From an uncultured Bacteroidota bacterium (GTDB lineage Bacteria; Bacteroidota; Bacteroidia; Bacteroidales; P3), in assembly GCA_902776365.1 (NCBI GenBank), contig CACYPU010000003.1:1-64000 (forward strand): 64,000 bases of DNA, given 5' to 3'. The notes under the pieces are model-generated. The model was not told where the DNA came from, ran no database searches, and saw only the letters and a program-made list of their open reading frames with translations. The position numbers and the translations under genes are program-made. Below, one piece after another: positions 1 through 64,000 of this stretch. Every line of letters starts with the position of its first letter. Within the stretch, counting starts at the first letter, position 1.

Positions 1-20
1 CGTATAGATTTCTTGCTCAT
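1..20 (-). CDS. 5' end of a gene running off the left edge
   Basis: Only the first codons are visible: an ATG at 20..18 followed by codons for Ser-Lys-Lys-Ser-Ile to the window edge. The start is suggested by a good Bacteroidota promoter core on the same strand at 64-75, which would give a leader of about 40 bases. No product can be named. Confidence 0.35.
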
Positions 21-63
21 TTGTAGCAGCTTTTAGGCCGTTGCCATATTCCTATTTTCGAAC

Positions 64-75
64 TGCAAAGATACG
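64..75 (-). promoter_or_regulatory. Bacteroidota -7 promoter core (CGTATCTTTGCA)
   Basis: Read on the minus strand this is CGTATCTTTGCA, the TAnnTTTG -7 element followed by GCA that recurs in this window before dnaX and corA. It points leftwards to the partial gene starting at position 20. Confidence 0.6.
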
Positions 76-92
76 AAATATTTCTGGAATAG

Positions 93-350
93 CAAAATTA
101 TATTTGTTCGCGCCCGCGCGACGGAAACGTCTACATCACAGAAAAACCCAAGCGTGTGCGCAACACACCCCTCTTCCGCGAAGACAACTGCTCGTTCTCG
201 CTGGGACAGGACGGCCGCTACTACTTCGTCTTCTCTATGCCCAAGAATCAGGTCAACGCCCTCCCTCGCCAACTCTTTGACCAAGCCTTTTCCATCGCCC
301 TGAAAGTGTCACGCGTAATCCTTAAACGAAAAAGCATCGTAGAGGCCTAG
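93..350 (+). pseudogene. Gene fragment, unrecognised, 5'-truncated
   Basis: The frame is open from the stop at 90-92 to the stop at 348-350. From about 120 it has well-behaved GC-rich codon use (DGNVYITEKP, then FREDNCSFSLGQDGRYY), unlike the AT-rich DNA just upstream. There is no convincing ATG; the earliest usable start is a GTG at 156, giving 64 residues. The coding-like sequence begins abruptly without a start, so it is most likely the C-terminal remnant of a longer protein. A possible plus-strand promoter core (TATATTTG) lies at 99-106. No family was recognised. Confidence 0.35.
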
Positions 351-385
351 TAGAGAAGAAGTTCGGTTAATTCTTTAAACCTAAT

Positions 386-533
386 CCGACAATAGACAGT
401 TACGACAATAAAAAAATGAATGACAATACCCCCTTCTTTATATTATATAATTACTTAATATATAGATAGATATATAAGAAAGAGAAAGAAGCGTACCCCT
501 CAAAAAACAACTGTCGGAACTGTCTACTGTCGG
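386..533. repeat. Imperfect inverted repeat flanking an AT-rich spacer
   Basis: The left arm at 386-408 and the right arm at 511-533 are inverted copies matching at about 20 of 23 positions; both carry CTGTC/GACAG units. Between them lie about 100 bases of AT-rich DNA with no coding sequence. The right arm also contains direct CTGTCGG repeats. The function is unknown; it could be a decayed element end or a protein-binding site. Confidence 0.5.
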
Positions 534-582
534 AAAACAATCCTTTAAACTTTAAACTTTAAACATTAAACTTTATAAATCA

Positions 583-986
583 ATGAAATACGACATCACA
601 AAACCCCAGGCACCCCAGATGCCAACCCTCGGAAAAGGGACAGAATGCATCAAAATTCTCCTCTCACAGGCATCAAAAGACATGCACGAAGCCCTCGTCC
701 CGATGCTTTTCCCCCCTCTGGGAGCACATATGAGCGGTTCTGAATTTCAGTACCCGGACCTCACTTGGAAGGAAACTTGTGGCCAAATGGCCAACCTCGT
801 GGCCGAATTAAGAAGCTCGTTGAGTGGCAGAAACAGGTGAAAACCAAATCGGCCAACAAAGAGAAATCCGCCCGCCCGGACGTCGCCTTCTGGGACGAAC
901 TCCAGAAAACAGGCTACAAAAACACCAGCAAGGTCTTCACACCCCGCCAAGTGCAAACCATTCTCGAGTGGCTGGGGCCTCCGTAA
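583..986 (+). pseudogene. Small conserved-looking gene broken by a one-base frameshift
   Basis: An ATG at 583 opens a frame beginning MKYDITKPQAP that runs with good codon use to about residue 75 (ending near MANLVAEL) and then hits a stop at 838-840. The continuation (KKLVEWQKQVKTKSANKE through VFTPRQVQTILEWLGPP) is in another frame and ends at 986. The switch is near 805-812, in the bases GAATTAAGAAGC. Restoring one base gives a single protein of about 134 residues. I see no classical slippery heptamer, so a mutation or sequencing error is likelier than programmed frameshifting. The family is not known to me. A block of TTTAAAC repeats lies just upstream (541-575). Confidence 0.55.
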
Positions 987-1060
987 ACCCCATAATCGCA
1001 CGCTATCGCACGTAATCGCACCCCATCGTCCACAATCGCACGAACCCCAATAAAAAAGGT

Positions 1061-1073
1061 CGTATCTTTGCAT
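1061..1073 (+). promoter_or_regulatory. Orphan Bacteroidota promoter core (CGTATCTTTGCAT)
   Basis: This is an excellent TATCTTTGCA element pointing rightwards, but no plus-strand gene follows before ilvE, which is on the other strand. A transcript starting near 1080 would contain only repeats and the terminator hairpin at 1312-1347. It is either a leftover from a lost gene or the promoter of a small RNA. Confidence 0.5.
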
Positions 1074-1311
1074 CGTGATTTCAAGGCGAGACACCCGGGA
1101 CCTCACCAAGAACCACAAAAAAGAGCTCTTTGACATATTGAAACGAGTAACTAAGTGACCGAGTAACTAGTAGCCATCAGGTTAACACCAACTAGGCATC
1201 AAGTACTAGTTGGGTACTAGTTGATATTAAGTTGATGGGGAAAAAACTAAACAAAAACAGTACAAAGGAGTGCAAAGGAGTACAAAGGAGTGCAAGGAGT
1301 GCAGGGAATGA

Positions 1312-1347
1312 AAAAGGAATGCTGGGAAAAATTTCCCAGCACTCCTT
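1312..1347 (-). terminator. Terminator hairpin downstream of ilvE
   Basis: The arms (AAGGAATGCTGGGAAA and TTTCCCAGCACTCCTT) pair with one mismatch around a short loop. On the minus strand the stem is followed by a run of T, and it begins 27 bases after the ilvE stop. It could also end a plus-strand transcript from the promoter at 1061. Confidence 0.65.
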
Positions 1348-1373
1348 TATTAATTGTTAATTGTTAATTCTCC

Positions 1374-2396
1374 CTAGTCCATGATGGTGTTCCAGTTGTG
1401 GACATCCTCGGCTTCGCCGAGCTGGATGGCGCGGAGGGCGTTGTAGAGCTTGGTGCTGTAGGGTCCGGGCTCCTTGCCGAAGACGTAGATCTTGCCGGTC
1501 TCGGGGTCGTCGAGGCGCTCGATGGGGCTGATGACGGCGGCGGTGCCGCAGGCGCCGGCTTCCTGGAAGGTGCTTAGCTCTTCGACGTCGATGGGGCGAC
1601 GCTCGACTTTCATGCCCATGTCCTCGGCGAGCTGCATGAGGCTCTTGTTGGTGATGGAGGGCAGGATGGAGGTGCTCTTCGGGGTGATGTAGGCACCGTC
1701 CTTGATGCCGAAGAAGTTGGCAGCGCCGGCTTCGTCGACATATTTCTTCTCCTTGGCGTCGAGGTAGAACTCGCAGGCGTACTGGCCACCGTGGCAGGCT
1801 TCGACGTGGGCCCTGAGGCTGGCGGCATAGTTACCACCGACCTTGTAGATGCCGGTGCCCAGAGGAGCGGAACGGTCGTACTTGCGGGTGATGACATAGG
1901 GGTTGGCTTTGAAACCGCCCTTGAAGTAGGGTCCCACGGGGGTCACGAAGATGACGAAGAGGTACTCGTCGGCGGGTTTGACACCCACGGTGATGCCGGT
2001 GCCGATGAGCAGGGGACGGAGGTAGAGGCTGGCGCCGGTGCCGTAGGGAGGAATGAAGCGCTCGTTGAGCTTGATGACCTTCTTGCACATCTCGACGAAT
2101 TTCTCGGTGGACAGCTCGGGCATCATGATGCCGCGGCAGGTGCTCTGCAGACGTTCGGCGTTGGCTTCGGGGCGGAAGATGCGGATTTTGCCGTCTTTGC
2201 AGCGGTAGGCTTTGAGGCCTTCGAAGGCTTCCTGGCCGTAGTGGAGGGAGGAGGCGGCCATGTGAATTTCGATGTGCTCGGAGCTGGAGGTCTCGATTTC
2301 GCCCCATTCGCCGTTACGGAAGTAGCAGCGGACGTTGTAGTCGGTTTTGACGTAACCGAAGGGGAGGTTTTGCCAATCTATATTCATGGTATTCAA
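1374..2396 (-). CDS. ilvE: Branched-chain amino acid aminotransferase
   Basis: This PLP enzyme of 340 residues transfers the amino group between glutamate and the keto acids of leucine, isoleucine and valine in the cytoplasm. It is a fold-type IV aminotransferase of the longer BCAT group. The PLP lysine is K185 in the conserved setting YKVGGNYAAS. The substrate and cofactor loop EAGACGTAAV is present near residue 280. The length is normal for the family. The protein could start at MNTMN or at the second Met three codons later. It has its own promoter (2431-2444) and terminator, so it appears monocistronic. Confidence 0.95.
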   Translation of the reverse strand: MNTMNIDWQNLPFGYVKTDYNVRCYFRNGEWGEIETSSSEHIEIHMAASSLHYGQEAFEGLKAYRCKDGKIRIFRPEANAERLQSTCRGIMMPELSTEKFVEMCKKVIKLNERFIPPYGTGASLYLRPLLIGTGITVGVKPADEYLFVIFVTPVGPYFKGGFKANPYVITRKYDRSAPLGTGIYKVGGNYAASLRAHVEACHGGQYACEFYLDAKEKKYVDEAGAANFFGIKDGAYITPKSTSILPSITNKSLMQLAEDMGMKVERRPIDVEELSTFQEAGACGTAAVISPIERLDDPETGKIYVFGKEPGPYSTKLYNALRAIQLGEAEDVHNWNTIMD

Positions 2397-2430
2397 TTTT
2401 TTAGGTTGTTTGTTTGATTAATTTCAATCC

Positions 2431-2444
2431 GACAAAGATAAGAA
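2431..2444 (-). promoter_or_regulatory. ilvE promoter core (TTATCTTTGTC)
   Basis: Reads TATCTTTG on the minus strand, 35-48 bases upstream of the ilvE start codon; it matches the Bacteroidota -7 element. Confidence 0.6.
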
Positions 2445-2490
2445 TAAAATATGGATATTTGAAAAAAAATTTTACCATGTCGGAAAAAAG

Positions 2491-2503
2491 TAGTATTTTT
2501 GCA
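2491..2503 (+). promoter_or_regulatory. tRNA promoter core (TAGTATTTTTGCA)
   Basis: The TATTTTTG element with a following GCA sits about 30 bases upstream of the tRNA 5' end, as expected for a promoter of the tRNA and possibly of ruvX behind it. Confidence 0.6.
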
Positions 2504-2532
2504 GCCGAATTCAGGGGTCAAAAAACCTGAAA

Positions 2533-2606
2533 GGCCTCTTAGCTCAGTTGGTTAGAGCAGCTGACTCATAATCAGCGGGTCCTTGGTTCGAACCCGAGAG
2601 GGGCCA
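2533..2606 (+). tRNA. tRNA with CAU anticodon (elongator Met or Ile2)
   Basis: A complete cloverleaf of 74 bases: acceptor stem GGCCTCT/AGGGGCC, D arm with AGCTCAGTTGGTTAGAGC, anticodon stem GCTGA/TCAGC with loop CTCATAA, T stem CTTGG/CCGAG with loop TTCGAAC, and discriminator A. CCA is not encoded. The anticodon is CAU. The acceptor stem with C4-G69 resembles the Ile2 tRNA that TilS converts to lysidine, whereas the loop is shared with elongator Met. It is not an initiator tRNA because the first pair is G-C. Identity between Ile2 and Met is unresolved. Confidence 0.93.
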
Positions 2607-2648
2607 CAAAATAAATAGTTGAGAGTTTAGAGTTGAGAGTTTATAGTT

Positions 2649-3062
2649 ATGGGAAGAATAATGGCCATTGACTACGGAAAAGTGCGCACGGGGTTGGCGG
2701 TAACCGACCCCGTGCGCATTATTGCCACCGCCCTGACGACGGTGGAGACCCCTACCCTGCTGGCGTTTATCAAGGACTATTGTGCGCGTGAGGAGGTGGA
2801 CCTCTTCGTGGTGGGCGAGGCCAAGCAGATGGACAACAGCCCGTCGGAGTCGATGGCGCTGATAGAGCCTTTCGTCCAGAAGCTCCAGGAGACCTTCCCC
2901 GACAAGGAGGTGGCCCGCGTGGACGAGCGCTTCACTTCGAAGATGGCTTTCCAGACGATGATAGACAGCGGCCTGAAGAAGAAGCAACGCCGGGACAAAG
3001 GCATGATCGACCAGATTTCCGCCACGATTATGCTGCAAGACTTTATGCGAAGTGAAAAATGA
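2649..3062 (+). CDS. ruvX: Putative pre-16S rRNA nuclease / Holliday junction resolvase-like protein YqgF
   Basis: This RNase H-fold protein of 137 residues has the family motifs: N-terminal DYGKVRTGLA with the first catalytic Asp, central VGEAKQMDNSPSE, DERFTS near residue 95, and a C-terminal DQISATIML with the last acidic residue. YqgF members process the 5' end of 16S rRNA; the resolvase role is inferred from fold similarity. The length is typical. It begins 42 bases after the tRNA, so the two may be cotranscribed. Its last codons run into the left arm of the inverted repeat at 3057, so its C-terminus was probably reshaped by that element. Confidence 0.9.
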   Translation: MGRIMAIDYGKVRTGLAVTDPVRIIATALTTVETPTLLAFIKDYCAREEVDLFVVGEAKQMDNSPSESMALIEPFVQKLQETFPDKEVARVDERFTSKMAFQTMIDSGLKKKQRRDKGMIDQISATIMLQDFMRSEK

Positions 3063-3514
3063 AAAGTGAAAAGTGAAACGGTTTAAATATACCACAGATG
3101 GCGAATGAACTTTTATATGAAAAAGGAATATGTTTTGCAGTAAGATGTGTTTCACTTTACAAGACCCTCACCGGCGAACGAGGAGAGTATATAATGAGCA
3201 AACAATTGATGAGAAGTGGAACAAGTATAGGCGCAAACATTAGCGAAAGCAACAATGCACAAAGTACTCCTGACTATATTAACAAACTATCGATTGCACT
3301 GAAAGAAGCTGACGAAACACACTACTGGTTTGACTTATTGAAAAGAACATCATTTATTAATCAAAAAGAATATGAATCACTTGACACAGATGTACGTGAA
3401 CTTATAGCAATGCTGACAGCTTTAATAAAGAAACACAAAAAAATAATAAACCAATAATAACCCTAAACGTGAGAGTAAAACGCAGTTTCGCTTTTCACTT
3501 TTCACTTTTCATTT
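3057..3514. repeat. Perfect 22-bp inverted repeat bracketing the four-helix-bundle gene
   Basis: The left arm at 3057-3078 and the right arm at 3493-3514 are exact reverse complements, built from GAAAAGT units. Transcribed RNA could fold so that the gene between them (3098-3457) sits in the loop of a long hairpin. The sequence between the arms is clearly AT-richer than the ruvX and def genes on either side. Confidence 0.75.
3098..3457 (+). CDS. Four-helix-bundle protein (S23/IVP family)
   Basis: This 119-residue protein matches the four-helix-bundle family named after the protein encoded in intervening sequences of some 23S rRNA genes. Family features seen are the phrase RSGTSIGANISES near residue 43, and ALKEADETHYWFDLL near residue 70. 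Members form pentameric barrels and relate to the Avd protein of diversity-generating retroelements; their cellular role is unclear. It is AT-rich compared with its neighbours and lies between ruvX and def inside a perfect inverted repeat, which points to insertion as a unit. No reverse transcriptase or variable repeat is nearby. Confidence 0.85.
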   Translation: MANELLYEKGICFAVRCVSLYKTLTGERGEYIMSKQLMRSGTSIGANISESNNAQSTPDYINKLSIALKEADETHYWFDLLKRTSFINQKEYESLDTDVRELIAMLTALIKKHKKIINQ

Positions 3515-3522
3515 AAAAAATT

Positions 3523-4083
3523 ATGATTTTACCAATTATAGGCTTTGGACATCCTACGCTGCGCAAGGTTGCGCAACCAGTATCGAAAGACTACCCGAAC
3601 CTGAAGGAGCTTATCGACAATATGTTCGAGACGATGTACAACGCCGACGGCGTGGGCCTCGCAGCACCCCAGATAGACCTCTCCATCCGCCTCGTCACCA
3701 TCGGCGTGCGTCCCTACGACGAGAAGACCGACACCTATGGTGAGCCTACCGATGTGCATGTGCTCATCAATCCAGAGATTCTCGAGTTCAAGGGCGAGAA
3801 GAAGTATTTCAACGAGGGGTGCCTCAGCGTGCCCGACATCCACGAGGATGTGCTGCGCCCCGACACCATTGTCCTGCAGTGGTGGGACGAGAACTGGGAG
3901 GAGCATACCGAGGAGATCGACGGCCTCTTTGCCCGCATCGCCCAGCACGAGATAGACCATCTCGACGGCAAGGTTTTCACCGACCGGCTCTCGCCGCTGC
4001 GCCGCACGATGCTGAAACGCCGCCTCAGCGACATTTCCGCCGGCCGCGTGCACACGAAATACAAGATGAAGAGAGTTAAATAA
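3523..4083 (+). CDS. def: Peptide deformylase
   Basis: This metalloenzyme removes the formyl group from the N-terminal Met of new proteins at the ribosome. All three family motifs are present in order: GVGLAAPQ near residue 43, EGCLSVP near residue 98 with the metal-binding Cys, and QHEIDHLDG near residue 145 with the two metal-binding His and the catalytic Glu. Length 186 residues, normal for a Bacteroidota enzyme. It follows the four-helix-bundle insert; before that insertion it was probably directly downstream of ruvX. Confidence 0.96.
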   Translation: MILPIIGFGHPTLRKVAQPVSKDYPNLKELIDNMFETMYNADGVGLAAPQIDLSIRLVTIGVRPYDEKTDTYGEPTDVHVLINPEILEFKGEKKYFNEGCLSVPDIHEDVLRPDTIVLQWWDENWEEHTEEIDGLFARIAQHEIDHLDGKVFTDRLSPLRRTMLKRRLSDISAGRVHTKYKMKRVK

Positions 4084-4142
4084 CGGTTAAAGTTTAACGG
4101 TTAAAGTTTAAAGTTTAAAGAATTTAAGAATTAATAAAATAT

Positions 4143-4679
4143 ATGAAGAAGATTGTAATCCTTGGTTTCGGCCTTTTCCTTATGGCCGCGTGTGGCTGCA
4201 ACGAGCAGAAGGCTCCCGACCACGATGAGCTGATTGATTCCATCAGCGCCATCGAGCAGACCGTCAGTGAACAGAGCCTGCTTTTCTCGGCCGACACCGC
4301 CGAAATGATGGTCAACATGTACACCCGTTTCGTGGACAATTTCCCCGAAGACAGCCTCACCCCCATCTACATGATGCGCATTGCCGACATCGAGGTGAAC
4401 CGAGGCAATTTCGACAAGGGCATAGTCCTCTACGACAGTGTCATCAACACATTCCTCGGCTTTGAGGGGCTGCCCGAATGCATGCTGAGGAAGGCCGAAG
4501 CCCTCGACCAGGACGGCGAGCACCGCGAGCAGGCCATTGCCGCCTACCAGGACTTCATCTCCCAGTATCCCGACGACCCCAGGTCGCAGGAAATCGTGGG
4601 ACGTCTCCAGTATGCAAACATGACGCAGGAAGAGCTTCTCGCCACCGTCCATAAAATGGAAAACCAGAGCCGTAAATGA
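4143..4679 (+). CDS. Lipoprotein with TPR-like repeats
   Basis: 178 residues. The N-terminus (MKKIVILGFGLFLMAACGC) is a short signal peptide with a lipobox-like MAAC, so the product is probably anchored in a membrane facing the periplasm. The mature part contains helical repeats of the tetratricopeptide type (for example IADIEVNRGNFDKGIVLYD and AIAAYQDFISQYPDD), resembling BamD or YfgM-like helical proteins. The stop codon overlaps the start of the next gene (ATGA), so the two are translationally coupled. TTAAAGTTT repeats fill the gap to def. The exact role is unknown. Confidence 0.7.
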   Translation: MKKIVILGFGLFLMAACGCNEQKAPDHDELIDSISAIEQTVSEQSLLFSADTAEMMVNMYTRFVDNFPEDSLTPIYMMRIADIEVNRGNFDKGIVLYDSVINTFLGFEGLPECMLRKAEALDQDGEHREQAIAAYQDFISQYPDDPRSQEIVGRLQYANMTQEELLATVHKMENQSRK

Positions 4680-7339
4680 CCATCGAAAGTTTCCGCATCC
4701 GGGCCAGTTACCCCAACTATTTCATGGTAAACCTCTACGCCCGTGAAGGACGCGAGATTTTCGACCACGATAGCGAGGACCCCGAGAACCAGCTGGAAGG
4801 CAACAAACCGGGCACTGTCATCTACCATTTGGAGGGCGACAGTGCCCTTTATGAATTTCCTCCCCGCTGGTACGATATGTACCGCTTGCTCAAGCTCCGC
4901 GATCAAGAGCAGAAGGACTTTCTGATGCTGCTGCTGGGCGAGCGCGACGGACTTCTTTCCGACCAAGACCGGCAGCGGCTTGCCTCCATCCGCGACGACT
5001 TCCGCCACCAGTGCTGCGAGTTTGTGGAGAGGCATCCGCTGTATGAATGCGACGAGCTTATCACCACATTGACGGAGCATGGAGATTTCTCCGACGAAGC
5101 CATCAGCTACAAGGGTCATATGCTGCTGGACCTGACGAAGAACTGCTATCCCGTGCCGGATTTCTGCATTTTGACGGCACGGTCGTTCGAGCATCCGGAG
5201 AGGCTTGGCGAGATGCTGGACAAGGCTATCGACAATCTGGAGTCGATGACGAGTTGCAAACTGGGCGACGACAACAATCCCCTGGTGTTTGCCATCCGCT
5301 GTGCGATGCCGCAGTATATCCCTGGGCTGATGCCCACGCTGCTCAACATCGGAGTGACGCGGCGGGCCTATGAAGCCTTGAAGAAGAGCTTCGAACCCTC
5401 AATGGCAAACCGCGTCTACCTGAGCACGCTGCACACGCTCTGCGAGATGTTGGAACTGGAGCACCGCGACGAACGGTCGGACATCGAGCTGACGGTGCCG
5501 GCGCAACAGCAACGCATCAAAGAGCTGGAGGCGAAAATCACCGCCACTCCCGACGGCACACAGCTTATCACCGACGCACACCACCAAGTCTACCGCCTCA
5601 CCCTCTTCGTGCGCCAATTTTACGAAGAAAACTCTGACCTTATCCTCACATTCATGCAGGGCAAGCAGGCATCCCCCAGCCTCATCCTTCAGCGCATGGT
5701 GTGGACCATCGGCAACAACGAGAGCTATCCCGGCGTCCTCTACAGCCGTCATTCGCGCACAGGCGAGGGTAAGCAAATCGAAAGCTACCGCAATATTTTC
5801 GGCGAGGAAATCATGACGGGCGATGTTACCACCGAAGACCTCGCCTACCGCGACCGTAACGAGATACGCTCCCAGTTCCCCGCCGTCTACCATTTCGACC
5901 CCTTGCTGAAAAAACTCGAGCGGCGCTACAAGACCCCCGTCACCATCGAGTTCGCCGTCGAGTCCTACCCCAACAAACTGAGCCTCTTCTCCGTACTGCA
6001 GCTCAACGCCTCCGAAATGACGGGACGGGCGGCACTCATCTCGGCCATCGACATGCGCAACGACGGCCTCGTCGGCGACGCCAACGTCATAGACCTCATC
6101 AAGCCCTACCATCTCCGCCAGATTATCTCCGACACCATCGACAGCCACTCCATCAACCAGCTCACCCTCTTCGGTCATGGGCTCAGCGTCCTCCCCAGTA
6201 CCGCCATCTCGGCACGCCTCTGCCTCTCAATCTCCAAAGCCCGCGAATTCAAGGCCAAAGGCGAGAATGTATGCCTCTGCCAGGAACACTTCGCGCCCCA
6301 GGACACCATCACCCTCAACGAAGTCCAGGCCATCCTCTCCATCATGCCCGCCGCCATCCATGTCGTCACCGCCTGTCGCGGCTACGGCATCCCCGCACTT
6401 ATGGACCTCCATACCTACGGCATCCACATCGAGGGCAATTCGATAGTCAACAGCGACGGACTCGTCATCCACGAAGGCGAGATGATTACCATGAGCTCGA
6501 AAAACCAAAGCCTCTTCAAAGGGCAGGCAGCCTTCCGTCCCGCACGATTCGCCAAATACATCGAAGGCGGACATGTGAACATCGACGATGACGAGAAGGG
6601 CTTCTTCGAACGCATGAAGGTGGCTTATCAAGAATACCAGAACATCGTCACCTCTCAGGAGGCAGCCTTCATCACCGATATCAACAAGCTGGCGCGCCTC
6701 ATCCGCTGTAACCTTCAGAACAAGCCCAAGATTGCCTCTGGGATTGTCAACCACTGGTACGAAGGGCACACGGATGAATATGTCTCGCAAGTGCTGCTGA
6801 GCCGCATGGGAGACCACAACGACCAAAGCCGCCTCTTCAATATGCTGCATACCACCAACAAGACGGACTTCTTCCAACGCGTCTACCGCCAATGCCGCCA
6901 ACGCAACATCTCGGGTCTCACCGCCGGCAGCTTCATGCTTGGCCGCTTTGTTGCCCGACCGCTCCCCCGCCGAATGTGGGACACCCTTTCCAACGCTGTC
7001 GTCGCCTTTCTCCTCAACGAATACGTGCTCTACGAGAAATACCAGCAAGTGCTTCAGGAGGTGGGCGAAATCAAACTGGCCCGCGCACATTCGCGCATCG
7101 AGACCGAAGGCATCGACAATATGGTGGTGCGCAACTTCGACCTCACCAACTTCGCGCCCCTGCTCTACTCCAATCACGACTGGAGTCAGGTTGCCGCCGA
7201 ACTGGAAAACATGGAACACCAGGACAACACGCACCTGCTCGTCGGGATGCTTTCACGCCCCGTTGACGAAATCTTCGACATAAGCACTCCCTGGAAAGCA
7301 AGCATCGTCGAAGAGATCCTGAATAAATCGGAAGAATAG
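4676..7339 (+). CDS. Pyruvate phosphate dikinase-like protein lacking the PEP/pyruvate barrel
   Basis: 887 residues, the length of PPDK but not its full architecture. Residues 1-140 are an unrecognised extension. About 145-440 resemble the PPDK nucleotide-binding domain: YPVPDFCIL near 158, NPLVFAIRCAMPQYIPGLMP at 201-220 and a TGEGK turn near 362. About 500-620 resemble the swivelling phosphohistidine domain; H562 in IHVVTACRGYG aligns with the catalytic His of TSHAAVVARG. Residues 620-887 do not look like the expected C-terminal TIM barrel. It may phosphorylate itself from ATP and pass phosphate to an unknown acceptor, or be a regulator. Start ATGA overlaps the lipoprotein gene stop. Confidence 0.7.
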   Translation: MTIESFRIRASYPNYFMVNLYAREGREIFDHDSEDPENQLEGNKPGTVIYHLEGDSALYEFPPRWYDMYRLLKLRDQEQKDFLMLLLGERDGLLSDQDRQRLASIRDDFRHQCCEFVERHPLYECDELITTLTEHGDFSDEAISYKGHMLLDLTKNCYPVPDFCILTARSFEHPERLGEMLDKAIDNLESMTSCKLGDDNNPLVFAIRCAMPQYIPGLMPTLLNIGVTRRAYEALKKSFEPSMANRVYLSTLHTLCEMLELEHRDERSDIELTVPAQQQRIKELEAKITATPDGTQLITDAHHQVYRLTLFVRQFYEENSDLILTFMQGKQASPSLILQRMVWTIGNNESYPGVLYSRHSRTGEGKQIESYRNIFGEEIMTGDVTTEDLAYRDRNEIRSQFPAVYHFDPLLKKLERRYKTPVTIEFAVESYPNKLSLFSVLQLNASEMTGRAALISAIDMRNDGLVGDANVIDLIKPYHLRQIISDTIDSHSINQLTLFGHGLSVLPSTAISARLCLSISKAREFKAKGENVCLCQEHFAPQDTITLNEVQAILSIMPAAIHVVTACRGYGIPALMDLHTYGIHIEGNSIVNSDGLVIHEGEMITMSSKNQSLFKGQAAFRPARFAKYIEGGHVNIDDDEKGFFERMKVAYQEYQNIVTSQEAAFITDINKLARLIRCNLQNKPKIASGIVNHWYEGHTDEYVSQVLLSRMGDHNDQSRLFNMLHTTNKTDFFQRVYRQCRQRNISGLTAGSFMLGRFVARPLPRRMWDTLSNAVVAFLLNEYVLYEKYQQVLQEVGEIKLARAHSRIETEGIDNMVVRNFDLTNFAPLLYSNHDWSQVAAELENMEHQDNTHLLVGMLSRPVDEIFDISTPWKASIVEEILNKSEE

Positions 7340-7342
7340 TCC

Positions 7343-11194
<3,852 letters not shown>

Positions 11195-11198
<4 letters not shown>

Positions 11199-11737
11199 TA
11201 GTCGATATTTGGAAACAACTTGCGGAGTTCCGCCAGCTGGGGATTCTTCTCCACCATTGCCTTGTATTTGTCGTCCGGCGAATAGACCACCTCATCCTTG
11301 CTCACAAAAAGCTGGTTTACTTTGCAGTCCAGTAGCTTCATTCCCGTCTTTCCACGCAGAAACTCCATCACGTCGATTTTGTGTGGCTTGAATTCCTCGT
11401 GGAACGACACCGATTGTGCATCCACCTCGAAGCAGCCTGATTTCTCGCCCAAGTGAGGAATGCCTTCCGCCAATAACTCCTGTAAACCCAGTTTTTCTCC
11501 CGCCTCTTTCCAGTAGGCCGCTAAATCCTCCTCAGTCAAAGGTCTCACGTCCACCTCAATATGTTGCACAGGCTCCACTTTCGTCTGCGCCGACTTAATG
11601 GAGATGCCCCCAAGTATCGGCGCCGGCCGCGACTGGCCCGCCGTGGGTCTAGACACAGGATCCGACACAGGTTTTGCCTCCTGTTGAGGCACAGAAGGCT
11701 CCGTCCGAACTGCGTCGGCCGAATTTTCACCTTTCAC
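11195..11737 (-). CDS. dnaX: DnaX C-terminal (tau) part, separated from the ATPase part by an in-frame amber
   Basis: The frame of the ATPase part continues after a TAG at 11788..11786 into this 180-residue segment, whose first possible start is a GTG at 11737. It has a Pro-rich linker then an alpha/beta tail (DVRPLTEEDLAAYWKEAGE to LRKLFPNIDY) of the kind at the end of Bacteroidota tau subunits, which contact the polymerase. The frame is unbroken from 11785 on, so readthrough of the single TAG would give a normal full-length protein. The sequence after the stop (GKGEGLKVKGEN) is encoded by GGTGAAA repeats at 11724-11757. Either a point mutation or a means of making two forms. Confidence 0.65.
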
Positions 11738-11785
11738 CTTTAACCCTTCACCTTTCCCCGTGCCTGCCTCGCGGCCTCTTGCAAT

Positions 11786-12919
11786 CTATCCTTGTGCGGC
11801 CGACTGGTTACCGACCTCTGGCTGCTGACCATTGGCGGCAACCATCTTCATCAGGCATATCTCAACAAACAGATTCTTGTTGTTAGCCTCGCGGAAACGA
11901 TATTCAAAATCGGAAGCAATATTGAGCCACCCCAACAGCGCCGGCAGACCGCACTGCTGTGCCTGCTGCCCATAGCGTTGACGCAGGGTGTCGCCACCAT
12001 CTATCAGACTGAGGGTCTGCGGGTCGAGACTTACCATCAGGTTACGCAGGTGCTCGCAAAGACCCGTCAGGAAATGCTGACCTCCAAAACCCTTGCCAAT
12101 CACCTCCTGGTAAAGCAGCAAGGCGCCACTCATATTACCCCCACGGAAGAAGTCTATCAGCTTAAAGTAATAATCTGAATCAAGCACATTAAGATTCTCA
12201 AGCACACCTTGATAGGTCAGATTCCCTTGGGTAAAGTTCACCAGCTGGTCGAAGATGGAAAGGGCATCACGCAGACCTCCTTCTGCCTTGCGGGCGACGA
12301 CCTCCAGGGCGCCCTCCTCGTACTTCACCCCTTCACTATCGGCCACATACTTCAAGTGACGCACGATATCATCGTTCTCAATCCGCTTGAAATCAAATAC
12401 CTGGCAACGGCTTAAGATTGTCGGAATTATCTTATGTTTCTCTGTGGTGGCGAGGATGAATTTGGCATAGGCCGGCGGTTCCTCGAGGGTCTTCAGGAAA
12501 GCATTGAAGGCCGCCTGACTGAGCATGTGGACCTCATCAATGATATAAACCTTATACTTGCCAGTCTGTGGCGGGATATATACTTGTTTTACAAGCTCAC
12601 GCATATTATCCACCGAGCTGTTCGAGGCGGCGTCGAGCTCGAAAATGCTCATCGAGGCGCCCTCATTGAACGAGCGACAGCTGTCACACTCGTTGCAGGC
12701 CTCGCCGTCGGCAGTGCGGTGCTCGCAATTGATTGTCTTAGCGAGGATTCGAGCACACGTCGTCTTGCCCACGCCCCTCGGACCGCAGAAGAGAAACGCT
12801 TGAGGCAGTTGTCCGGTGGCGATGGCGTTCTTCAGCGTCCGCGTGATATGCTCTTGCCCGACGACACTGGCGAAGGTCGTGGGACGATACTTTCTTGCCG
12901 ATACTACAAAATTATCCAT
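11786..12919 (-). CDS. dnaX: DNA polymerase III gamma/tau subunit, ATPase part
   Basis: The clamp-loader ATPase that opens the sliding clamp during replication. Start chosen at ATG 12919 (MDNFVVSARKYRPTTF), the conserved N-terminus; an upstream in-frame Met would add a hydrophobic leader that crosses the promoter. Features seen: Walker A GPRGVGKTTCA, four zinc-binding Cys (CEH then CNECDSC), Walker B DEVHML and the arginine-finger motif TILSRCQ. This product is 377 residues and ends at an amber codon just after the collar domain, so on its own it would be gamma-like. Promoter at 12946-12957. Confidence 0.92.
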   Translation of the reverse strand: MDNFVVSARKYRPTTFASVVGQEHITRTLKNAIATGQLPQAFLFCGPRGVGKTTCARILAKTINCEHRTADGEACNECDSCRSFNEGASMSIFELDAASNSSVDNMRELVKQVYIPPQTGKYKVYIIDEVHMLSQAAFNAFLKTLEEPPAYAKFILATTEKHKIIPTILSRCQVFDFKRIENDDIVRHLKYVADSEGVKYEEGALEVVARKAEGGLRDALSIFDQLVNFTQGNLTYQGVLENLNVLDSDYYFKLIDFFRGGNMSGALLLYQEVIGKGFGGQHFLTGLCEHLRNLMVSLDPQTLSLIDGGDTLRQRYGQQAQQCGLPALLGWLNIASDFEYRFREANNKNLFVEICLMKMVAANGQQPEVGNQSAAQG

Positions 12920-12945
12920 CTCAAAAAAATAACTACTTTTAAATG

Positions 12946-12957
12946 TGCAAAGATACG
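12946..12957 (-). promoter_or_regulatory. dnaX operon promoter core (CGTATCTTTGCA)
   Basis: An exact Bacteroidota TATCTTTGCA element on the minus strand, 27-38 bases upstream of the chosen dnaX start, which supports that start over the longer frame. Confidence 0.7.
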
Positions 12958-12982
12958 AAATAATTCCGATATAGAGATAAAA

Positions 12983-13014
12983 AAAAGAGACGTACCTCAT
13001 GATGCGTCTCTTTT
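12983..13014 (-). terminator. clpB rho-independent terminator
   Basis: Stem AAAAGAGACG/CGTCTCTTTT with a 12-base loop, 19 bases past the clpB stop and followed on the minus strand by a run of T. Confidence 0.8.
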
Positions 13015-13032
13015 CCCTTGTTTTTCGGAGGG

Positions 13033-15633
13033 TTACTGCTTCGTATTTGGATTGTAGAAGACGAACTGGCCGTCGATAACATCGATGATGATGGTCTCGT
13101 TACTGTGGATTTTGCCCTCCAGCAGTTGGCGGGACATCTCGTTGAGGATCTCGCGCTGGATGACACGTTTCACCGGTCGGGCGCCCATGGCAGGGTCGTA
13201 GCCCACTTCGGCCAGACGGTTCACAGCCTCATCGGTAGCGGAGATGGTTATCTCGTTCTGCTCAAGCATCTTGGCCACAGAGCGCAGCTGGATACGGACG
13301 ATGTCGCGGATCTGACTTTGCGAGAGCGGCTGGAACATGATAATCTCGTCGATACGGTTCAGGAACTCGGGGCGAATCCTCTGTTTCAGCAACTCCATGA
13401 CGGCATTTTTGGTCTCGTCGAGCTCATACTGCGTGGGCATTGTGCTGCCCTCCAGCTTCTCTCGGATGATGTCGGAGCCCATATTCGAGGTCATAATGAT
13501 GATGGTGTTCTTGAAGTCGCAAGTACGGCCCTTGTTGTCGGTCAGGCGGCCATCTTCGAGCACCTGCAGCAGGATATTGAACACATCGGGATGTGCCTTC
13601 TCTATCTCGTCGAAGAGCACGATACTGTAAGGTTTGCGGCGCACGGCCTCGGTGAGCTGGCCGCTCTCGTCGTAACCCACATACCCTGGAGGCGCTCCAA
13701 TGAGCCGCGAGACACTGTGGCGCTCCTGATATTCGCTCATATCGATACGCACCATCATGTTCTCGTCGTCGAAAAGCACTTCGGCGAGGGCCTTCGCCAG
13801 CTCGGTCTTGCCGACACCCGTGGTGCCTAGGAAGATGAAGGAGCCGATGGGGCGTTTGCCGTCCGAAAGGCCCGCACGGCTGCGACGCACAGCATTGGAT
13901 ATCACGCTGATGGCTTCGTCTTGACCCACCACACGTTTGTGCAGCTCGTCCTCGAGGTGCAGCAGTCGCTCGCGCTCGCTTTGCAGCATGCGCGTCACGG
14001 GGATGCCGGTCCACTTGGAGACCACCTCGGCGATCTGCTCCGAGTCGACCTCCTCGTTAATCATGGCATTGTCGGCTTGCATCTCTTTGAGACGGGTTTT
14101 TAGGTTCTCGACCTTCTTCTCGGCCTCCTTGATGCGGCCGTAGCGCAGCTCCGCCACCTTGCCGTAGTCGCCAGCACGCTCGGCCTGCTCGGCTTCGAAT
14201 TTGTAACTCTCGATGTTCTTCACCTCGGCCTGTATCTCCTCGACGATGCTCTTCTCGTTCTGCCAGCGGGCCTTCATCTGGTCGCGCTGCTCGCGAAGAC
14301 CACCCAGTTCCTTGTCTATCTGGGCAATCTTGTCCTGGTCATTCTCGCGCTTGATAGCCTCGCGCTCAATCTCCAGCTGACGGATACGACGCTCAATTTC
14401 ATCGAGTTCCTCAGGCACCGAGTCAATTTCTAGACGCAGCTTGGCGGCAGCCTCGTCGATAAGGTCGATGGCCTTGTCGGGGAGGAATCGGTCGGAGATA
14501 TAGCGGTGCGAGAGCTCGGCGGCGGCGATGATGGCCTCGTCCTTAATTCTCACGCGGTGGTGCACCTCGTAGCGCTCCTTCAAGCCACGGAGGATGGAGA
14601 TGGTGTCAGGCACCGAAGGTTCGTCAATGAGCACGCTCTGGAAACGACGCTCTAGAGCCTTGTCCTTTTCAAAGTATTTCTGGTACTCGGCGAGGGTGGT
14701 GGCGCCGATGGCACGCAGTTCGCCACGGGCCAGTGCGGGCTTGAGGATATTGGCGGCGTCCATAGCGCCTTCTCCCCCACCGGCACCCACAAGGGTGTGG
14801 ATTTCGTCGATGAAGAGGATAATCTCGCCGTCGGCCTCATTGATTTCGCGGATGACGCTCTTCAGGCGCTCCTCGAACTCGCCCTTATACTTGGCGCCGG
14901 CGATAAGGGCGCCCATATCGAGGCTGTATATGGTCTTCGACTTCAGGTTCTCAGCCACGTCTCCGCTAACGATACGCTGTGCCAGACCTTCGGCGATAGC
15001 GGTCTTACCCACGCCGGGCTCGCCGATGAGGATTGGGTTGTTCTTCGTACGACGCGAAAGAATCTGCAGCACACGGCGTATCTCCTCGTCACGTCCGATG
15101 ACGGGGTCGAGTTTGCCGGCCTGTGCCAGTTGGTTGAGGTTCTTGGCGTACTTGCCCAGGGCGTTCATCGTCTGCTCCTGGTTTTGGCTGGTCACCTTGC
15201 TGCCCTTGCGGAGGTCGGCGATGGCGGCGAGGAGGCCCTTCTCGCTGACGCCGGCATCTTTCAGCAGCTGCGAGACTCGGTCTCTACCGCTGAGGATACC
15301 AAGCAGGAGGTGTTCCACGCTGACGAACTCGTCGTTCATCTTGGTGGCGCGCTGGCTGGCGGCCACGAGGGCCTGGTTGGCGTCACTGGAAAGGTACACC
15401 TGTCCGCCACTGACGTGAGGCATAGTGTTAAGGATTTCATCCACCTGCTGCGTCAGGCGGGGGATGTTGACCTCCATCTTCTTGAGGAGGTAGGGCGTCA
15501 CATTCTCATCTTCCGAGAGGAGCCCTTTGAGCAGGTGAGCCGTCTCGATAGCAGGGTGCTGCCCTCCGAGGGCAATCTCCTGCGCCTTCTGCACGGCCTC
15601 CTGCGCTTTGATTGTGAACTTGTCTAAGGTCAT
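13033..15633 (-). CDS. clpB: ATP-dependent chaperone ClpB
   Basis: 866 residues. A hexameric disaggregase that threads aggregated proteins through its pore together with DnaK. The domain order is complete: N-terminal Clp repeats (1-145), first AAA module with Walker A GEPGVGKTA near 205, the long coiled-coil middle domain rich in E/K/R (about 400-530) that separates ClpB from ClpA and ClpC, and a second AAA module with Walker A GTTGVGKTE near 605 and the C-terminal D2-small domain. The pore motif KYKGEFEERL is present. Monocistronic, with its own terminator. No HrcA or sigma-32-type site was recognised upstream. Confidence 0.97.
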   Translation of the reverse strand: MTLDKFTIKAQEAVQKAQEIALGGQHPAIETAHLLKGLLSEDENVTPYLLKKMEVNIPRLTQQVDEILNTMPHVSGGQVYLSSDANQALVAASQRATKMNDEFVSVEHLLLGILSGRDRVSQLLKDAGVSEKGLLAAIADLRKGSKVTSQNQEQTMNALGKYAKNLNQLAQAGKLDPVIGRDEEIRRVLQILSRRTKNNPILIGEPGVGKTAIAEGLAQRIVSGDVAENLKSKTIYSLDMGALIAGAKYKGEFEERLKSVIREINEADGEIILFIDEIHTLVGAGGGEGAMDAANILKPALARGELRAIGATTLAEYQKYFEKDKALERRFQSVLIDEPSVPDTISILRGLKERYEVHHRVRIKDEAIIAAAELSHRYISDRFLPDKAIDLIDEAAAKLRLEIDSVPEELDEIERRIRQLEIEREAIKRENDQDKIAQIDKELGGLREQRDQMKARWQNEKSIVEEIQAEVKNIESYKFEAEQAERAGDYGKVAELRYGRIKEAEKKVENLKTRLKEMQADNAMINEEVDSEQIAEVVSKWTGIPVTRMLQSERERLLHLEDELHKRVVGQDEAISVISNAVRRSRAGLSDGKRPIGSFIFLGTTGVGKTELAKALAEVLFDDENMMVRIDMSEYQERHSVSRLIGAPPGYVGYDESGQLTEAVRRKPYSIVLFDEIEKAHPDVFNILLQVLEDGRLTDNKGRTCDFKNTIIIMTSNMGSDIIREKLEGSTMPTQYELDETKNAVMELLKQRIRPEFLNRIDEIIMFQPLSQSQIRDIVRIQLRSVAKMLEQNEITISATDEAVNRLAEVGYDPAMGARPVKRVIQREILNEMSRQLLEGKIHSNETIIIDVIDGQFVFYNPNTKQ

Positions 15634-15723
15634 AATTATTTGATTTTTGATTGTTAACTTTATTATTACTAGGTTACCCTAGGTTTTCCAAGGACCTCCT
15701 AGGCAATAAGCATACCAAAAGCA

Positions 15724-15748
15724 AAGGACTGCCAAAATGGCAGTCCTT
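15724..15748 (-). terminator. Terminator at the end of the kinase/FHA cluster
   Basis: A perfect 11-bp stem AAGGACTGCCA/TGGCAGTCCTT with a 3-base loop, about 29 bases downstream of the last gene of the cluster (stop at 15777) and followed on the minus strand by TTTGCTTTT. Confidence 0.75.
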
Positions 15749-15776
15749 GTGTCAGTCTTCACTTTTCGCGTTTCAC

Positions 15777-17246
15777 CTACCACCTGATGGTGTGGGGACC
15801 TGACTGGGTTATCCAGGTCTGGCCATCGTCGTCGGACATCTTGAGGTAATATGTTGCCTCGTCTCCAATGTCGGTGGCAGCCTGGCGTCCATCGCGGTAA
15901 TAGAGCTTGGGACCGGTGTTGGTGCGGAGAAGCTGCAGAAGAATCTCAGAGTCGTCAATGATAATCTCGGAGTCTTCAAAATAATCCTTTTCTGTAACCA
16001 CCAGAGGCTCGCCATTGACATCGAGCAGTGGGTTGCCGTCAGGCTTATAGAAGAAGACACCATAGGTGATTTCCTTATCACGGACACCGGAAAGCTCGCA
16101 TTTCAGATGGACAGAAACCTTGTAGAGGTTCTGCGCCGCATTGATTACCGCCTTGTCGGACCATACTCTTTTAATGGTAGCCGTGGCGTGAGCGTTCAGC
16201 CTTCCCTCCTGGGAGATGTTGACATTAATCACATTTCCGCCGCCGGAGGAAGAAACCTGGAAAGTGGCAGAGCGAGGAGTGGATGAAGTGTTGTCGAGGA
16301 CATGCAGACCTTCGCCATCGAGCTTGATCCAGTACGGGAGGTTCTCATAGAGGACCTGGTTGCCTGAGCAAACGGCGGGATGGAGGTCGAGCAGGCCTCC
16401 GCGGAAGTCCACCGCATCGTCATAGTTGTCAATACTACCACCCAGGGTGATAGTGTGGGGCGAGAGGCCTTCATAGAGTTCGTGGAGTTCGGCAATGGGC
16501 GAGGTCTCACCCATCTGGTAGAGAAATAGGTCGACCTTCATCATTTGTGCCGTATAGTTGCCACCAAAATCCATTACACCGAAGGGAACGAAGACCGTCA
16601 CCGAAGCACACTCCTCATTGGAGAAGTCGATGACTTGTTCCTGTCCGGAGAGGGCGCCGTCGACAGTATACAGGTAGGCCAGCGGAGAATCATCATTGAC
16701 ATGACCGCTACCTTCCTGTGGGGAGATGAGGCAACGGACTCTGAGGCGGTCCTGCTTGACATTCTTAGCGGTGATGAGGAGCTGAAGCTCGGCACCACGG
16801 ATGTTCTCATCGCAGGTAGCCTTGAGGTAGCCGGAATAGAGAATTTCCACCTTGGGACGTTCAACGGCGGGTTTGGGCTTGGCAGGTGGGATGCGGCTAT
16901 TGACACTGCCGGAGGAATTACCATTATTGTTGGAATTACTGGAGTTCGCGGAAGTTCCAGAGTTGCCGGAGCTTGTCGAGGCAGGTCTGCGGTTGCTGGA
17001 ATTGATTCCGTCTCTGCACTTCTTGGCCCATTTGTCAAGATCGACTTTCTTGGCGGCACTTAAATCAGGGCAATTGGCAGCACTGAAAGCCTTAGCGGCG
17101 GCACGGAAGTCGCCCCTTCCATAGAGAGACTTTCCCTCGTTGTATTTATTCTGATAATTGCTCTCGCAGCTATAGCCTCCTCCTCTCTGCGCCGCAACTG
17201 AAAAGGTCAACGAAAGAAAAAATAGAGAAAAAAATATCTTACGCAT
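15777..17246 (-). CDS. Secreted protein with BACON-like domain
   Basis: 489 residues. A signal peptide (MRKIFFSLFFLSLTFSVAAQ) is followed by a Cys-containing helical segment with TPR-like character (NEGKSLYGRGDFRAAAKAF), a Ser/Asn-rich linker at about 85-120, and a series of beta-rich segments. The part around ATFQVSSSGGGNVINVNISQ, near residue 335, is a BACON-type module, an immunoglobulin-like domain common in Bacteroidota surface proteins. It is the last gene of the kinase/FHA cluster, 12 bases after the membrane kinase gene and just ahead of a terminator, so it may be the extracytoplasmic output or ligand of the circuit. Its function is not known. Confidence 0.6.
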   Translation of the reverse strand: MRKIFFSLFFLSLTFSVAAQRGGGYSCESNYQNKYNEGKSLYGRGDFRAAAKAFSAANCPDLSAAKKVDLDKWAKKCRDGINSSNRRPASTSSGNSGTSANSSNSNNNGNSSGSVNSRIPPAKPKPAVERPKVEILYSGYLKATCDENIRGAELQLLITAKNVKQDRLRVRCLISPQEGSGHVNDDSPLAYLYTVDGALSGQEQVIDFSNEECASVTVFVPFGVMDFGGNYTAQMMKVDLFLYQMGETSPIAELHELYEGLSPHTITLGGSIDNYDDAVDFRGGLLDLHPAVCSGNQVLYENLPYWIKLDGEGLHVLDNTSSTPRSATFQVSSSGGGNVINVNISQEGRLNAHATATIKRVWSDKAVINAAQNLYKVSVHLKCELSGVRDKEITYGVFFYKPDGNPLLDVNGEPLVVTEKDYFEDSEIIIDDSEILLQLLRTNTGPKLYYRDGRQAATDIGDEATYYLKMSDDDGQTWITQSGPHTIRW

Positions 17247-17258
17247 AATAATACAATG

Positions 17259-19037
17259 TTAGTTACTTTTGGGAACAGCACGTGAAGTCGGCCTTACCTC
17301 GTTAGAGCTGTTTGCGTTGGAATTGGAGTTGGTACGGGAAGGAATTTGATTCACGTTATTGATGGAACCAGTATTGTTGTTGACTCGGGAATAGACCTGA
17401 TTCTGTCTACTGGTAGAGTTCCCGATTTCTCCTGTCCTCTCATAGGAGTCATTATCATCTGTCGTCGGTCTCTGCTGTGCAGCCTGTGGAGCTGGCTGCG
17501 AACGAGCGGTCTGAGTACGAGCAGGAGTCGCAGCTTCTTCGGTGGCAGCCTGCAGGGTATCGGTTATTCCATGTAACTCCTTGTAATCGTTCAGCGTTTG
17601 CCTGACGGAGGGATCGTCGAAAATTTCTAGCGAATATTCCAATTCACCAATAATCGTTTCGGGGTCGTTGTCTTCTCTGATGAGTTCCACCGCATGGTCT
17701 GCATATTTCTTAGCAGCCACCTTCAGTTTGGGGAAAATGGCGTCGGCAATATTCTGCAGTTTGTTGTAAACCTCGGGCATCTCCTTGGCATACTTCTCTT
17801 CGAGAGGACGTATGGTGTTGTCCATCAGGTCGCGGGCAAAGAGCAGCGAGTCGGTGTTTTCGCCCCAGACATTGGCCACTCTTTCGCACTTGGCCACAGC
17901 CTTGTTGTATTCGTCCACATGATTGGCAGCCTCACTCTGCACTGCAGATAAATTATCGCCTAGGAGGAAGAAATAGGCTCCGGCGCCGAGGGCGGCAAGG
18001 AGAACAAGGCCCAGAATAATCCAAAGGGCTGCGTGGGATTTTTTCTTCTGAGGCATGGCTGGGGCAGCCTGAGTCTGTTGGGGAGCGGCAGCAGGCTTCT
18101 CCTTGGCGGGAGCACTGGGAGCAGGCGCCGTAGCGGGAGGAACCGGCTGTGAAGGGGCGGTGTTGAGCAGGTCATCCATAAACTCCGCAATACTCTGATG
18201 GCGGTCCTGGGGCTTGATCTGCATGGCCTTCATGATGGTACGGTTGGCCTCCTCAGGCAACTGGGGATTGAGTTCCCGAGGTTCTGGCATGGGTTCAGCA
18301 AGACGCGCGGCGGCCTCGACGGGCACCCGTCCCGTGAGGACAAAATAGAGGGTGGCACCAATGGCATAGATATCGGTGTAGGCACCCTTGCGGCTATTGC
18401 GCGAATACTGCTCGGGAGGGGCATAGCCATGGGTGACCATGGAGGTCTGGGCCTGCATCTTGTCCTCCTCGAACTCGCGCGCCGAACCGAAGTCAATAAG
18501 CACAGCCTTGTTGTCGGCCGTAATCATGATGTTGTCGGGCTTGATGTCGCGGTGGAGGATATGGTGGTCGTGGACATAGCCCACGGCATTGGCCACCTGT
18601 GCGATATAGTTCACGGCCTCGGGGTATGACAGCGGGCCGTTCTTCTCGACGATGCCCTGCAGGCTGCGGCCCTCGATGAAGGGCATGACCATGTAGGATG
18701 TGTTGTTCTCGTTGAAGATGTCGATAACCTCGACGATACCCTGATGATGCAGTGCCGCGAGAGTCTGGGCCTCCTTGACAAAGGCAGCACGATATTTCTC
18801 GAAGAGGTCTTCACCTGTACCCTGGACATGGATGGTGCGGGCTTGGACATCACGCACACAGCGACCAGCAAGGAAATACTCCTTGATACAGACGGCGCGA
18901 TTGAGACCCGTCTGAATAGCACGGTAAGTGATGCCGAAGCCTCCCTCTCCGATTTTCTTCTCTATCACGTATTTGCCGCCACTCAACCCCATACCGGGCT
19001 GTAGTTCGGCAGGATTCTGGATATTGTTTTCTTCCAT
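17259..19037 (-). CDS. Membrane Ser/Thr protein kinase
   Basis: 592 residues. A Hanks-type kinase domain at about 20-290 is followed by a Pro/Ala-rich linker, one membrane helix at about 337-358 and an extracytoplasmic helical region ending in an Asn/Ser-rich tail. Kinase motifs seen: glycine loop GEGGFGITY, ATP lysine K52 in CIKEY (Val-Ala replaced), HRDIKPDN at 162-169, DFG at 182-184 and GYAPPEQY. All catalytic residues are intact, so it should be active and phosphorylate Ser or Thr on cytoplasmic targets such as the FHA proteins' partners. It lies 18 bases downstream of an FHA gene. Confidence 0.9.
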   Translation of the reverse strand: MEENNIQNPAELQPGMGLSGGKYVIEKKIGEGGFGITYRAIQTGLNRAVCIKEYFLAGRCVRDVQARTIHVQGTGEDLFEKYRAAFVKEAQTLAALHHQGIVEVIDIFNENNTSYMVMPFIEGRSLQGIVEKNGPLSYPEAVNYIAQVANAVGYVHDHHILHRDIKPDNIMITADNKAVLIDFGSAREFEEDKMQAQTSMVTHGYAPPEQYSRNSRKGAYTDIYAIGATLYFVLTGRVPVEAAARLAEPMPEPRELNPQLPEEANRTIMKAMQIKPQDRHQSIAEFMDDLLNTAPSQPVPPATAPAPSAPAKEKPAAAPQQTQAAPAMPQKKKSHAALWIILGLVLLAALGAGAYFFLLGDNLSAVQSEAANHVDEYNKAVAKCERVANVWGENTDSLLFARDLMDNTIRPLEEKYAKEMPEVYNKLQNIADAIFPKLKVAAKKYADHAVELIREDNDPETIIGELEYSLEIFDDPSVRQTLNDYKELHGITDTLQAATEEAATPARTQTARSQPAPQAAQQRPTTDDNDSYERTGEIGNSTSRQNQVYSRVNNNTGSINNVNQIPSRTNSNSNANSSNEVRPTSRAVPKSN

Positions 19038-19055
19038 TCCGAATGGTTGTTATAA

Positions 19056-19589
19056 TCAATAATAATAGACTGACGAGATTGACGATGCCTCATTCACTAA
19101 AATAATCACGATGACTATCGTAGCAATCATTCCGAGGATACCGAAGATGAGACCGGTGATGGCCATGCCCTTACCTCTGGAACGACGGGCGAGGGAGATG
19201 ATGGCGAAGATGATGGCGAGAAGCGAGAGTCCAAGGAAGCCCATAATCATGGCAGCGATGGCCAGGCCGGGACCAGGTCTGTTATCCACGGGTTCAATGT
19301 AAACTGGAGCGGGAGCCTCAGGAGGAGTGTAGGTAGTACCCACTCCACGGAAGTAGCTCTGCCACGGCAGGTTCTGGTTGCCGATACGGACGGTGTCGGT
19401 GGGATGCAGACGAGTCTCGCCGCTGCGGCGCACACCATTGATATAGGTGCCATTTTTGGAGTCGAGGTCTATGACCCGGTAATTGCCCTGGTCATCTTGG
19501 ATAAACTGGCAATGGGTTCTGCCCACATAGGGATCGTCCTGAATGACGATGTCGTTACCGCTGCTGCGGCCTACTCTGACGGTTTTCAT
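19056..19589 (-). CDS. FHA-domain membrane protein (paralogue 1)
   Basis: 177 residues. The N-terminal forkhead-associated domain (1-80) carries the phosphothreonine-binding motifs GRSSGND, RTHCQF and NGTYINGVR, and ends with LPWQSYF, a tail shared by most of the FHA paralogues here. After a Pro-rich linker come two membrane helices at about 108-130 and 142-165, separated by a short basic loop (ARRSRGKG) as in DUF4190-like membrane proteins. The FHA domain would face the cytoplasm and recruit threonine-phosphorylated proteins to the membrane. Confidence 0.85.
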   Translation of the reverse strand: MKTVRVGRSSGNDIVIQDDPYVGRTHCQFIQDDQGNYRVIDLDSKNGTYINGVRRSGETRLHPTDTVRIGNQNLPWQSYFRGVGTTYTPPEAPAPVYIEPVDNRPGPGLAIAAMIMGFLGLSLLAIIFAIISLARRSRGKGMAITGLIFGILGMIATIVIVIILVNEASSISSVYYY

Positions 19590-19628
19590 AATATTGTTGT
19601 TTTTTTTGTTAATTAATTCGTGTTTAGA

Positions 19629-20282
19629 TTAAAATGATACAATTTCATCAGCCAGAAGGCCCAAGATACAGAAGACCGAGGCCAGTGCTGCGCCAATGAT
19701 GCCCAGCAACATACCAATCTTGGCGAGGCTGTTATTGGGACGGGTAATCATTTTGACCACTATGCTTCCCACACCTAAGAGGATGGCCACAATGGTGAGA
19801 ATCATCATGGGGTCTTCATATTTCAAATAGAGCGGGAAAAAACTTATTACTTCAAATGAACCACCATCGAAGAAAAAGTAAATGAGGATAAACAAAGAAA
19901 TGCTTGCGGAGACGACGCCACCTATGAAGGTTAATAGTGCAAAAAGGTTGTTAGTCTTATTGTCGCTAGGCAGAACCGGTGGTTGAAGGTTATTGGCGTC
20001 AGGTTTTGGATCACCCTCGGTGGCGGAGAAATCATCCATCCAACGTAAGGTACGCTCACCTATCCTCACGATGTCGGTGGGCTGTAGAGTTACCGGCTCA
20101 TTCGGCTTGATATAACGGCCGTTGACCCCGGTGCCGTTAGCGGAACCGAAGTCAATAATTTGGTACGTACCATCGTCAAACTTGATAATCTGACAATGGA
20201 CTCGCGACATCTTGGGGTCGTCGGGGAAAGAGCGTTCATTCTGCTCGCCACGTCCGTAGGTGATTACTTTTTCTGGGGCCAT
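19629..20282 (-). CDS. FHA-domain membrane protein (paralogue 2)
   Basis: 217 residues. The FHA domain (about 5-85) has SRVHCQI and GSANGTGVNGRY, ending in LRWMDDF in place of the usual LPWQ tail. Three hydrophobic segments follow at about 110-135, 155-175 and 190-212, so the C-terminal half is a small membrane domain without a large outer part. The N-terminal ten residues differ from the other paralogues (MAPEKVITYGRGEQNE), and the usual GRS is GRG, which may weaken binding. It is cotranscribed with its neighbours. Confidence 0.8.
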   Translation of the reverse strand: MAPEKVITYGRGEQNERSFPDDPKMSRVHCQIIKFDDGTYQIIDFGSANGTGVNGRYIKPNEPVTLQPTDIVRIGERTLRWMDDFSATEGDPKPDANNLQPPVLPSDNKTNNLFALLTFIGGVVSASISLFILIYFFFDGGSFEVISFFPLYLKYEDPMMILTIVAILLGVGSIVVKMITRPNNSLAKIGMLLGIIGAALASVFCILGLLADEIVSF

Positions 20283-20330
20283 AATTTATATTGTTTTTAT
20301 TAGTTCAGTGTTATATATTTGATGTTCATT

Positions 20331-22073
20331 TTAGCGTCTTCTACTATACTTATCCCATTCAATGTCACCAACAAGCATCTCTATTAAATATTGTCCATCA
20401 TATTTGTATTTCACCTTATAGTCTTCATTATGGCTTATAATTATGGTTTTTTCTTGAGGGTCATAATACCACTCTTTCATTTCCTCTTTCTCAACACCAA
20501 ACACATGATTATAATCCGTTATTTTAACTTTGTTACTACTTGTAAACTCAAGATATCTTATGTTAACTGACGAACTGGCACTTTTGGGTCCTTCACATTT
20601 CCATTGAGTTCCAATCAAAAAGTTAGGCAATAATGCTGATATGTTTTCTTGGGGCGACTGTGTTGGGTCTACTGTTTTCGTGGGCGTTCCCCCTTTGACC
20701 AAACGAACGGAATACTTGCAGCAACGACCCTCTGTTACAATTCTCACAGTGCCCCTGTCAAATGTGAGTGGCCAAGCCCAGAAATTTTCCTCCATTGAAG
20801 ACGACCATATTCCACCGTCCTCACCTTTGCCTGAAAAAGTGCCCTCGCAATCCACCATTCCTTCGGCAGGTATCGTGATGGAATTCCCGTTAGGTCCATC
20901 CACACGGTATCCATTACCCACCCAAGTCCAGCGGCATTTGGACACAAGTTCGTTCAACTGAGCATCCGTGGGGAGACTGCTACCAAATTGTTGAAGAGCT
21001 TCATCATAGTCATAATATCCGCTCTCATTCTGCGACTTCCAGAGTGTACCACTGGGGAGACCCAAGTCAACATATTCCGTGGCTTCCACTGGTCCCTCGG
21101 TCACCTGTCCCGAGGCCTGACCACAGTCACGGAGGACTATCTGCTCCAGCGTCACGGAAGTACACATGGACTGATATATTGACACATCAAGCGATTGGGC
21201 GAGGAAAAATTTATTGACATTCGCCCCACCGACAGCGGCATAGATAGCTTGTAGCTGGCTCTCGGAGAAGGCGCTGGCCTTGAACATAAAACCTGTGCAT
21301 GTGGCTTCATCGAAGAGGTAAACGACGCTGATATAGCTGCTGCTCACATAGTCAAAATAGTAGTACAAATAGTTGAATACTACAGAAGGATAGGCCTCCA
21401 CTACCCTGCCAAGCGTGGAGCCTCGACAGATGCCACGGTCGGTCTTGAAATCAGGATTCCAAACACATACCTCGTAGACAATATCGTTATCCTCGCAACA
21501 GATAGCCTGGGTGTTGTCCACCAGATAGTAGTTGTAACTGTTGAGGGTGTAGTGGTTAACGTTGTTGACAGAGAGATTCGAAATGCCCGGGGTGCGGCGT
21601 TTCTCAACTAAATGGTTGCCGGTCGACTGGAGGATATCCTGCACGTTCTTTCCTAGGAGTTGACGTTGGGGTTGTTCCTCGGTACAGACCAGAGAGACTC
21701 CATTGATTAAAGTATTATTCGCCTCGCCTCCGTTTCGAAAAACCAAAAACAGAACCACAGCAATCAAGACAAGAGCTCCTCCGACAATGCCTAGCACCAA
21801 CGGCAGCGTTGAAGATTTCTCTTTTTTGAAATATTGCTGCCACTGGAGGTTGGTGTCACCCACGACGACCTGGTCGGACCAATTCAGAAACTTAGTGCCG
21901 TTGACGCGGACTCCGTTGACATAGGTACCGTTGGTGCTGCCGAAATCCACAACAGAGAACGACCCATTGTCATGCTGTACAATCTGACAATGGACACGCG
22001 AGGCTTTGATGTCGTTCAAAACCACATCATTCTCGGAGCTCCTGCCTATGGTGACTACTTTTATGGGTCGCAT
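20331..22073 (-). CDS. FHA membrane protein with large FISUMP-like outer part (paralogue 3)
   Basis: 580 residues. The FHA domain (1-85) has GRSSEND, SRVHCQI, GSTNGTYVNGVR and LQWQQYF. One membrane helix follows at about 91-112. The remainder should be extracytoplasmic: about 125-320 is unrecognised; about 330-470 contains EYVDLGLPSGTLWKSQN, the start of the FISUMP-type module of Bacteroidota surface proteins; about 485-580 resembles a small lipocalin-like beta sheet. The last part is AT-richer than the FHA part, suggesting that different outer domains were joined to a conserved sensor stem. Confidence 0.75.
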   Translation of the reverse strand: MRPIKVVTIGRSSENDVVLNDIKASRVHCQIVQHDNGSFSVVDFGSTNGTYVNGVRVNGTKFLNWSDQVVVGDTNLQWQQYFKKEKSSTLPLVLGIVGGALVLIAVVLFLVFRNGGEANNTLINGVSLVCTEEQPQRQLLGKNVQDILQSTGNHLVEKRRTPGISNLSVNNVNHYTLNSYNYYLVDNTQAICCEDNDIVYEVCVWNPDFKTDRGICRGSTLGRVVEAYPSVVFNYLYYYFDYVSSSYISVVYLFDEATCTGFMFKASAFSESQLQAIYAAVGGANVNKFFLAQSLDVSIYQSMCTSVTLEQIVLRDCGQASGQVTEGPVEATEYVDLGLPSGTLWKSQNESGYYDYDEALQQFGSSLPTDAQLNELVSKCRWTWVGNGYRVDGPNGNSITIPAEGMVDCEGTFSGKGEDGGIWSSSMEENFWAWPLTFDRGTVRIVTEGRCCKYSVRLVKGGTPTKTVDPTQSPQENISALLPNFLIGTQWKCEGPKSASSSVNIRYLEFTSSNKVKITDYNHVFGVEKEEMKEWYYDPQEKTIIISHNEDYKVKYKYDGQYLIEMLVGDIEWDKYSRRR

Positions 22074-22116
22074 GTCTTTTTCAATTAGAACTTTTTTTCA
22101 ATCTGGTAAAAGAAAA

Positions 22117-23058
22117 CTACATCTGCATGGTTCGACGGGTCCGCGAGTCAATCTGGGAGACGGTGTCAATAGTATTATTGTTATTATTCGTCTTGTTTTT
22201 CACCTCGCCAGTCCCTTGTCTAGACAGGATAGCCTCATCTGGCACGAAAAATTGTCCTGTGCTCGAAATTATTTTCAGGTAAATCTTACCATCTTTTCTC
22301 AGTGTCAGTTTAAACTTGCCCTTGCCTCCCCAACTCTTGCTGGTGAAGGATGCGACGGCCGTCTTCAGGTCAGCATTGATGGTGCCGCTGACGGGATTGA
22401 AAAAGTCGTCTTCCTCATCGCCAGTATCGGTATGAGACTCAGAGGCATAGATATATCCACCTATCAGTTTGCCTTTAGCAACAGACCTTATCTCCAATAC
22501 GAAATCGCCATTCTCCCATCTGCCGCACCATGCAGTAGCATCCGGGTTGATGGCCTCAGCTGTGTCTTTCTTGCCAGGATTGGTTTTGTCGCCAGGTATA
22601 ACGGTATTGAGAGGATCCAGGATGCTGATGGAACCATTGCCTGCTGTGGTGTCGGAACCATTGCTGCCGCCATCCTTGTCTGTGCCGCCGAGGATGAGGA
22701 AGAGTACCAGTCCAAGGATGGCCACACCGGCCACGATGATGCCAATGATGAGTCCTGTGCTGGCGCCTCCATTCTTCGGGGGAACTCCGCCACCAGAGGT
22801 GCCAACGCCCAGATGGTTCTGCCACGGAAGCGTGGTGGTGCCCACCGTCACAGTGTCCTGAGGGTTCAACTTGCACACACCGGAGATACGCTGGCCATTA
22901 ACGAAGGTACCATTAGAGCTACCCATATCGGTCACGGAACAACTCCCGTCGTCGTATTTTATCAACTGGCAATGATGCCGCGACACTTTGCTGTCGTTAC
23001 TCAGCACAACATCGTTTTCATGGCTTCTGCCTACAGAGATTACTTTTACTGGCTTCAT
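22117..23058 (-). CDS. FHA membrane protein (paralogue 4)
   Basis: 313 residues. The FHA domain (1-82) has GRSHEND, SRHHCQL, GSSNGTFVNGQR and LPWQNHL. A Gly-rich linker leads to one membrane helix at about 99-122. The outer part (about 160-290) includes WCGRWENGDFVLEIRS, a small beta domain with alternating polar and hydrophobic residues, and ends in a long Asn run. The partner or ligand of the outer domain is unknown. It lies between the soluble kinase gene and paralogue 3. Confidence 0.8.
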   Translation of the reverse strand: MKPVKVISVGRSHENDVVLSNDSKVSRHHCQLIKYDDGSCSVTDMGSSNGTFVNGQRISGVCKLNPQDTVTVGTTTLPWQNHLGVGTSGGGVPPKNGGASTGLIIGIIVAGVAILGLVLFLILGGTDKDGGSNGSDTTAGNGSISILDPLNTVIPGDKTNPGKKDTAEAINPDATAWCGRWENGDFVLEIRSVAKGKLIGGYIYASESHTDTGDEEDDFFNPVSGTINADLKTAVASFTSKSWGGKGKFKLTLRKDGKIYLKIISSTGQFFVPDEAILSRQGTGEVKNKTNNNNNTIDTVSQIDSRTRRTMQM

Positions 23059-23120
23059 ATTTTGTATATTATTTTTTCAGGGAGTTTAAGGTATTCTGTA
23101 CAATTCTTAACTCTTAATTT

Positions 23121-23990
23121 CTATTTTCTCGTTTTCATATAATTCTTGATGGCGGCGGCGAAGGCGCCGCAGGTCTGGTAGCGATCCTCGGGAATTTTTG
23201 CGGTGGCCTTGTTGACGATGTGCTGCAGTCCGTCGCCAATCATGGGATAGTAGCCTTTCATCAGAGGCGTGGGTTCGAACATGATTTTCTGTCTCACCTC
23301 GCGGCGGTTCTCGCGCATGCTGGCATTATCGGAGACAAAAGGCAGGTGGCCCGTGAGCATCTCGAAGAGCATGACGCCTAAAGCAAAGATGTCGGTGAAA
23401 CGGCCAAGGCGGCCGGAGCCCGACTGCTCGGGGGGCATGTAGCCGGGGGTGCCGAAACCGGTGCTATGGTCAGAACCCATACGTGAGGCGATGCCAAGGT
23501 CGATGAGCTTCACCTTGCCGTTGGGCTGGAGCATGACGTTGTTGGACTTGATGTCGAGGTGCAGTACGCCGTCGGTGATGCCCAGATGGGGTATCTTCAC
23601 GCTGTGGAGAAAGCCCACGGTGTCGAGCACCTGGAGGAAGATGGGCAGAGCCTGCTGTTCGGGGATAAGACCTATCTCGCGGTAGATATAGTGTTCCAGA
23701 CTGCGCCCATCGACATACTCCATAATGAGGAACATCTGGTTGCTCTCCGGAAGGTCAATGAACTCCACCAGTTTGGGAATATTGGGATGCTGGGCATAGA
23801 GCATCAGCTGGGTCTCCATGTTGCGGAACTTGTCGCGGATAACGGCATTGCTCATGTGGCGTAATTTCAGCTCCTTGATAGCCACAGGAAAACCACTGCG
23901 CTTGTCAACGCCCCAAAAGACGCGCGCAGTGCCGCCCTCAGCAATCAAGCGGACAACATCGTAGTTCAGTAGTCTTGGAATGTCGTTCAT
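23121..23990 (-). CDS. Soluble Ser/Thr protein kinase with altered catalytic loop
   Basis: 289 residues, a kinase domain with almost nothing else. Motifs: glycine loop AEGGTARVFWG, ATP lysine K39 in VAIKELK, catalytic loop HLDIKSNN at 144-151 in place of HRDxKxxN, metal motif DLG at 164-166 in place of DFG, and GYMPPEQ. The catalytic Asp, Asn and metal Asp remain, so activity is likely, but with Leu in place of the HRD Arg it is a non-RD kinase and need not be switched on by activation-loop phosphorylation. No membrane helix. Confidence 0.88.
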   Translation of the reverse strand: MNDIPRLLNYDVVRLIAEGGTARVFWGVDKRSGFPVAIKELKLRHMSNAVIRDKFRNMETQLMLYAQHPNIPKLVEFIDLPESNQMFLIMEYVDGRSLEHYIYREIGLIPEQQALPIFLQVLDTVGFLHSVKIPHLGITDGVLHLDIKSNNVMLQPNGKVKLIDLGIASRMGSDHSTGFGTPGYMPPEQSGSGRLGRFTDIFALGVMLFEMLTGHLPFVSDNASMRENRREVRQKIMFEPTPLMKGYYPMIGDGLQHIVNKATAKIPEDRYQTCGAFAAAIKNYMKTRK

Positions 23991-23995
23991 TATTA

Positions 23996-24898
23996 CTAAT
24001 ATCTATTTACGATTTTAATAATCGCATTCTTTTTATCCTTATCTTGGGCATTGTAGCAATCAATTATTTCCTTGCTCCATTCTGTTTTCATGCCATTGTA
24101 AAGTTCATCATTATGTTCAAAAGAAGCGTACTGGGCATCCGCTGTAAGCATCTGCTTAGTGACCATTGCTTTGTAAATATAGTATATTTGCCGAGGAGTA
24201 CAACTACTAATTTTATTGTAAAAGACATTGTCAAGACTATCGGCAGGTCCAACATTACTGGTTCCAGAGTTATTATTCTGATTATGTTGGTTCTGTTGAC
24301 TTAATGCCAATTGCTTCTCTCGAAAAAGTTTCTGGAGATATTTTTCGTATTGAGATAATCTTATACTATCATATGAATCAGCAGGATTTGAATGCTCTGT
24401 AGTGTCTATTATACATGAGGAATCAGGGAAGGAATCATGTGTACTGCTGCCTTCCGGACCTCGACCAAGCAGCAGCCATACCACACCACCAGTAACCAGT
24501 AGTCCCAATACAACAGCGAGAATAATCCACAACAAAGTATTCTTGGACTTTTTATCTCCAGGCTGACTTGCTGGCATGCCCACAGCATTCTCGCCCACAA
24601 CCGTAGTTGGCGACTGTGTGTTAGAGGCCATCGGCTGGAAAGTCTGAGAGGGCATTGTAGCGATGTATTTTTGCCACGGCAACACGGTGTCGCCTACGCG
24701 AAGCTCGTCTCCAGGGTTCAGCCGCATCTCCCCCACTATGCGTTTGCCGTTGACCATTGTACCGTTGGTGCTGCCGAGGTCCACAACAGAAATATTACCA
24801 TTATCGCTCTGTACCAACTGTGCATGTACACGACTAACTTTTACATCGTTGACTACAACACTGCATTCACCGCTGCGTCCTATGGTTATAACTTTCAT
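23996..24898 (-). CDS. FHA membrane protein (paralogue 5)
   Basis: The FHA domain (1-80) has GRSGECS, SRVHAQL, GSTNGTMVNGKR and LPWQKYI. A Ser/Gln-rich linker leads to one membrane helix at about 123-145 and an outer helical region of about 150 residues with Gln/Asn runs. The start is taken at the Met of MKVITIG, which aligns with the paralogues; an upstream in-frame ATG (24913) would add five residues. It ends five bases before the start of the soluble kinase gene and follows the phosphatase gene closely, so all three should be made together. Confidence 0.82.
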   Translation of the reverse strand: MKVITIGRSGECSVVVNDVKVSRVHAQLVQSDNGNISVVDLGSTNGTMVNGKRIVGEMRLNPGDELRVGDTVLPWQKYIATMPSQTFQPMASNTQSPTTVVGENAVGMPASQPGDKKSKNTLLWIILAVVLGLLVTGGVVWLLLGRGPEGSSTHDSFPDSSCIIDTTEHSNPADSYDSIRLSQYEKYLQKLFREKQLALSQQNQHNQNNNSGTSNVGPADSLDNVFYNKISSCTPRQIYYIYKAMVTKQMLTADAQYASFEHNDELYNGMKTEWSKEIIDCYNAQDKDKKNAIIKIVNRY

Positions 24899-24916
24899 AG
24901 TATTATAATTCAATAA

Positions 24917-26326
24917 TTACTCAAAAGTAATTTTCTTCAAACAATTATTTTTCAGATAATCTATTTTATTAATAATAAAAATACAGTCTTTTTCTGCTTT
25001 TTCATATTCTTTTTGAGAAATCTTTCCTTGCAATTTATTTACTTCTTCTTGGATATGTACCCATTGTTCATTTGCCTTATCTAAATCCCTTTCTATTTGC
25101 TCCCAAGTTTTCATCAATTCGTCAAATTTTTTTAAATCAATAGTCTCAATTGACGTAGATTTTTTATTTTTCTGTTCTATTTCTCCCTTTTCTTTCTTTA
25201 ACTTTGTTATTCTATCCTCAAAGTCCTTTTGAGTATCTTTCCACACACCAATTGAATCCTTAATATCTTTAAAATCCATATCCTTTTGTTTAATTAGCTT
25301 TTCTGTGGTTTTACTAGATACGGATTTTGTTGAATCTATCACTGAATCGCCAGGTACTGGCTGCTTTGTATTATTCGATGGGCCGAAGTTCGGCTTAAAT
25401 AATAACAATGCGCCAAATATTACCACCAGAACTCCCATTGCTATCAATGCGATGCGGATCATCTTCTTCGTATTCATACCTTTCTTCTCAGGCTCCTTCG
25501 GGGCTCGGTAGGGATCGTAGCTGTGGAAGACGCTATCCTTGCCCACAGCCTGGTCAATTTCTATCAGCTCTACAGTGCAGTTGTCCTGACCGCCGGGCTG
25601 CACGGTCTCGCCCTGCATGGCGAGTTCTATGAGCTTGTCGCCTCTCTCCTGGAGGGTCAACTTCTCGCCCAGCACACGCTCGATAGTGCTATCGGGAATC
25701 ATGCCACTGAGGCCGTCGCTGCATATCAGGAAGATGTCGCCGTTTTTCACAAAGATGGGCTTGTCCTCGAAGTTGAATGTGGGATACAACTCGGGCTTGA
25801 TGCCGAGAGCCTTCAGAATACGGTTCTTGTTGGGATGGTGCTCGGCCTCCTCGTCGGTGATCTCTCCAGCATCCACAAGTGTCTGCACAAAAGAGTGGTC
25901 CTTGGTGATGCGGTGCAGTTCCTTCTCCTTGCCCAGATATAGGTAGATGCGGCTGTCGCCCACATGGGCAATCCACACGTCGGTGTCGCGGATAAGGACG
26001 ATGCAGGCTGTGGTGCCCATGCCGCGGTATTCGGGATGCTCGTTGGCATAGCCGAGGATCTGCATATTGGCGAACTGCAGGGCGCCGTCGAGGGCGGCCA
26101 CCGGGGTGGCGTAATGTTCCTTGCCAATGTATTCGACGATACTGTCGACAGCTATTCTCGACGCCATAGCGCCACCCACATGACCACCCATGCCGTCGCA
26201 CACCACGAAGAGGTCGCCGTTGGGAGTCCCCAACCTCATACCGTGGCTGTCTTCCTGCGCCTTGCGCACATTACCAATCACACCTTTGGCAAAAATCTTA
26301 CTTTCGCTTCCTGAAATTAAGCTCAT
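24917..26326 (-). CDS. PP2C-type Ser/Thr phosphatase with membrane anchor
   Basis: 469 residues. The phosphatase domain (about 10-270) shows the PP2C metal-binding motifs: the acidic ED in QEDSHG near residue 25, CDGMGGHVGG at 43-52, GDSRIYLY near 130, SDGLSGM near 206 and GGQDNCTVEL near 258. One membrane helix follows at about 300-320 and then a Lys/Glu-rich coiled coil of about 130 residues outside the cytoplasm; this C-terminal part is much AT-richer than the catalytic part. It should remove the phosphates added by the two kinases of the cluster. Confidence 0.92.
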   Translation of the reverse strand: MSLISGSESKIFAKGVIGNVRKAQEDSHGMRLGTPNGDLFVVCDGMGGHVGGAMASRIAVDSIVEYIGKEHYATPVAALDGALQFANMQILGYANEHPEYRGMGTTACIVLIRDTDVWIAHVGDSRIYLYLGKEKELHRITKDHSFVQTLVDAGEITDEEAEHHPNKNRILKALGIKPELYPTFNFEDKPIFVKNGDIFLICSDGLSGMIPDSTIERVLGEKLTLQERGDKLIELAMQGETVQPGGQDNCTVELIEIDQAVGKDSVFHSYDPYRAPKEPEKKGMNTKKMIRIALIAMGVLVVIFGALLLFKPNFGPSNNTKQPVPGDSVIDSTKSVSSKTTEKLIKQKDMDFKDIKDSIGVWKDTQKDFEDRITKLKKEKGEIEQKNKKSTSIETIDLKKFDELMKTWEQIERDLDKANEQWVHIQEEVNKLQGKISQKEYEKAEKDCIFIINKIDYLKNNCLKKITFE

Positions 26327-26443
26327 ATTATTTAATTATTATGATTATATAGTTAGTCAGCGTAGTAGTCAGTGGTCAATGTGTGCTACAATTGTTATTC
26401 CGTGCAACACACTGACTACTGACTACTGTCTACTGACAACTGC

Positions 26444-27988
26444 TTACAAATAGAACGTCACCACGGCTTCGCCAAGGCCAATCATGTCGCCGTTCTTCAA
26501 CGGGCAGCGCTGGTGCAACTGACCATTGACGATGATGCCTTGCGTGTAGGAGGTGCTCTTGTTCACCACCTCGAAGTTAGCTCCGTTGAAGACGATATCG
26601 GCATGGTAGCCCGAGACGGTCTGGTTGTTAAACGATGCGTTCTTCATGGTGAAGGCCACATCATTAGAGGCGTTGCGACCTAGCGTGACACGAGGCTTGC
26701 CGATGGTGTAGGAGAAGGTCTCAGCACCGGCCCTGCACTGCAGACGCGGATAGAGATTCTTGGTCTTCATCAACTGCATCAGACGCTGTTCCTCCTCGGC
26801 AGCTTGGCGCGAACGTTCCTTCTCGGCCTGCTCACGCCTCATATTCTCCAAGGCCTCGTTGCTACGGCGCACCTGCTCGGCACTCTCGCTGCGCACACGT
26901 CCCATCTCCTGCTGCATGGCACCTTGCATAGCGCTCTCACGCTCTTTACGCTTCTTCACCAAAAGAATCACCAGCAGCACCACCAGTGCCACAAAGGCGA
27001 TGAAGATGGCAATGCAGAGGATAAGGTTCTCCTGAATCCACATCCAGAAGGTTACCTCGGGAGCGGTGTAAGGAGGTATAATCTGATTCACCTTGTCGAC
27101 TTCCAGACGCATGCGGTGCGGCTTGCCGTCGCGCTCAGCAAGGGCTTTAAATTTGAATTTGTAATCGCGTCCGTGGAGACGGCGATCGAGATTCTTATAG
27201 CACTGCTTTAATGAATTGTAAGCACCATTGAAATCCTTGGTCGTCGTGGCAATAACCTCGCCATAGGTGCTCTCTGCGAGGAGGTTCATCTCGGGAGTGT
27301 CGGCGGCATTGGTGTACTTCACAGCATAGATGGGGATGCCGGCTTCCTGGGCTTTCTTTCGGACAGCCTCCATCTGGATACCTCCGGAACTCTTGAAGTT
27401 GTTACCCTTCGTGAAGACCACGATGACACCCATACGGCCCGTTTCCTTCTTCAGAAGGTCGATACCGTCGTTGATGGCCTGGTAGAGGTCGGTCTCCAGG
27501 GGCGAGCTATACTTGCCCGTGTTGTTCTTATGAGCAGTAACGGCATTCAGCAGCGCCTTGCGGTCGGTGGAGAATTTCCCAATCAGTCCGTTCAGTAGGC
27601 TGTAGCCTGTCTTGTTGCGGTCAAAATAAGCAACCTCAAAGCGGTCGCCTGTGGAGATGGAAGTCTCGTTGAAAAACTTCTGCAAAACCTTGCGGACAAA
27701 ATCGCTCTGCCCTGCATGGCTGGCCATATCCTCCCAAAGGAAGAGGATGCTCTTCTGCAGCGGGGTCTCGTCCACTGGCAGCGCCGTGCAGGTGAAATCA
27801 ACCTTGGAAGTCTCCTCAAAGAGCGAGAAATTCTCCGGGCTGATGACCTCGGGGTTGGGTGTGTTCCATACAAACGTAACCTGCGGGAAACTATCGAGGA
27901 TATAGGTATCCTTAAGACCACGCTGCACCTGGGCCGACATCGGAAGTATCGCACAGGCCAGCAACAAAGAAATAAATATTTTTTTCAT
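26444..27988 (-). CDS. VWA-FHA membrane protein
   Basis: 514 residues. Order: signal peptide (1-19), a periplasmic von Willebrand factor A-like domain (about 85-270), a linker domain, a membrane helix at about 333-357, a charged coiled coil at about 360-420 and a cytoplasmic C-terminal FHA domain (about 430-510, with LGRNASND and GIIVNG). The VWA metal site is degenerate: the expected DxSxS is DMASH and the usual TDG-type turn is TKG. Unlike the other FHA proteins here the reader domain is at the C-terminus, so the protein could link outside binding to inside phosphothreonine reading. Confidence 0.82.
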   Translation of the reverse strand: MKKIFISLLLACAILPMSAQVQRGLKDTYILDSFPQVTFVWNTPNPEVISPENFSLFEETSKVDFTCTALPVDETPLQKSILFLWEDMASHAGQSDFVRKVLQKFFNETSISTGDRFEVAYFDRNKTGYSLLNGLIGKFSTDRKALLNAVTAHKNNTGKYSSPLETDLYQAINDGIDLLKKETGRMGVIVVFTKGNNFKSSGGIQMEAVRKKAQEAGIPIYAVKYTNAADTPEMNLLAESTYGEVIATTTKDFNGAYNSLKQCYKNLDRRLHGRDYKFKFKALAERDGKPHRMRLEVDKVNQIIPPYTAPEVTFWMWIQENLILCIAIFIAFVALVVLLVILLVKKRKERESAMQGAMQQEMGRVRSESAEQVRRSNEALENMRREQAEKERSRQAAEEEQRLMQLMKTKNLYPRLQCRAGAETFSYTIGKPRVTLGRNASNDVAFTMKNASFNNQTVSGYHADIVFNGANFEVVNKSTSYTQGIIVNGQLHQRCPLKNGDMIGLGEAVVTFYL

Positions 27989-28060
27989 AACTTGTAACTC
28001 TTAATCCTTAACTATTAACTGTTATTTGTTAATTGTTAACTTTTCTCACCTTCCACCCTT

Positions 28061-28717
28061 TTAGAAGGAGGTGCGGAATTTGAACACCGTCTGACCCACT
28101 TTGATGACGTCGCCGTCTTTTATGTATCTCGGTTCAAGCTCTATGTCCTCGTCGTTGACAAAGGTGCCATGCGACGACTGACTGTCGGTGATAGAATACT
28201 TGTTGGCACGGAAAAGGAGGACGGCATGCTTGCTGGAGACCATATTGTCGTTCACGGTGATGTTGCAATCCATGTCGCGACCAATAATGTTACGACCTTC
28301 ATAGAGTTTGAAGTCCACACCCATGGAGTCGAGGGTATAGCTCACCAGCCAGCCCACCAGCTTGCGGGCTTCGCGATAGACACGCTGCTGCTTCTCGCCA
28401 CCACCGGGTGTAGCAACGGTTTCCATCTCGTCCTCGTCGCCAAAGACAGTGCGGGATCCTCCCATTGGGGCACCACCCATAGGAGCACCACCCGCCATAC
28501 CCTGGCTGCTCACAATAGTAGCGCCGTCGAGGATGGTGGTCTTCTCGGCACCACCGCCGAAATTGTTCATATCGGCAGTGGCCTGCTGGCCATCGAAACC
28601 ACCGAAGACCTCAGTCTTCGAACTCGTGTTGCTAGCAGGCGAAGCGCCTGTCTTGCAGTAGGGGCAATGGTCACCCTGATAATAGTGACCGTTCGGACAT
28701 TGTTTGTACTCTGCCAT
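28061..28717 (-). CDS. Zinc-ribbon and FHA protein
   Basis: 218 residues. The N-terminus is a small zinc ribbon (CPNGHYYQGDHCPYC, ligands likely C7, H11 or C18, and C21). A Gly/Met-rich flexible linker follows, then an FHA domain at about 130-215 with IGRDMDCNI, SSKHAVL and HGTFVNDEDI. There is no membrane helix, so it is the soluble FHA protein of the cluster and its first gene, just downstream of the cluster promoter. Zinc-ribbon plus FHA proteins with this N-terminus occur beside Ser/Thr kinases in other bacteria; the molecular target is unknown. Confidence 0.85.
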   Translation of the reverse strand: MAEYKQCPNGHYYQGDHCPYCKTGASPASNTSSKTEVFGGFDGQQATADMNNFGGGAEKTTILDGATIVSSQGMAGGAPMGGAPMGGSRTVFGDEDEMETVATPGGGEKQQRVYREARKLVGWLVSYTLDSMGVDFKLYEGRNIIGRDMDCNITVNDNMVSSKHAVLLFRANKYSITDSQSSHGTFVNDEDIELEPRYIKDGDVIKVGQTVFKFRTSF

Positions 28718-28775
28718 AATAATTGAGGTTTTAAATGTTATTAAATATTTTAGTTATATCTTAAAAAAAATAATG

Positions 28776-28787
28776 TGCAAACTTACA
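28776..28787 (-). promoter_or_regulatory. Promoter core for the kinase/FHA cluster (TGTAAGTTTGCA)
   Basis: TAAGTTTG followed by CA on the minus strand, 59-70 bases upstream of the first gene of the cluster. Confidence 0.55.
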
Positions 28788-28912
28788 ATTTTATTTTGTA
28801 ATTTCCAAATATTTTTTCTAAACAAAACAGAAACAAATACTTACAGACATGCCATTATTTAAAATACGCCAATCCCAAACTCACTAAGAGTGTAATTTAA
28901 GGGTAAAAAAAG

Positions 28913-28948
28913 AAAAAAGCCTATAAGCCATAAGCCTATAAGCTTTTT
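28913..28948 (-). terminator. Probable terminator after the cyuA-like gene
   Basis: AAAAAGC pairs with GCTTTTT, extended by TATA/TATA after one mismatch, with a loop containing AAGCC repeats. On the minus strand it is followed by a long T-rich stretch, 22 bases past the stop of the gene at 28970. Confidence 0.5.
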
Positions 28949-28969
28949 GATTTTAATTCTATGCGATCC

Positions 28970-30262
28970 TCACTTCTTGTGGGTCATGATATCCAGAATC
29001 ATGTCGTCGGTCTGGTTCATGCCGTCCTTGCCGAGGCGGCCGAGGTTATGGATAGAGCAGTCAATGTCGCTCTCGCTGAGGCCGTCAGTCTGGTCCACCA
29101 CACGGTTGTGTACGGCAAGCTCAGCGCACACGAAGGCGCTGTAGAGTCCCACACTCATCTTCAGAGCGCAACTGGGCTTGGCGCCATCGCACACCATGCC
29201 GGCAATAGTGTTGATCATATTCTTCATGGCGTAGCAGACCTGCTCGTAGCCACCACCTTCCAGGTAGGTCAGCGCCGCAGCACCTCCCATAGTGGCGTTG
29301 ACGATGCCGCAGAGAGCCGAGAGGCGTCCGATACCACGCTTGATGTAGATGGACATCAGGTGGTTCATCGTCAAAGCACGGAGAATCTGCTCGTCGGAAC
29401 AGCCCTTCAACTTGCCATAGTAATAGGAAGGCAGCGTGCAGGTGATACCTTGATTGCCGGAACCCGAGTTGGAATAGACGGGCTTGGTACATCCGTCCAT
29501 GCGAGCGTCGGAGGCGGCAACAGTGCGCGCCACGACAGTATGAACCATGTCTCCCCTAGCCTGTTCCATGAGAATCTCGCCGGTGTGGAGTCCCATGCCC
29601 GCAAGGCCACATTCGGAGGCGGCCACGTTGTACTCCACGGTATCGAGCAGCCACTGTAGTTCGTCGAGCGGCGCCGTGGTGGCGTAGTCGTAGACCATCC
29701 TCGCCGTGAGTTCCAGCCGCTGCTTGTTATCTTCAGCGGGGTTGTCGTCGTTATCCTGCTCCTGGAAGAGCCCTATCTTGTGATCCATCAGCACGATATC
29801 GTCCTTCTTGACGAAGACAAAGTTGGTGTGGCGCTTGGCAATGACCACTGTCGCTGAATGCTGACCACTAACTACCGAACACTCTATATAGAGCTTATCC
29901 GAGGTCTCTTTGACACCGATGTTGATGCGGTCGGAATTGTTTGCAAGCCACCGTTTGGCATCCTCAACCTCAGCCTCCGGAAGCGTCAGCACTTCAAGAC
30001 CGCGCGAAGAGTCGCCATGCGTCACAGCCATAGCCACAGCGATGGGCAGACCTATCATGCCCGTGCCGGGAATACCCACACCCATAGCGTTCTTGTAGAC
30101 ATTTTTACTGAGCTTGAGGCTGATACCCTCAGGCTCACAGCCCAGTGTCTCTACCGCCTTGGCCACACAGAGAGCCACAGCGCCAGGTTCGGTACAGCCC
30201 GTAGCCAGCACCACCTCTTGCTGCATAATCTCTTTCAACTGCTTTCTGATATTCTCTTCCAT
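28970..30262 (-). CDS. L-cysteine desulfidase family protein (CyuA / UPF0597)
   Basis: 430 residues, the full length of the family. CyuA members degrade L-cysteine to pyruvate, ammonia and sulfide with an iron-sulfur cluster and resemble the alpha chain of iron-sulfur serine dehydratases. Seen: VLATGCTEPGAVAL near residue 18 with a conserved Cys, NSGSGNQGI near 268, and further Cys in LSALCGIVNATMGG and GMVCDGAKPSCALK that could bind the cluster. It stands alone between repeat-filled gaps. Cysteine is the likely substrate; serine is possible. Confidence 0.85.
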   Translation of the reverse strand: MEENIRKQLKEIMQQEVVLATGCTEPGAVALCVAKAVETLGCEPEGISLKLSKNVYKNAMGVGIPGTGMIGLPIAVAMAVTHGDSSRGLEVLTLPEAEVEDAKRWLANNSDRINIGVKETSDKLYIECSVVSGQHSATVVIAKRHTNFVFVKKDDIVLMDHKIGLFQEQDNDDNPAEDNKQRLELTARMVYDYATTAPLDELQWLLDTVEYNVAASECGLAGMGLHTGEILMEQARGDMVHTVVARTVAASDARMDGCTKPVYSNSGSGNQGITCTLPSYYYGKLKGCSDEQILRALTMNHLMSIYIKRGIGRLSALCGIVNATMGGAAALTYLEGGGYEQVCYAMKNMINTIAGMVCDGAKPSCALKMSVGLYSAFVCAELAVHNRVVDQTDGLSESDIDCSIHNLGRLGKDGMNQTDDMILDIMTHKK

Positions 30263-30351
30263 ATATTAACGTTTAACGGTTAATGGTTAACGGTTAAAGA
30301 ATTTTGGCTTAGCACCTCGTTAAACTTTAACCTTTAAACTTTAAACTTTAC

Positions 30352-31869
30352 TCAAAACGGTACATCCCCATCGGGTTCCATATTGTCCTCGTTCATCTTG
30401 GAGTCGACAATCATACTCCCTCCCTGCTCGAAATTGCTGTTCTGAGGCATGCCGCCGCCAAAACCATCGAGGCCCAGCTGCGGCGGGTTCTCGAAGCGGG
30501 CGAACTCTTTGACAAAGCGCAGGCGCACGTCGCCGGTACCACCGCTTCGATGCTTGGCCACGATAAGGTCGGCCATGCCCAGCGTCGAACCGTGGTCGTC
30601 TTCCTGGATGCCGTAGTATTCCGGACGGTAGATGAACATCACAATATCGGCATCCTGCTCGATGGCACCCGACTCACGGAGGTCGCTTAACTGCGGCTTG
30701 TTGCCCACTCGGCTTTCCACAGCACGACTCAGCTGCGACATCGCAAGCACAGGAATCTGCAACTCCTTCGACAGCGCCTTCAGCTGACGCGAAATCATAC
30801 TGATTTCCTGCTCACGGTTGCCGTTGCGGGTGTCGCTGCTGCCACTCGACATGAGCTGCAGGTAGTCGATGAAAATCATCTGTATATCGTAACGCTGCTT
30901 CAGTCGACGCGCCTTGGCACGGAGTTCGAAGATGGTGAGCTGCGGCGTATCGTCTATATAGATGGGAGCATTGTTCAGCGGCTGGGCGCCACGTTTGAGC
31001 TGTTCCTTCTCATAGGGCTCCAGATGGCCTTTCTTCAGCTTGTCGCCTGGGAGCTTGGATTCGCTGGAAATGAGACGCATGGCCAACTCCTGACCCGTCA
31101 TTTCGAGCGAGAAGAAGGCCACGGGTTTCTTGAAGTCGACAGCGATGTTGCGGGCCATGGAAAGGGCGCAAGCCGTCTTACCCATAGCAGGACGCGCGGC
31201 AAGAATGATAAGGGTGCCCGGCTGGAAACCCGCCGTCATGCGGTCCAATCCAATGAATCCGCTCTCCAAACCACTCAAGCCATCGCTCTTCTCGCCAGCC
31301 TCTTTGATTTGGTCCATGGCCAGACCGACGAAGTCTCCCATGGGATGGTAATCCGAACGGAAATTCTTGTCGTTGATGTCCATCAGGCGCTGCTCCGTTT
31401 TGTCGAGGAGATTCACAACGTCGGTGGTCTCGTCGTAGGCTTCGGTGATGGTCTCGGTGGAGATACGTATCATCTCGCGCTGGATGTATTTCTCGCTGAG
31501 CACACGGATATGGTACTCAATATGTGCTGCAGAGACAACATTCTCTGTGAGTTTCGATACTGCATAGGCACCACCAGCGGCCTCCAGTTCGCCGTCGAGG
31601 CGGAGGCGTTCCACCACCGTCAGCAGGTCCACCGGCTGGCTCTGCTCGAAGAGTTTGCGGATGGCTTTATATACCGTCTGATGTTCAGGCTTATAGAAAT
31701 ATTCCACATGCAAGGTCTCAATGGCGTTGATGAGCGCCGTCTGGTCAAGCATGAGGGCTCCCAGCACACTCTCCTCAAGCGAAATGGCCTGTGGCGGCGT
31801 ATTGCCGTTGATGTCGAATGCCTGGGCGTATGTTATTCTGTCTTTGCGTCTTGTGGCTGTTGTTGGCAT
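30352..31869 (-). CDS. dnaB: Replicative DNA helicase
   Basis: 505 residues. The hexameric helicase that unwinds the replication fork. The N-terminal DnaB domain (about 25-135) is followed by the RecA-like ATPase with Walker A ARPAMGKTACAL near residue 217, Walker B MIFIDYLQLM near 327 and SQLSRAVE near 375. The C-terminal 45 residues form a Gly/Asn/Met-rich tail. No intein is present. Its own promoter lies just upstream. Confidence 0.97.
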   Translation of the reverse strand: MPTTATRRKDRITYAQAFDINGNTPPQAISLEESVLGALMLDQTALINAIETLHVEYFYKPEHQTVYKAIRKLFEQSQPVDLLTVVERLRLDGELEAAGGAYAVSKLTENVVSAAHIEYHIRVLSEKYIQREMIRISTETITEAYDETTDVVNLLDKTEQRLMDINDKNFRSDYHPMGDFVGLAMDQIKEAGEKSDGLSGLESGFIGLDRMTAGFQPGTLIILAARPAMGKTACALSMARNIAVDFKKPVAFFSLEMTGQELAMRLISSESKLPGDKLKKGHLEPYEKEQLKRGAQPLNNAPIYIDDTPQLTIFELRAKARRLKQRYDIQMIFIDYLQLMSSGSSDTRNGNREQEISMISRQLKALSKELQIPVLAMSQLSRAVESRVGNKPQLSDLRESGAIEQDADIVMFIYRPEYYGIQEDDHGSTLGMADLIVAKHRSGGTGDVRLRFVKEFARFENPPQLGLDGFGGGMPQNSNFEQGGSMIVDSKMNEDNMEPDGDVPF

Positions 31870-31893
31870 ATTTTTCGTTCACAAAATGAGATT

Positions 31894-31902
31894 ACAAAAT
31901 TA
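31894..31902 (-). promoter_or_regulatory. dnaB promoter core (TAATTTTGT)
   Basis: TAATTTTG on the minus strand, 25-33 bases upstream of the dnaB start. Confidence 0.45.
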
Positions 31903-31953
31903 CAAAAAAATTCCGACCTAATCCCGAAATTCTTAATTCTTAATTATTAATCA

Positions 31954-32316
31954 TTAATTCTCAATCACTTCCGATAGCAATCCGGCAGCCTCGGCCACCA
32001 TCTCGGGGCAGGGCTTCTTGCCCATCTGCAAGAGGCGTCCGCAGACAATGTCGCTGTGCGACTCTCTAAATCGCTCTATCAGCGGCCGTACATCGTCGTT
32101 GTGTCCCGTGAGACCGCAAACCATAGCCATACCGCTGACGCAGCCGCACACTTCCCTGCACCCCGCAAGGCCGCGACCGAAGGGAGCGGCCACCTTTTTA
32201 GCATTCTCCGGGTCGATAGGCAACCTGTCGGCATAAGCCATCACCACCGCTTGGCAGCAGTTGCAACCCGATCGGTGCAACTGTCTCGCAACATTCATTC
32301 GCTCTTCCTTATTCAT
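31954..32316 (-). CDS. C_GCAxxG_C_C family protein
   Basis: 120 residues, Cys-rich. The family signature is visible: SGCNCCQAV near residue 17, PFGRGLAGCREVCGCVSG at about 46-63, and KKPCPEM near the C-terminus. Such proteins are thought to bind a metal or act in redox reactions and are often found near reductases or in anaerobes, but no reaction is established. It is separated from trmH by 5 bases and is probably cotranscribed with it. Confidence 0.8.
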   Translation of the reverse strand: MNKEERMNVARQLHRSGCNCCQAVVMAYADRLPIDPENAKKVAAPFGRGLAGCREVCGCVSGMAMVCGLTGHNDDVRPLIERFRESHSDIVCGRLLQMGKKPCPEMVAEAAGLLSEVIEN

Positions 32317-32321
32317 AATTC

Positions 32322-32861
32322 TTAACTCTTAATTTTTAACTCTTTAAAAAGTTCCCATATCACGATGGCAGCAGCACAACTCACATTCAGCGAATGCTTG
32401 GTGCCATACTGCGGTATCTCCAAAAAACCGTCGCAAAGCGCCATAACCTCCTCCTGCACTCCCTCAATCTCATTGCCGAACACCAGCGCCACTGGCCGGT
32501 CGACCTCCACTGTGTCTCTGTCGAGTTTCAAACTCTCATGGGCTAACTCTACCGCATAAACCCTATAACCTTTGTCTTTCAAATCCTTAACACATCCGAC
32601 GGTTTCCTCATGGTAGCTCCACTCCACGCTCTCCTCGGCCCCGAGAGCCGTCTTGTGAATCTCGCGATGCGGAGGCGTGGCAGTGATGCCACAGAGGGCG
32701 ATATGCCCCACACGGAAGGCATCGGCTGTGCGGAATACAGAGCCGATATTATTGAGACTCCGAACATTGTCGAGCACCACCGTCAAAGGCAGTTTCTCGC
32801 TTTGGCGGAACTCCTCCACCGTCAGCCGGTTCATCTCTTGGGTCGTTAGTTTATGTGTCAT
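32322..32861 (-). CDS. TrmH/SpoU-family RNA 2'-O-methyltransferase
   Basis: 179 residues. A SPOUT-fold methyltransferase: motif 1 VVLDNVRSLNNIGSVFRTAD near residue 30, motif 2 ALVFGNEIEGV near 127 and motif 3 IPQYGTKHSLNVSCAAAI near 150, which together form the knot that binds S-adenosylmethionine. The substrate (tRNA position 18, tRNA 34 or rRNA) cannot be told from sequence. The upstream region holds its promoter and faces the divergent TPR gene. Confidence 0.9.
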   Translation of the reverse strand: MTHKLTTQEMNRLTVEEFRQSEKLPLTVVLDNVRSLNNIGSVFRTADAFRVGHIALCGITATPPHREIHKTALGAEESVEWSYHEETVGCVKDLKDKGYRVYAVELAHESLKLDRDTVEVDRPVALVFGNEIEGVQEEVMALCDGFLEIPQYGTKHSLNVSCAAAIVIWELFKELKIKS

Positions 32862-32878
32862 TCCTCTCGAAAAATAAT

Positions 32879-32890
32879 CTGCAAAATTAC
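32879..32890 (-). promoter_or_regulatory. trmH-like gene promoter core (GTAATTTTGCAG)
   Basis: TAATTTTGCA on the minus strand, 18-29 bases upstream of the start; the leader would be very short. Confidence 0.5.
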
Positions 32891-32975
32891 AACAATTCCG
32901 TCACATGACAAAATAAAAAAGCAATTTGTTTTCAACAGCACAATAAAAATGGTCCCAAAACGTTATATGCAACAT

Positions 32976-34085
32976 ATGATTAGGAAAACGCTCATACTCG
33001 TATCTTTCCTTCTGCCAGCACTCTACGCGACAGCACAGGGTATCCTTGAAAAAGGCCTCAACGCCGTCGGCAAAGGGCTCGACGACCTCGCCGAGGGCTA
33101 CTTCCGCGAAGCCGTGGACACCAGCGCCCAAGCCCGTCTGCAACTGGGCCTCCTCCTCGAACGCCACGAACACTTCAGCGAGGCAGCCTCTTGGCTCACC
33201 CGTGCCGACAGCAGCGCCGAAGCGATGACCCACCTGGCTGCCTGCCAGGCCGAGCAGCATGAATGGGAGGCCGCCAAGCGCTCAGCCGAGAAAGCCATAG
33301 AGTTAGCCTCACCTGCCGACAGCGTCCTCCGCGCTTCGGCAATGGCTACCCTCGCCTGGACATACTGCATCGACGAGAACTACACCAACGCCCTTATGTG
33401 GGCCCACAAGGCTCAGGAGCAGGACCCTACATCGGCACGTGTACTCAACGTAGTGGGAATCATCCAGTTCTACAAGGGCAATGACAACGACGCCACACAA
33501 ACTTTCCGCAAGGCCATCAACGCCGACGCGAAGAACACCGATGCCTACTTCAACCTCGGCACCATGTACTGCTACCGGAATCACTACGACTTGGCAATCA
33601 GCACCCTCAAGAAAGGACTTAAAGTAGAGCGTAAATCCATCAAGCTCATCTATTGCCTCGGCTGGGCCTACCTTCTCAAGGGCGAGAAACAGAATGCTGT
33701 GGAGTGTCTGGAGACCGTCATCAAATACGACAGCACCTATGTCTCGGCCTACAACCGACTGGGCGACATCTACTTCGACAACGGCGAATACAACCGCGCC
33801 CTCGCGCTCTACCGCACTGCCACACGCATCGCCCCCAAACAGAGCGAAGCCTATCGCCTCATCGGCCGCACCTACGCCGAGCAGAACGACTACGGCAAAG
33901 CCATCCGCAACTACCAGAAAGCTGTGGAAATCAACAAAAAGGATGCAGAGACCTACTGCCGCATCGCCGAACTCTACGCCAAACAGAAGAAACCCAAGCA
34001 GGAGCAGGCCAACTACAAGCGTGCTGCCAAGCTCGGCCATACCGGCGCCCAGAAATGGTGCACCCAGCACGGCGTCGCATACTAA
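32976..34085 (+). CDS. Secreted TPR-repeat protein
   Basis: About 369 residues. The start is taken at MIRKTLILVSFLLPALYATA, a signal peptide ending in ATAQ; an ATG three codons upstream is also possible, while longer frames have no signal peptide. The mature protein is a run of at least seven tetratricopeptide repeats, for example AYFNLGTMYCYRNHYDLAI and AYNRLGDIYFDNGEYNRAL, ending in a Sel1-like turn. Such proteins scaffold envelope complexes. It lies 28 bases upstream of the polyprenyl synthase gene, so the two may form an operon. Confidence 0.8.
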   Translation: MIRKTLILVSFLLPALYATAQGILEKGLNAVGKGLDDLAEGYFREAVDTSAQARLQLGLLLERHEHFSEAASWLTRADSSAEAMTHLAACQAEQHEWEAAKRSAEKAIELASPADSVLRASAMATLAWTYCIDENYTNALMWAHKAQEQDPTSARVLNVVGIIQFYKGNDNDATQTFRKAINADAKNTDAYFNLGTMYCYRNHYDLAISTLKKGLKVERKSIKLIYCLGWAYLLKGEKQNAVECLETVIKYDSTYVSAYNRLGDIYFDNGEYNRALALYRTATRIAPKQSEAYRLIGRTYAEQNDYGKAIRNYQKAVEINKKDAETYCRIAELYAKQKKPKQEQANYKRAAKLGHTGAQKWCTQHGVAY

Positions 34086-34113
34086 AAAAACAAAGACCTA
34101 TAATATTATATTA

Positions 34114-35097
34114 ATGAATAGTATAAAATATTACCTCACACGCGTCTCGGAAATCTTCGACCAGGAGACCTTCCTTGCCGAGCCTCGCGAGCTCTACGAG
34201 CCCATCGACTACACGCTGCGCCTGGGTGGCAAGCGTATCCGCCCCACCCTGCTGCTTGCCGCCAACGCCCTCTTCGGTGGACGCGAGGAGGAGGCCCGCA
34301 ACGCCGCCCTCGGCATCGAGACATTCCATAACTTCACCCTTCTCCACGACGACCTCATGGACCGCTCTCCCCTGCGCCGCGGACAACCCACCGTCTTCTG
34401 CAAATGGGACGAAAATACAGCCATCCTCAGTGGCGACACCATGTTCGCCCTCGCCTGGCGCTACTTCCTCCGCCAACCCACACCGCACCTGCAGGAGATA
34501 CTCCAGTGCTTCAACGAGACCGCCATCGAGGTCTGCGAAGGACAGCAGAAAGACATGAACTTCGAAAGCTGTACCCTCGACAAGGTGTCCCTCGACGACT
34601 ATCTGGACATGATCCGGCAGAAGACCGCCGTACTGCTGGCCGCCGCCCTCAAAATCGGCGCCCTCTACGCCGGCGCGCCCTCCGGGGAAGTCGACAAACT
34701 CTGGCAGTTCGGCATCCATCTGGGCCTCGCCTTCCAACTCCAGGACGACCTCCTCGACGGTTATGGTGACACCGCCGTCTTCGGCAAGAAAACAGGACAG
34801 GACATCCGCGACAATAAAAAGACTTTCCTCCCCCTCACCGCCCTCGCACTCTGCTCTCCGGAACAGAAAAACGAACTCGCCTCACTCTTCGCCCCACAGA
34901 ACCCCCTCGACGAGGAGGAAAAAGTGCGCCGCGTGATGAACCTCTACAATACCGTCGACCTTCGCCCCAAAATAGAAAAAGCCATCGCCGACGAGTTCGC
35001 CAAAGCCTCCCGCCAACTCGATGACATCCAAGCCCCGGAAGACCTCAAGACACCACTCCGCGAGATGCTCGAGAGCCTCAACGGAAGAAAAAAATAA
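34114..35097 (+). CDS. All-trans polyprenyl diphosphate synthase
   Basis: 327 residues, start at ATG 34114 (MNSIKYYL), because the frame upstream of it only overlaps the TPR gene out of phase. It condenses isopentenyl diphosphate with allylic diphosphates to make quinone or other isoprenoid chains. The two Asp-rich motifs are DDLMD near residue 84 and DDLLD near residue 213, with GGKRIRP near residue 35 and the Lys of KKTGQD. The first Asp motif has the bacterial DDxxD spacing; product chain length cannot be assigned from sequence here. Confidence 0.92.
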   Translation: MNSIKYYLTRVSEIFDQETFLAEPRELYEPIDYTLRLGGKRIRPTLLLAANALFGGREEEARNAALGIETFHNFTLLHDDLMDRSPLRRGQPTVFCKWDENTAILSGDTMFALAWRYFLRQPTPHLQEILQCFNETAIEVCEGQQKDMNFESCTLDKVSLDDYLDMIRQKTAVLLAAALKIGALYAGAPSGEVDKLWQFGIHLGLAFQLQDDLLDGYGDTAVFGKKTGQDIRDNKKTFLPLTALALCSPEQKNELASLFAPQNPLDEEEKVRRVMNLYNTVDLRPKIEKAIADEFAKASRQLDDIQAPEDLKTPLREMLESLNGRKK

Positions 35098-35127
35098 AAT
35101 ATTTTTGGTCGGTTTAGAAAAAAGGTG

Positions 35128-35137
35128 TATATTTGCA
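35128..35137 (+). promoter_or_regulatory. exbB operon promoter core (TATATTTGCA)
   Basis: TATATTTGCA lies 60-69 bases upstream of the exbB-like start; it matches the Bacteroidota -7 element. Confidence 0.6.
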
Positions 35138-35196
35138 CTACGAATCATAATAGGTAAAAAACAAACAATAAATTAATAATCAACAATTAACACATT

Positions 35197-36024
35197 ATGA
35201 AAAAAGTATTTGCCTTGCTGTCAATAGCTGGATTATTGACATTTGCTAACATCAACGTCGCTATGGCTCAGGAAGCCAAACCGGCTGCGAACACCGAGCA
35301 GGTCGCTACCGACCAGGCCACTCAGGACAGCGCTGCTGTCGCCACTGAGGCCACCACTGAAGAGACCACCGCCATCGAGGCTCCTGCCGAAGAAGCTTCC
35401 TTCCATGTGATGCTGAAAGAGAAATACATCGAAGGTGGTGCCGGCTGGATGACCCCCGTGCTCGTCTGCTTGATTTTCGGTATGGCCCTCGTCATCGAGC
35501 GCATCCTCTACCTCAACATGGCTACCACCAACGTGAAGAAACTCCTCGGTGGCATTGAGGACAACGTCAAGAGCGGCAACTATGAAGGCGCCAAGGAACT
35601 CTGCCGCAACACCCGCGGCCCCGTCGCCAGCATCTTCTATCAGGGTCTCGATCGCATCGACCAGGGCCTCGAGAACGTGGAGAAATCCATCACCAGCTAC
35701 GGCGGCGTTCAGATGGCTCGCCTCGAGAACAACATGACCTGGATCAGCCTCTTCATCGCCCTGGCTCCCTCCTTCGGATTCCTCGGCACTGTGGTCGGTA
35801 TGGTCGAAGCCTTCGACGCTATCGAAGAGCAGGGTAACATCAGCCCCATCATCGTGGCTCACGGTATGAAGATGGCTCTGTTGACCACTATCTTCGGTCT
35901 TATCGTCGCCATCATCCTCCAGATCTTCTACAACTACCTCCTCACCAAGATCGAGAGCCTCGTCGACCAGATGGAAGACGGCAGCATCTCCTTCATGGAC
36001 ATCCTCGTGAAATACCAGAAATAA
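35197..36024 (+). CDS. ExbB/TolQ/MotA-family proton channel protein
   Basis: 275 residues. An N-terminal signal sequence (MKKVFALLSIAGLLTFANIN) and an Ala/Glu/Thr-rich segment precede three membrane helices at about 87-107, 185-208 and 228-250, the last two in the conserved SLFIALAPSFGFLGTVVGM and LLTTIFGLIVAI regions. With the ExbD proteins downstream it forms the inner-membrane motor that uses the proton gradient to drive TonB-dependent transport or another envelope task. The N-terminal extension before the first helix is usual in Bacteroidota. Confidence 0.93.
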   Translation: MKKVFALLSIAGLLTFANINVAMAQEAKPAANTEQVATDQATQDSAAVATEATTEETTAIEAPAEEASFHVMLKEKYIEGGAGWMTPVLVCLIFGMALVIERILYLNMATTNVKKLLGGIEDNVKSGNYEGAKELCRNTRGPVASIFYQGLDRIDQGLENVEKSITSYGGVQMARLENNMTWISLFIALAPSFGFLGTVVGMVEAFDAIEEQGNISPIIVAHGMKMALLTTIFGLIVAIILQIFYNYLLTKIESLVDQMEDGSISFMDILVKYQK

Positions 36025-36096
36025 TGGTTCCTTATAAGTTGAAGTGTTTACTTTAAACTTTAAACTTAAAACTCTAAACTATTAAAACGAACCATT

Positions 36097-36576
36097 ATGA
36101 AAGAAAAATCAGATAAAATATTAACACTTGTCATGCTCGCCGTGGCTATCGTGGCAACAGTCTTCGCTGTGCTGTTCGCCATCCACAACGGCGACAAGGA
36201 CAGCCTCGAAGGCATCGAAACCGGTGGCTCCTTCTTCGACCTCGCCTACATCATCCTCATGTGCCTTGTCGGAATCTCCATCATCGGTATTGTCGTCTTC
36301 CTCGTCCTCAAACTGGCCAACCGCTTCATGAGCGACAGCAAATATTGGGTCAAATTCCTCACCATCACCGCCATCTGCGCTGCTGTGATCCTTATTTCCT
36401 ATTTTGTGCTGTCCAGCGGTAATGACGTGCCCACCGAATTCCTCGAGAAGAACGAGACCTCTGAGGGTACCTCCAAACTCATTGGCGCCGCCTGCTGGAT
36501 GGTTTACATCCTCGCCGCCGGCACCATCGTCAGCATCCTCGTCACCGAGGTTGTCAAAACCTTTAAAAAGAGATAA
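36097..36576 (+). CDS. Small membrane protein of the ExbB/ExbD operon
   Basis: 159 residues with four predicted membrane helices at about 10-28, 46-70, 84-105 and 130-150 and short loops. It has no recognised catalytic motif. It lies between exbB and the first exbD, with only 3 bases to the latter, an arrangement seen in Bacteroidota energising operons, so it is probably an accessory membrane part of the complex. Confidence 0.7.
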   Translation: MKEKSDKILTLVMLAVAIVATVFAVLFAIHNGDKDSLEGIETGGSFFDLAYIILMCLVGISIIGIVVFLVLKLANRFMSDSKYWVKFLTITAICAAVILISYFVLSSGNDVPTEFLEKNETSEGTSKLIGAACWMVYILAAGTIVSILVTEVVKTFKKR

Positions 36577-36579
36577 ATT

Positions 36580-37185
36580 ATGGCACGTAAGACTCCAGGA
36601 TTGAACACAAGTTCGATGGCCGACATCTCGTTTTTGCTTCTGGCCTTTTTCCTGATGGTCTCCGACATCAAGACTGACAAGGGTATTGCCCGCGTGCTTC
36701 CTCCCATCCCCAAAGAGAATGCCGAGAAGCCCGAAATCCACCAGCGCAATATCTTCACAGTGCTCGTCAACGCCGACGACAGGATTCTGACCACCACCAC
36801 CACCGGTGGCCTCGAGCCCTGCTCTATCGACCAGCTGAAAGACCGTGTGAAAAAGTTCCTCAACAGCAACCGCGGCGAAAACCCGCTGCTGCCGGAACTG
36901 GAACCCACCGACATCGAAGGCCTTGGAAGAATCAACGTCTCAAAGGGTGTGATTTCGCTGCAATGCCACAACAGCACCTCCTACGACAAATACTTCCAGG
37001 TACAAAACGAGCTTACCGCTGCCATCACCGAGCTCCGCAACGAACTCTCGTCCAACAGATTCGGACGCTCCAACTACATGGACCTTCCGAACGTGAAAGA
37101 AAACAACCTGCGTAAAGCTGTCGAGAAAGCCGTACCTATGGCTATCTCCGAGGCTAAACCTTCAAACATGGGAGGAACCAACTAA
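36580..37185 (+). CDS. exbD: ExbD/TolR-family protein (first copy)
   Basis: 201 residues. The single N-terminal helix contains the proton-carrying Asp in SSMADISFLLLAFFLMVSD, and the rest is periplasmic. Compared with classical ExbD it has a longer periplasmic domain. Its stop overlaps the start of the second copy by one base (TAATG), so the two are translated together, probably giving a heteromeric ExbD ring partner. Confidence 0.9.
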   Translation: MARKTPGLNTSSMADISFLLLAFFLMVSDIKTDKGIARVLPPIPKENAEKPEIHQRNIFTVLVNADDRILTTTTTGGLEPCSIDQLKDRVKKFLNSNRGENPLLPELEPTDIEGLGRINVSKGVISLQCHNSTSYDKYFQVQNELTAAITELRNELSSNRFGRSNYMDLPNVKENNLRKAVEKAVPMAISEAKPSNMGGTN

Positions 37186-37679
37186 TGGCAAGATTCACCG
37201 GTAAAAAAGCAAAAGAAACGCCCGGCTTGAACATGGGCTCCATGAGTGATATCATCTTCATGCTGCTGTTCTTCTTCATGGTCATTACCTCCATGCGCGA
37301 AAACACCCTCGTGGCCACCAACGTCCCTATGGGTACTGAAGTCGCCAAACTCGACGACCCCAGCAACTCCTGCACCGTCTACATCGGTATCCCCGAAGAC
37401 AAGCAGAAGTTTGGTAGCAACCCCCGTATCCAGGTCAACGACCAGCTCTCCAAGAAGGACGATATCATCCCCTTCATCGAGATGCAGCGCAGCCAGCACA
37501 GCAGATTGATGGAAGACGGCTCCAACGCCGCCGACCAGCTCACCACGATCATCAAGTCTGACAAAACCGTCCCCATGGGCCTCATCAACGAGGTCAAGCA
37601 GGAACTCCGTCAGGCTGGTGCCCTCCGCATCTTCTACAACGCCGCTGAAGACGCCAAACGCAAACAGCAGCAACAATAG
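37185..37679 (+). CDS. exbD: ExbD/TolR-family protein (second copy)
   Basis: 164 residues with the same N-terminal layout: a basic start, then GSMSDIIFMLLFFFMVITSM with the conserved Asp. The periplasmic domain differs from the first copy and ends in a Lys/Gln-rich tail. It is the last gene of the operon; a strong terminator follows at 37708-37740. Confidence 0.9.
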   Translation: MARFTGKKAKETPGLNMGSMSDIIFMLLFFFMVITSMRENTLVATNVPMGTEVAKLDDPSNSCTVYIGIPEDKQKFGSNPRIQVNDQLSKKDDIIPFIEMQRSQHSRLMEDGSNAADQLTTIIKSDKTVPMGLINEVKQELRQAGALRIFYNAAEDAKRKQQQQ

Positions 37680-37707
37680 ATGTAACTCTACACAAAACCC
37701 CATAAAA

Positions 37708-37740
37708 GAAAAAGATTCGCCCAAACAGCGAATCTTTTTC
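37708..37740 (+). terminator. Rho-independent terminator of the exbB/exbD operon
   Basis: A perfect 13-bp stem GAAAAAGATTCGC/GCGAATCTTTTTC with a 7-base loop, followed by TTTTCC. Its position, 28 bases past the last exbD, and its symmetry would let it work in both directions. Confidence 0.88.
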
Positions 37741-37894
37741 TTTTCCTTATAAATTTACCTCTTAGTTCTAACCTCTTAATTCTTAATTCTTAGTTCTCCC
37801 CCCTCACTCCCCAAAAAAGAAATCATTTGTCTTACACTCCTTGCACTCCTAGCACTCCCCTCTTAATTCCTAATTCATCATTCATCATTCCAAA

Positions 37895-38824
37895 TTACCG
37901 TCCCGTCATCCTCCTAAAGAAGATAATCAGGATAGCCGTGAGGATGGCCAACGCCCCGAGGATAATCCAGAAAGCCGTTGTATTCGCCAGGAACGGGAAA
38001 TCCACATTCATGCCGAAGAAACCCGTCACCACCGTCAGCGGCAGCATAATCGTCGAGAAATAGGTCAGCACACGCATAATCTCGTTCGTGCGGTTCGTCA
38101 GCAACGAATCGAACGTCTGCGACAAACCCTCCACCAACTCGCCATAATCCTCGATAGAGTCGAACATCTTCTGGTACTGGTCGAGGATATTGCCCCAGTA
38201 GTCCTCCATGTCAATCAGCTCCGGGTCGACAAAGCCCTTGATGCCGCCACTCTCAAACATGTGCAGCACCCTCAGCTGGGGCTTGAACGTGGTGTTCAGC
38301 AGGATGGTGTTCCTCCGCGTAACTGAGATCTGCTCGATGATGCTCCGCGCACGCTTGTTGAAGATATCATAGTTGATAAGGTCCACCTCCGCACCCACGC
38401 GCTGCACCAGCGTGTTGGTCTCCAGCATCAGACGGTTCAGGATATGATACAGCAGCTGATCGCTCGTGGCCAGCATCTCCTGCGTCTCCTCGTCGCCCTC
38501 GTTGAGGTCCTCCAGAATTTCGTCGAAGAACTTCTTCACCACCCAGTGGGCCTTGCCCACGGTGATGATATAATCCTTGCCCCAGAAAATCTTCACCTCA
38601 CGGATGCGGATAAACTTGTTGCCCTTGTCGAAATAGGGGAAATGAAGGATGAGGAAATAATAATCGTCGTACTCGTCGATTTTCGGACGCTGGTTCGTCC
38701 CGCGGCAGTCCTCGATATCCAAGGGGTGGAAATGATATTCGTCAAGGAGCAGACGGTAGTCGTCTTCGCTCGGATTGGTGATGTCGAGCCACCGGATTGA
38801 CTTGTACTGGATAGTCTCAATCAT
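37895..38824 (-). CDS. corA: CorA-family magnesium/cobalt transporter
   Basis: 309 residues. A pentameric inner-membrane channel for Mg2+. The long N-terminal cytoplasmic domain ends in two membrane helices at about 250-270 and 282-302, with the selectivity motif GMN in TGFFGMNVDFPF. The C-terminus is short and basic, as in the family. It has its own promoter at 38881-38892; a repeat-rich gap separates it from the convergent exbD genes. Confidence 0.93.
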   Translation of the reverse strand: MIETIQYKSIRWLDITNPSEDDYRLLLDEYHFHPLDIEDCRGTNQRPKIDEYDDYYFLILHFPYFDKGNKFIRIREVKIFWGKDYIITVGKAHWVVKKFFDEILEDLNEGDEETQEMLATSDQLLYHILNRLMLETNTLVQRVGAEVDLINYDIFNKRARSIIEQISVTRRNTILLNTTFKPQLRVLHMFESGGIKGFVDPELIDMEDYWGNILDQYQKMFDSIEDYGELVEGLSQTFDSLLTNRTNEIMRVLTYFSTIMLPLTVVTGFFGMNVDFPFLANTTAFWIILGALAILTAILIIFFRRMTGR

Positions 38825-38880
38825 AATACACCTCCTTGGAAATCAATATTCTACATTCGAGTAACTGTTTTGGTTCAAAT

Positions 38881-38892
38881 TGCAAAGATACG
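38881..38892 (-). promoter_or_regulatory. corA promoter core (CGTATCTTTGCA)
   Basis: An exact TATCTTTGCA element on the minus strand, 57-68 bases upstream of the corA start. Confidence 0.65.
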
Positions 38893-38972
38893 AATAAAAA
38901 TCAAGAAACAAAAACAAAAAGCAAAAAACTCATCAAAAAGTATCGTAAAACTCTTGTACATAGACTTTTCCA

Positions 38973-39024
38973 CCATTGTTCTACCATTAAAATGGTTAAA
39001 CAATGGTTAAACAATGGTTAAACA
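38973..39024. repeat. Hairpin plus tandem AATGGTTAAAC repeat
   Basis: Three copies of AATGGTTAAAC-type units lie at 38991-39024. The first forms a 14-of-16 inverted repeat with CCATTGTTCTACCATT at 38973-38988, with a 2-base loop. It is placed between two divergent promoters and could be a binding site or simply one of the region's simple repeats. Confidence 0.5.
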
Positions 39025-39096
39025 GAGGTAGAAAAGACAGATTACCAACATGGTACGAAGGTGAAAAAAAATATTTGGTGGGGTCGGATTTTTTGC

Positions 39097-39107
39097 TTAT
39101 CTTTGCA
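39097..39107 (+). promoter_or_regulatory. Promoter core for the DUF3127 gene (TTATCTTTGCA)
   Basis: TATCTTTGCA lies 63-73 bases upstream of the start at 39170. Confidence 0.65.
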
Positions 39108-39169
39108 GTTTGATTCCGGCTGGTAGCCGGAGTATAGATTATTGATAATAATTTAAATAAATAAATAAT

Positions 39170-39616
39170 ATGGAAATTACAGGCAAGTTAATTCAGTTGT
39201 TGCCCGATGTGTCGGGTGAATCGGCCCGCGGTCCGTGGGTGAAGGGTGGTTTTGTTATCGAGACCGAGGGTGACTATCCGCGCAAGGTGGCTTTCGTGAC
39301 CTTCGGCGAGGAGCGTGTGGCTATGGCCAAGAGCATTCCGCTGGGCACGCTCGTGCAGGTGAACTTCAATCCCGAGTCGAGGGAGTTCAACGAGCGCTGG
39401 TACACGGACCTGCGTGCTTCGCGCATCCAGCCTTTCGTGCCGGGACAGATGCCTCCCGCCGCCGGTGGCTACAATTGGGCCGGTGCCCCCGCCCCTGCCG
39501 CCGCACAAGGAGCTGCTCCCGCGGCTCCCGCACAGCAGGCCGCTCCCGCCGCCCAACCGGCCAATTTCGCCGCTGCTCCCCAGATGGCTTCTACGGACGA
39601 CGATTTGCCGTTCTAA
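39170..39616 (+). CDS. DUF3127 protein (OB-fold-like)
   Basis: 148 residues. The first 90 residues (MEITGKLIQLLPDVSGES to DLRASRIQPF) match the DUF3127 family, a small beta domain of OB-fold type. A long Ala/Pro/Gln-rich tail follows and ends in the acidic tip DDDLPF. That layout, OB fold then disordered linker then acidic-hydrophobic tip, mirrors single-stranded DNA-binding protein SSB, so a nucleic-acid-binding role is a reasonable inference but not shown. It has a strong promoter. Confidence 0.75.
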   Translation: MEITGKLIQLLPDVSGESARGPWVKGGFVIETEGDYPRKVAFVTFGEERVAMAKSIPLGTLVQVNFNPESREFNERWYTDLRASRIQPFVPGQMPPAAGGYNWAGAPAPAAAQGAAPAAPAQQAAPAAQPANFAAAPQMASTDDDLPF

Positions 39617-39643
39617 AAAGTTGATAGTTGGTAGTGGGTAGTT

Positions 39644-40192
39644 ATGCTCAACAACAAGACTGAACTAAGGAAAAAGATTCGCGAACTGAAGCGTGCTGTG
39701 TCGGCGGAGGAGAAGCTCCGCCGGTCGGAGGCCGTCATGCGGAGAGTAGAGGCGCTGCCCGAGTTCGAGAAGGCACGGGTGGTGCTGCTCTACTGGTCGA
39801 TGGCCGACGAGGTGCAGACGCACGATTTCGTGAACCGCTGGTACGACAAGAAGGTGCTGCTGCTCCCCTGTGTGGAGGGCGACGACCTGCTGCTGCGGCA
39901 GTACACAGGGCCCGAGTGCCTGGTGGCCGGCGAGCAGTTCGGCATCGGCGAGCCCGCCGCCACGCTGCCCGTCTTCACGGAGCTCGAGCGTGTGGAGATG
40001 ATTGTGGTTCCGGGTGTGGCGTTCGACCGCACGGGCAACCGCATGGGGCGCGGCAGAGGATTCTACGACCGCCTGCTGAAATCCACCCCCAACGCGGTGA
40101 AGGTAGGCGTGGCCTACGACTTCCAGATGATAGAAAGCGTCCCCGTGGAGCCACACGATGTGAAAATGAATTTAGTGGTCAGCGAGCAGTAA
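39644..40192 (+). CDS. 5-formyltetrahydrofolate cyclo-ligase
   Basis: 182 residues. Converts 5-formyl-THF to 5,10-methenyl-THF using ATP, recycling a folate storage form in the cytoplasm. Family features: N-terminal ELRKKIRELKR, a VVLLYWSMADEV segment near residue 47, and the phosphate-binding C-terminal motif GVAFDRTGNRMGRGRGFYDR near residue 125. The length is normal. A repeat block GTCAGTAATCAGTAA follows the stop. Confidence 0.92.
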   Translation: MLNNKTELRKKIRELKRAVSAEEKLRRSEAVMRRVEALPEFEKARVVLLYWSMADEVQTHDFVNRWYDKKVLLLPCVEGDDLLLRQYTGPECLVAGEQFGIGEPAATLPVFTELERVEMIVVPGVAFDRTGNRMGRGRGFYDRLLKSTPNAVKVGVAYDFQMIESVPVEPHDVKMNLVVSEQ

Positions 40193-40232
40193 TTAGTGGT
40201 CAGTAATCAGTAATCAGTAAACAGTAGTCATT

Positions 40233-40718
40233 ATGCCGATGTTCTATGTTCCGAAGCCGCGCCAGTTCAACTACCGACCGCGTTTCTACGATTCCCGCAA
40301 GGAGCGATTGGAGGAGTTGAAGCGGAAGTATGCCGCCAATCCCGAGGGCGCCAGCCAGGAGGAGGTGGAATATTTCGAGCAGAAGGTGCGCGAGCTGGAC
40401 AACGAGGACAAGAGCAGAGGCGGCAAGCTGACCTGGAAGGATATGTTCCGCAAGCGGAAGATGCCGAAGTTCGAGTACAAGTCGCGCTTCCTGACCGAAC
40501 AGGAGGCTATGGAAGGGGGGCCTGACACAGCCACCGAGCGTGTGAGGCAGTTCAAGGAGGAGCATACGCGCATCAAACGCCGCCTGGACTTCCACAAGGA
40601 TTTCACCCGCGAACGCCGACGCATCGGTGTGGTGGTGGCGGTGGTGGTCATCTGCGGATTCTTCCTGTACCGCTACCACGACGTGATAATTCGCGGCATC
40701 TATAATTTTTTCTTTTAA
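40233..40718 (+). CDS. Conserved-looking protein with a C-terminal membrane helix
   Basis: 161 residues. Residues 1-125 are very rich in Arg, Lys and Glu (for example YDSRKERLEELKRKY), predicted helical and cytoplasmic. A membrane helix at about 131-150 (VVVAVVVICGFFLYRY) is followed by a short tail. No family was recognised. It lies 10 bases upstream of panD, so the two are probably cotranscribed. Confidence 0.65.
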   Translation: MPMFYVPKPRQFNYRPRFYDSRKERLEELKRKYAANPEGASQEEVEYFEQKVRELDNEDKSRGGKLTWKDMFRKRKMPKFEYKSRFLTEQEAMEGGPDTATERVRQFKEEHTRIKRRLDFHKDFTRERRRIGVVVAVVVICGFFLYRYHDVIIRGIYNFFF

Positions 40719-40728
40719 AAGATAGAGA

Positions 40729-41070
40729 ATGTTTATTGAAGTTTTGAAATCGAAAATCCACCGTGTGACGGTGACAGAGGCCGACCTCGACTATATCGGC
40801 AGCATCACCATCGACGAGGACCTGATGGATGCCGCCGGCATCATCGAGAACGAGAAGGTGGAGATATACAACATCACCAACGGCGAGCGTTTTGCCACCT
40901 ATGCCATCCGCGGCGAGCGCGGCACGGGCGTCATCGGCATCAACGGTGCCGCCGCCCACAAGGCGATGGTGGGCCATCTGCTGATAATCGCCGCCTACGC
41001 CCAGATGTCGCCCGAGGAGGCGAAAGAATGGCATCCCACGGTTATCTTCCCAAAGAACAACAGGTTATGA
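40729..41070 (+). CDS. panD: Aspartate 1-decarboxylase precursor
   Basis: 113 residues. Makes beta-alanine for pantothenate and coenzyme A. The precursor cuts itself at G24-S25 in YIGSITID to form the pyruvoyl group. Other family features: N-terminal [23 protein letters not shown] with the conserved Asn/Ala stretch near residue 72, and DLIIIA-like LLIIAAYAQ. It is slightly shorter than most PanD proteins. The stop overlaps the start of the next gene (ATGA). Confidence 0.95.
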
Positions 41071-42098
41071 GTGGTCAGAGAGTGAAAGATGTGGTGCGGA
41101 TGGTCATCTTCCTGGGCATCGGCTTCTTCTTCATTTGGTGGTTCCTGCTGAAGCTCGACGCCGAGGAGAAGGCTGCCATCTGGAATTCGTTCCGCGAGGC
41201 CGACTACTGGTGGGTGGCACTGGCGATGGGATGCTGCCTGCTGAGCCATTTCGTGCGTGCACTGCGCTGGCGTCTGCTCTTCAAACCGCTCAACCTCTCC
41301 CCTACCGTGAACCACACCTTCGGGTCGGTGGTCATCGCCTACATGGGCAACCTGGCGTTCCCACGTGCCGGCGAGGTGATGCGCTGCGCCACGCTGCGCA
41401 CCTCCGAGGGCATTGCCATCGAGAAGTCGCTGGGTACCGTAGTGACGGAACGCATCATCGACCTGCTAGCCTTCGGCGCCATCGTGCTCATCGGCATGGT
41501 GGTGATGCTCGGCAAGGCCAAAGACTGGCTCTACGACACCCTCTCTGAGAAGTTCACGGCACTTCCCAATATGGCCATGATTATCGGCGCGCTGGTAGTG
41601 CTGGCGATTCTAGCTTTCGTCTTCTACAAATTCCTCTGGAAGAAACTCCTGCATATCAAACTCTTCGCCAAGGTCGACGAGCTGATACACGGAATGGTGG
41701 ACGGCGTGAAGAGCGTTTTCCACATGGGTCGCAAGAACACCGTGCTCTTCCTGCTCTACAGCGCCGTCATCTATCTGCTCTATATCCTCGGCGGCCTCAT
41801 CATCTTCCAAGCCTTCGGCGAGACCTCGTGGCTTGGCCTCCGTGCCGCCTTCGTGGTGTATCTGGCCGGCACCGTGGGGATGACCTTTTCGCAGGGCGGC
41901 ATAGGCGTCTACCCGGCGCTGGTGATGATGGCCCTGACCACTACGGCGGCAGGAGGACTTGGAATCTACAACATCGACCCGGCGGTGAGTACCGCCTGCG
42001 GATGGATGCTCTGGGGCTCGCAGCAAGCCGCCGTCATCGTCGTGGGCGCTGCCTATATGATTTATTTTAGTGTGAAGAAGAGACGGAGAACCCGTTAA
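41067..42098 (+). CDS. Lysylphosphatidylglycerol synthase-type integral membrane protein
   Basis: About 343 residues. The start is taken at ATG 41067 ([10 protein letters not shown]), which overlaps the panD stop by four bases; an in-frame upstream ATG at 41028 would overlap panD by 43 bases. About seven or eight membrane helices, with the family pattern [12 protein letters not shown] near residue 65 and [15 protein letters not shown] near residue 275, place it in the flippase-like membrane domain family found in MprF and in glycolipid enzymes. It lacks the synthase domain. The likely role is lipid or lipid-linked flipping. Confidence 0.82.
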
Positions 42099-42136
42099 TC
42101 GTTAAACTTTAAACGTTAAACTTTAAACGTTATTAT

Positions 42137-43066
42137 ATGGAAAAGACTCGTTGCTTAATCATTGGTTCCGGCCCTGCCGGCTATACCACAGGCATCTATA
42201 CCGGTCGCGCCGACCTGAAGCCCATCCTCTACGAGGGCGAGCAACCCGGCGGCCAGCTGACCATCACCACCGAGATTGAAAACTTCCCCGGCTATCCCGA
42301 GGGTATCAGCGGCACAGCGATGATGGAGGACCTCAAGAAGCAGGCCCTGCGCTTCGGCACTGATGTGCGCACGGGTTATATCCGCGAGATTGACCTCAGC
42401 CAGCGCCCCTTCCACGCCAAAGACGACCACGGTGTGGAGATCGAGGCCGAGACGGTGGTTATAGCTACCGGCGCCAGCGCCAAATGGATAGGTCTGGAGA
42501 GCGAGAAGCAGTTCTACGGCCAGGGCGTTTCGGCCTGCGCCACCTGCGACGGCTATTTCTACAAGAACCAGGAGGTGGCCGTGATTGGCGGCGGCGATAC
42601 CGCCTGCGAAGAGGCCAACTACCTGAGCACCCTCTGCTCGAAAGTCTATCTGGTGCACCGCCGCGACGAGCTGCGTGCCTCGAAGGCCATGCAGCACCGC
42701 GTGCTCACCAACCCCAAGATTGAGATGTGCTGGAACAGCCGTCCCGCACAGATACTGGGCACCGACCTCGACGGCGTCACCGGCCTCGAACTCGAGGACA
42801 CCAAGACGGGTGCCAAACGCACCATCGAGGTGACTGGCGTCTTCGTAGCCATCGGCCACAAACCCAATACCGACTTCCTGGGCGGTCAGGTGGAGCTCGA
42901 CGAGCAAGGCTACATCAAAGTGCAGAATCCCTCGGCAGCCACCAGCGTGCCGGGCGTCTTCGCTGCCGGCGACGTGTGCGACCCCAACTACCGCCAGGCC
43001 ATCGTGGCCGCCGGAAAAGGCTGCGTGGCCGCTATGGATGTGGAAAGATTCTTGCAGAATAATTAA
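42137..43066 (+). CDS. trxB: Thioredoxin reductase
   Basis: 309 residues. An FAD and NADPH flavoenzyme that reduces thioredoxin. Seen: the FAD motif GSGPAGYTTGIY near residue 10, the redox pair CATCDG at about 135-140, the NADPH motif GGGDTACEE near 153 and the C-terminal FAD motif GVFAAGDVCD near 278. The length is typical. TTTAAACGTT repeats fill the gap upstream. Confidence 0.96.
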   Translation: MEKTRCLIIGSGPAGYTTGIYTGRADLKPILYEGEQPGGQLTITTEIENFPGYPEGISGTAMMEDLKKQALRFGTDVRTGYIREIDLSQRPFHAKDDHGVEIEAETVVIATGASAKWIGLESEKQFYGQGVSACATCDGYFYKNQEVAVIGGGDTACEEANYLSTLCSKVYLVHRRDELRASKAMQHRVLTNPKIEMCWNSRPAQILGTDLDGVTGLELEDTKTGAKRTIEVTGVFVAIGHKPNTDFLGGQVELDEQGYIKVQNPSAATSVPGVFAAGDVCDPNYRQAIVAAGKGCVAAMDVERFLQNN

Positions 43067-43091
43067 AATTAAGAATTAAGAAGAAGTAAGA

Positions 43092-45233
43092 ATGAAGAAG
43101 GAGGGATCAAGGATGAAGGATTCTGCTGTCGCAGTCCCTTTGTGCAAAATAATTTGCGCAAGCCTCCTCTTCTTCCTTTTACCTTTCACCTTTCACCTTT
43201 CACCTTGCCAGGCACAGATTCGCGTTCCCAGAGGTTCCATCGGGAGTAGCGGCGGAAGTATGGGTGCCACTACGCGAAGCCAGCAGCAGAACAGACGTAC
43301 GGGAAACGACAGCATAGCCAATCCCGACACCTCGGCCACCAAAGGGCTGGAATACCACGAGGAGATTCCCGACTCGGTGCTCCGCAACAGGGTGTTCTTC
43401 TTCCACTACACGCCCCGTGGGGTGAAAATCGACGAAGTGTGGAACCCCACACTCGACCCCACAGGGGAACAGTTCAGCGACCCCCTCGACGGCCTCAACG
43501 GGAACTACTATCTCGGCAAAGGCATCATTGGACATCCACACACCGCACTCTTCTCCTCTTTTGCCGACGGGTTATCACACGGCCTGCAGGGCGACGAGAT
43601 GGAAGGCTATGCGAAGACACCTGAGAATATACGCCTCTATCAAACGATGACGCCTTATACGGTGCTGTCGTATAACAGTTCGCTGAAGAAAGACTATCTG
43701 GTACATGTGGCACATACACAGAATGTCGTGCCGGGATGGAACCTGTCGTTCGACTACCAGCTGATGTGTCCCGAAGGAGTCCTTGCCAGCTCGGCAGCGA
43801 AGAATCACTTCCTCGACTTCACCACCAATTATTTCTCGCCCGACTCACGGCTGCAGATTCAGGCGGGATTCATCTGGCAAAACTTCGCCATCGACGAGAA
43901 CGGCGGTTTGGCCTATGACAGCCTCTTCACGGAGAACCTCATGAGCAACTTCGCAGGCCTGCCGGTGAGATACAACAACTCGGGCTCCAAACACTTGCGG
44001 CACGATGTCTTCGGACGCATCACCTACAACCTCGTGAGGCAGGTAGAGCGCTACCGCGAACGCGACTCGCTGGTGGCGCGACAGGTGGGCGACAGCTTGA
44101 TTCTCGACACCCTCGTAGTCACCGACACACTCCAAGTGGGCACTCCACGAGTGATTAACGCCGGCGTTTTCGGTGCAGAGGCTCGCTACCACCGGCAGAA
44201 GAGAGCGGCATACATGACAGGCCTTGCCGATTCCACATTGTGGAGCGAGACCGACGCCACCCTGTTCTGGACTAATGATGCCTATCCCGACTACCGCTGG
44301 CGCAACCCACTGAAGATCAACCTAGGGGTCACGCTTTCCTCGACACGCTACGCTATTGAATCAATCTATACCATCACATCGAAGCCCACTCTTTCGCCCT
44401 TCATCAAGGCCAACCTCCAACTCTGGCGAGGTGAGCTTGCCCTCGAAGGCGAGCTTGACAATGTGGAATTGGAAACTCCCAACACAAGAATCTCTATTCA
44501 TGACTACCGCGCGAGTGCACTCCTCTCCTACCCTTTCGACAGCGCACGACTCTCCGGCATTGAGTTTTCGGCAACGCTGCAGCGTCAGATGCCGGAGGTG
44601 AGGATGCTGATGACCACGGGAGCTAATATGGAGCCCATCCGCACGGAACGTTATGGGGTTCACCTGTTCTACAGCAGGGATACCGCATGCTGTCTCCGTC
44701 TTCTGGACCTCGACCTTCATGCCACACACCTGGACCACAATGTGTGGTACGACAGCACCTTGTCGGTATGTGTTGGAGGACAGGACCTCTGGCTTGCCCA
44801 GGCGGCGCTCACCCTGCGCCTGGCTTGGGGGTGGTTCCATCTCGACATGCAGCAACTGCTGCAGCATTCCACCGACAAGGAACAGGTAGAGGTGCCGCTG
44901 TGGACCAGCAAGAACTCCATCTATGGCGACTTCACACTCTTTGGCCGCGCACTCAGGATGCAAGTGGGAGCCGACGTGCGCTATTTCACCGCTTTCCATC
45001 CCGATGGTTATGATCCTGCAACAGGAGTGTTCTATATGCAGGATACCGATGTCGGCGACTATATCTGGGCCGATGTCTTCTTGAATTTGCAGGTGAAACG
45101 TGCCAGCATCTACCTCAAGGCCGGCCACCTCAACGCCCTATGGGAAAACCGTCCGCGCTACTTCCTCCTCCCCCACTACCCCGGCCAGAAATTCGGTCTT
45201 TTCTGGGGCCTCACTTGGCATTTCTTTGACTAG
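43092..45233 (+). CDS. Putative porin (Bacteroidota porin family)
   Basis: 713 residues. A signal peptide (about 1-41, ending SPCQAQIRVP) precedes a long low-complexity segment and a large outer-membrane beta barrel with many aromatic-rich strands, ending in the barrel-type terminus TWHFFD. The pattern GVKIDEVWNPTLDPTGEQF belongs to the Bacteroidota putative-porin family. The hydrophobic part of the signal peptide (FTFHLSPCQ) is encoded by ACCTTTC repeats at 43177-43206. The start could be 43092 or the Met at 43113. The substrate is unknown. Confidence 0.8.
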   Translation: MKKEGSRMKDSAVAVPLCKIICASLLFFLLPFTFHLSPCQAQIRVPRGSIGSSGGSMGATTRSQQQNRRTGNDSIANPDTSATKGLEYHEEIPDSVLRNRVFFFHYTPRGVKIDEVWNPTLDPTGEQFSDPLDGLNGNYYLGKGIIGHPHTALFSSFADGLSHGLQGDEMEGYAKTPENIRLYQTMTPYTVLSYNSSLKKDYLVHVAHTQNVVPGWNLSFDYQLMCPEGVLASSAAKNHFLDFTTNYFSPDSRLQIQAGFIWQNFAIDENGGLAYDSLFTENLMSNFAGLPVRYNNSGSKHLRHDVFGRITYNLVRQVERYRERDSLVARQVGDSLILDTLVVTDTLQVGTPRVINAGVFGAEARYHRQKRAAYMTGLADSTLWSETDATLFWTNDAYPDYRWRNPLKINLGVTLSSTRYAIESIYTITSKPTLSPFIKANLQLWRGELALEGELDNVELETPNTRISIHDYRASALLSYPFDSARLSGIEFSATLQRQMPEVRMLMTTGANMEPIRTERYGVHLFYSRDTACCLRLLDLDLHATHLDHNVWYDSTLSVCVGGQDLWLAQAALTLRLAWGWFHLDMQQLLQHSTDKEQVEVPLWTSKNSIYGDFTLFGRALRMQVGADVRYFTAFHPDGYDPATGVFYMQDTDVGDYIWADVFLNLQVKRASIYLKAGHLNALWENRPRYFLLPHYPGQKFGLFWGLTWHFFD

Positions 45234-46106
45234 CTACATATAGATTTCGATGGTGTAGGTGAAGCTGTATTGCTCGCGTGGAGCGAGGCGGTGGATATAC
45301 TGACGGGTGCTGATGTCGCCCGTGAAGCCGTAGGGGTCGCAAATGCCGCACCAGGGCTCGAGGCAGACGAAGGGGCAGCCCTCCTTGTGAGGCGCCCATA
45401 TGCCGTACGCCTCCGCTTGAGGACAACTGACACCAAGCACCGGAACACCCTCTTTGTTACATAATATCGCTTCTGTCACCTGACCGTCCTCGAACATCAG
45501 GACATCGTGGGCGAAGGTGTCGGCTTTTAGCGGCATCTCGAACGGAATGTTTTGTAGAGTGGTTAGCGGCACACGGTTGCCATCTTTGAGGGCCGATACA
45601 GCGACAGGATTCACCGGTTGTCCATTGCAGTCGCGATAGCGTATGTATCCGTATACCTCGTCGGCAGCGTTGTAATCGGGCAGCAAAAATCCGGGATGGG
45701 CGCCAATCTGGAAGTAGGCATCCTTATCGTCACGGTTCTCTACCGTCCAGACAACCTCCACTTTGCTGTCTTCAAGACGATAGCACACCTCCAGCCCCAA
45801 GCGGTAAGGATATTGGTTCTCTGGTGGTATCATCCTCATACTAACACACTCCCCCATTACCGCATTTACACATTCAAATCTGCTGTCGCGTGCAAACCCG
45901 TGTTGCTTCATCGGGTATGTCTTCCCGTCCACATGCAGCTCATTGTTGAAGGGCTTCCCCACGGCGGGGAAGAGTATTGGTGCGTGCCGGTTCCAGTACA
46001 GCGCATCGCCTGTCCAGAGGTACTCGCGCCCGTCCTTCATGAGGCTCACAAGTTCGGCACCATGTTCGTTCACCTCGATGGTGATAAGATCATTTTTAAG
46101 AGTCAT
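45234..46106 (-). CDS. Aldose 1-epimerase-like protein (LacX type)
   Basis: 290 residues. A galactose-mutarotase-fold protein: N-terminal LKNDLITIEVNEHGAELVSL, an FPAVGKPFN segment near residue 49, IGAHPGFLLPD near residue 133 with the conserved His, and EPWCGICD near residue 252 with the catalytic Glu. LacX-like members differ from true galactose mutarotases and have uncertain sugar substrates. It converges with the porin gene without a gap and follows the decayed Fic gene with a four-base overlap. Confidence 0.82.
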   Translation of the reverse strand: MTLKNDLITIEVNEHGAELVSLMKDGREYLWTGDALYWNRHAPILFPAVGKPFNNELHVDGKTYPMKQHGFARDSRFECVNAVMGECVSMRMIPPENQYPYRLGLEVCYRLEDSKVEVVWTVENRDDKDAYFQIGAHPGFLLPDYNAADEVYGYIRYRDCNGQPVNPVAVSALKDGNRVPLTTLQNIPFEMPLKADTFAHDVLMFEDGQVTEAILCNKEGVPVLGVSCPQAEAYGIWAPHKEGCPFVCLEPWCGICDPYGFTGDISTRQYIHRLAPREQYSFTYTIEIYM

Positions 46107-46432
46107 GATTGTATTTTTTTCTGTGTTTTTCCCGATTTTACACGCTCGACTTTGTCGGGGGAATAACCAGCCTTCTTAGCCAGAAAAACGATTGTACCGA
46201 AGGAGGTCTGGCCATTAGTATGGGCGTAGCAGTAATCCAATAGTCGTCGGCACATCGGGGTCGAATTTGTCGGCATCCTGCTGGCAAAGAAGCAGGAAGA
46301 AGGTATCGCCAGCTTTGGGGCTGAACGTGTCCGCAATGGCGTAGGCCTCTCCCGCCATGAGCAACTCGACATTCATCATCACGCGGGCCGTACGGCCGTT
46401 GCCGTCGTTGAAGGGGTGTGTTTCGACTGTAA
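46103..46432 (-). pseudogene. Decayed Fic-family gene
   Basis: One frame, running from about 46432 to a stop at 46214, contains the Fic active-site motif HPFNDGNGRTAR followed by VMMNVELLMAGE, so it once belonged to the Fic/AMPylation family. No start or N-terminal helices are present: the coding sequence breaks off just before the motif. The C-terminal part (LLDYCYAHTNGQTSFGTIV to SGKTQKKIQS) continues in a different frame down to 46103, so there is at least one frameshift near 46250 as well as a 5' deletion. It marks the left edge of the AT-rich accessory region. Confidence 0.75.
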
Positions 46433-46717
46433 AACTACAAATTTTCGCGAATATATATTCATTTATTATTGATTATCAACACCATGAGAGAACAACAACA
46501 ACAGCAACAACCAAAAAAAATGCAGCCTACTTTCGCAAACTGCATTAAAAACATTTACCCTTACCTTTTTCAACCTTGACTAGGCCCTCATACATCTTCA
46601 ATCCATGACTTGTACTCTAACAACAGGCACTATCAGCATCAAATCAAAATAAATCGTTGATCATGAAGTTTGGGACAGGTGCCTGTCCCCCGTCCCCCAG
46701 ATATTCATTACACCTTT
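46433..46717. other. Gap at the island boundary
   Basis: There is no supported gene. The stretch contains AT-rich DNA, a CAA-rich run near 46491-46509, and the perfect palindrome at 46672-46689. No transposase or integrase was seen. Confidence 0.5.
46672..46689. repeat. GGGACAGG/CCTGTCCC palindrome
   Basis: Two 8-base arms with a 2-base spacer, followed by a CCCCGTCCCCC run. It looks like a REP-type extragenic palindrome. It lies 29 bases past the stop of the DUF4143 gene and could act as a transcript end, although no T-run follows. Confidence 0.6.
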
Positions 46718-47974
46718 CTATTTCTCCAACGCCCTCTCATCCATCAAAAACTCCTGGAGGCTCATAATCAGAATTCCATTCTCATCATTGTGCCGTATCA
46801 CATTATCCTTGGTCACAACAACCTTCCTGAACCCGTCACCCACATTCACCAGCGGACGCTCCTCCTGCTGCCGTTTTTCTGTAGTGGGTATCGAGAATGC
46901 CGACTGTACATACACTCGCTCATCAGCCTTGTTGCAAACAAAATCCACCTCTATCTGCTTACGCACATACTTGCCATCCTCCAGGCGCTCATTAATCTCC
47001 ACCACCCCCACGTCAACAGAATACCCACGCAGACACAACTCGTTATACATCACATTTTCCATCAGGTGAGTCTCCTCAAGCTGACGGAAGTTCAGCCGAG
47101 CATTCCTCAACCCTGTGTCTGTGAAATAATACTTATACGGCGTTGAAATATACCGTTTCCCTTTAATGTCATAACGCTCTGCTTGTTCTATCATGAAAGC
47201 ATCGCACAGGTAATCCAAATACTGCTTTATCGTGACAGCCGACAACTTTCCCGTACCGGAACTTGTAAAAGTATCCTCCAGTTTCTTAGGATTCGTCAGC
47301 GAGCCAACTGCCGATGATATCACATTCAGCAAGCTCTCCAGCTGAGCATCATTCTGCACCCGGTTTCGCTCAATGATATCCCGCAGGAACACCTCGTCAA
47401 ACAGGTGTTTCAAATAATCTGCCTTCTCCTCCCTCGATGGCAGCAAGGCACAATAAGGCAGACCTCCAAAGGTCATATATTCAGTCCACACATCATCAAA
47501 GGGTTTGTCTGGCTGAATGGTTCTGTATTCCTTGAAACTCAACGGACGCAGATACATCTCGTCACCGCGCCCCCTGAATTCAGTAATAATATCTTTCGAT
47601 AGGAATTTTGAGTTGGAGCCTGTCACGTAAGTGTCAAGGTTCTCTATATGCAAACAGCTGTTTAACACATCTTCAAACTCATCCATCAACTGTACCTCAT
47701 CTATCAGCAAATAATAAGGCTTCTGGTCCTTAATCTGCTTCTTAATGAAAGCCAGACAAGCATCCGGGTTACGTAGTTCCTTATTGGAACGATCCTCCAA
47801 CTGTATCTCTATGATGTGATTCGGTTTAACGCCCGTCTCTATCAGATGCCTTTTGAAGAGTTGAAACAACAAGTATGACTTCCCGCATCGTCTGATGCCG
47901 GTCACTATCTTCACACGCCCGTTGCCCTTGTGTGCAATCAGCCTTTCCAGATACCTGTCGCGCCTAATCTCCAT
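46718..47974 (-). CDS. ATP-binding protein, AAA + DUF4143
   Basis: 418 residues. The N-terminal AAA domain has Walker A TGIRRCGKSYLLFQL near residue 25 and Walker B LLIDEVQLMDEF near residue 90. The C-terminal part (about 200-400) is the DUF4143 nuclease-like fold, with VDFVCNKADE carrying acidic residues. These proteins are abundant stand-alone genes of Bacteroidota accessory regions with no firm function. It has its own promoter at 48029-48040 and lies just inside the island boundary. Confidence 0.88.
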   Translation of the reverse strand: MEIRRDRYLERLIAHKGNGRVKIVTGIRRCGKSYLLFQLFKRHLIETGVKPNHIIEIQLEDRSNKELRNPDACLAFIKKQIKDQKPYYLLIDEVQLMDEFEDVLNSCLHIENLDTYVTGSNSKFLSKDIITEFRGRGDEMYLRPLSFKEYRTIQPDKPFDDVWTEYMTFGGLPYCALLPSREEKADYLKHLFDEVFLRDIIERNRVQNDAQLESLLNVISSAVGSLTNPKKLEDTFTSSGTGKLSAVTIKQYLDYLCDAFMIEQAERYDIKGKRYISTPYKYYFTDTGLRNARLNFRQLEETHLMENVMYNELCLRGYSVDVGVVEINERLEDGKYVRKQIEVDFVCNKADERVYVQSAFSIPTTEKRQQEERPLVNVGDGFRKVVVTKDNVIRHNDENGILIMSLQEFLMDERALEK

Positions 47975-48028
47975 TGTTATCCATTTAATATTTTTGCAAT
48001 TCTTGCACTTTTATAAAATGCTTTTGTC

Positions 48029-48040
48029 TGCAAAATTAAC
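48029..48040 (-). promoter_or_regulatory. DUF4143 gene promoter core (GTTAATTTTGCA)
   Basis: TTAATTTTGCA on the minus strand, 55-66 bases upstream of the ATP-binding gene. Confidence 0.55.
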
Positions 48041-48091
48041 GATTCTCTCCGTATTTTATTGCATTCCTTATGTATTATTATTCTTTTTTAA

Positions 48092-48189
48092 GACATCCGC
48101 CTCCCCTGCAGGCACAGTGTCGCATTCGCGCCACAGAGCCTTCTGTTCCCCACACTGACCGGCCACCCGCCGAGGGCGTGCACCACGTC
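48092..48189. repeat. GC-rich intergenic element, copy 1
   Basis: A GC-rich patch of about 100 bases in AT-rich surroundings, just after the kwaB stop. The part at 48106-48151 has conserved ends (CAGGCACA and AGAGCCTTC) at the same 46-base spacing as a second element at 58865-58910; the middle differs. It may be a structured RNA, a transcript end, a recombination site or the remnant of a shared gene. Confidence 0.45.
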
Positions 48190-48193
48190 TTTT

Positions 48194-49156
48194 TTACCTG
48201 CCCATCATTGAGTCCTTAAGTCCGGAATCGTATTTTTCTCCCGTCAATTCAGAAAGTAGATAATCATCATCCATCAACTTTATGAATCTTATTGCCTCTG
48301 CCTCACTCTTCAATTCAAATTTACTGCCATCACGGTTATAATGAAATTTAAGCGTTGTTTTATTCTTAACGAAGTCAATTATCTTCCTGACATCCAAGGA
48401 TCCATCTTTCAACTTCACAACCACCTTACTTTTCTGTAAAGCGTGACGCAATTTCTGGCAATTCTTTGGCTTCTGGCATACACTCATCAAGTGCTCATTA
48501 TTTGTAATCAATCCTTTGCCAAGAGTCTTCACATCCCGTTCTGTCTCTTTTTGAAGAATGGCATCCAAATGTAATGGCTTTTCCAGTTTATCCAAATCAG
48601 TTATGATAATCTTTTCATTAATACGCATCATTTGGAAAGAGGGGGAAATCCTCAACATATTTTCCTTCTGTCTTTCAAATAGCCTGTTTTCCTTGCCAAA
48701 AATAAAAAACGCGGATGATGCGTATGCTTTATCTACATTGGTTATCTTCTTAAATAACGTGAGAGAGTGCTGATTATCAACATCCTTGATTACAACGTAG
48801 ATACCGTTAATTCTCTCTATATGTGTGACACTTTTGTCAAAGTATTCTGGTTCTTGGATGCCTACCACCTCCGCCATCCTTACCATTTCTTCCGTCTGCT
48901 GGTCATCCAAGTCATAAATATGCAAAACGCCTTCGCGTTTCAGAGAGGTTGAATAGTCCTCTATAACATATTCCTTTTCAATAGCGACAGTATTAATTGA
49001 CAGTGAAAACATTCCCGTCAACTCATTCAAATCTCTATCAACTATATTAAAAAGCTGAAGCCCCGTGGTGTCAGTTGTAACAAAAATATTAAGAGTCTTT
49101 TCAACATCTTCTTTAATTACAAACTGCAGTTCTGAAATCAATTCTTCTCTTATCAT
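48194..49156 (-). CDS. kwaB: Kiwa defence protein KwaB (DUF4868)
   Basis: 320 residues. It resembles the DUF4868 family that forms the second part of the Kiwa antiphage system. The C-terminal phrase LMDDDYLLSELTGEKYDSGLK is characteristic; earlier parts form an alpha/beta sensor-like domain (IYVVIKDVDN, RINEKIIITDLDKLEKP). In known Kiwa systems KwaB acts with the membrane protein KwaA against phage DNA replication or transcription. Its start overlaps the end of kwaA by four bases, so both are made together. Confidence 0.85.
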   Translation of the reverse strand: MIREELISELQFVIKEDVEKTLNIFVTTDTTGLQLFNIVDRDLNELTGMFSLSINTVAIEKEYVIEDYSTSLKREGVLHIYDLDDQQTEEMVRMAEVVGIQEPEYFDKSVTHIERINGIYVVIKDVDNQHSLTLFKKITNVDKAYASSAFFIFGKENRLFERQKENMLRISPSFQMMRINEKIIITDLDKLEKPLHLDAILQKETERDVKTLGKGLITNNEHLMSVCQKPKNCQKLRHALQKSKVVVKLKDGSLDVRKIIDFVKNKTTLKFHYNRDGSKFELKSEAEAIRFIKLMDDDYLLSELTGEKYDSGLKDSMMGR

Positions 49157-49737
49157 ATCTTATATGCAAAGCAGGTGTTTTCGTCTATAGGGACGTACTT
49201 GAACTTGTCACCGTCTTTCATACGTCCCCAAACAATAATAGTTTTATTGAAGTCATTTGGTTTTTCATGCCTACCAGCAACTTTATAAGCTCTAAAGCCT
49301 AGAAGTAGTAATGTTGGATTGCAATAATAAATATCTGCCTTCACATAAATAACTCCTATCAATATGAAAAGTAGCCCCAATACTGCTACATGTCTCCAGG
49401 TCGTACCAAGGTTAAAGCTGACAAGAGGGAAGAAATAAGATGCGACGAACGACATAACGTCACTACTAACATTTTCATACTTAGTGTCCGTAACAACACC
49501 TAAACGGCTTCCTTTACTCCATTTATACAACCGAAAACAGAAAACGCTTGTAATTAAAAAAAGGATGATACAAATAACCGGTATGATCACACCTTTGCTG
49601 AAAACTATATCCCAACCTAGAAACACCCAGTCGGGACCAAAATATACAGGAATACTTGTTCCTAATATCATAACGATTATTAGGAAGAATACCATTGACA
49701 GTAAATATAATCCGGTCTTATACCACCATTTATTCAT
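49153..49737 (-). CDS. kwaA: Kiwa membrane protein KwaA
   Basis: 194 residues with four membrane helices at about 8-30, 48-68, 92-110 and 117-135, and a conserved C-terminal part (YYCNPTLLLLGFRAYKV then IIVWGRMKDGDKFKYV) typical of KwaA. It would sit in the inner membrane and sense infection for KwaB. It begins only 28 bases after the HA microprotein gene, so Kiwa appears to sit at the end of the RT/primase transcript and not on its own promoter. Confidence 0.85.
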   Translation of the reverse strand: MNKWWYKTGLYLLSMVFFLIIVMILGTSIPVYFGPDWVFLGWDIVFSKGVIIPVICIILFLITSVFCFRLYKWSKGSRLGVVTDTKYENVSSDVMSFVASYFFPLVSFNLGTTWRHVAVLGLLFILIGVIYVKADIYYCNPTLLLLGFRAYKVAGRHEKPNDFNKTIIVWGRMKDGDKFKYVPIDENTCFAYKI

Positions 49738-49765
49738 ATTGATTCACTCTCTTATACTCCTCCCA

Positions 49766-49960
49766 CTAATCTAGCAATTTCTCAAACATCTCCGCTCTCT
49801 CCGCCTTCAATTCTCCCTTATTTTTCAATTTTCTTTGCTGCTTAACCCAGTTAAGCATATCATGCTCCTCTAAACGGTGACGTGACGGATTCCGATGGTT
49901 TGTTTCCATGAAATCCATCACCTCGTTGTATTTCGTAAGCCATCTTTCGTCCTGTGTCAT
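49766..49960 (-). CDS. Helicase-associated (HA) domain microprotein, copy A
   Basis: 64 residues consisting of one helicase-associated domain: W at position 7, FMETNHRNPSRH, NWVKQQRKLKNKGEL and ERAEMFEKLLD follow the family pattern. In larger proteins this domain sits in arrays behind helicases and is thought to bind nucleic acid. Here it stands alone. A close relative is at 59772, sharing MTQDE and the ETNxRNPSxH core. It lies in the run between the 96-residue gene and kwaA. Confidence 0.75.
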   Translation of the reverse strand: MTQDERWLTKYNEVMDFMETNHRNPSRHRLEEHDMLNWVKQQRKLKNKGELKAERAEMFEKLLD

Positions 49961-50000
49961 GAATACCTTGATTAATATGGTTCCAGCTTCAGGCTCTGAT

Positions 50001-50291
50001 TTAGCCTTCTTTAGACATTTCTTCCAATTTATCTGCTGCCCAGCGCAAGGAATCTATGAAGGTCTGAAACTCACAGTCGCCTCCAAGCATAATCTCCACC
50101 TTGCCACGACCTGCTCTAATATCCATATCCGTTGATGCTAAATCCTCTAAGGAGAAATATGTTCTTGAACCGTGGCCGCTATCACCCCCTTGATAACCGT
50201 TTGTTGCAACAGTAGCCTTTAGTATATTAGCAGATGTAAACTGCTCTGATTCTTGCTTGGTGCAGAAACATAAATCATTGAAACTTGCCAT
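50001..50291 (-). CDS. Unknown 96-residue protein next to the RES gene
   Basis: No family recognised. The sequence has a Cys pair near the start (LCFCTK), a Gly-rich middle (GYQGGDSGHGSRTYF) and an acidic helical tail (FIDSLRWAADKLEEMSKEG). It starts 7 bases downstream of the RES-domain gene, so it is cotranscribed with it. It could be the RES protein's antitoxin or partner, although it lacks the helix-turn-helix of the Xre antitoxins usually paired with RES toxins. Confidence 0.6.
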   Translation of the reverse strand: MASFNDLCFCTKQESEQFTSANILKATVATNGYQGGDSGHGSRTYFSLEDLASTDMDIRAGRGKVEIMLGGDCEFQTFIDSLRWAADKLEEMSKEG

Positions 50292-50298
50292 ATCTTTA

Positions 50299-51522
50299 TT
50301 ATGCTTTTTTTATTTCTATTTTACCATCCAATGCCAAAACATCAGAACTCCGTTCTTGATTATAGAACAGCACAAGATTCTTATTACGGTCTTTTGAACT
50401 GCCATAAACAATACCGTCCAAATGCTGCCCATTTATTGCGTACATATAACGCAGGTATTCTGTCAACACCTGTGTCGGTATATATAGTAAGAGATTGTCA
50501 TCATCCTCTGAGACGGGTTTTGTTATCTCCTTATTGAACTGGTGCAGGAACATATTCTCCTGCCATCCAGTCATCCAGAATGAGTTTTCAGGAATGCGTG
50601 TCAAATCTAAAACCATCAAGGGCTTAATTGTTTTGAAAGTCCCCACTATCATTGTCAAAGATTTGTCGCCAACGCACTCCATCTCTGCGGTTTTCTTCAG
50701 ATACGACGCATAGAACATGGAAATCCCTGCCGGACTCATCCTGTTTGGAGTTGCTTTCTCATTAGGAGGTGAAGTAATGTTATTGAAATCAATCCCCTTA
50801 TCCAACTCGTCTTGTCTAACTCGCCTTGCCCTATACACCTTGGTTCCTGTTGGCAAAATCCTACAAATCTTCTGTCCTGTGATTATCGAGGATAGACCTG
50901 TTAGAATATCTCGCTTCTCGCCTTTATTGGTCAGTACAGGAAGGAAATCCGGATTTGCGAGGAAAGTATATCTTTTCTGTGAAGTAACAATCATACAGAA
51001 CTTCTTCCATTGGTCTAATAACCTCTCACTTTTATAATCTTCGCGAAGCAAATCAACACTGATCCACGACTCTGTCTCAAAAACGCTTAAAACATCATTA
51101 TACAATTCCTGATTATCTGGAATAGCATCAAGCGCCTCCAACAGCAGCTCTGTACTATCATAGCACTCCGCCTCGTTTGGAACAATGAATTCTCCAAATC
51201 TCCTAAAACCCTTGATTTCCTCTTCATCATCGTCGTAAAACGAGTGAGCCAGATAAAGAGAGGCATTCTCGGGTTTTGTATAGTAAAGATGTATCTTCCA
51301 TGTTACATCTTCCATCAGTTTCTGGAGGGAACAAACCTTTGTATGCCGCCCACAATAGGAACATTTTCCATTTCCCTCACTCTTTTCCAAGATAATATCA
51401 TTCAGATAGTGATCATGGAAATGGTGGTTACAAACCATTTTATCTGACAAGCCGCCAGGCCAGTCTCCCATTTCCTGTATCTCCATCAAATGATTTTTTA
51501 CCCAGCCCATAGCCGTATTCAC
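50299..51522 (-). CDS. RES-domain protein with N-terminal zinc-binding region
   Basis: 407 residues. The C-terminal half (about 215-400) follows the RES pattern: KVYRARRVRQ near residue 222, NRMSPAGISMFYAS near 258, then E281 in TAEMECVG. RES proteins are NAD-degrading toxins. The N-terminal part contains a likely zinc site (CNHHFHDH near 31-38, CSYCGRH at 54-60 and C64), the arrangement seen before RES domains in longer proteins. It lies 3 bases downstream of the reverse transcriptase gene, so it may be the killing arm of the same system. Confidence 0.75.
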   Translation of the reverse strand: MNTAMGWVKNHLMEIQEMGDWPGGLSDKMVCNHHFHDHYLNDIILEKSEGNGKCSYCGRHTKVCSLQKLMEDVTWKIHLYYTKPENASLYLAHSFYDDDEEEIKGFRRFGEFIVPNEAECYDSTELLLEALDAIPDNQELYNDVLSVFETESWISVDLLREDYKSERLLDQWKKFCMIVTSQKRYTFLANPDFLPVLTNKGEKRDILTGLSSIITGQKICRILPTGTKVYRARRVRQDELDKGIDFNNITSPPNEKATPNRMSPAGISMFYASYLKKTAEMECVGDKSLTMIVGTFKTIKPLMVLDLTRIPENSFWMTGWQENMFLHQFNKEITKPVSEDDDNLLLYIPTQVLTEYLRYMYAINGQHLDGIVYGSSKDRNKNLVLFYNQERSSDVLALDGKIEIKKA

Positions 51523-51525
51523 CTA

Positions 51526-54500
51526 TTATGCATCCAAATACTCTTGTACACTATCAAACATATCAGCGTCAAGTCTCATCTCATCCCGATAACTGATAAT
51601 GAAATTAATCTCTGTTTTGAACAGGGAGTTATTCACAGAAAAGAGATAGTCATTCAAGGCACTCAACTCTTTCACCAACCAGTCGTGTTTCTTCATCATC
51701 CAGCAACAAAGCACCATACACTGATTTTCTGTGCATACAAGCGTACGGTCGTTACCACCCTTGATTCTGATAGTTAAACAATCGTTCCCCTTTACCAACT
51801 GACAGCCTTGGCACTTCATTTTCTTTCCAGCCACAGTCAGCTGTTTGAAATTCAAATAGAGCTTCAAATTGATAATTTCTGTGATGGGTTTTTCTCCCAT
51901 CCCAGCATGCTCGTCGGTAATGTAGTCTGTATCCAGTTCTATCTTATCAGTTATCAAATGCGAAATCCAATGGAACTTTGACGTTGGTGATAAATTCTTC
52001 AAATTCTGCCTCAACAGATGATAGTTTACTCGGTCATTTGCCACATCCAGCAAATCTGCCATCCTGATAAGTATCATCAGATACTTCAGACTGATAGTAT
52101 CATCCTTAGCCCTGGATTTAAGCCCATAAACATCCAGCACATCATAGCCGTGACTCTCAGACACCTTGGCCACGAAAGAAAGCAGTGTCGGTTCCAGATA
52201 GTTCAATAGTGAATTGGAACGGTCACGAATAAACTTCGCACTGTCCTTCGCATGGTTGTCCCTGACTAATGCTTCAAAATAGCCATATACTTGATTGAAA
52301 ACATCTACAAGGAATTTACCCGCATTTTTATATCTCGAATTCTTCTTGTCGTTAAGATCTATATCCCAAAACTTATCTAACTCCGTCTGCATCTGGGTCA
52401 TAAGGTCTGAAATCAGAACAAGATTCTTCCCGTTTTCAGAACTCAACCTGCCCATATCAGGGTGTATCACCATACTGATATCGTGCAGATAACATGCTAA
52501 GAACAAAATATAGAAGTCAATATCCTTAAGGACGAAATAGTCAATACGGTTTGTCAGTTCCAACGACTTAGTTATGAGCGTAACCGCATGTTCCTCATTG
52601 TGTAGTGTATATGAATTTAGGAACTTCGAGCCGTTATACCACAAACCTTTCGTCAATCTGTGGGTGACAATCAAAGAATCCACCCATTCTGGTTTCCTTA
52701 CGTTTCTGATAAAGATATTAAGCACTTCCAGGACACCCATATCAATTCCCATCTGATTGGATATGTCTTTCTCCTTGATATGCTCGATAAACTCCTCAAA
52801 ATTCTCCAAATCAAAGTTTTGATTCCTTAGATAAGCAAGAATTCTCAGTTCAGAATAGCGAAGCCTTCTTGCATTCATCTTCGTAAAGGCGAGAGCATCC
52901 GACGGCACAACATCCATTATTTCTGAGAAATACACATTCAGTATTCTTCGTTGGTATTCAGCAGAGGCACTCATCACAAATAACGTGAACGTCTTACCTT
53001 CGAAGCCTCCCTCCAGCATACCATAGATGCTGTGTAGGTTTATTTCTTGCTTTTCATTTACAGGCTCTAGGAAGTTTCTGAACTTCACCATCTGCTTGTC
53101 AGGATCCATGCTCTTCAGACCACTGAAGTTTTCTTTTGACCAGCGAACCAAAGATGTATAGATGTCTTGGGTCAGAGATTTAATCTTGAAGGCAGCCTTT
53201 ACATCCTTCGTATAAAAGAGGTAAGACAAACGACCTTCCGTTTTCATTCCACACGACTCCAACATCAGTTTCTCAAATCGTTCAATTTCCTCTATAATGC
53301 GTCCCGCTCCCTTCTTTGATAGCTTCTGGATTAGCAACCGATACTCCGACTGAAATATATCTTCATCAAACTGTTCGAAGAATTCTTCTGCTTTGGTCGC
53401 TTTATCAAGGAATCGCTTACTGAAGTCGTTCAACATTTCTTCGCTGGGGCCACCTTCCTCCCTGATTCTCAGAAGACGGTTCCTGTAGAGAAAGAATTTC
53501 TTGAATCTGCGTAGTAGCTTAAGCCTTGAAGCAAGTGCATCACCGTTTTTGTTACTATCTGCCGCAGCTTTCTGCTTTTTGGTCAGTTCATCGATTTCCC
53601 GTGAGATAACTCTATCCAAAGCCTGTAACTTCTTGAGAGACACATGGTCGTCTACCTCATCCAGATTGTATGCAAGCTTTGAATGCATAGAGGTTTCACG
53701 TGTGATGTTGGATATTGGACCATACTGGTTGTCTGCATCATCAATATGCGTAAAGACACTTTTACCGTCTTCGTGGAATCGTATCTCATAGATCAACTTC
53801 TTCTGAAAGTCTAGACAATCTGTCCCAATATAATCACTTAACGAGCTACCAGCATTTATCTTATCTTCACACCAGCTAGCAAGACTCGTATTTAGTTTGC
53901 CAATCTTACCCTTAAACGTCTCGTCATCCAACTTCGCTTGGATGTAAATGACAGAATCATCCACATAGAAATAAGCATCACCCTCAAAGTATTCTTTCTT
54001 CATCAGTAGCCGCTTCACCTCTATCATACAGAGATTGCCAAAGAAATACGACTGAGGCAAACCTTGCGGGATCCCACAGTTCATATAGAATTCAGCTCCA
54101 GTCAAGTCAGCCTCCTCCGGATAGTAATACTCTTTCCAAGGCTCAATATTTTCCTTATCAATCTTGAAATACAAGAGCTTCGCTACCGCTTTGCTCAAAT
54201 CCTCCTTATCATGCTCATATGTCTTTGACATTTTGCTGATGATATAGTCATACAGCATCTTTGGCGATATTGACGGAAAGAAATTCTTGATGTCAAGACT
54301 CACTTCCGTCAGATAACTGTGGTTCTGCTGATAAGTTCGACAATGTTCAATTACCTCTTCAGTATACTCCTTATATTTTGTCTGCCACTTGTGGAAAAGG
54401 AATTGAACATCCGTGCTGGGTATGTTGCCATAGAAATTATGAGGGAGCAGTTTAGAAAGGTCAGAAAGTTTCCTTTCGCCCTTCTCAAAGTCATCATCAA

Positions 54501-54906
54501 ACATCAGACAATTCATGATGCTTACCATACATATCAAGTCAATCAGCCTTGCCGTATGCATCGGGCGGAACTTCAGTTTTCCATCATCATAATTCTTGAG
54601 TTTGAAATAGACCGTTGCGTCAAAGAGATGTTCCTTTTCCGCTAACACCCACTTCAACTTTTGCTGGCATAAACCTATAACCTTCTCTATCAGCTCAACA
54701 TTGTGCTTGTCGGCAAGGGCAAAGTATAGTTCAAGGTCATTGGCCGCTATAGGTTCACTGACAACGCCATCATCATCAAACGGGACAACAGGCCTCTCTG
54801 TATCCAACAACCCCTTGTCGAATACATACGATTCCATACAGAATATCGAGTTGAAGATATTCCGTTCATCCAGTATTTTATCTATCAACTTTAGTTTCCC
54901 GTTCAT
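51526..54906 (-). CDS. Reverse transcriptase fused to an HD domain
   Basis: 1126 residues. The reverse transcriptase core lies at about 110-420: motif A SLDIKNFFPS with D205, motif B CGIPQGLPQS at 277-286 and the catalytic YVDD at 314-317. The middle (420-760) is helical and unrecognised. An HD phosphohydrolase-like domain follows at about 765-1000, with HNEEH at 769-773 and LHDIS at 807-811. A Cys/His cluster (CQGCQL) lies near the C-terminus. It lacks maturase and integrase domains, and no retron RNA or variable repeat is apparent, so it is best placed with the Abi/unknown-group defence RTs. The start overlaps the 227-residue gene by four bases. Confidence 0.88.
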   Translation of the reverse strand: MNGKLKLIDKILDERNIFNSIFCMESYVFDKGLLDTERPVVPFDDDGVVSEPIAANDLELYFALADKHNVELIEKVIGLCQQKLKWVLAEKEHLFDATVYFKLKNYDDGKLKFRPMHTARLIDLICMVSIMNCLMFDDDFEKGERKLSDLSKLLPHNFYGNIPSTDVQFLFHKWQTKYKEYTEEVIEHCRTYQQNHSYLTEVSLDIKNFFPSISPKMLYDYIISKMSKTYEHDKEDLSKAVAKLLYFKIDKENIEPWKEYYYPEEADLTGAEFYMNCGIPQGLPQSYFFGNLCMIEVKRLLMKKEYFEGDAYFYVDDSVIYIQAKLDDETFKGKIGKLNTSLASWCEDKINAGSSLSDYIGTDCLDFQKKLIYEIRFHEDGKSVFTHIDDADNQYGPISNITRETSMHSKLAYNLDEVDDHVSLKKLQALDRVISREIDELTKKQKAAADSNKNGDALASRLKLLRRFKKFFLYRNRLLRIREEGGPSEEMLNDFSKRFLDKATKAEEFFEQFDEDIFQSEYRLLIQKLSKKGAGRIIEEIERFEKLMLESCGMKTEGRLSYLFYTKDVKAAFKIKSLTQDIYTSLVRWSKENFSGLKSMDPDKQMVKFRNFLEPVNEKQEINLHSIYGMLEGGFEGKTFTLFVMSASAEYQRRILNVYFSEIMDVVPSDALAFTKMNARRLRYSELRILAYLRNQNFDLENFEEFIEHIKEKDISNQMGIDMGVLEVLNIFIRNVRKPEWVDSLIVTHRLTKGLWYNGSKFLNSYTLHNEEHAVTLITKSLELTNRIDYFVLKDIDFYILFLACYLHDISMVIHPDMGRLSSENGKNLVLISDLMTQMQTELDKFWDIDLNDKKNSRYKNAGKFLVDVFNQVYGYFEALVRDNHAKDSAKFIRDRSNSLLNYLEPTLLSFVAKVSESHGYDVLDVYGLKSRAKDDTISLKYLMILIRMADLLDVANDRVNYHLLRQNLKNLSPTSKFHWISHLITDKIELDTDYITDEHAGMGEKPITEIINLKLYLNFKQLTVAGKKMKCQGCQLVKGNDCLTIRIKGGNDRTLVCTENQCMVLCCWMMKKHDWLVKELSALNDYLFSVNNSLFKTEINFIISYRDEMRLDADMFDSVQEYLDA

Positions 54907-55586
54907 TCTGTACTCCCCTCTTTTTTATTGAGCATAGCAAGAGCTGCATCAATAATCTTCTCAGCATCAGATGCTTTTTTCCGTCTTCCTGCCATCAGGA
55001 TACACTCTTTGGATTTCACCGTAAAGTTATAATCCCTCTTCACTGTAGCTATCCGATGAAAGTTTTCCCATAGAACACTCGCTTTCACAAAAGGCTTTTC
55101 CCCTGTCAAAGAGACATCAATAATGTCGTTCATTACCACATGAACATCTTTCGTTGTTCCTGTCTTTCTCGCGAGCATATTAATATCTGAAAGAACATTA
55201 TCCAGAAAACGGATACCCTCTATAAGAAACTCTTTGTAGCTGCTTTCTCGCTTTCTTAAATAATTCCACGAATAGTCAAACTGTGGATTCTGGGAGATAT
55301 AGAAGATGAATCCAGCCAAATGAACGTCATTATTCACTTTGACATCTATGGCATTCCTCAACTTCTCGTCATCACGATGGCTTTCATCGTTATACTCATT
55401 GGCTCTGTCTATCAACATTTGCAAGACAATCAGCTTGGATTGCCGTTCTCGTGATGCCTTATCATCAGTCTGTGCGTCTTCATCATTTATGACAACACTT
55501 TCCTGTATATCATCCAGCAGCATCTGGAAAGTATATACTTCATTAGGCGCTACCGCCAGTGCCTTTTCATTATTTGCCATCAGCAA
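54903..55586 (-). CDS. Unknown 227-residue protein between primase and RT
   Basis: No family recognised. Largely helical and charged: an acidic N-terminal third (VVINDEDAQTDDKASRERQ), a helical middle (NPQFDYSWNYLRKRESSYK), and a basic segment AGRRKKASDAEK near the end. It overlaps the primase gene by 17 bases and the reverse transcriptase gene by four, so all three must be translated in step. It may be the adaptor that joins the two polymerases. Confidence 0.7.
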   Translation of the reverse strand: MLMANNEKALAVAPNEVYTFQMLLDDIQESVVINDEDAQTDDKASRERQSKLIVLQMLIDRANEYNDESHRDDEKLRNAIDVKVNNDVHLAGFIFYISQNPQFDYSWNYLRKRESSYKEFLIEGIRFLDNVLSDINMLARKTGTTKDVHVVMNDIIDVSLTGEKPFVKASVLWENFHRIATVKRDYNFTVKSKECILMAGRRKKASDAEKIIDAALAMLNKKEGSTE

Positions 55587-56619
55587 CCTGTGTTGAAATA
55601 TAATAATCGCAATAATCTTTCATGCCGTCGGGCAACTTTTCTGCTTTCACCATGGAATAGTTATTAACAAAGAAACGCCTCAGTTCCATGAAAGCCTTCT
55701 GACCTGCTTCATCCTGGTCTGGATACATGTGCAAATCATAATTCTTCAGCAGTAATAAGTCTTCTAAAGGTTGAATGGTGGCACTAGGTATTGCCACTGC
55801 CTTTAAACCAGAAGACATCATTGCCAGACAATCCGTTATCCCTTCACTAATATAAAGCTTATCACCTCTATTTAGGGTGTTCAAAATAGGGAGGTTAAAC
55901 AATCTGGTTTTCTGTGCAGCCAAAAACTGGAATCTTGGAGCATCTTTCTTTTCTCCTAAGTATCTCGATTGAATTCCAGCTATTTTACCGTCCTCTTCAT
56001 AATAGGGGAAAAGCAGGCAAGGTGTGTAGAAATAGAAGTAAGTCCCATATTCTCCTCGTCTGACAATCCCTGACTTCACACATCTATCTTCTCCAAATTT
56101 TAATATAAGTGAATCCTTTGCCTTCTTTGAGTCCGTTACCGATTTGATGTTGAGGCCCTGGATAACATCTTTCCTGAAACAGCGCTCATCAAACAAGAAC
56201 TTCTGTGCAATTCTCGACAATCTCGCATTATCAATCAGCCACAAAAGTATTTCCTCATCAAGAGCATAAACTTGATCATCTTTCTTTGTCAAGTAGGTTT
56301 TGCGGACGGTCTTCTTGGCAGGTTTTGCATGGCCTTGATTCTCAGGAATAATGACATTAAACTCCTTCGCCAGCCAAAGACAGGCTTCTTGAAAGCTCCA
56401 TCCCTCATGTTCCATCACAAGTTGAATGGGTCCGCCTCCTTTGTCACAGACAAAGCAGAAGAACAAATTCTTCACTGTGCTGAACTTCAAACTGGGCGTA
56501 TGGTCGTTATGCATAAAGCAATGAGCCTTATGCCGCTTCACTTCCAACCCCAACTTTTCAGCTACGGGCTCAATGGACAGTTCGTTTAAACGGATTACTA
56601 TGTCTTCAGGAATCTTCAT
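55570..56619 (-). CDS. DnaG-type primase (CHC2 zinc finger + TOPRIM)
   Basis: 349 residues. The N-terminal zinc ribbon has C34 and H37 in HCFMHNDHTPSL and C55/C58 in CFVCDKGG, as in phage and plasmid primases. The TOPRIM part has YISEGITDCLA with E259 and the acidic MYPDQDEAG near residue 299. It lacks the C-terminal helicase or DnaB-interaction domain of cellular DnaG and is much shorter. It could make RNA primers for the reverse transcriptase encoded two genes downstream. Confidence 0.88.
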   Translation of the reverse strand: MKIPEDIVIRLNELSIEPVAEKLGLEVKRHKAHCFMHNDHTPSLKFSTVKNLFFCFVCDKGGGPIQLVMEHEGWSFQEACLWLAKEFNVIIPENQGHAKPAKKTVRKTYLTKKDDQVYALDEEILLWLIDNARLSRIAQKFLFDERCFRKDVIQGLNIKSVTDSKKAKDSLILKFGEDRCVKSGIVRRGEYGTYFYFYTPCLLFPYYEEDGKIAGIQSRYLGEKKDAPRFQFLAAQKTRLFNLPILNTLNRGDKLYISEGITDCLAMMSSGLKAVAIPSATIQPLEDLLLLKNYDLHMYPDQDEAGQKAFMELRRFFVNNYSMVKAEKLPDGMKDYCDYYISTQVADGK

Positions 56620-56633
56620 TCATTCTGCTCAAT

Positions 56634-57602
56634 CTACCTAAAAACCGTCAGCTTATTCAAGAAATTAGCCATTGACTTCAACTTCTCACGTGAAGCCTCG
56701 TCTATTCCTTCTGGATCGAAATGCATCACATCGTTACGAATGTTACGTACATCATCAAACATCTGGACAAAAAGAGAACGGTCTACCGATTTCAACCCTA
56801 TTCGCTCCCAATGTTTTGGATTTTCAAATAAACACTGATATTCTCCAAATGTCAAGTCGTCAATAGCATTCACTTTACGACCCTCCTCTTGACATACTTT
56901 CTGCAAATCCTCCATCAAAATTTTCTCATCGAGCAAATGACGAACCTGATTTTCTATTTGTTCAAGTATTACAAATGGCTCTGTCCATGTCAGGAACTGC
57001 GATGAAACATCAGCAGTAGTAACTATTCCACAAGGGGTTCCGTCATTTTCAATAACAACGATGAAATCATTACAATATATCTCCCTAATTGCAAGCATTA
57101 GTGGCGTATCACGTTTATACACCTTAATATTCTCCCGTTTATAGTCCTTTACTTCATTTGAGTCCACTCCTTTCGATCTCGCCTCCCCAATTGTTTCCCA
57201 TGAGATAAACCCGACTATTTTACGAGGACCACCCATAACTGGCAACTGTGAATAGTTATTCATCATCATGAGTGTGATTGCCTTGTCCAAGCAGTCGCTA
57301 TTATCCACAACTGCCGGCTTGGTATTTGCTGCCTTCAACAAGCCAATGCGTTTAATCGGGTCTTCTCTTCGCCTTTTCTTTGCTTTAGGTTTGGGTCGTA
57401 ACTCTATCTCACTATCTATCCACACCTCAAAATAATGAGGTTCCACTTCTAGGTCATTTTCTTTCAAGAAGTTGTCAATCAAATCACACGCCCCTGGAGA
57501 ACGCTTTTCATAGCCCACGGCGGCCACAAGTGTTCTTGGGGTAATTTTCTTAGGGCAGTTTGTCTCTTTAATTTCCCTTGCCAAAGCTTCAAGCGTAGTC
57601 AT
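56634..57602 (-). CDS. CBS-pair protein with HEPN-like C-terminus
   Basis: 322 residues. After an N-terminal region of about 85 residues that ends in a Lys/Arg-rich stretch there are two CBS motifs at about 92-205 (for example LMMMNNYSQLPVM and IVVIENDGTPCGIVTTADV), which in other proteins bind adenine nucleotides. The C-terminal helical part holds RNDVMH at 289-294, an R-x4-H motif typical of HEPN ribonucleases. It is the first gene of the RT/primase run, 14 bases ahead of the primase. It may sense a nucleotide and cut RNA. Confidence 0.75.
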   Translation of the reverse strand: MTTLEALAREIKETNCPKKITPRTLVAAVGYEKRSPGACDLIDNFLKENDLEVEPHYFEVWIDSEIELRPKPKAKKRRREDPIKRIGLLKAANTKPAVVDNSDCLDKAITLMMMNNYSQLPVMGGPRKIVGFISWETIGEARSKGVDSNEVKDYKRENIKVYKRDTPLMLAIREIYCNDFIVVIENDGTPCGIVTTADVSSQFLTWTEPFVILEQIENQVRHLLDEKILMEDLQKVCQEEGRKVNAIDDLTFGEYQCLFENPKHWERIGLKSVDRSLFVQMFDDVRNIRNDVMHFDPEGIDEASREKLKSMANFLNKLTVFR

Positions 57603-57622
57603 TTTAAATTATTATTTTAAAC

Positions 57623-57631
57623 CAAATTATA
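57623..57631 (-). promoter_or_regulatory. Possible promoter core for the RT/primase operon (TATAATTTG)
   Basis: TATAATTTG on the minus strand, 21-29 bases upstream of the CBS-HEPN start. The spacing is short, so this is tentative. Confidence 0.3.
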
Positions 57632-57753
57632 TATTTGACCACAATTAGACCATTGGTTATCCTATTGTACTTCACTTTCCATTAAATTATTACGAAACTT
57701 GAGGTCTCAAACAGCGTTCAACTTGCATCAGTAGAATAGTACAAACAACCTCA

Positions 57754-58782
57754 TCAATCATAAACACCTCGCATAATGAAATCTGGGGTATCAAAAGTGG
57801 ACATTCCGATGGAATGCTCCTTCATAATCTTTATTTCTGCATCATTGAGAGGGTATTTCTTTAAAAACGGCTTAACAACAACTGAATCATATAACTCTAC
57901 ATTTGCATTCATTGTGGCATGCATCTCCCTAAATTTTTTCACAAATGCCGCCAGTTTCTCATCAGACCTGTCCGTTCCCTTGTATAGCACATAGAAGTTC
58001 TCAACCTTCTGTTGGTGATTCGTGTCAATGATCTCATATTCATCTTCTCGCAAAGCATTCTCTATCTTGCGCCGCAATGAAAACTTCAAGTCAGCATTGA
58101 AATCATATGAACCTGCCATTGGGGCCATCTCGTAGATATCAACATCCCTCCCCTGCAGACCATCAATAATTCGTTTCCTGTGCGAATCATTCATCCTAAA
58201 CCACAGAAATACAGCCTTCAGCGCGGCCTTATTAAAGGTCTTTACTCCTGGCTTATCATATACCAATCTAAACTCTTTTTCACGTTTCCAATCCGATTCC
58301 TTGGTACCAAGCATCTTTTGTAACAATAGGGCTTCTGACGAGAAGTCCGTCGCGTCTACTATTGGGACATTTTCCTGATAGTTTACAGTTACCCTATTAA
58401 CTAACCAAGGAAACTGCTCATTCTGTACCAACTTATCTACATCGTATGCAGCACAGAAACCTGTATATTCTCCAGCATAAAGCGACCATAGCAGTTTATT
58501 ATTAGGATAACCTACATCCGATAAAGCTAGAGAATAAACGCCAACACCCCCAACAGTCTTTTTCAATTCCTTCCACTGTGCCCTAATAGAGCTCACGTCA
58601 TAATGGAAGGTAGCAGCAATCACGTCCAACTGTTCATCAACACTATCTGTATACCGCCCTTCAAAACAGTCGTTAAGCTTTTCTAAAGGCGATGCGTATA
58701 TTTGATCTGCAAGCAACATATCTATGTCCCTGCACTTGCCACCATCTTCCTCTTTACATGCTCTGTATTTGAAAGCAATCAT
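57754..58782 (-). CDS. DUF2971 domain protein
   Basis: 342 residues. The middle part (about 80-190) follows the DUF2971 pattern: VYSLALSDVGYPNNKLLWSL, then YAGEYTGFCAAYD, and WKREKEFRLVYD with conserved aromatic and acidic residues. The family is common in defence islands and mobile elements, but its activity is not established. The gene stands alone between two gaps, and its start overlaps a short GC-rich open frame. Confidence 0.75.
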   Translation of the reverse strand: MIAFKYRACKEEDGGKCRDIDMLLADQIYASPLEKLNDCFEGRYTDSVDEQLDVIAATFHYDVSSIRAQWKELKKTVGGVGVYSLALSDVGYPNNKLLWSLYAGEYTGFCAAYDVDKLVQNEQFPWLVNRVTVNYQENVPIVDATDFSSEALLLQKMLGTKESDWKREKEFRLVYDKPGVKTFNKAALKAVFLWFRMNDSHRKRIIDGLQGRDVDIYEMAPMAGSYDFNADLKFSLRRKIENALREDEYEIIDTNHQQKVENFYVLYKGTDRSDEKLAAFVKKFREMHATMNANVELYDSVVVKPFLKKYPLNDAEIKIMKEHSIGMSTFDTPDFIMRGVYD

Positions 58783-58864
58783 CTTAATTCTACTGCATTA
58801 ATTACCGCCCCTGACCAAACTTGCGCCGGAATTCTGTGCTGCACTGTTGTTACCAATCCACCCG

Positions 58865-58910
58865 CTTCAGGCACAAATGGCCTGGCAGCCATTAGAGCCT
58901 TCCGCTCCCC
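58865..58910. repeat. GC-rich intergenic element, copy 2
   Basis: This is the part of the GC-rich patch at about 58802-58971 that matches copy 1 at 48106-48151: the same 46-base spacing, CAGGCACA at one end and AGAGCCTTC plus TCCCC at the other. On the minus strand it lies within an open frame of about 50 codons that stops across the DUF2971 start (ATGA). Whether this frame is translated is unknown. Confidence 0.45.
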
Positions 58911-59036
58911 GCGCAGGCCGTGCAGCCGCAAGCGTCAGCACCGCCTGCCTAAGCCTCCCGCGCTAAAGGGGAATTATCCATTTTACTTTGCGAAAAAATG
59001 TCCATTTACCTTTACCAAATCTTAATGCTCCTCCTC

Positions 59037-59741
59037 CTAGTAACCGCTTAAATGCACATGAAAACCATTTGTCGGACAATCACCATTCTTGAACCCCTCT
59101 ACAAGCTTATCCCTATCAATACCGTATGATGAAGAGACAAAGTGCATGTGCTGTCCCTGATTGCCTGACTCCTTTCCAGCTAAGCCTCTATACGTTCTAT
59201 AGAAACAATACCAACGGCCATCTGGTAAATCCACAAATTGTGCTATTACCTTCTTTTGATTCTCAACCAAATGCAAAAGGGCCGCATCAGACAAATCCGT
59301 TTTCCCTATAGCTTTAATCTTCTCAGAATTGGTAGCGTCAATCATTATTGGAGTTCGTCCTTTTTGTTCATCTGGGACACCACCGTCATATGAATACTGA
59401 CTAAACAACCCACCTTTACGCCCACTTTGAAGTATCCAACACATCAGATCTTCCGGTGTCATCGATTTGTTCCGCAGTAGACTCTCTTGCTTTTTCTTGT
59501 TGTTGGTATCAAACAATGCGAGAAGAAAATCCGGACAAGGTTTGTTCACCCATTCCTCCAATACGGCAAAAGACAACTCCTTGGCTTTATCATTTGGTAA
59601 GCCATGTAGTTGGGTTGCCTTAAAAAATGCGTATGCACCGAACCACATTGCCGGAGATTGTTTCTCAATAACATCCTCTATTGTAGAAACAGTCTTGTAT
59701 AAACTGCCATCTGGGGCCTTGATTACCATTATACGTGGCAT
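59037..59741 (-). CDS. Unknown 234-residue protein of the two-protease module
   Basis: No family recognised. A helical N-terminal half (LEEWVNKPCPDFLLALFD) is followed by a Trp/Tyr/His-rich C-terminal part (DGRWYCFYRTYRGLAG, GQHMHFVSSSYG, NGFHVHLSGY) whose clustered His could bind a metal. It lies 30 bases after the HA microprotein gene and ends the operon that begins with the metalloprotease at 62210. It may be the substrate or effector released by the proteases upstream. Confidence 0.6.
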   Translation of the reverse strand: MPRIMVIKAPDGSLYKTVSTIEDVIEKQSPAMWFGAYAFFKATQLHGLPNDKAKELSFAVLEEWVNKPCPDFLLALFDTNNKKKQESLLRNKSMTPEDLMCWILQSGRKGGLFSQYSYDGGVPDEQKGRTPIMIDATNSEKIKAIGKTDLSDAALLHLVENQKKVIAQFVDLPDGRWYCFYRTYRGLAGKESGNQGQHMHFVSSSYGIDRDKLVEGFKNGDCPTNGFHVHLSGY

Positions 59742-59771
59742 AGTTTCAATGTGGTTTCAGAAATCACCGCA

Positions 59772-60005
59772 CTACTCGTATTGATTTTTACGTCTGTATT
59801 GCTCACTAAGTTCCATTAACTTCTTGAAAGCATCAACCCGGTCTTCTTTCATCTTCCCCGCTGCATACAACTTCTTAGTATGCTTCAACCAATTCAAATA
59901 CCGTCCTCGCTCTTCATCACTATGCTTGCTCGGATTTCGCTTATTGGTCTCAATAAACTTTACTACCTCTTGGTATTTATTCATCCACAATTCATCTTGT
60001 GTCAT
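59772..60005 (-). CDS. Helicase-associated (HA) domain microprotein, copy B
   Basis: 77 residues. One helicase-associated domain: W at position 7, FIETNKRNPSKH, LNWLKHTKKLYAAGKM and RVDAFKKLMEL, followed by a short basic tail. Clearly related to the 64-residue protein at 49766, sharing MTQDE and the ETNxRNPSxH core. It lies between the caspase-like gene (4-base gap) and the unknown 234-residue gene. Confidence 0.75.
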   Translation of the reverse strand: MTQDELWMNKYQEVVKFIETNKRNPSKHSDEERGRYLNWLKHTKKLYAAGKMKEDRVDAFKKLMELSEQYRRKNQYE

Positions 60006-60009
60006 CAGC

Positions 60010-60804
60010 TTAAACCTGAAAAGTAAAATAAGGTCTTAACTCCTCCCCTCTCTTTCTGAACAGCTCTTTTGCTATTGCGATTCTCAGTTCTTGAGGGACT
60101 TGGGGATTGGGAGGTAGTAGTTTATTTACAACTTTCTCAAAATGGGCTGGGTCTCTATCAGGATTGAATACCTCATCAAAAGAATGCTCAGCCGTCATAA
60201 TAAAGAATTCGGTTTTTTTCTTGCCGTCAGGGAGATCTTTCGAAAAATCAATTTCACTATTCAGTGCCTTTATGGCTCTGTGAAAATCTAATATGTTATA
60301 ATAGTCAGAATAAAAAGCCTCAAAGCCCTTCTGGGCATCAGGCATCATTACTGTTCTAGTATTCGCTATGATTGCTCTATATGGTGCCCTTTGTTCTGGT
60401 TCAATATGGGATAGAATCCCTCCTCCCACACATGAAGATAGAACCAAAAGCAAGTTATTGCCCATTATCACATTTAGCTGGCGGGTATAATAGAAAAGTT
60501 CAGCCCACTGAACCTCGTTCGTCCCCATCATAGTACCAATCCCATCCTCATATCCATGAGCAACAATATGGAGAGTAAATATTGTACCCTTTTCGGTTCT
60601 ATTGATAAGGTCCTTAAGAACTGCGATAAACTCTCCTTTTGAATTGACTTTATGATATTCAACAAAGTAATTAGCACGTTCTCCTTCTTTGCACCTAATC
60701 ATATTGTACAACTCTTCTCCAAGTTGAGGATCTGTATCCTTCAACCATTGAATAATGACAATACCTTCTCTTGTTATTTCAAAATCTTCCATATAAAAAG
60801 TCAA
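60010..60804 (-). CDS. Caspase/CHAT-like cysteine protease
   Basis: 264 residues. The catalytic pair of the caspase-like fold is visible: H83 in FTLHIVAHGYEDG and C125 in NLLLVLSSCVGGGI, each after a hydrophobic beta strand and with the usual spacing of about 40 residues. The rest is alpha/beta with a helical C-terminus. No prodomain, repeat or sensor is fused, so control must come from partners. It starts 5 bases after the HExxH protease gene. A start at MEDFE four codons later is also possible. Confidence 0.72.
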   Translation of the reverse strand: MTFYMEDFEITREGIVIIQWLKDTDPQLGEELYNMIRCKEGERANYFVEYHKVNSKGEFIAVLKDLINRTEKGTIFTLHIVAHGYEDGIGTMMGTNEVQWAELFYYTRQLNVIMGNNLLLVLSSCVGGGILSHIEPEQRAPYRAIIANTRTVMMPDAQKGFEAFYSDYYNILDFHRAIKALNSEIDFSKDLPDGKKKTEFFIMTAEHSFDEVFNPDRDPAHFEKVVNKLLPPNPQVPQELRIAIAKELFRKRGEELRPYFTFQV

Positions 60805-60809
60805 TAAGA

Positions 60810-62210
60810 CTATTGTCCTGTTTCGAAAATAGGTTCATGTCCAGTCAGATTCCAGTGACGCCAGATAGCCGCAACTGGACAATAATCTGTATCTTCTTGC
60901 GCCCTTTTCCAAGGTGCATTATCACAACGTTCATTCACAGTTATTTGAGAACCCGACTGAGTGGAACTCCATTTACAATAATCTTTCAATAGGCATTCTT
61001 TCGCCCTATAGTCGCCGCCAAATATCCTTCTTATTTCATCAATTGCCCAATATAAACCTGGCATAAAACTCTCAGAAGGCTTGAAACCTTGAGGGGGGAC
61101 TATAGAGCCTTCATTATCCGAGTTGATAACCAATGGTGTCCCTAAACCTAAATAAATGGAGCAGAATGCCGGATTGCTCCTCACATCACCTTGATTACAG
61201 AGTAAAACATCCAGGAAATAATGTGGAGCAATATCTCTTAATTCCTTTGCCTTCTTCCAAACTACATTAATCCAATCATTAAGCTCCGAAGCAATTGGCA
61301 TCTTGAAATACTCTTTAATTTCGTCATATACGTATGATTGAATATTTGCAAAGCGTTCAATTGTAAAGTGAATAAACTCGTGCCCGATTCTATATAATTC
61401 ATCACATATATTAATAACATCTTCATCATTATTCACTTGAACTCGTTTTACAAAACCGATATCTCGCAAATGTTCCAGAAGCTTTACAAACGTTAAACCG
61501 GGGTTAAAAGTCAATAAAGATAAATCTGCAACTCCAACAACAAATTCAAGATATTTTGCCAAATCCGGATAAATCAGTTCTGCCAGCATCCAATTAATCA
61601 TATATGGATAATCAGACGCATCTTTATATGGGAAACCATTCTGAGTGAACACAGATTGAAAGCAGCGCCTTTCTATCATGTATGCCATACCTTCGGTCAA
61701 AATATTACCACCGAAAATGGAACAGTGTTCTTCGTTTGTTTGGGTATCTTTATATACTAAATGAACATATTCTATAGTTTCTCCTTGTACATCTGTTTGT
61801 CTAACTTCATATGATACAATTTCGACCTGTTGATGCTTTGGATTAATCGGAGAACCAACATAGTATTTTCTCAACAATAAGTTTCTAAAACCGAAATCTC
61901 CTCTATTATCTTGTATCTCTTGCGGTACTCTAAAAGTACCTTTTTCCATCTTTCCCACACTAGCTGCGACAGATCTTACAAAGTAAGTAGTAACACTAAG
62001 GTTCATTAACCCATATAATGTGGTTACATCTTGTAAGTAATGTACATATTCGTGGAAGAAAAAAGAAAAAGCCCCAAATGGAATATTTGGAACATCATGG
62101 AAATTGGCTAACACCCCTAGTTTTATCCTAAAAAAAGAAGGGATATAATAGTTTCTTCCATCAAAAGCCTCCTGTATGACAGATTTTGAAATCGTCACCA
62201 TATAGTTCAT
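60810..62210 (-). CDS. HExxH putative metalloprotease
   Basis: 466 residues. H53-E54-Y-V-H57 in FFFHEYVHYLQD is a zincin active-site motif; E173 in LTEGMAYMIE is a candidate third zinc ligand. The remainder is helical with several Cys, including a C-terminal cluster (CLLKDYCKW, NERCDNAPW, DYCPVAAIW) that may bind a second metal. No signal peptide, so it acts in the cytoplasm. It is the first gene of a four-gene operon with the caspase-like protein, the HA microprotein and the unknown 234-residue protein. The family was not recognised. Confidence 0.68.
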   Translation of the reverse strand: MNYMVTISKSVIQEAFDGRNYYIPSFFRIKLGVLANFHDVPNIPFGAFSFFFHEYVHYLQDVTTLYGLMNLSVTTYFVRSVAASVGKMEKGTFRVPQEIQDNRGDFGFRNLLLRKYYVGSPINPKHQQVEIVSYEVRQTDVQGETIEYVHLVYKDTQTNEEHCSIFGGNILTEGMAYMIERRCFQSVFTQNGFPYKDASDYPYMINWMLAELIYPDLAKYLEFVVGVADLSLLTFNPGLTFVKLLEHLRDIGFVKRVQVNNDEDVINICDELYRIGHEFIHFTIERFANIQSYVYDEIKEYFKMPIASELNDWINVVWKKAKELRDIAPHYFLDVLLCNQGDVRSNPAFCSIYLGLGTPLVINSDNEGSIVPPQGFKPSESFMPGLYWAIDEIRRIFGGDYRAKECLLKDYCKWSSTQSGSQITVNERCDNAPWKRAQEDTDYCPVAAIWRHWNLTGHEPIFETGQ

Positions 62211-62314
62211 TCAGTATCTTTCGCCCTTCTCTGCGGCCAAAACAAATAAGAGCAAAAAGCCCAAACTCCTTTTGCCAAAGCTATGATCTTTTTGCTCTTC
62301 ATACTTCCCATTGT

Positions 62315-62460
62315 TTACTTCACCCTAACCTCCTCTGGCCCCAACGGAGCATACACCCCGTCTTTAGCTTCAAAGATGATGCTGGGCTCGTACACCTGAA
62401 TGCTATGCCAAGCCATCATAGTGTGACGAGCACTCGTTGGGCTTGTCGATGATACAATAA
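62315..62460 (-). pseudogene. C-terminal stump of a WbuC-like cupin gene
   Basis: A short frame on the minus strand encodes AWHSIQVYEPSIIFEAKDG and VYAPLGPEEVRVK before a stop at 62317..62315. This matches the end of WbuC-like cupin proteins of surface polysaccharide loci. The frame has no start and no cupin core; it begins where the 270-residue gene ends. The stump probably marks where the AAA ATPase pair replaced or cut an older gene. The rest of the gap (62211-62314) shows nothing recognisable. Confidence 0.6.
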
Positions 62461-63273
62461 TTATTTCTCGATATGATACTTTTGTTTAATATACTGAGGA
62501 ACCTCAGTATAGGGAGATTGTAAATCATAGCCATGATACTCCCAATTGCCTGAATGATGAAAGCAAACATAACATCTATTCACAGCATCCCATGTATAAA
62601 GAGATTCGGGAGGGTTGCTATGTGTATAATCCCCTTCAAAATCATCCATTGCCTTGGCCAGCAGAGCTTCTGCTTCTTTCGTGTCGTTCGGGTCATAAGC
62701 AGAAAAAGGAGAAACATCCTTGCCATCAATCTTGTAAGCAAACTGATGATGTTTCAATTGAATAAGAACTGGATGAAACTTTTGGAAATATTCTTTTACT
62801 GCATTCCCACCAGATACGTTAAGCAAATCATGCTTCCTTGTCGAAGTCTTGATTGCGGTTTCCAGTAAGTCATTTTCTCCAAACCCCCGAGTCGATTCAA
62901 TAATATATGCCGTATCCGATGATTCTTCCTGTTTATGCATGGCCACCAACTGGGTCTTCATTTCCGTTTTAACCTTTGCGGACAATCCATCATCAACGAC
63001 ATTAGGAGTTGTCAAAACTATAGCAGCGTCCCCATCATCTTGATAGGATTCGAAGTTCACATTAGAAATCTCTTTCCAGAACAATTCCGGGAGACGGCTA
63101 TGCCCAAAAAGCATTTCATACAATGCATCTCTGAACAAGATGAATCCCTTCCCGGCGCTGACCTCGCGAATAATATCAGTAGTTTCCTCCAACCTCCAAT
63201 AAGCGAGGTCTGGAGAAGAACAATCCACTGCCGTCAGCAAAGGCAAATCTATGGCCACCACACACTTCATCAC
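62461..63273 (-). CDS. Unknown 270-residue partner of the AAA ATPase
   Basis: No family recognised. The N-terminus (MMKCVVAIDLPLLTAVDC) has beta-alpha character, followed by a mixed alpha/beta body with Asp- and Glu-rich segments and a C-terminal Trp/Tyr/His-rich part (WDAVNRCYVCFHHSG). Its start overlaps the ATPase gene stop by four bases, so the two are a coupled pair, a layout common in two-gene antiphage systems where an ATPase sensor drives a nuclease or other effector. Nuclease motifs are not obvious. Confidence 0.6.
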   Translation of the reverse strand: MMKCVVAIDLPLLTAVDCSSPDLAYWRLEETTDIIREVSAGKGFILFRDALYEMLFGHSRLPELFWKEISNVNFESYQDDGDAAIVLTTPNVVDDGLSAKVKTEMKTQLVAMHKQEESSDTAYIIESTRGFGENDLLETAIKTSTRKHDLLNVSGGNAVKEYFQKFHPVLIQLKHHQFAYKIDGKDVSPFSAYDPNDTKEAEALLAKAMDDFEGDYTHSNPPESLYTWDAVNRCYVCFHHSGNWEYHGYDLQSPYTEVPQYIKQKYHIEK

Positions 63274-64000
63274 TTCTCAGCCAGTTTTGCTTTAACAATT
63301 GCTTTGAAATCCTCGTCCTGAGAGTCCAGGAATCCTTTTGGCAGCGAAGAAGTAAAAGTACCTTGGTTATCTATCTTGCAGCTTACATACAAGCTTTGTC
63401 CGTTCATATTCTCCACATAGCACAGATTTACATCTTTTTCTGGCGAAACCTTGCCCTCGGCAATCCTACGACGTAGTCGTGTCACAATATGGTCGCTATG
63501 AGTTTCCACCACTACCTTACGTCCTTTCTCTGTCAATTCAATAAAGAAATCCACCAGCATACCCTGAATTTGCGGATGCAAATGTGCTTCAGGATCAACG
63601 ACCACAAATGTTCCACCTTTGGGCGTCAGCAACCCTTGGACCACAATGGGAAGAATCTGACTTAAACCATATCCCATATGTATCAAATCCACCTTCGCGC
63701 CCATCGTATTAATCACGACAGTCCGATATAACATATTGGAATCCTTCAACACCTCAAACGATTGTGCCATTCCCATATGGTCGCAAACCCAACGGCTTAC
63801 AACTTGTGTCAAAGTCCCATCATAGCCTTCCACCTGTTTATTCTTCCATTGATTAAGCAAAAACCGCGTGTTTTCTCCATGAATACCTACGTCTTCAAAC
63901 GACAGACTACCATAGCTTTTAGCTAGCACAGGTTCTACCCTGCTGGGGCCAAGATACTCCATCTTCTCAAACCATGCCGTCAATGCCGTGAGTAAATCCT
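63270..64000 (-). CDS. AAA ATPase with DUF3696-like C-terminus (partial)
   Basis: The frame is open to the right edge, so only the last 243 or so residues are visible and the Walker A motif lies outside the window. Seen: IHMGYGLSQILPIVVQGL (signature-like), Walker B VVVDPEAHLHPQ, and THSDHIVTRLRRRIAEGK, the ending found in ABC-type AAA proteins with DUF3696. Such proteins resemble the ATPases of overcoming-lysogenization-defect and other antiphage pairs. It overlaps the downstream partner gene by four bases. Confidence 0.85.
   Translation of the reverse strand, partial: DLLTALTAWFEKMEYLGPSRVEPVLAKSYGSLSFEDVGIHGENTRFLLNQWKNKQVEGYDGTLTQVVSRWVCDHMGMAQSFEVLKDSNMLYRTVVINTMGAKVDLIHMGYGLSQILPIVVQGLLTPKGGTFVVVDPEAHLHPQIQGMLVDFFIELTEKGRKVVVETHSDHIVTRLRRRIAEGKVSPEKDVNLCYVENMNGQSLYVSCKIDNQGTFTSSLPKGFLDSQDEDFKAIVKAKLAEK

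Follow-up and report, generated by a model that had tools for sequence, protein, structure and literature searches.

DRT1 (class 3), a large reverse transcriptase (RT) with a C-terminal nitrilase, makes protein-primed DNA without a template, and according to the accessible part of its description this synthesis activates the nitrilase effector (PMC13275509). DRT10 combines a UG17 RT with a separately encoded SLATT protein, both of which are required, and also depends on an ncRNA upstream of SLATT, as given in the accessible text of PMC12632851. Primases accompany RTs in DRT7 (UG10), where a primase-polymerase domain and the RT form one chain (PMC13213688, accessible part), and in UG29. UG24 is listed among the UG/Abi and DRT types of PADLOC-DB 2.0.0, which holds the profiles RT_UG24, RTasDnaG-like, RTas1299, and RTas1808; the literature that we searched yielded neither a functional study of UG24 nor a description of the gene exchange reported below.

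The locus analyzed here lies on the minus strand of a 64,000-nt stretch of contig CACYPU010000003.1 from an uncultured Bacteroidota bacterium (the window), and its six genes have the positions and arrangement given in the initial annotation. The largest gene (51526-54906) encodes a protein of 1126 aa with a middle helical region and, in its C-terminal part, an HD-CE domain and a four-cysteine motif, in which the RT motifs (D205, GIPQGLPQS at 278-286, YVDD at 314-317) and HD motifs (HNEEH at 769-773, LHDIS at 807-811) were confirmed as first read. Pfam recognized RVT_1 (35 bits) and HD-CE (95.2 bits). A search against the defense-RT profiles of PADLOC identified the protein as a full-length RT_UG24 (1229 bits; residues 6-1125 on profile positions 3-1035 of 1036), the next best match being Drt1a with 41 bits. 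It resembles DRT1 in its large size and in ending in an enzymatic domain but carries HD in place of the nitrilase and has a separate partner and a primase; among the papers listed in our literature search, none on a related HD-CE was found. The pairing of RT and primase, part of a combination that the initial annotation did not know as a named defense system, has its entry in the catalogue as a probable system against viruses.

Retron RTs (St85 model, 27 bits against a cut-off of 235) and group II intron RTs (curated model, 21 bits against a cut-off of 300) were considered and rejected. The AlphaFold2 model of the RT (pLDDT 80.6) matched 9d4s best (E 3.8e-6) and also matched AbiA (8oz7, E 2.7e-5) and DRT4 (9vdv, E 2.7e-4). 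These model-based matches show little beyond the RT core; AbiA and DRT4 are equalled or outscored by other RTs and by viral polymerases, and the AbiA and DRT4 polymerases, unlike the present system, have neither HD nor primase.

Overlapping the RT start by 4 nt is the gene of a partner protein of ~227 aa, P227 (54903-55586). Judged by the starts of its relatives, translation more likely begins at an ATG two codons further in (position 55580), which gives 225 aa. P227 had no match at E 0.1 in Pfam, PADLOC, NCBIfam, or PHROGs, and none among PDB sequences; a fold search with its AlphaFold2 model (pLDDT 80.6) against PDB and BFVD returned nothing at E 0.001. Several of the weak PDB fold hits were double-stranded-RNA-binding domains, which were not significant and were not used. 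In all 29 loci with upstream DNA (thus excluding L042), the RT is directly preceded by an ORF of P227 or RTas1299 type. PADLOC recognized RTas1299 in all six Firmicutes partners scanned and had no match for the five P227 proteins scanned on the Bacteroidota side, that of the window, which here departs from the catalogued UG24 set. Sequence comparison suggests that P227 probably represents RTas1299 in a distant form particular to Bacteroidota. Two of nine Firmicutes partners scored above the best of 200 shuffles (9.0 and 8.9 against 5.5 bits) with a P227 profile and seven did not, while the bridging partners of L050 and, in a separate run, L075 reached 30 and 16.8 bits. When P227 was aligned with the RTas1299 form by hhalign, the result was weak, with 71% for a six-sequence set including L050 and 8% for a set of nine from Firmicutes that lacked L050.

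The first position of the cassette (slot 1; 55570-56619) is held by a gene that overlaps P227 by 17 nt and encodes a DnaG-type primase of 349 aa with a CHC2 zinc finger (Pfam, 53.8 bits) and a TOPRIM catalytic core (Toprim_2, 29.7 bits). It matches RTasDnaG-like of PADLOC (354 bits) and, in the PDB, DnaG (2au3, E 1.9e-21). An assignment as replicative DnaG was rejected: those enzymes have about 650 aa, and the protein is without the C-terminal helicase-binding domain. Its NCBIfam dnaG score of 105.9 bits stays below the cut-off of 283.6, and with a profile of the primase, frames close to 650 aa in length reach no more than 137 bits versus 593. The zinc residues C34, H37, C55, and C58 and the TOPRIM residues E259, D263, D301, and D303 are invariant in all 14 aligned primases (L056 and L058 left out). 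The UG29 profile matches the window's primase alone (105 bits; profile positions 10-328 of 2280), and in contrast to DRT7 the primase is a separate protein.

Relative to a 91%-identical copy, Ka/Ks values were 0.10 for the primase, 0.09 for P227, and 0.04 for the RT, so that purifying selection acts on all three genes, which are no chance frames. Chance clustering was rejected, as the cassette recurs at RT identities of 36-91%. In the closest copy, L047, blastn homology is limited to positions 51524-56620 of the window, and because this is exactly the stretch from primase start to RT stop, it argues against a flanking ncRNA. Across 20 kb, no Rfam family was matched at E 0.1. With no flank in common with L047 that could hold an ncRNA such as DRT10 needs, an ncRNA-driven mechanism of DRT2/9/10 type was rejected, which leaves room for an RNA inside the coding sequence.

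We compared 30 loci. The scan of genome contigs for relatives rested on two 8-residue patterns, and the sample is accordingly not exhaustive and leans toward pattern-keeping relatives. Among entries from the same contigs, L068 equals L055 by length (L068 was dropped), L033 equals L036 by length and place (counted once), and L034 and L035 equal L059 and L058. Of the 28 loci that could be judged (L039 and L042 not counted), 15 have an intact or nearly intact primase, one has a partial primase, and 12 have none; these 12 include all ten Firmicutes loci. The 15 amount to fewer independent cases because the primases of L049, L051, L056, and L059 are near-identical (98.5-100%); the primase frame of L051 has no usual start, and the RT frames of L051 and L056 are broken. 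Since the primase occurs on just one side of the tree of RTs, its exchange reflects few evolutionary events.

Slot 1 is taken by another protein close to the partner in six of the ten Firmicutes loci. RTas1808 occupies it in L069-L071 with 4-nt overlaps, confirmed by PADLOC in both of the two scanned, and the third is 67% identical to one of these. L055 and L057 carry a RES-like protein (RES below the Pfam cut-off) at gaps of 36 and 39 nt, and L074 has, with an 11-nt overlap, a DUF4231 protein whose similarity to SLATT stays below threshold, which recalls the separately encoded effector of DRT10. The three RTas1808 loci cluster in the RT tree, as do the two RES-like loci. RTas1808 was also considered as an ADP-ribosyltransferase and rejected, since neither Pfam nor PDB sequences supported the motif-like residues seen by eye (R, S, ExE). 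Not every locus has a slot-1 enzyme: L041, at 72% RT identity, has just ORFs of 83 and 88 aa there, with no Pfam match above cut-off. In L050 a glycosyltransferase gene that seems to belong to a surface-sugar cluster lies 1 nt upstream, in L052-L054 the neighbors are 68-230 nt away, and L075 has none.

In all 25 aligned RTs (L042, L051, L056, L059, and L075 were left out as cut, broken, or near-duplicate), D205, D316, D317, H769, H773, H808, D809, and D951 are invariant, as are the four cysteines C1032, C1058, C1063, and C1067, whether or not the locus has a primase. Eleven of the 12 primase-less loci have a full-length RT with the same catalytic residues; in the twelfth, L075, the RT is cut.

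With moderate confidence, we therefore favor a UG24-type DRT operon with a two-gene core, RT-HD and P227 of RTas1299 type, and an exchangeable slot 1, here filled by a DnaG-type primase. The best reading of its gene set, borders, conservation, slot-1 exchange, and intact catalytic residues is a modular RT-driven abortive-infection system in which slot 1 would hold an exchangeable effector or product-processing enzyme. A role in defense, as the initial annotation had proposed, is likely, given that UG24 belongs to the DRT set of PADLOC and that Kiwa, DS-11, and other PADLOC candidates lie in the same window. Upon infection, the RT would prime DNA synthesis on its own protein and need no ncRNA; ten tyrosines invariant across the aligned RTs are at most candidates for such priming. 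P227 would then link the RT or the RT-made DNA to the slot-1 enzyme, which would execute or finish the response, while the HD domain may trim or reset the product or consume nucleotides. The primase would most likely act on ssDNA, be it the RT product or that of phage or host, and the primers it lays could turn the product double-stranded or stall replication, resulting in abortive infection.

The presence of other proteins in its place in some relatives, part of them toxin-like, suggests that the primase may be a weapon or finisher, not a primer supplier. Only tentatively do we propose that it was recruited as an effector of RT immunity: freed from the replicative helicase and switched on by RT-made DNA via P227, it may over-prime or duplex ssDNA and thereby stop phage replication. 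If slot 1 truly serves to hold effectors, the primase, an enzyme of replication type, would represent a new kind of immune effector, and UG24 would be one RT scaffold with at least four outputs (primase, RTas1808, RES-like, and DUF4231/SLATT-like). To the catalogued UG24 the comparison adds a three-gene cassette with exact borders, in which the partner is constant and the first gene exchangeable, and this makes it directly testable whether the primase is the primer supplier of the RT, a second-strand maker, or a weapon.

According to the model of the initial annotation, the RT extends short primers made by the primase and both form one polymerizing machine. The invariant catalytic residues of the primase are consistent with this, and so are the correlated distances of primase, P227, and RT (Mantel r 0.88-0.95 across 12 primase-bearing loci; L051, L056, L058, and L059 left out), although this correlation is expected of any co-inherited genes; UG29 and DRT7 offer precedents for RTs with primases. 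The RT does co-occur with P227 and the primase, but a general primer supplier fits badly with the 12 of 28 loci that have no primase while the RTs aligned from them keep their catalytic residues. L041 retains RT and P227 and has no primase match at E 1e-4, and the template-free UG RTs in the accessible parts of the literature prime on their own residues. We consider this model unlikely.

Less probable still is a retron-like or DRT1-like toxin control, in which DNA made by the RT would keep slot 1 or the HD domain inactive until a phage removes it. In the accessible texts, the authors of the DRT1 work compare it with a minimal retron whose DNA serves as antitoxin (PMC13275509) and cDNA control of SLATT is proposed for DRT10 (PMC12632851), which the DUF4231/SLATT-like protein in L074 would suit; the DNA might equally activate, however.

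The genes on either side raise the question of a larger, six-gene system; the initial annotation had placed the HEPN and RES modules in the same transcript. Upstream, 14 nt from the primase, lies a CBS-HEPN protein of 322 aa (56634-57602) that belongs to DS-11 (NCBIfam DS11_antiphage, 337 bits, cut-off 260). Pfam found CBS (34.3 bits) and had no match for the HEPN part, which is called from the NCBIfam match and an RN-x3-H stretch read by eye. Downstream, 3 nt after the RT stop, follows a HEPN/RES-NTD1 plus RES protein of 407 aa (50299-51522; Pfam HEPN_RES_NTD1 76.8 bits, RES 43.3 bits), and then P96 (50001-50291, 96 aa), which has no family match. Besides the tight spacing, a 31-residue DS-11 remnant in L036, whereby the ancestor of this branch probably had DS-11, and the RES-like proteins adjoining UG24 in L055 and L057 speak for a common system. 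However, that remnant is the sole trace of DS-11 in 24 other loci, and neither the window's RES nor P96 has a copy there (tblastn, E 1e-4; some flanks are short, and remote proteins such as the RES-like ones of L055 and L057 are missed). L047 has no DS-11 and shares the cassette alone, L033/L036 carry a different 431-aa protein at the RES position, and DS-11 is described in the accessible text of PMC13092281 as a one-protein system that defends. By sequence, DS-11, RES, and P96 are not core, RES perhaps being an added effector, and a six-gene system is very improbable.

A housekeeping or element-maintenance RT outside defense, to which the sugar aminotransferase gene upstream in L047, the downstream genes of L033/L036 that resemble surface-sugar genes by eye, and the ORFs around L049, L056, and L059 that resemble tyrosine recombinases by eye might point, is the least credible alternative, as occurrences are few and scattered (within the order of the window, 2 of 393 genomes, counting its own), several copies adjoin defense genes, and PADLOC lists the system.

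A first scan of viral sequences with the whole RT found no relative, and a phage search gave no match to the RT. An initial profile search covered 395 genomes from the phylum of the window, of which 54 matched at E 0.001; among these, the window's own match alone was full-length and the others, by their ranges, span the RT or HD part alone. A plasmid search returned one partial match, in the HD part.

We found all six minus-strand genes as the initial annotation describes them, and the 1126-residue RT protein (window 51526-54906) carries the claimed motifs D205, GIPQGLPQS, YVDD, HNEEH and LHDIS. Pfam assigns RVT_1 and HD-CE to the RT, CHC2 and TOPRIM to the 349-residue primase (55570-56619), CBS to the gene upstream of the primase (56634-57602), which also matches DS11_antiphage in NCBIfam (337 bits; cut-off 260), and HEPN_RES_NTD1 and RES to the gene downstream of the RT (50299-51522), which is followed by an unknown gene (50001-50291). 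Searched against the defence-RT profiles of PADLOC, the RT was assigned to UG24 (1229 bits, almost the whole profile covered) and the primase was classed as RTasDnaG-like (354 bits; second match UG29, 105 bits). P227, the partner of ~227 residues directly upstream of the RT (54903-55586), matched no model in Pfam, PADLOC, NCBIfam or PHROGs.

A viral scan with the whole RT as query returned no relatives. A query of joined RT motif stretches gave two full-length relatives (~36% identity), and the alignment built with them yielded 22 genome loci and the same two viral contigs. Because the genome and viral scans both relied on a pair of short peptide patterns, the set of loci is not exhaustive. 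Genomes related to that of locus L057, from the Firmicute Agathobacter ruminis, added four full-length loci (L069-L071 and L074) and a truncated one (L075). UG24-type RTs are infrequent among the searched genomes: a full-length RT occurs in one of 395 genomes of the window's phylum (its own), and an RT in 2 of 393 of its order (the window's genome included). With L057's own genome counted, its family gave 5 among 299 genomes and its class 3 among 391.

The initial annotation had joined both P227 and the primase to the RT; across 30 loci, the window counted in, this association held throughout for the partner and in part for the primase. A P227-type ORF, or an ORF of the Firmicutes-side type RTas1299, lies directly upstream of the RT in all 29 loci having upstream DNA. 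It overlaps the RT in most loci, with gaps of 1-42 nt in L043, L046, L049, L056, L058 and L059 and of 196 nt in L051, where the frames are broken; in L039 it is truncated at the contig end. RTas1299 (PADLOC) was matched by six of six Firmicutes partners scanned and by none of the four Bacteroidota-side partners scanned, including that of L050, nor by the window's P227. Two of nine Firmicutes partners scored above the best of 200 shuffles (5.5 bits) with the P227 profile (9.0 and 8.9 bits) and seven did not; the partners of L050 and L075 reached 30 and 16.8 bits. In hhalign, P227 against the RTas1299 side gave 71% for a six-sequence set including L050 and 8% for a set of nine from Firmicutes that excluded L050. 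The two forms appear remotely similar and are likely of common descent.

The next position, slot 1, could be judged in 28 loci. The primase is intact or almost intact in 15 (that of L051 lacks the usual start), partial in L058 and absent from 12 (L041, L050, L052, L053, L054, L055, L057, L069, L070, L071, L074 and L075). None of the ten Firmicutes loci carries it, and in six of these slot 1 is an RTas1808, RES-like or DUF4231 protein. RTas1808 occupies L069-L071 with 4-nt overlaps; two of the three were scanned against PADLOC and scored 368 and 314 bits. The RES-like proteins of L055 and L057 score 15.6 and 14.2 bits for Pfam RES, both below the 23.2 cut-off, and by eye have key residues in common with the window's RES. 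The L074 protein scores 57.8 bits for DUF4231 (cut-off 24.7) and 19.7 bits for SLATT_1, under that model's cut-off, with no match in PADLOC. A TIR protein 105 nt upstream in L054 and a DUF1016 nuclease 68 nt upstream in L053 are too distant to be called coupled. No clear slot-1 candidate was seen in L041 (two small ORFs without matches), L050 (a glycosyltransferase 1 nt from the partner), L052 (a GNAT/pyrophosphatase protein 230 nt away) or L075 (no gene found in this position). When 25 RTs are placed in a tree, loci with a primase fall together with L039, L041 and L050 on one side and the Firmicutes on the other, the exact places of L050, L074 and L071 being unsure because of long branches.

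This slot exchange, together with DRT precedents, points to an RT-P227 core that would drive an exchangeable slot-1 output; in the window's branch, the output would be the primase, acting on ssDNA. In the portions of the sources covered, class 1 DRTs are template-free and class 2 ncRNA-templated (PMC13174585), and the class 3 RT DRT1 makes DNA by protein-primed, template-free synthesis, which activates its nitrilase; DRT1 and DRT5, both of class 3, were active when no template was supplied and RNase was present (PMC13275509). DRT3 produces double-stranded DNA (PMC13174585), DRT10 requires RT, SLATT and ncRNA (PMC12632851), DRT7 is an RT-primase-polymerase (overview, PMC13213688) and AbiA combines an RT-like, a helical and a HEPN domain (PMC11077055). 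The primer model of the initial annotation, in which the primase supplies primers to the RT, could apply to the primase-bearing branch, where we consider it unlikely. Our literature search (UG24, defence-RT DnaG, UG29/UG22/UG26 and RTas names), with subscription papers mostly outside its reach, found no functional study of UG24, which appears in the covered part of PMC8934634 only as a table label.

The limits of the primase-P227-RT cassette emerge from DNA comparison. The window and L047 are 88% identical from 1 base before the primase start to 2 bases after the RT stop, with no similarity outside this block; a flanking ncRNA common to both is, judged from these sequences, impossible. Rfam gave no ncRNA match in 20 kb of the window. 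L047 lacks the CBS-HEPN gene DS-11, a one-protein system whose CBS and HEPN residues are required, according to the part of PMC13092281 covered. L036 (also numbered L033) is 83% identical to the window over a stretch that begins inside the final 31 DS-11 codons and stops at the same base downstream of the RT; one further match, of 51 bases, is unrelated. Since L036 keeps the end of DS-11, this gene was probably once present upstream in the branch and then dropped out of L036, which kept the cassette. Where the window has RES, L036/L033 encodes, immediately downstream of its RT, an unrelated 431-residue protein (L033:5656-6951) with an RNDSAH stretch, HEPN-like by eye, and no match in Pfam, PHROGs or PADLOC. 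Between window and L047, RT mismatches rise from 5% to 23% at residue ~313 (window 53966), just before YVDD; the RT looks mosaic, a pattern resembling a block exchange of primase, P227 and the N-terminal portion of the RT.

Ka/Ks values for RT, P227 and primase are 0.039, 0.087 and 0.103 between window and L033, and 0.05, 0.32 (few changes) and 0.10 between window and L047. All 25 aligned RTs share, without exception, the catalytic and HD residues and four cysteines near the C-terminus; all 14 aligned primases likewise keep the zinc and TOPRIM positions. The four cysteines (RT residues 1032-1067) likely form a zinc site, undescribed in the literature covered.

The primase has no replicative C-terminus. 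When 295 genomes from the window's order were searched with its profile, scores exceeded 570 bits only in the window and G503, another genome of that order, and housekeeping-sized frames reached at most 137 bits. Two short, free-standing CHC2-TOPRIM-type primases of other genomes (L106 and L107) each matched as two pieces, with 136+121 and 101+99 bits, and scored 260 and 201 bits as whole proteins; the 18 kb examined contained no UG24 RT. They are apparently closer to the UG24 primase than housekeeping DnaG is. Their neighbours look mobile-element-like by eye, so the UG24 primase may have been recruited from such an element.

A Kiwa pair lies downstream (48194-49737; KwaA 138 bits, KwaB 169 bits), which places the RT operon within a defence island. 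On the other side, a DUF2971 protein (57754-58782) matches PADLOC candidate PDC-S31 (95 bits). Two adjoining proteins at 60010-62210 have no Pfam or PADLOC match and are possibly an unnamed protease pair; by eye, H-G and SSC stretches in the 264-residue protein resemble those of caspase/CHAT proteins, and the 466-residue protein contains a metallopeptidase-like HEYVH motif. At 62461-63983, an NsnB-like ATPase (146 bits) overlaps a protein with a C-terminal match to NsnC (32 bits).

A cassette with a 67% identical RT (L044) sits on a contig whose title names Akkermansia muciniphila, a species outside Bacteroidota; this would reflect either transfer or a mislabelled bin. Several related ORFs, tyrosine-recombinase-like by eye, flank the UG24 cassette in L049, L056 and L059, which may be mobile or phase-variable elements.
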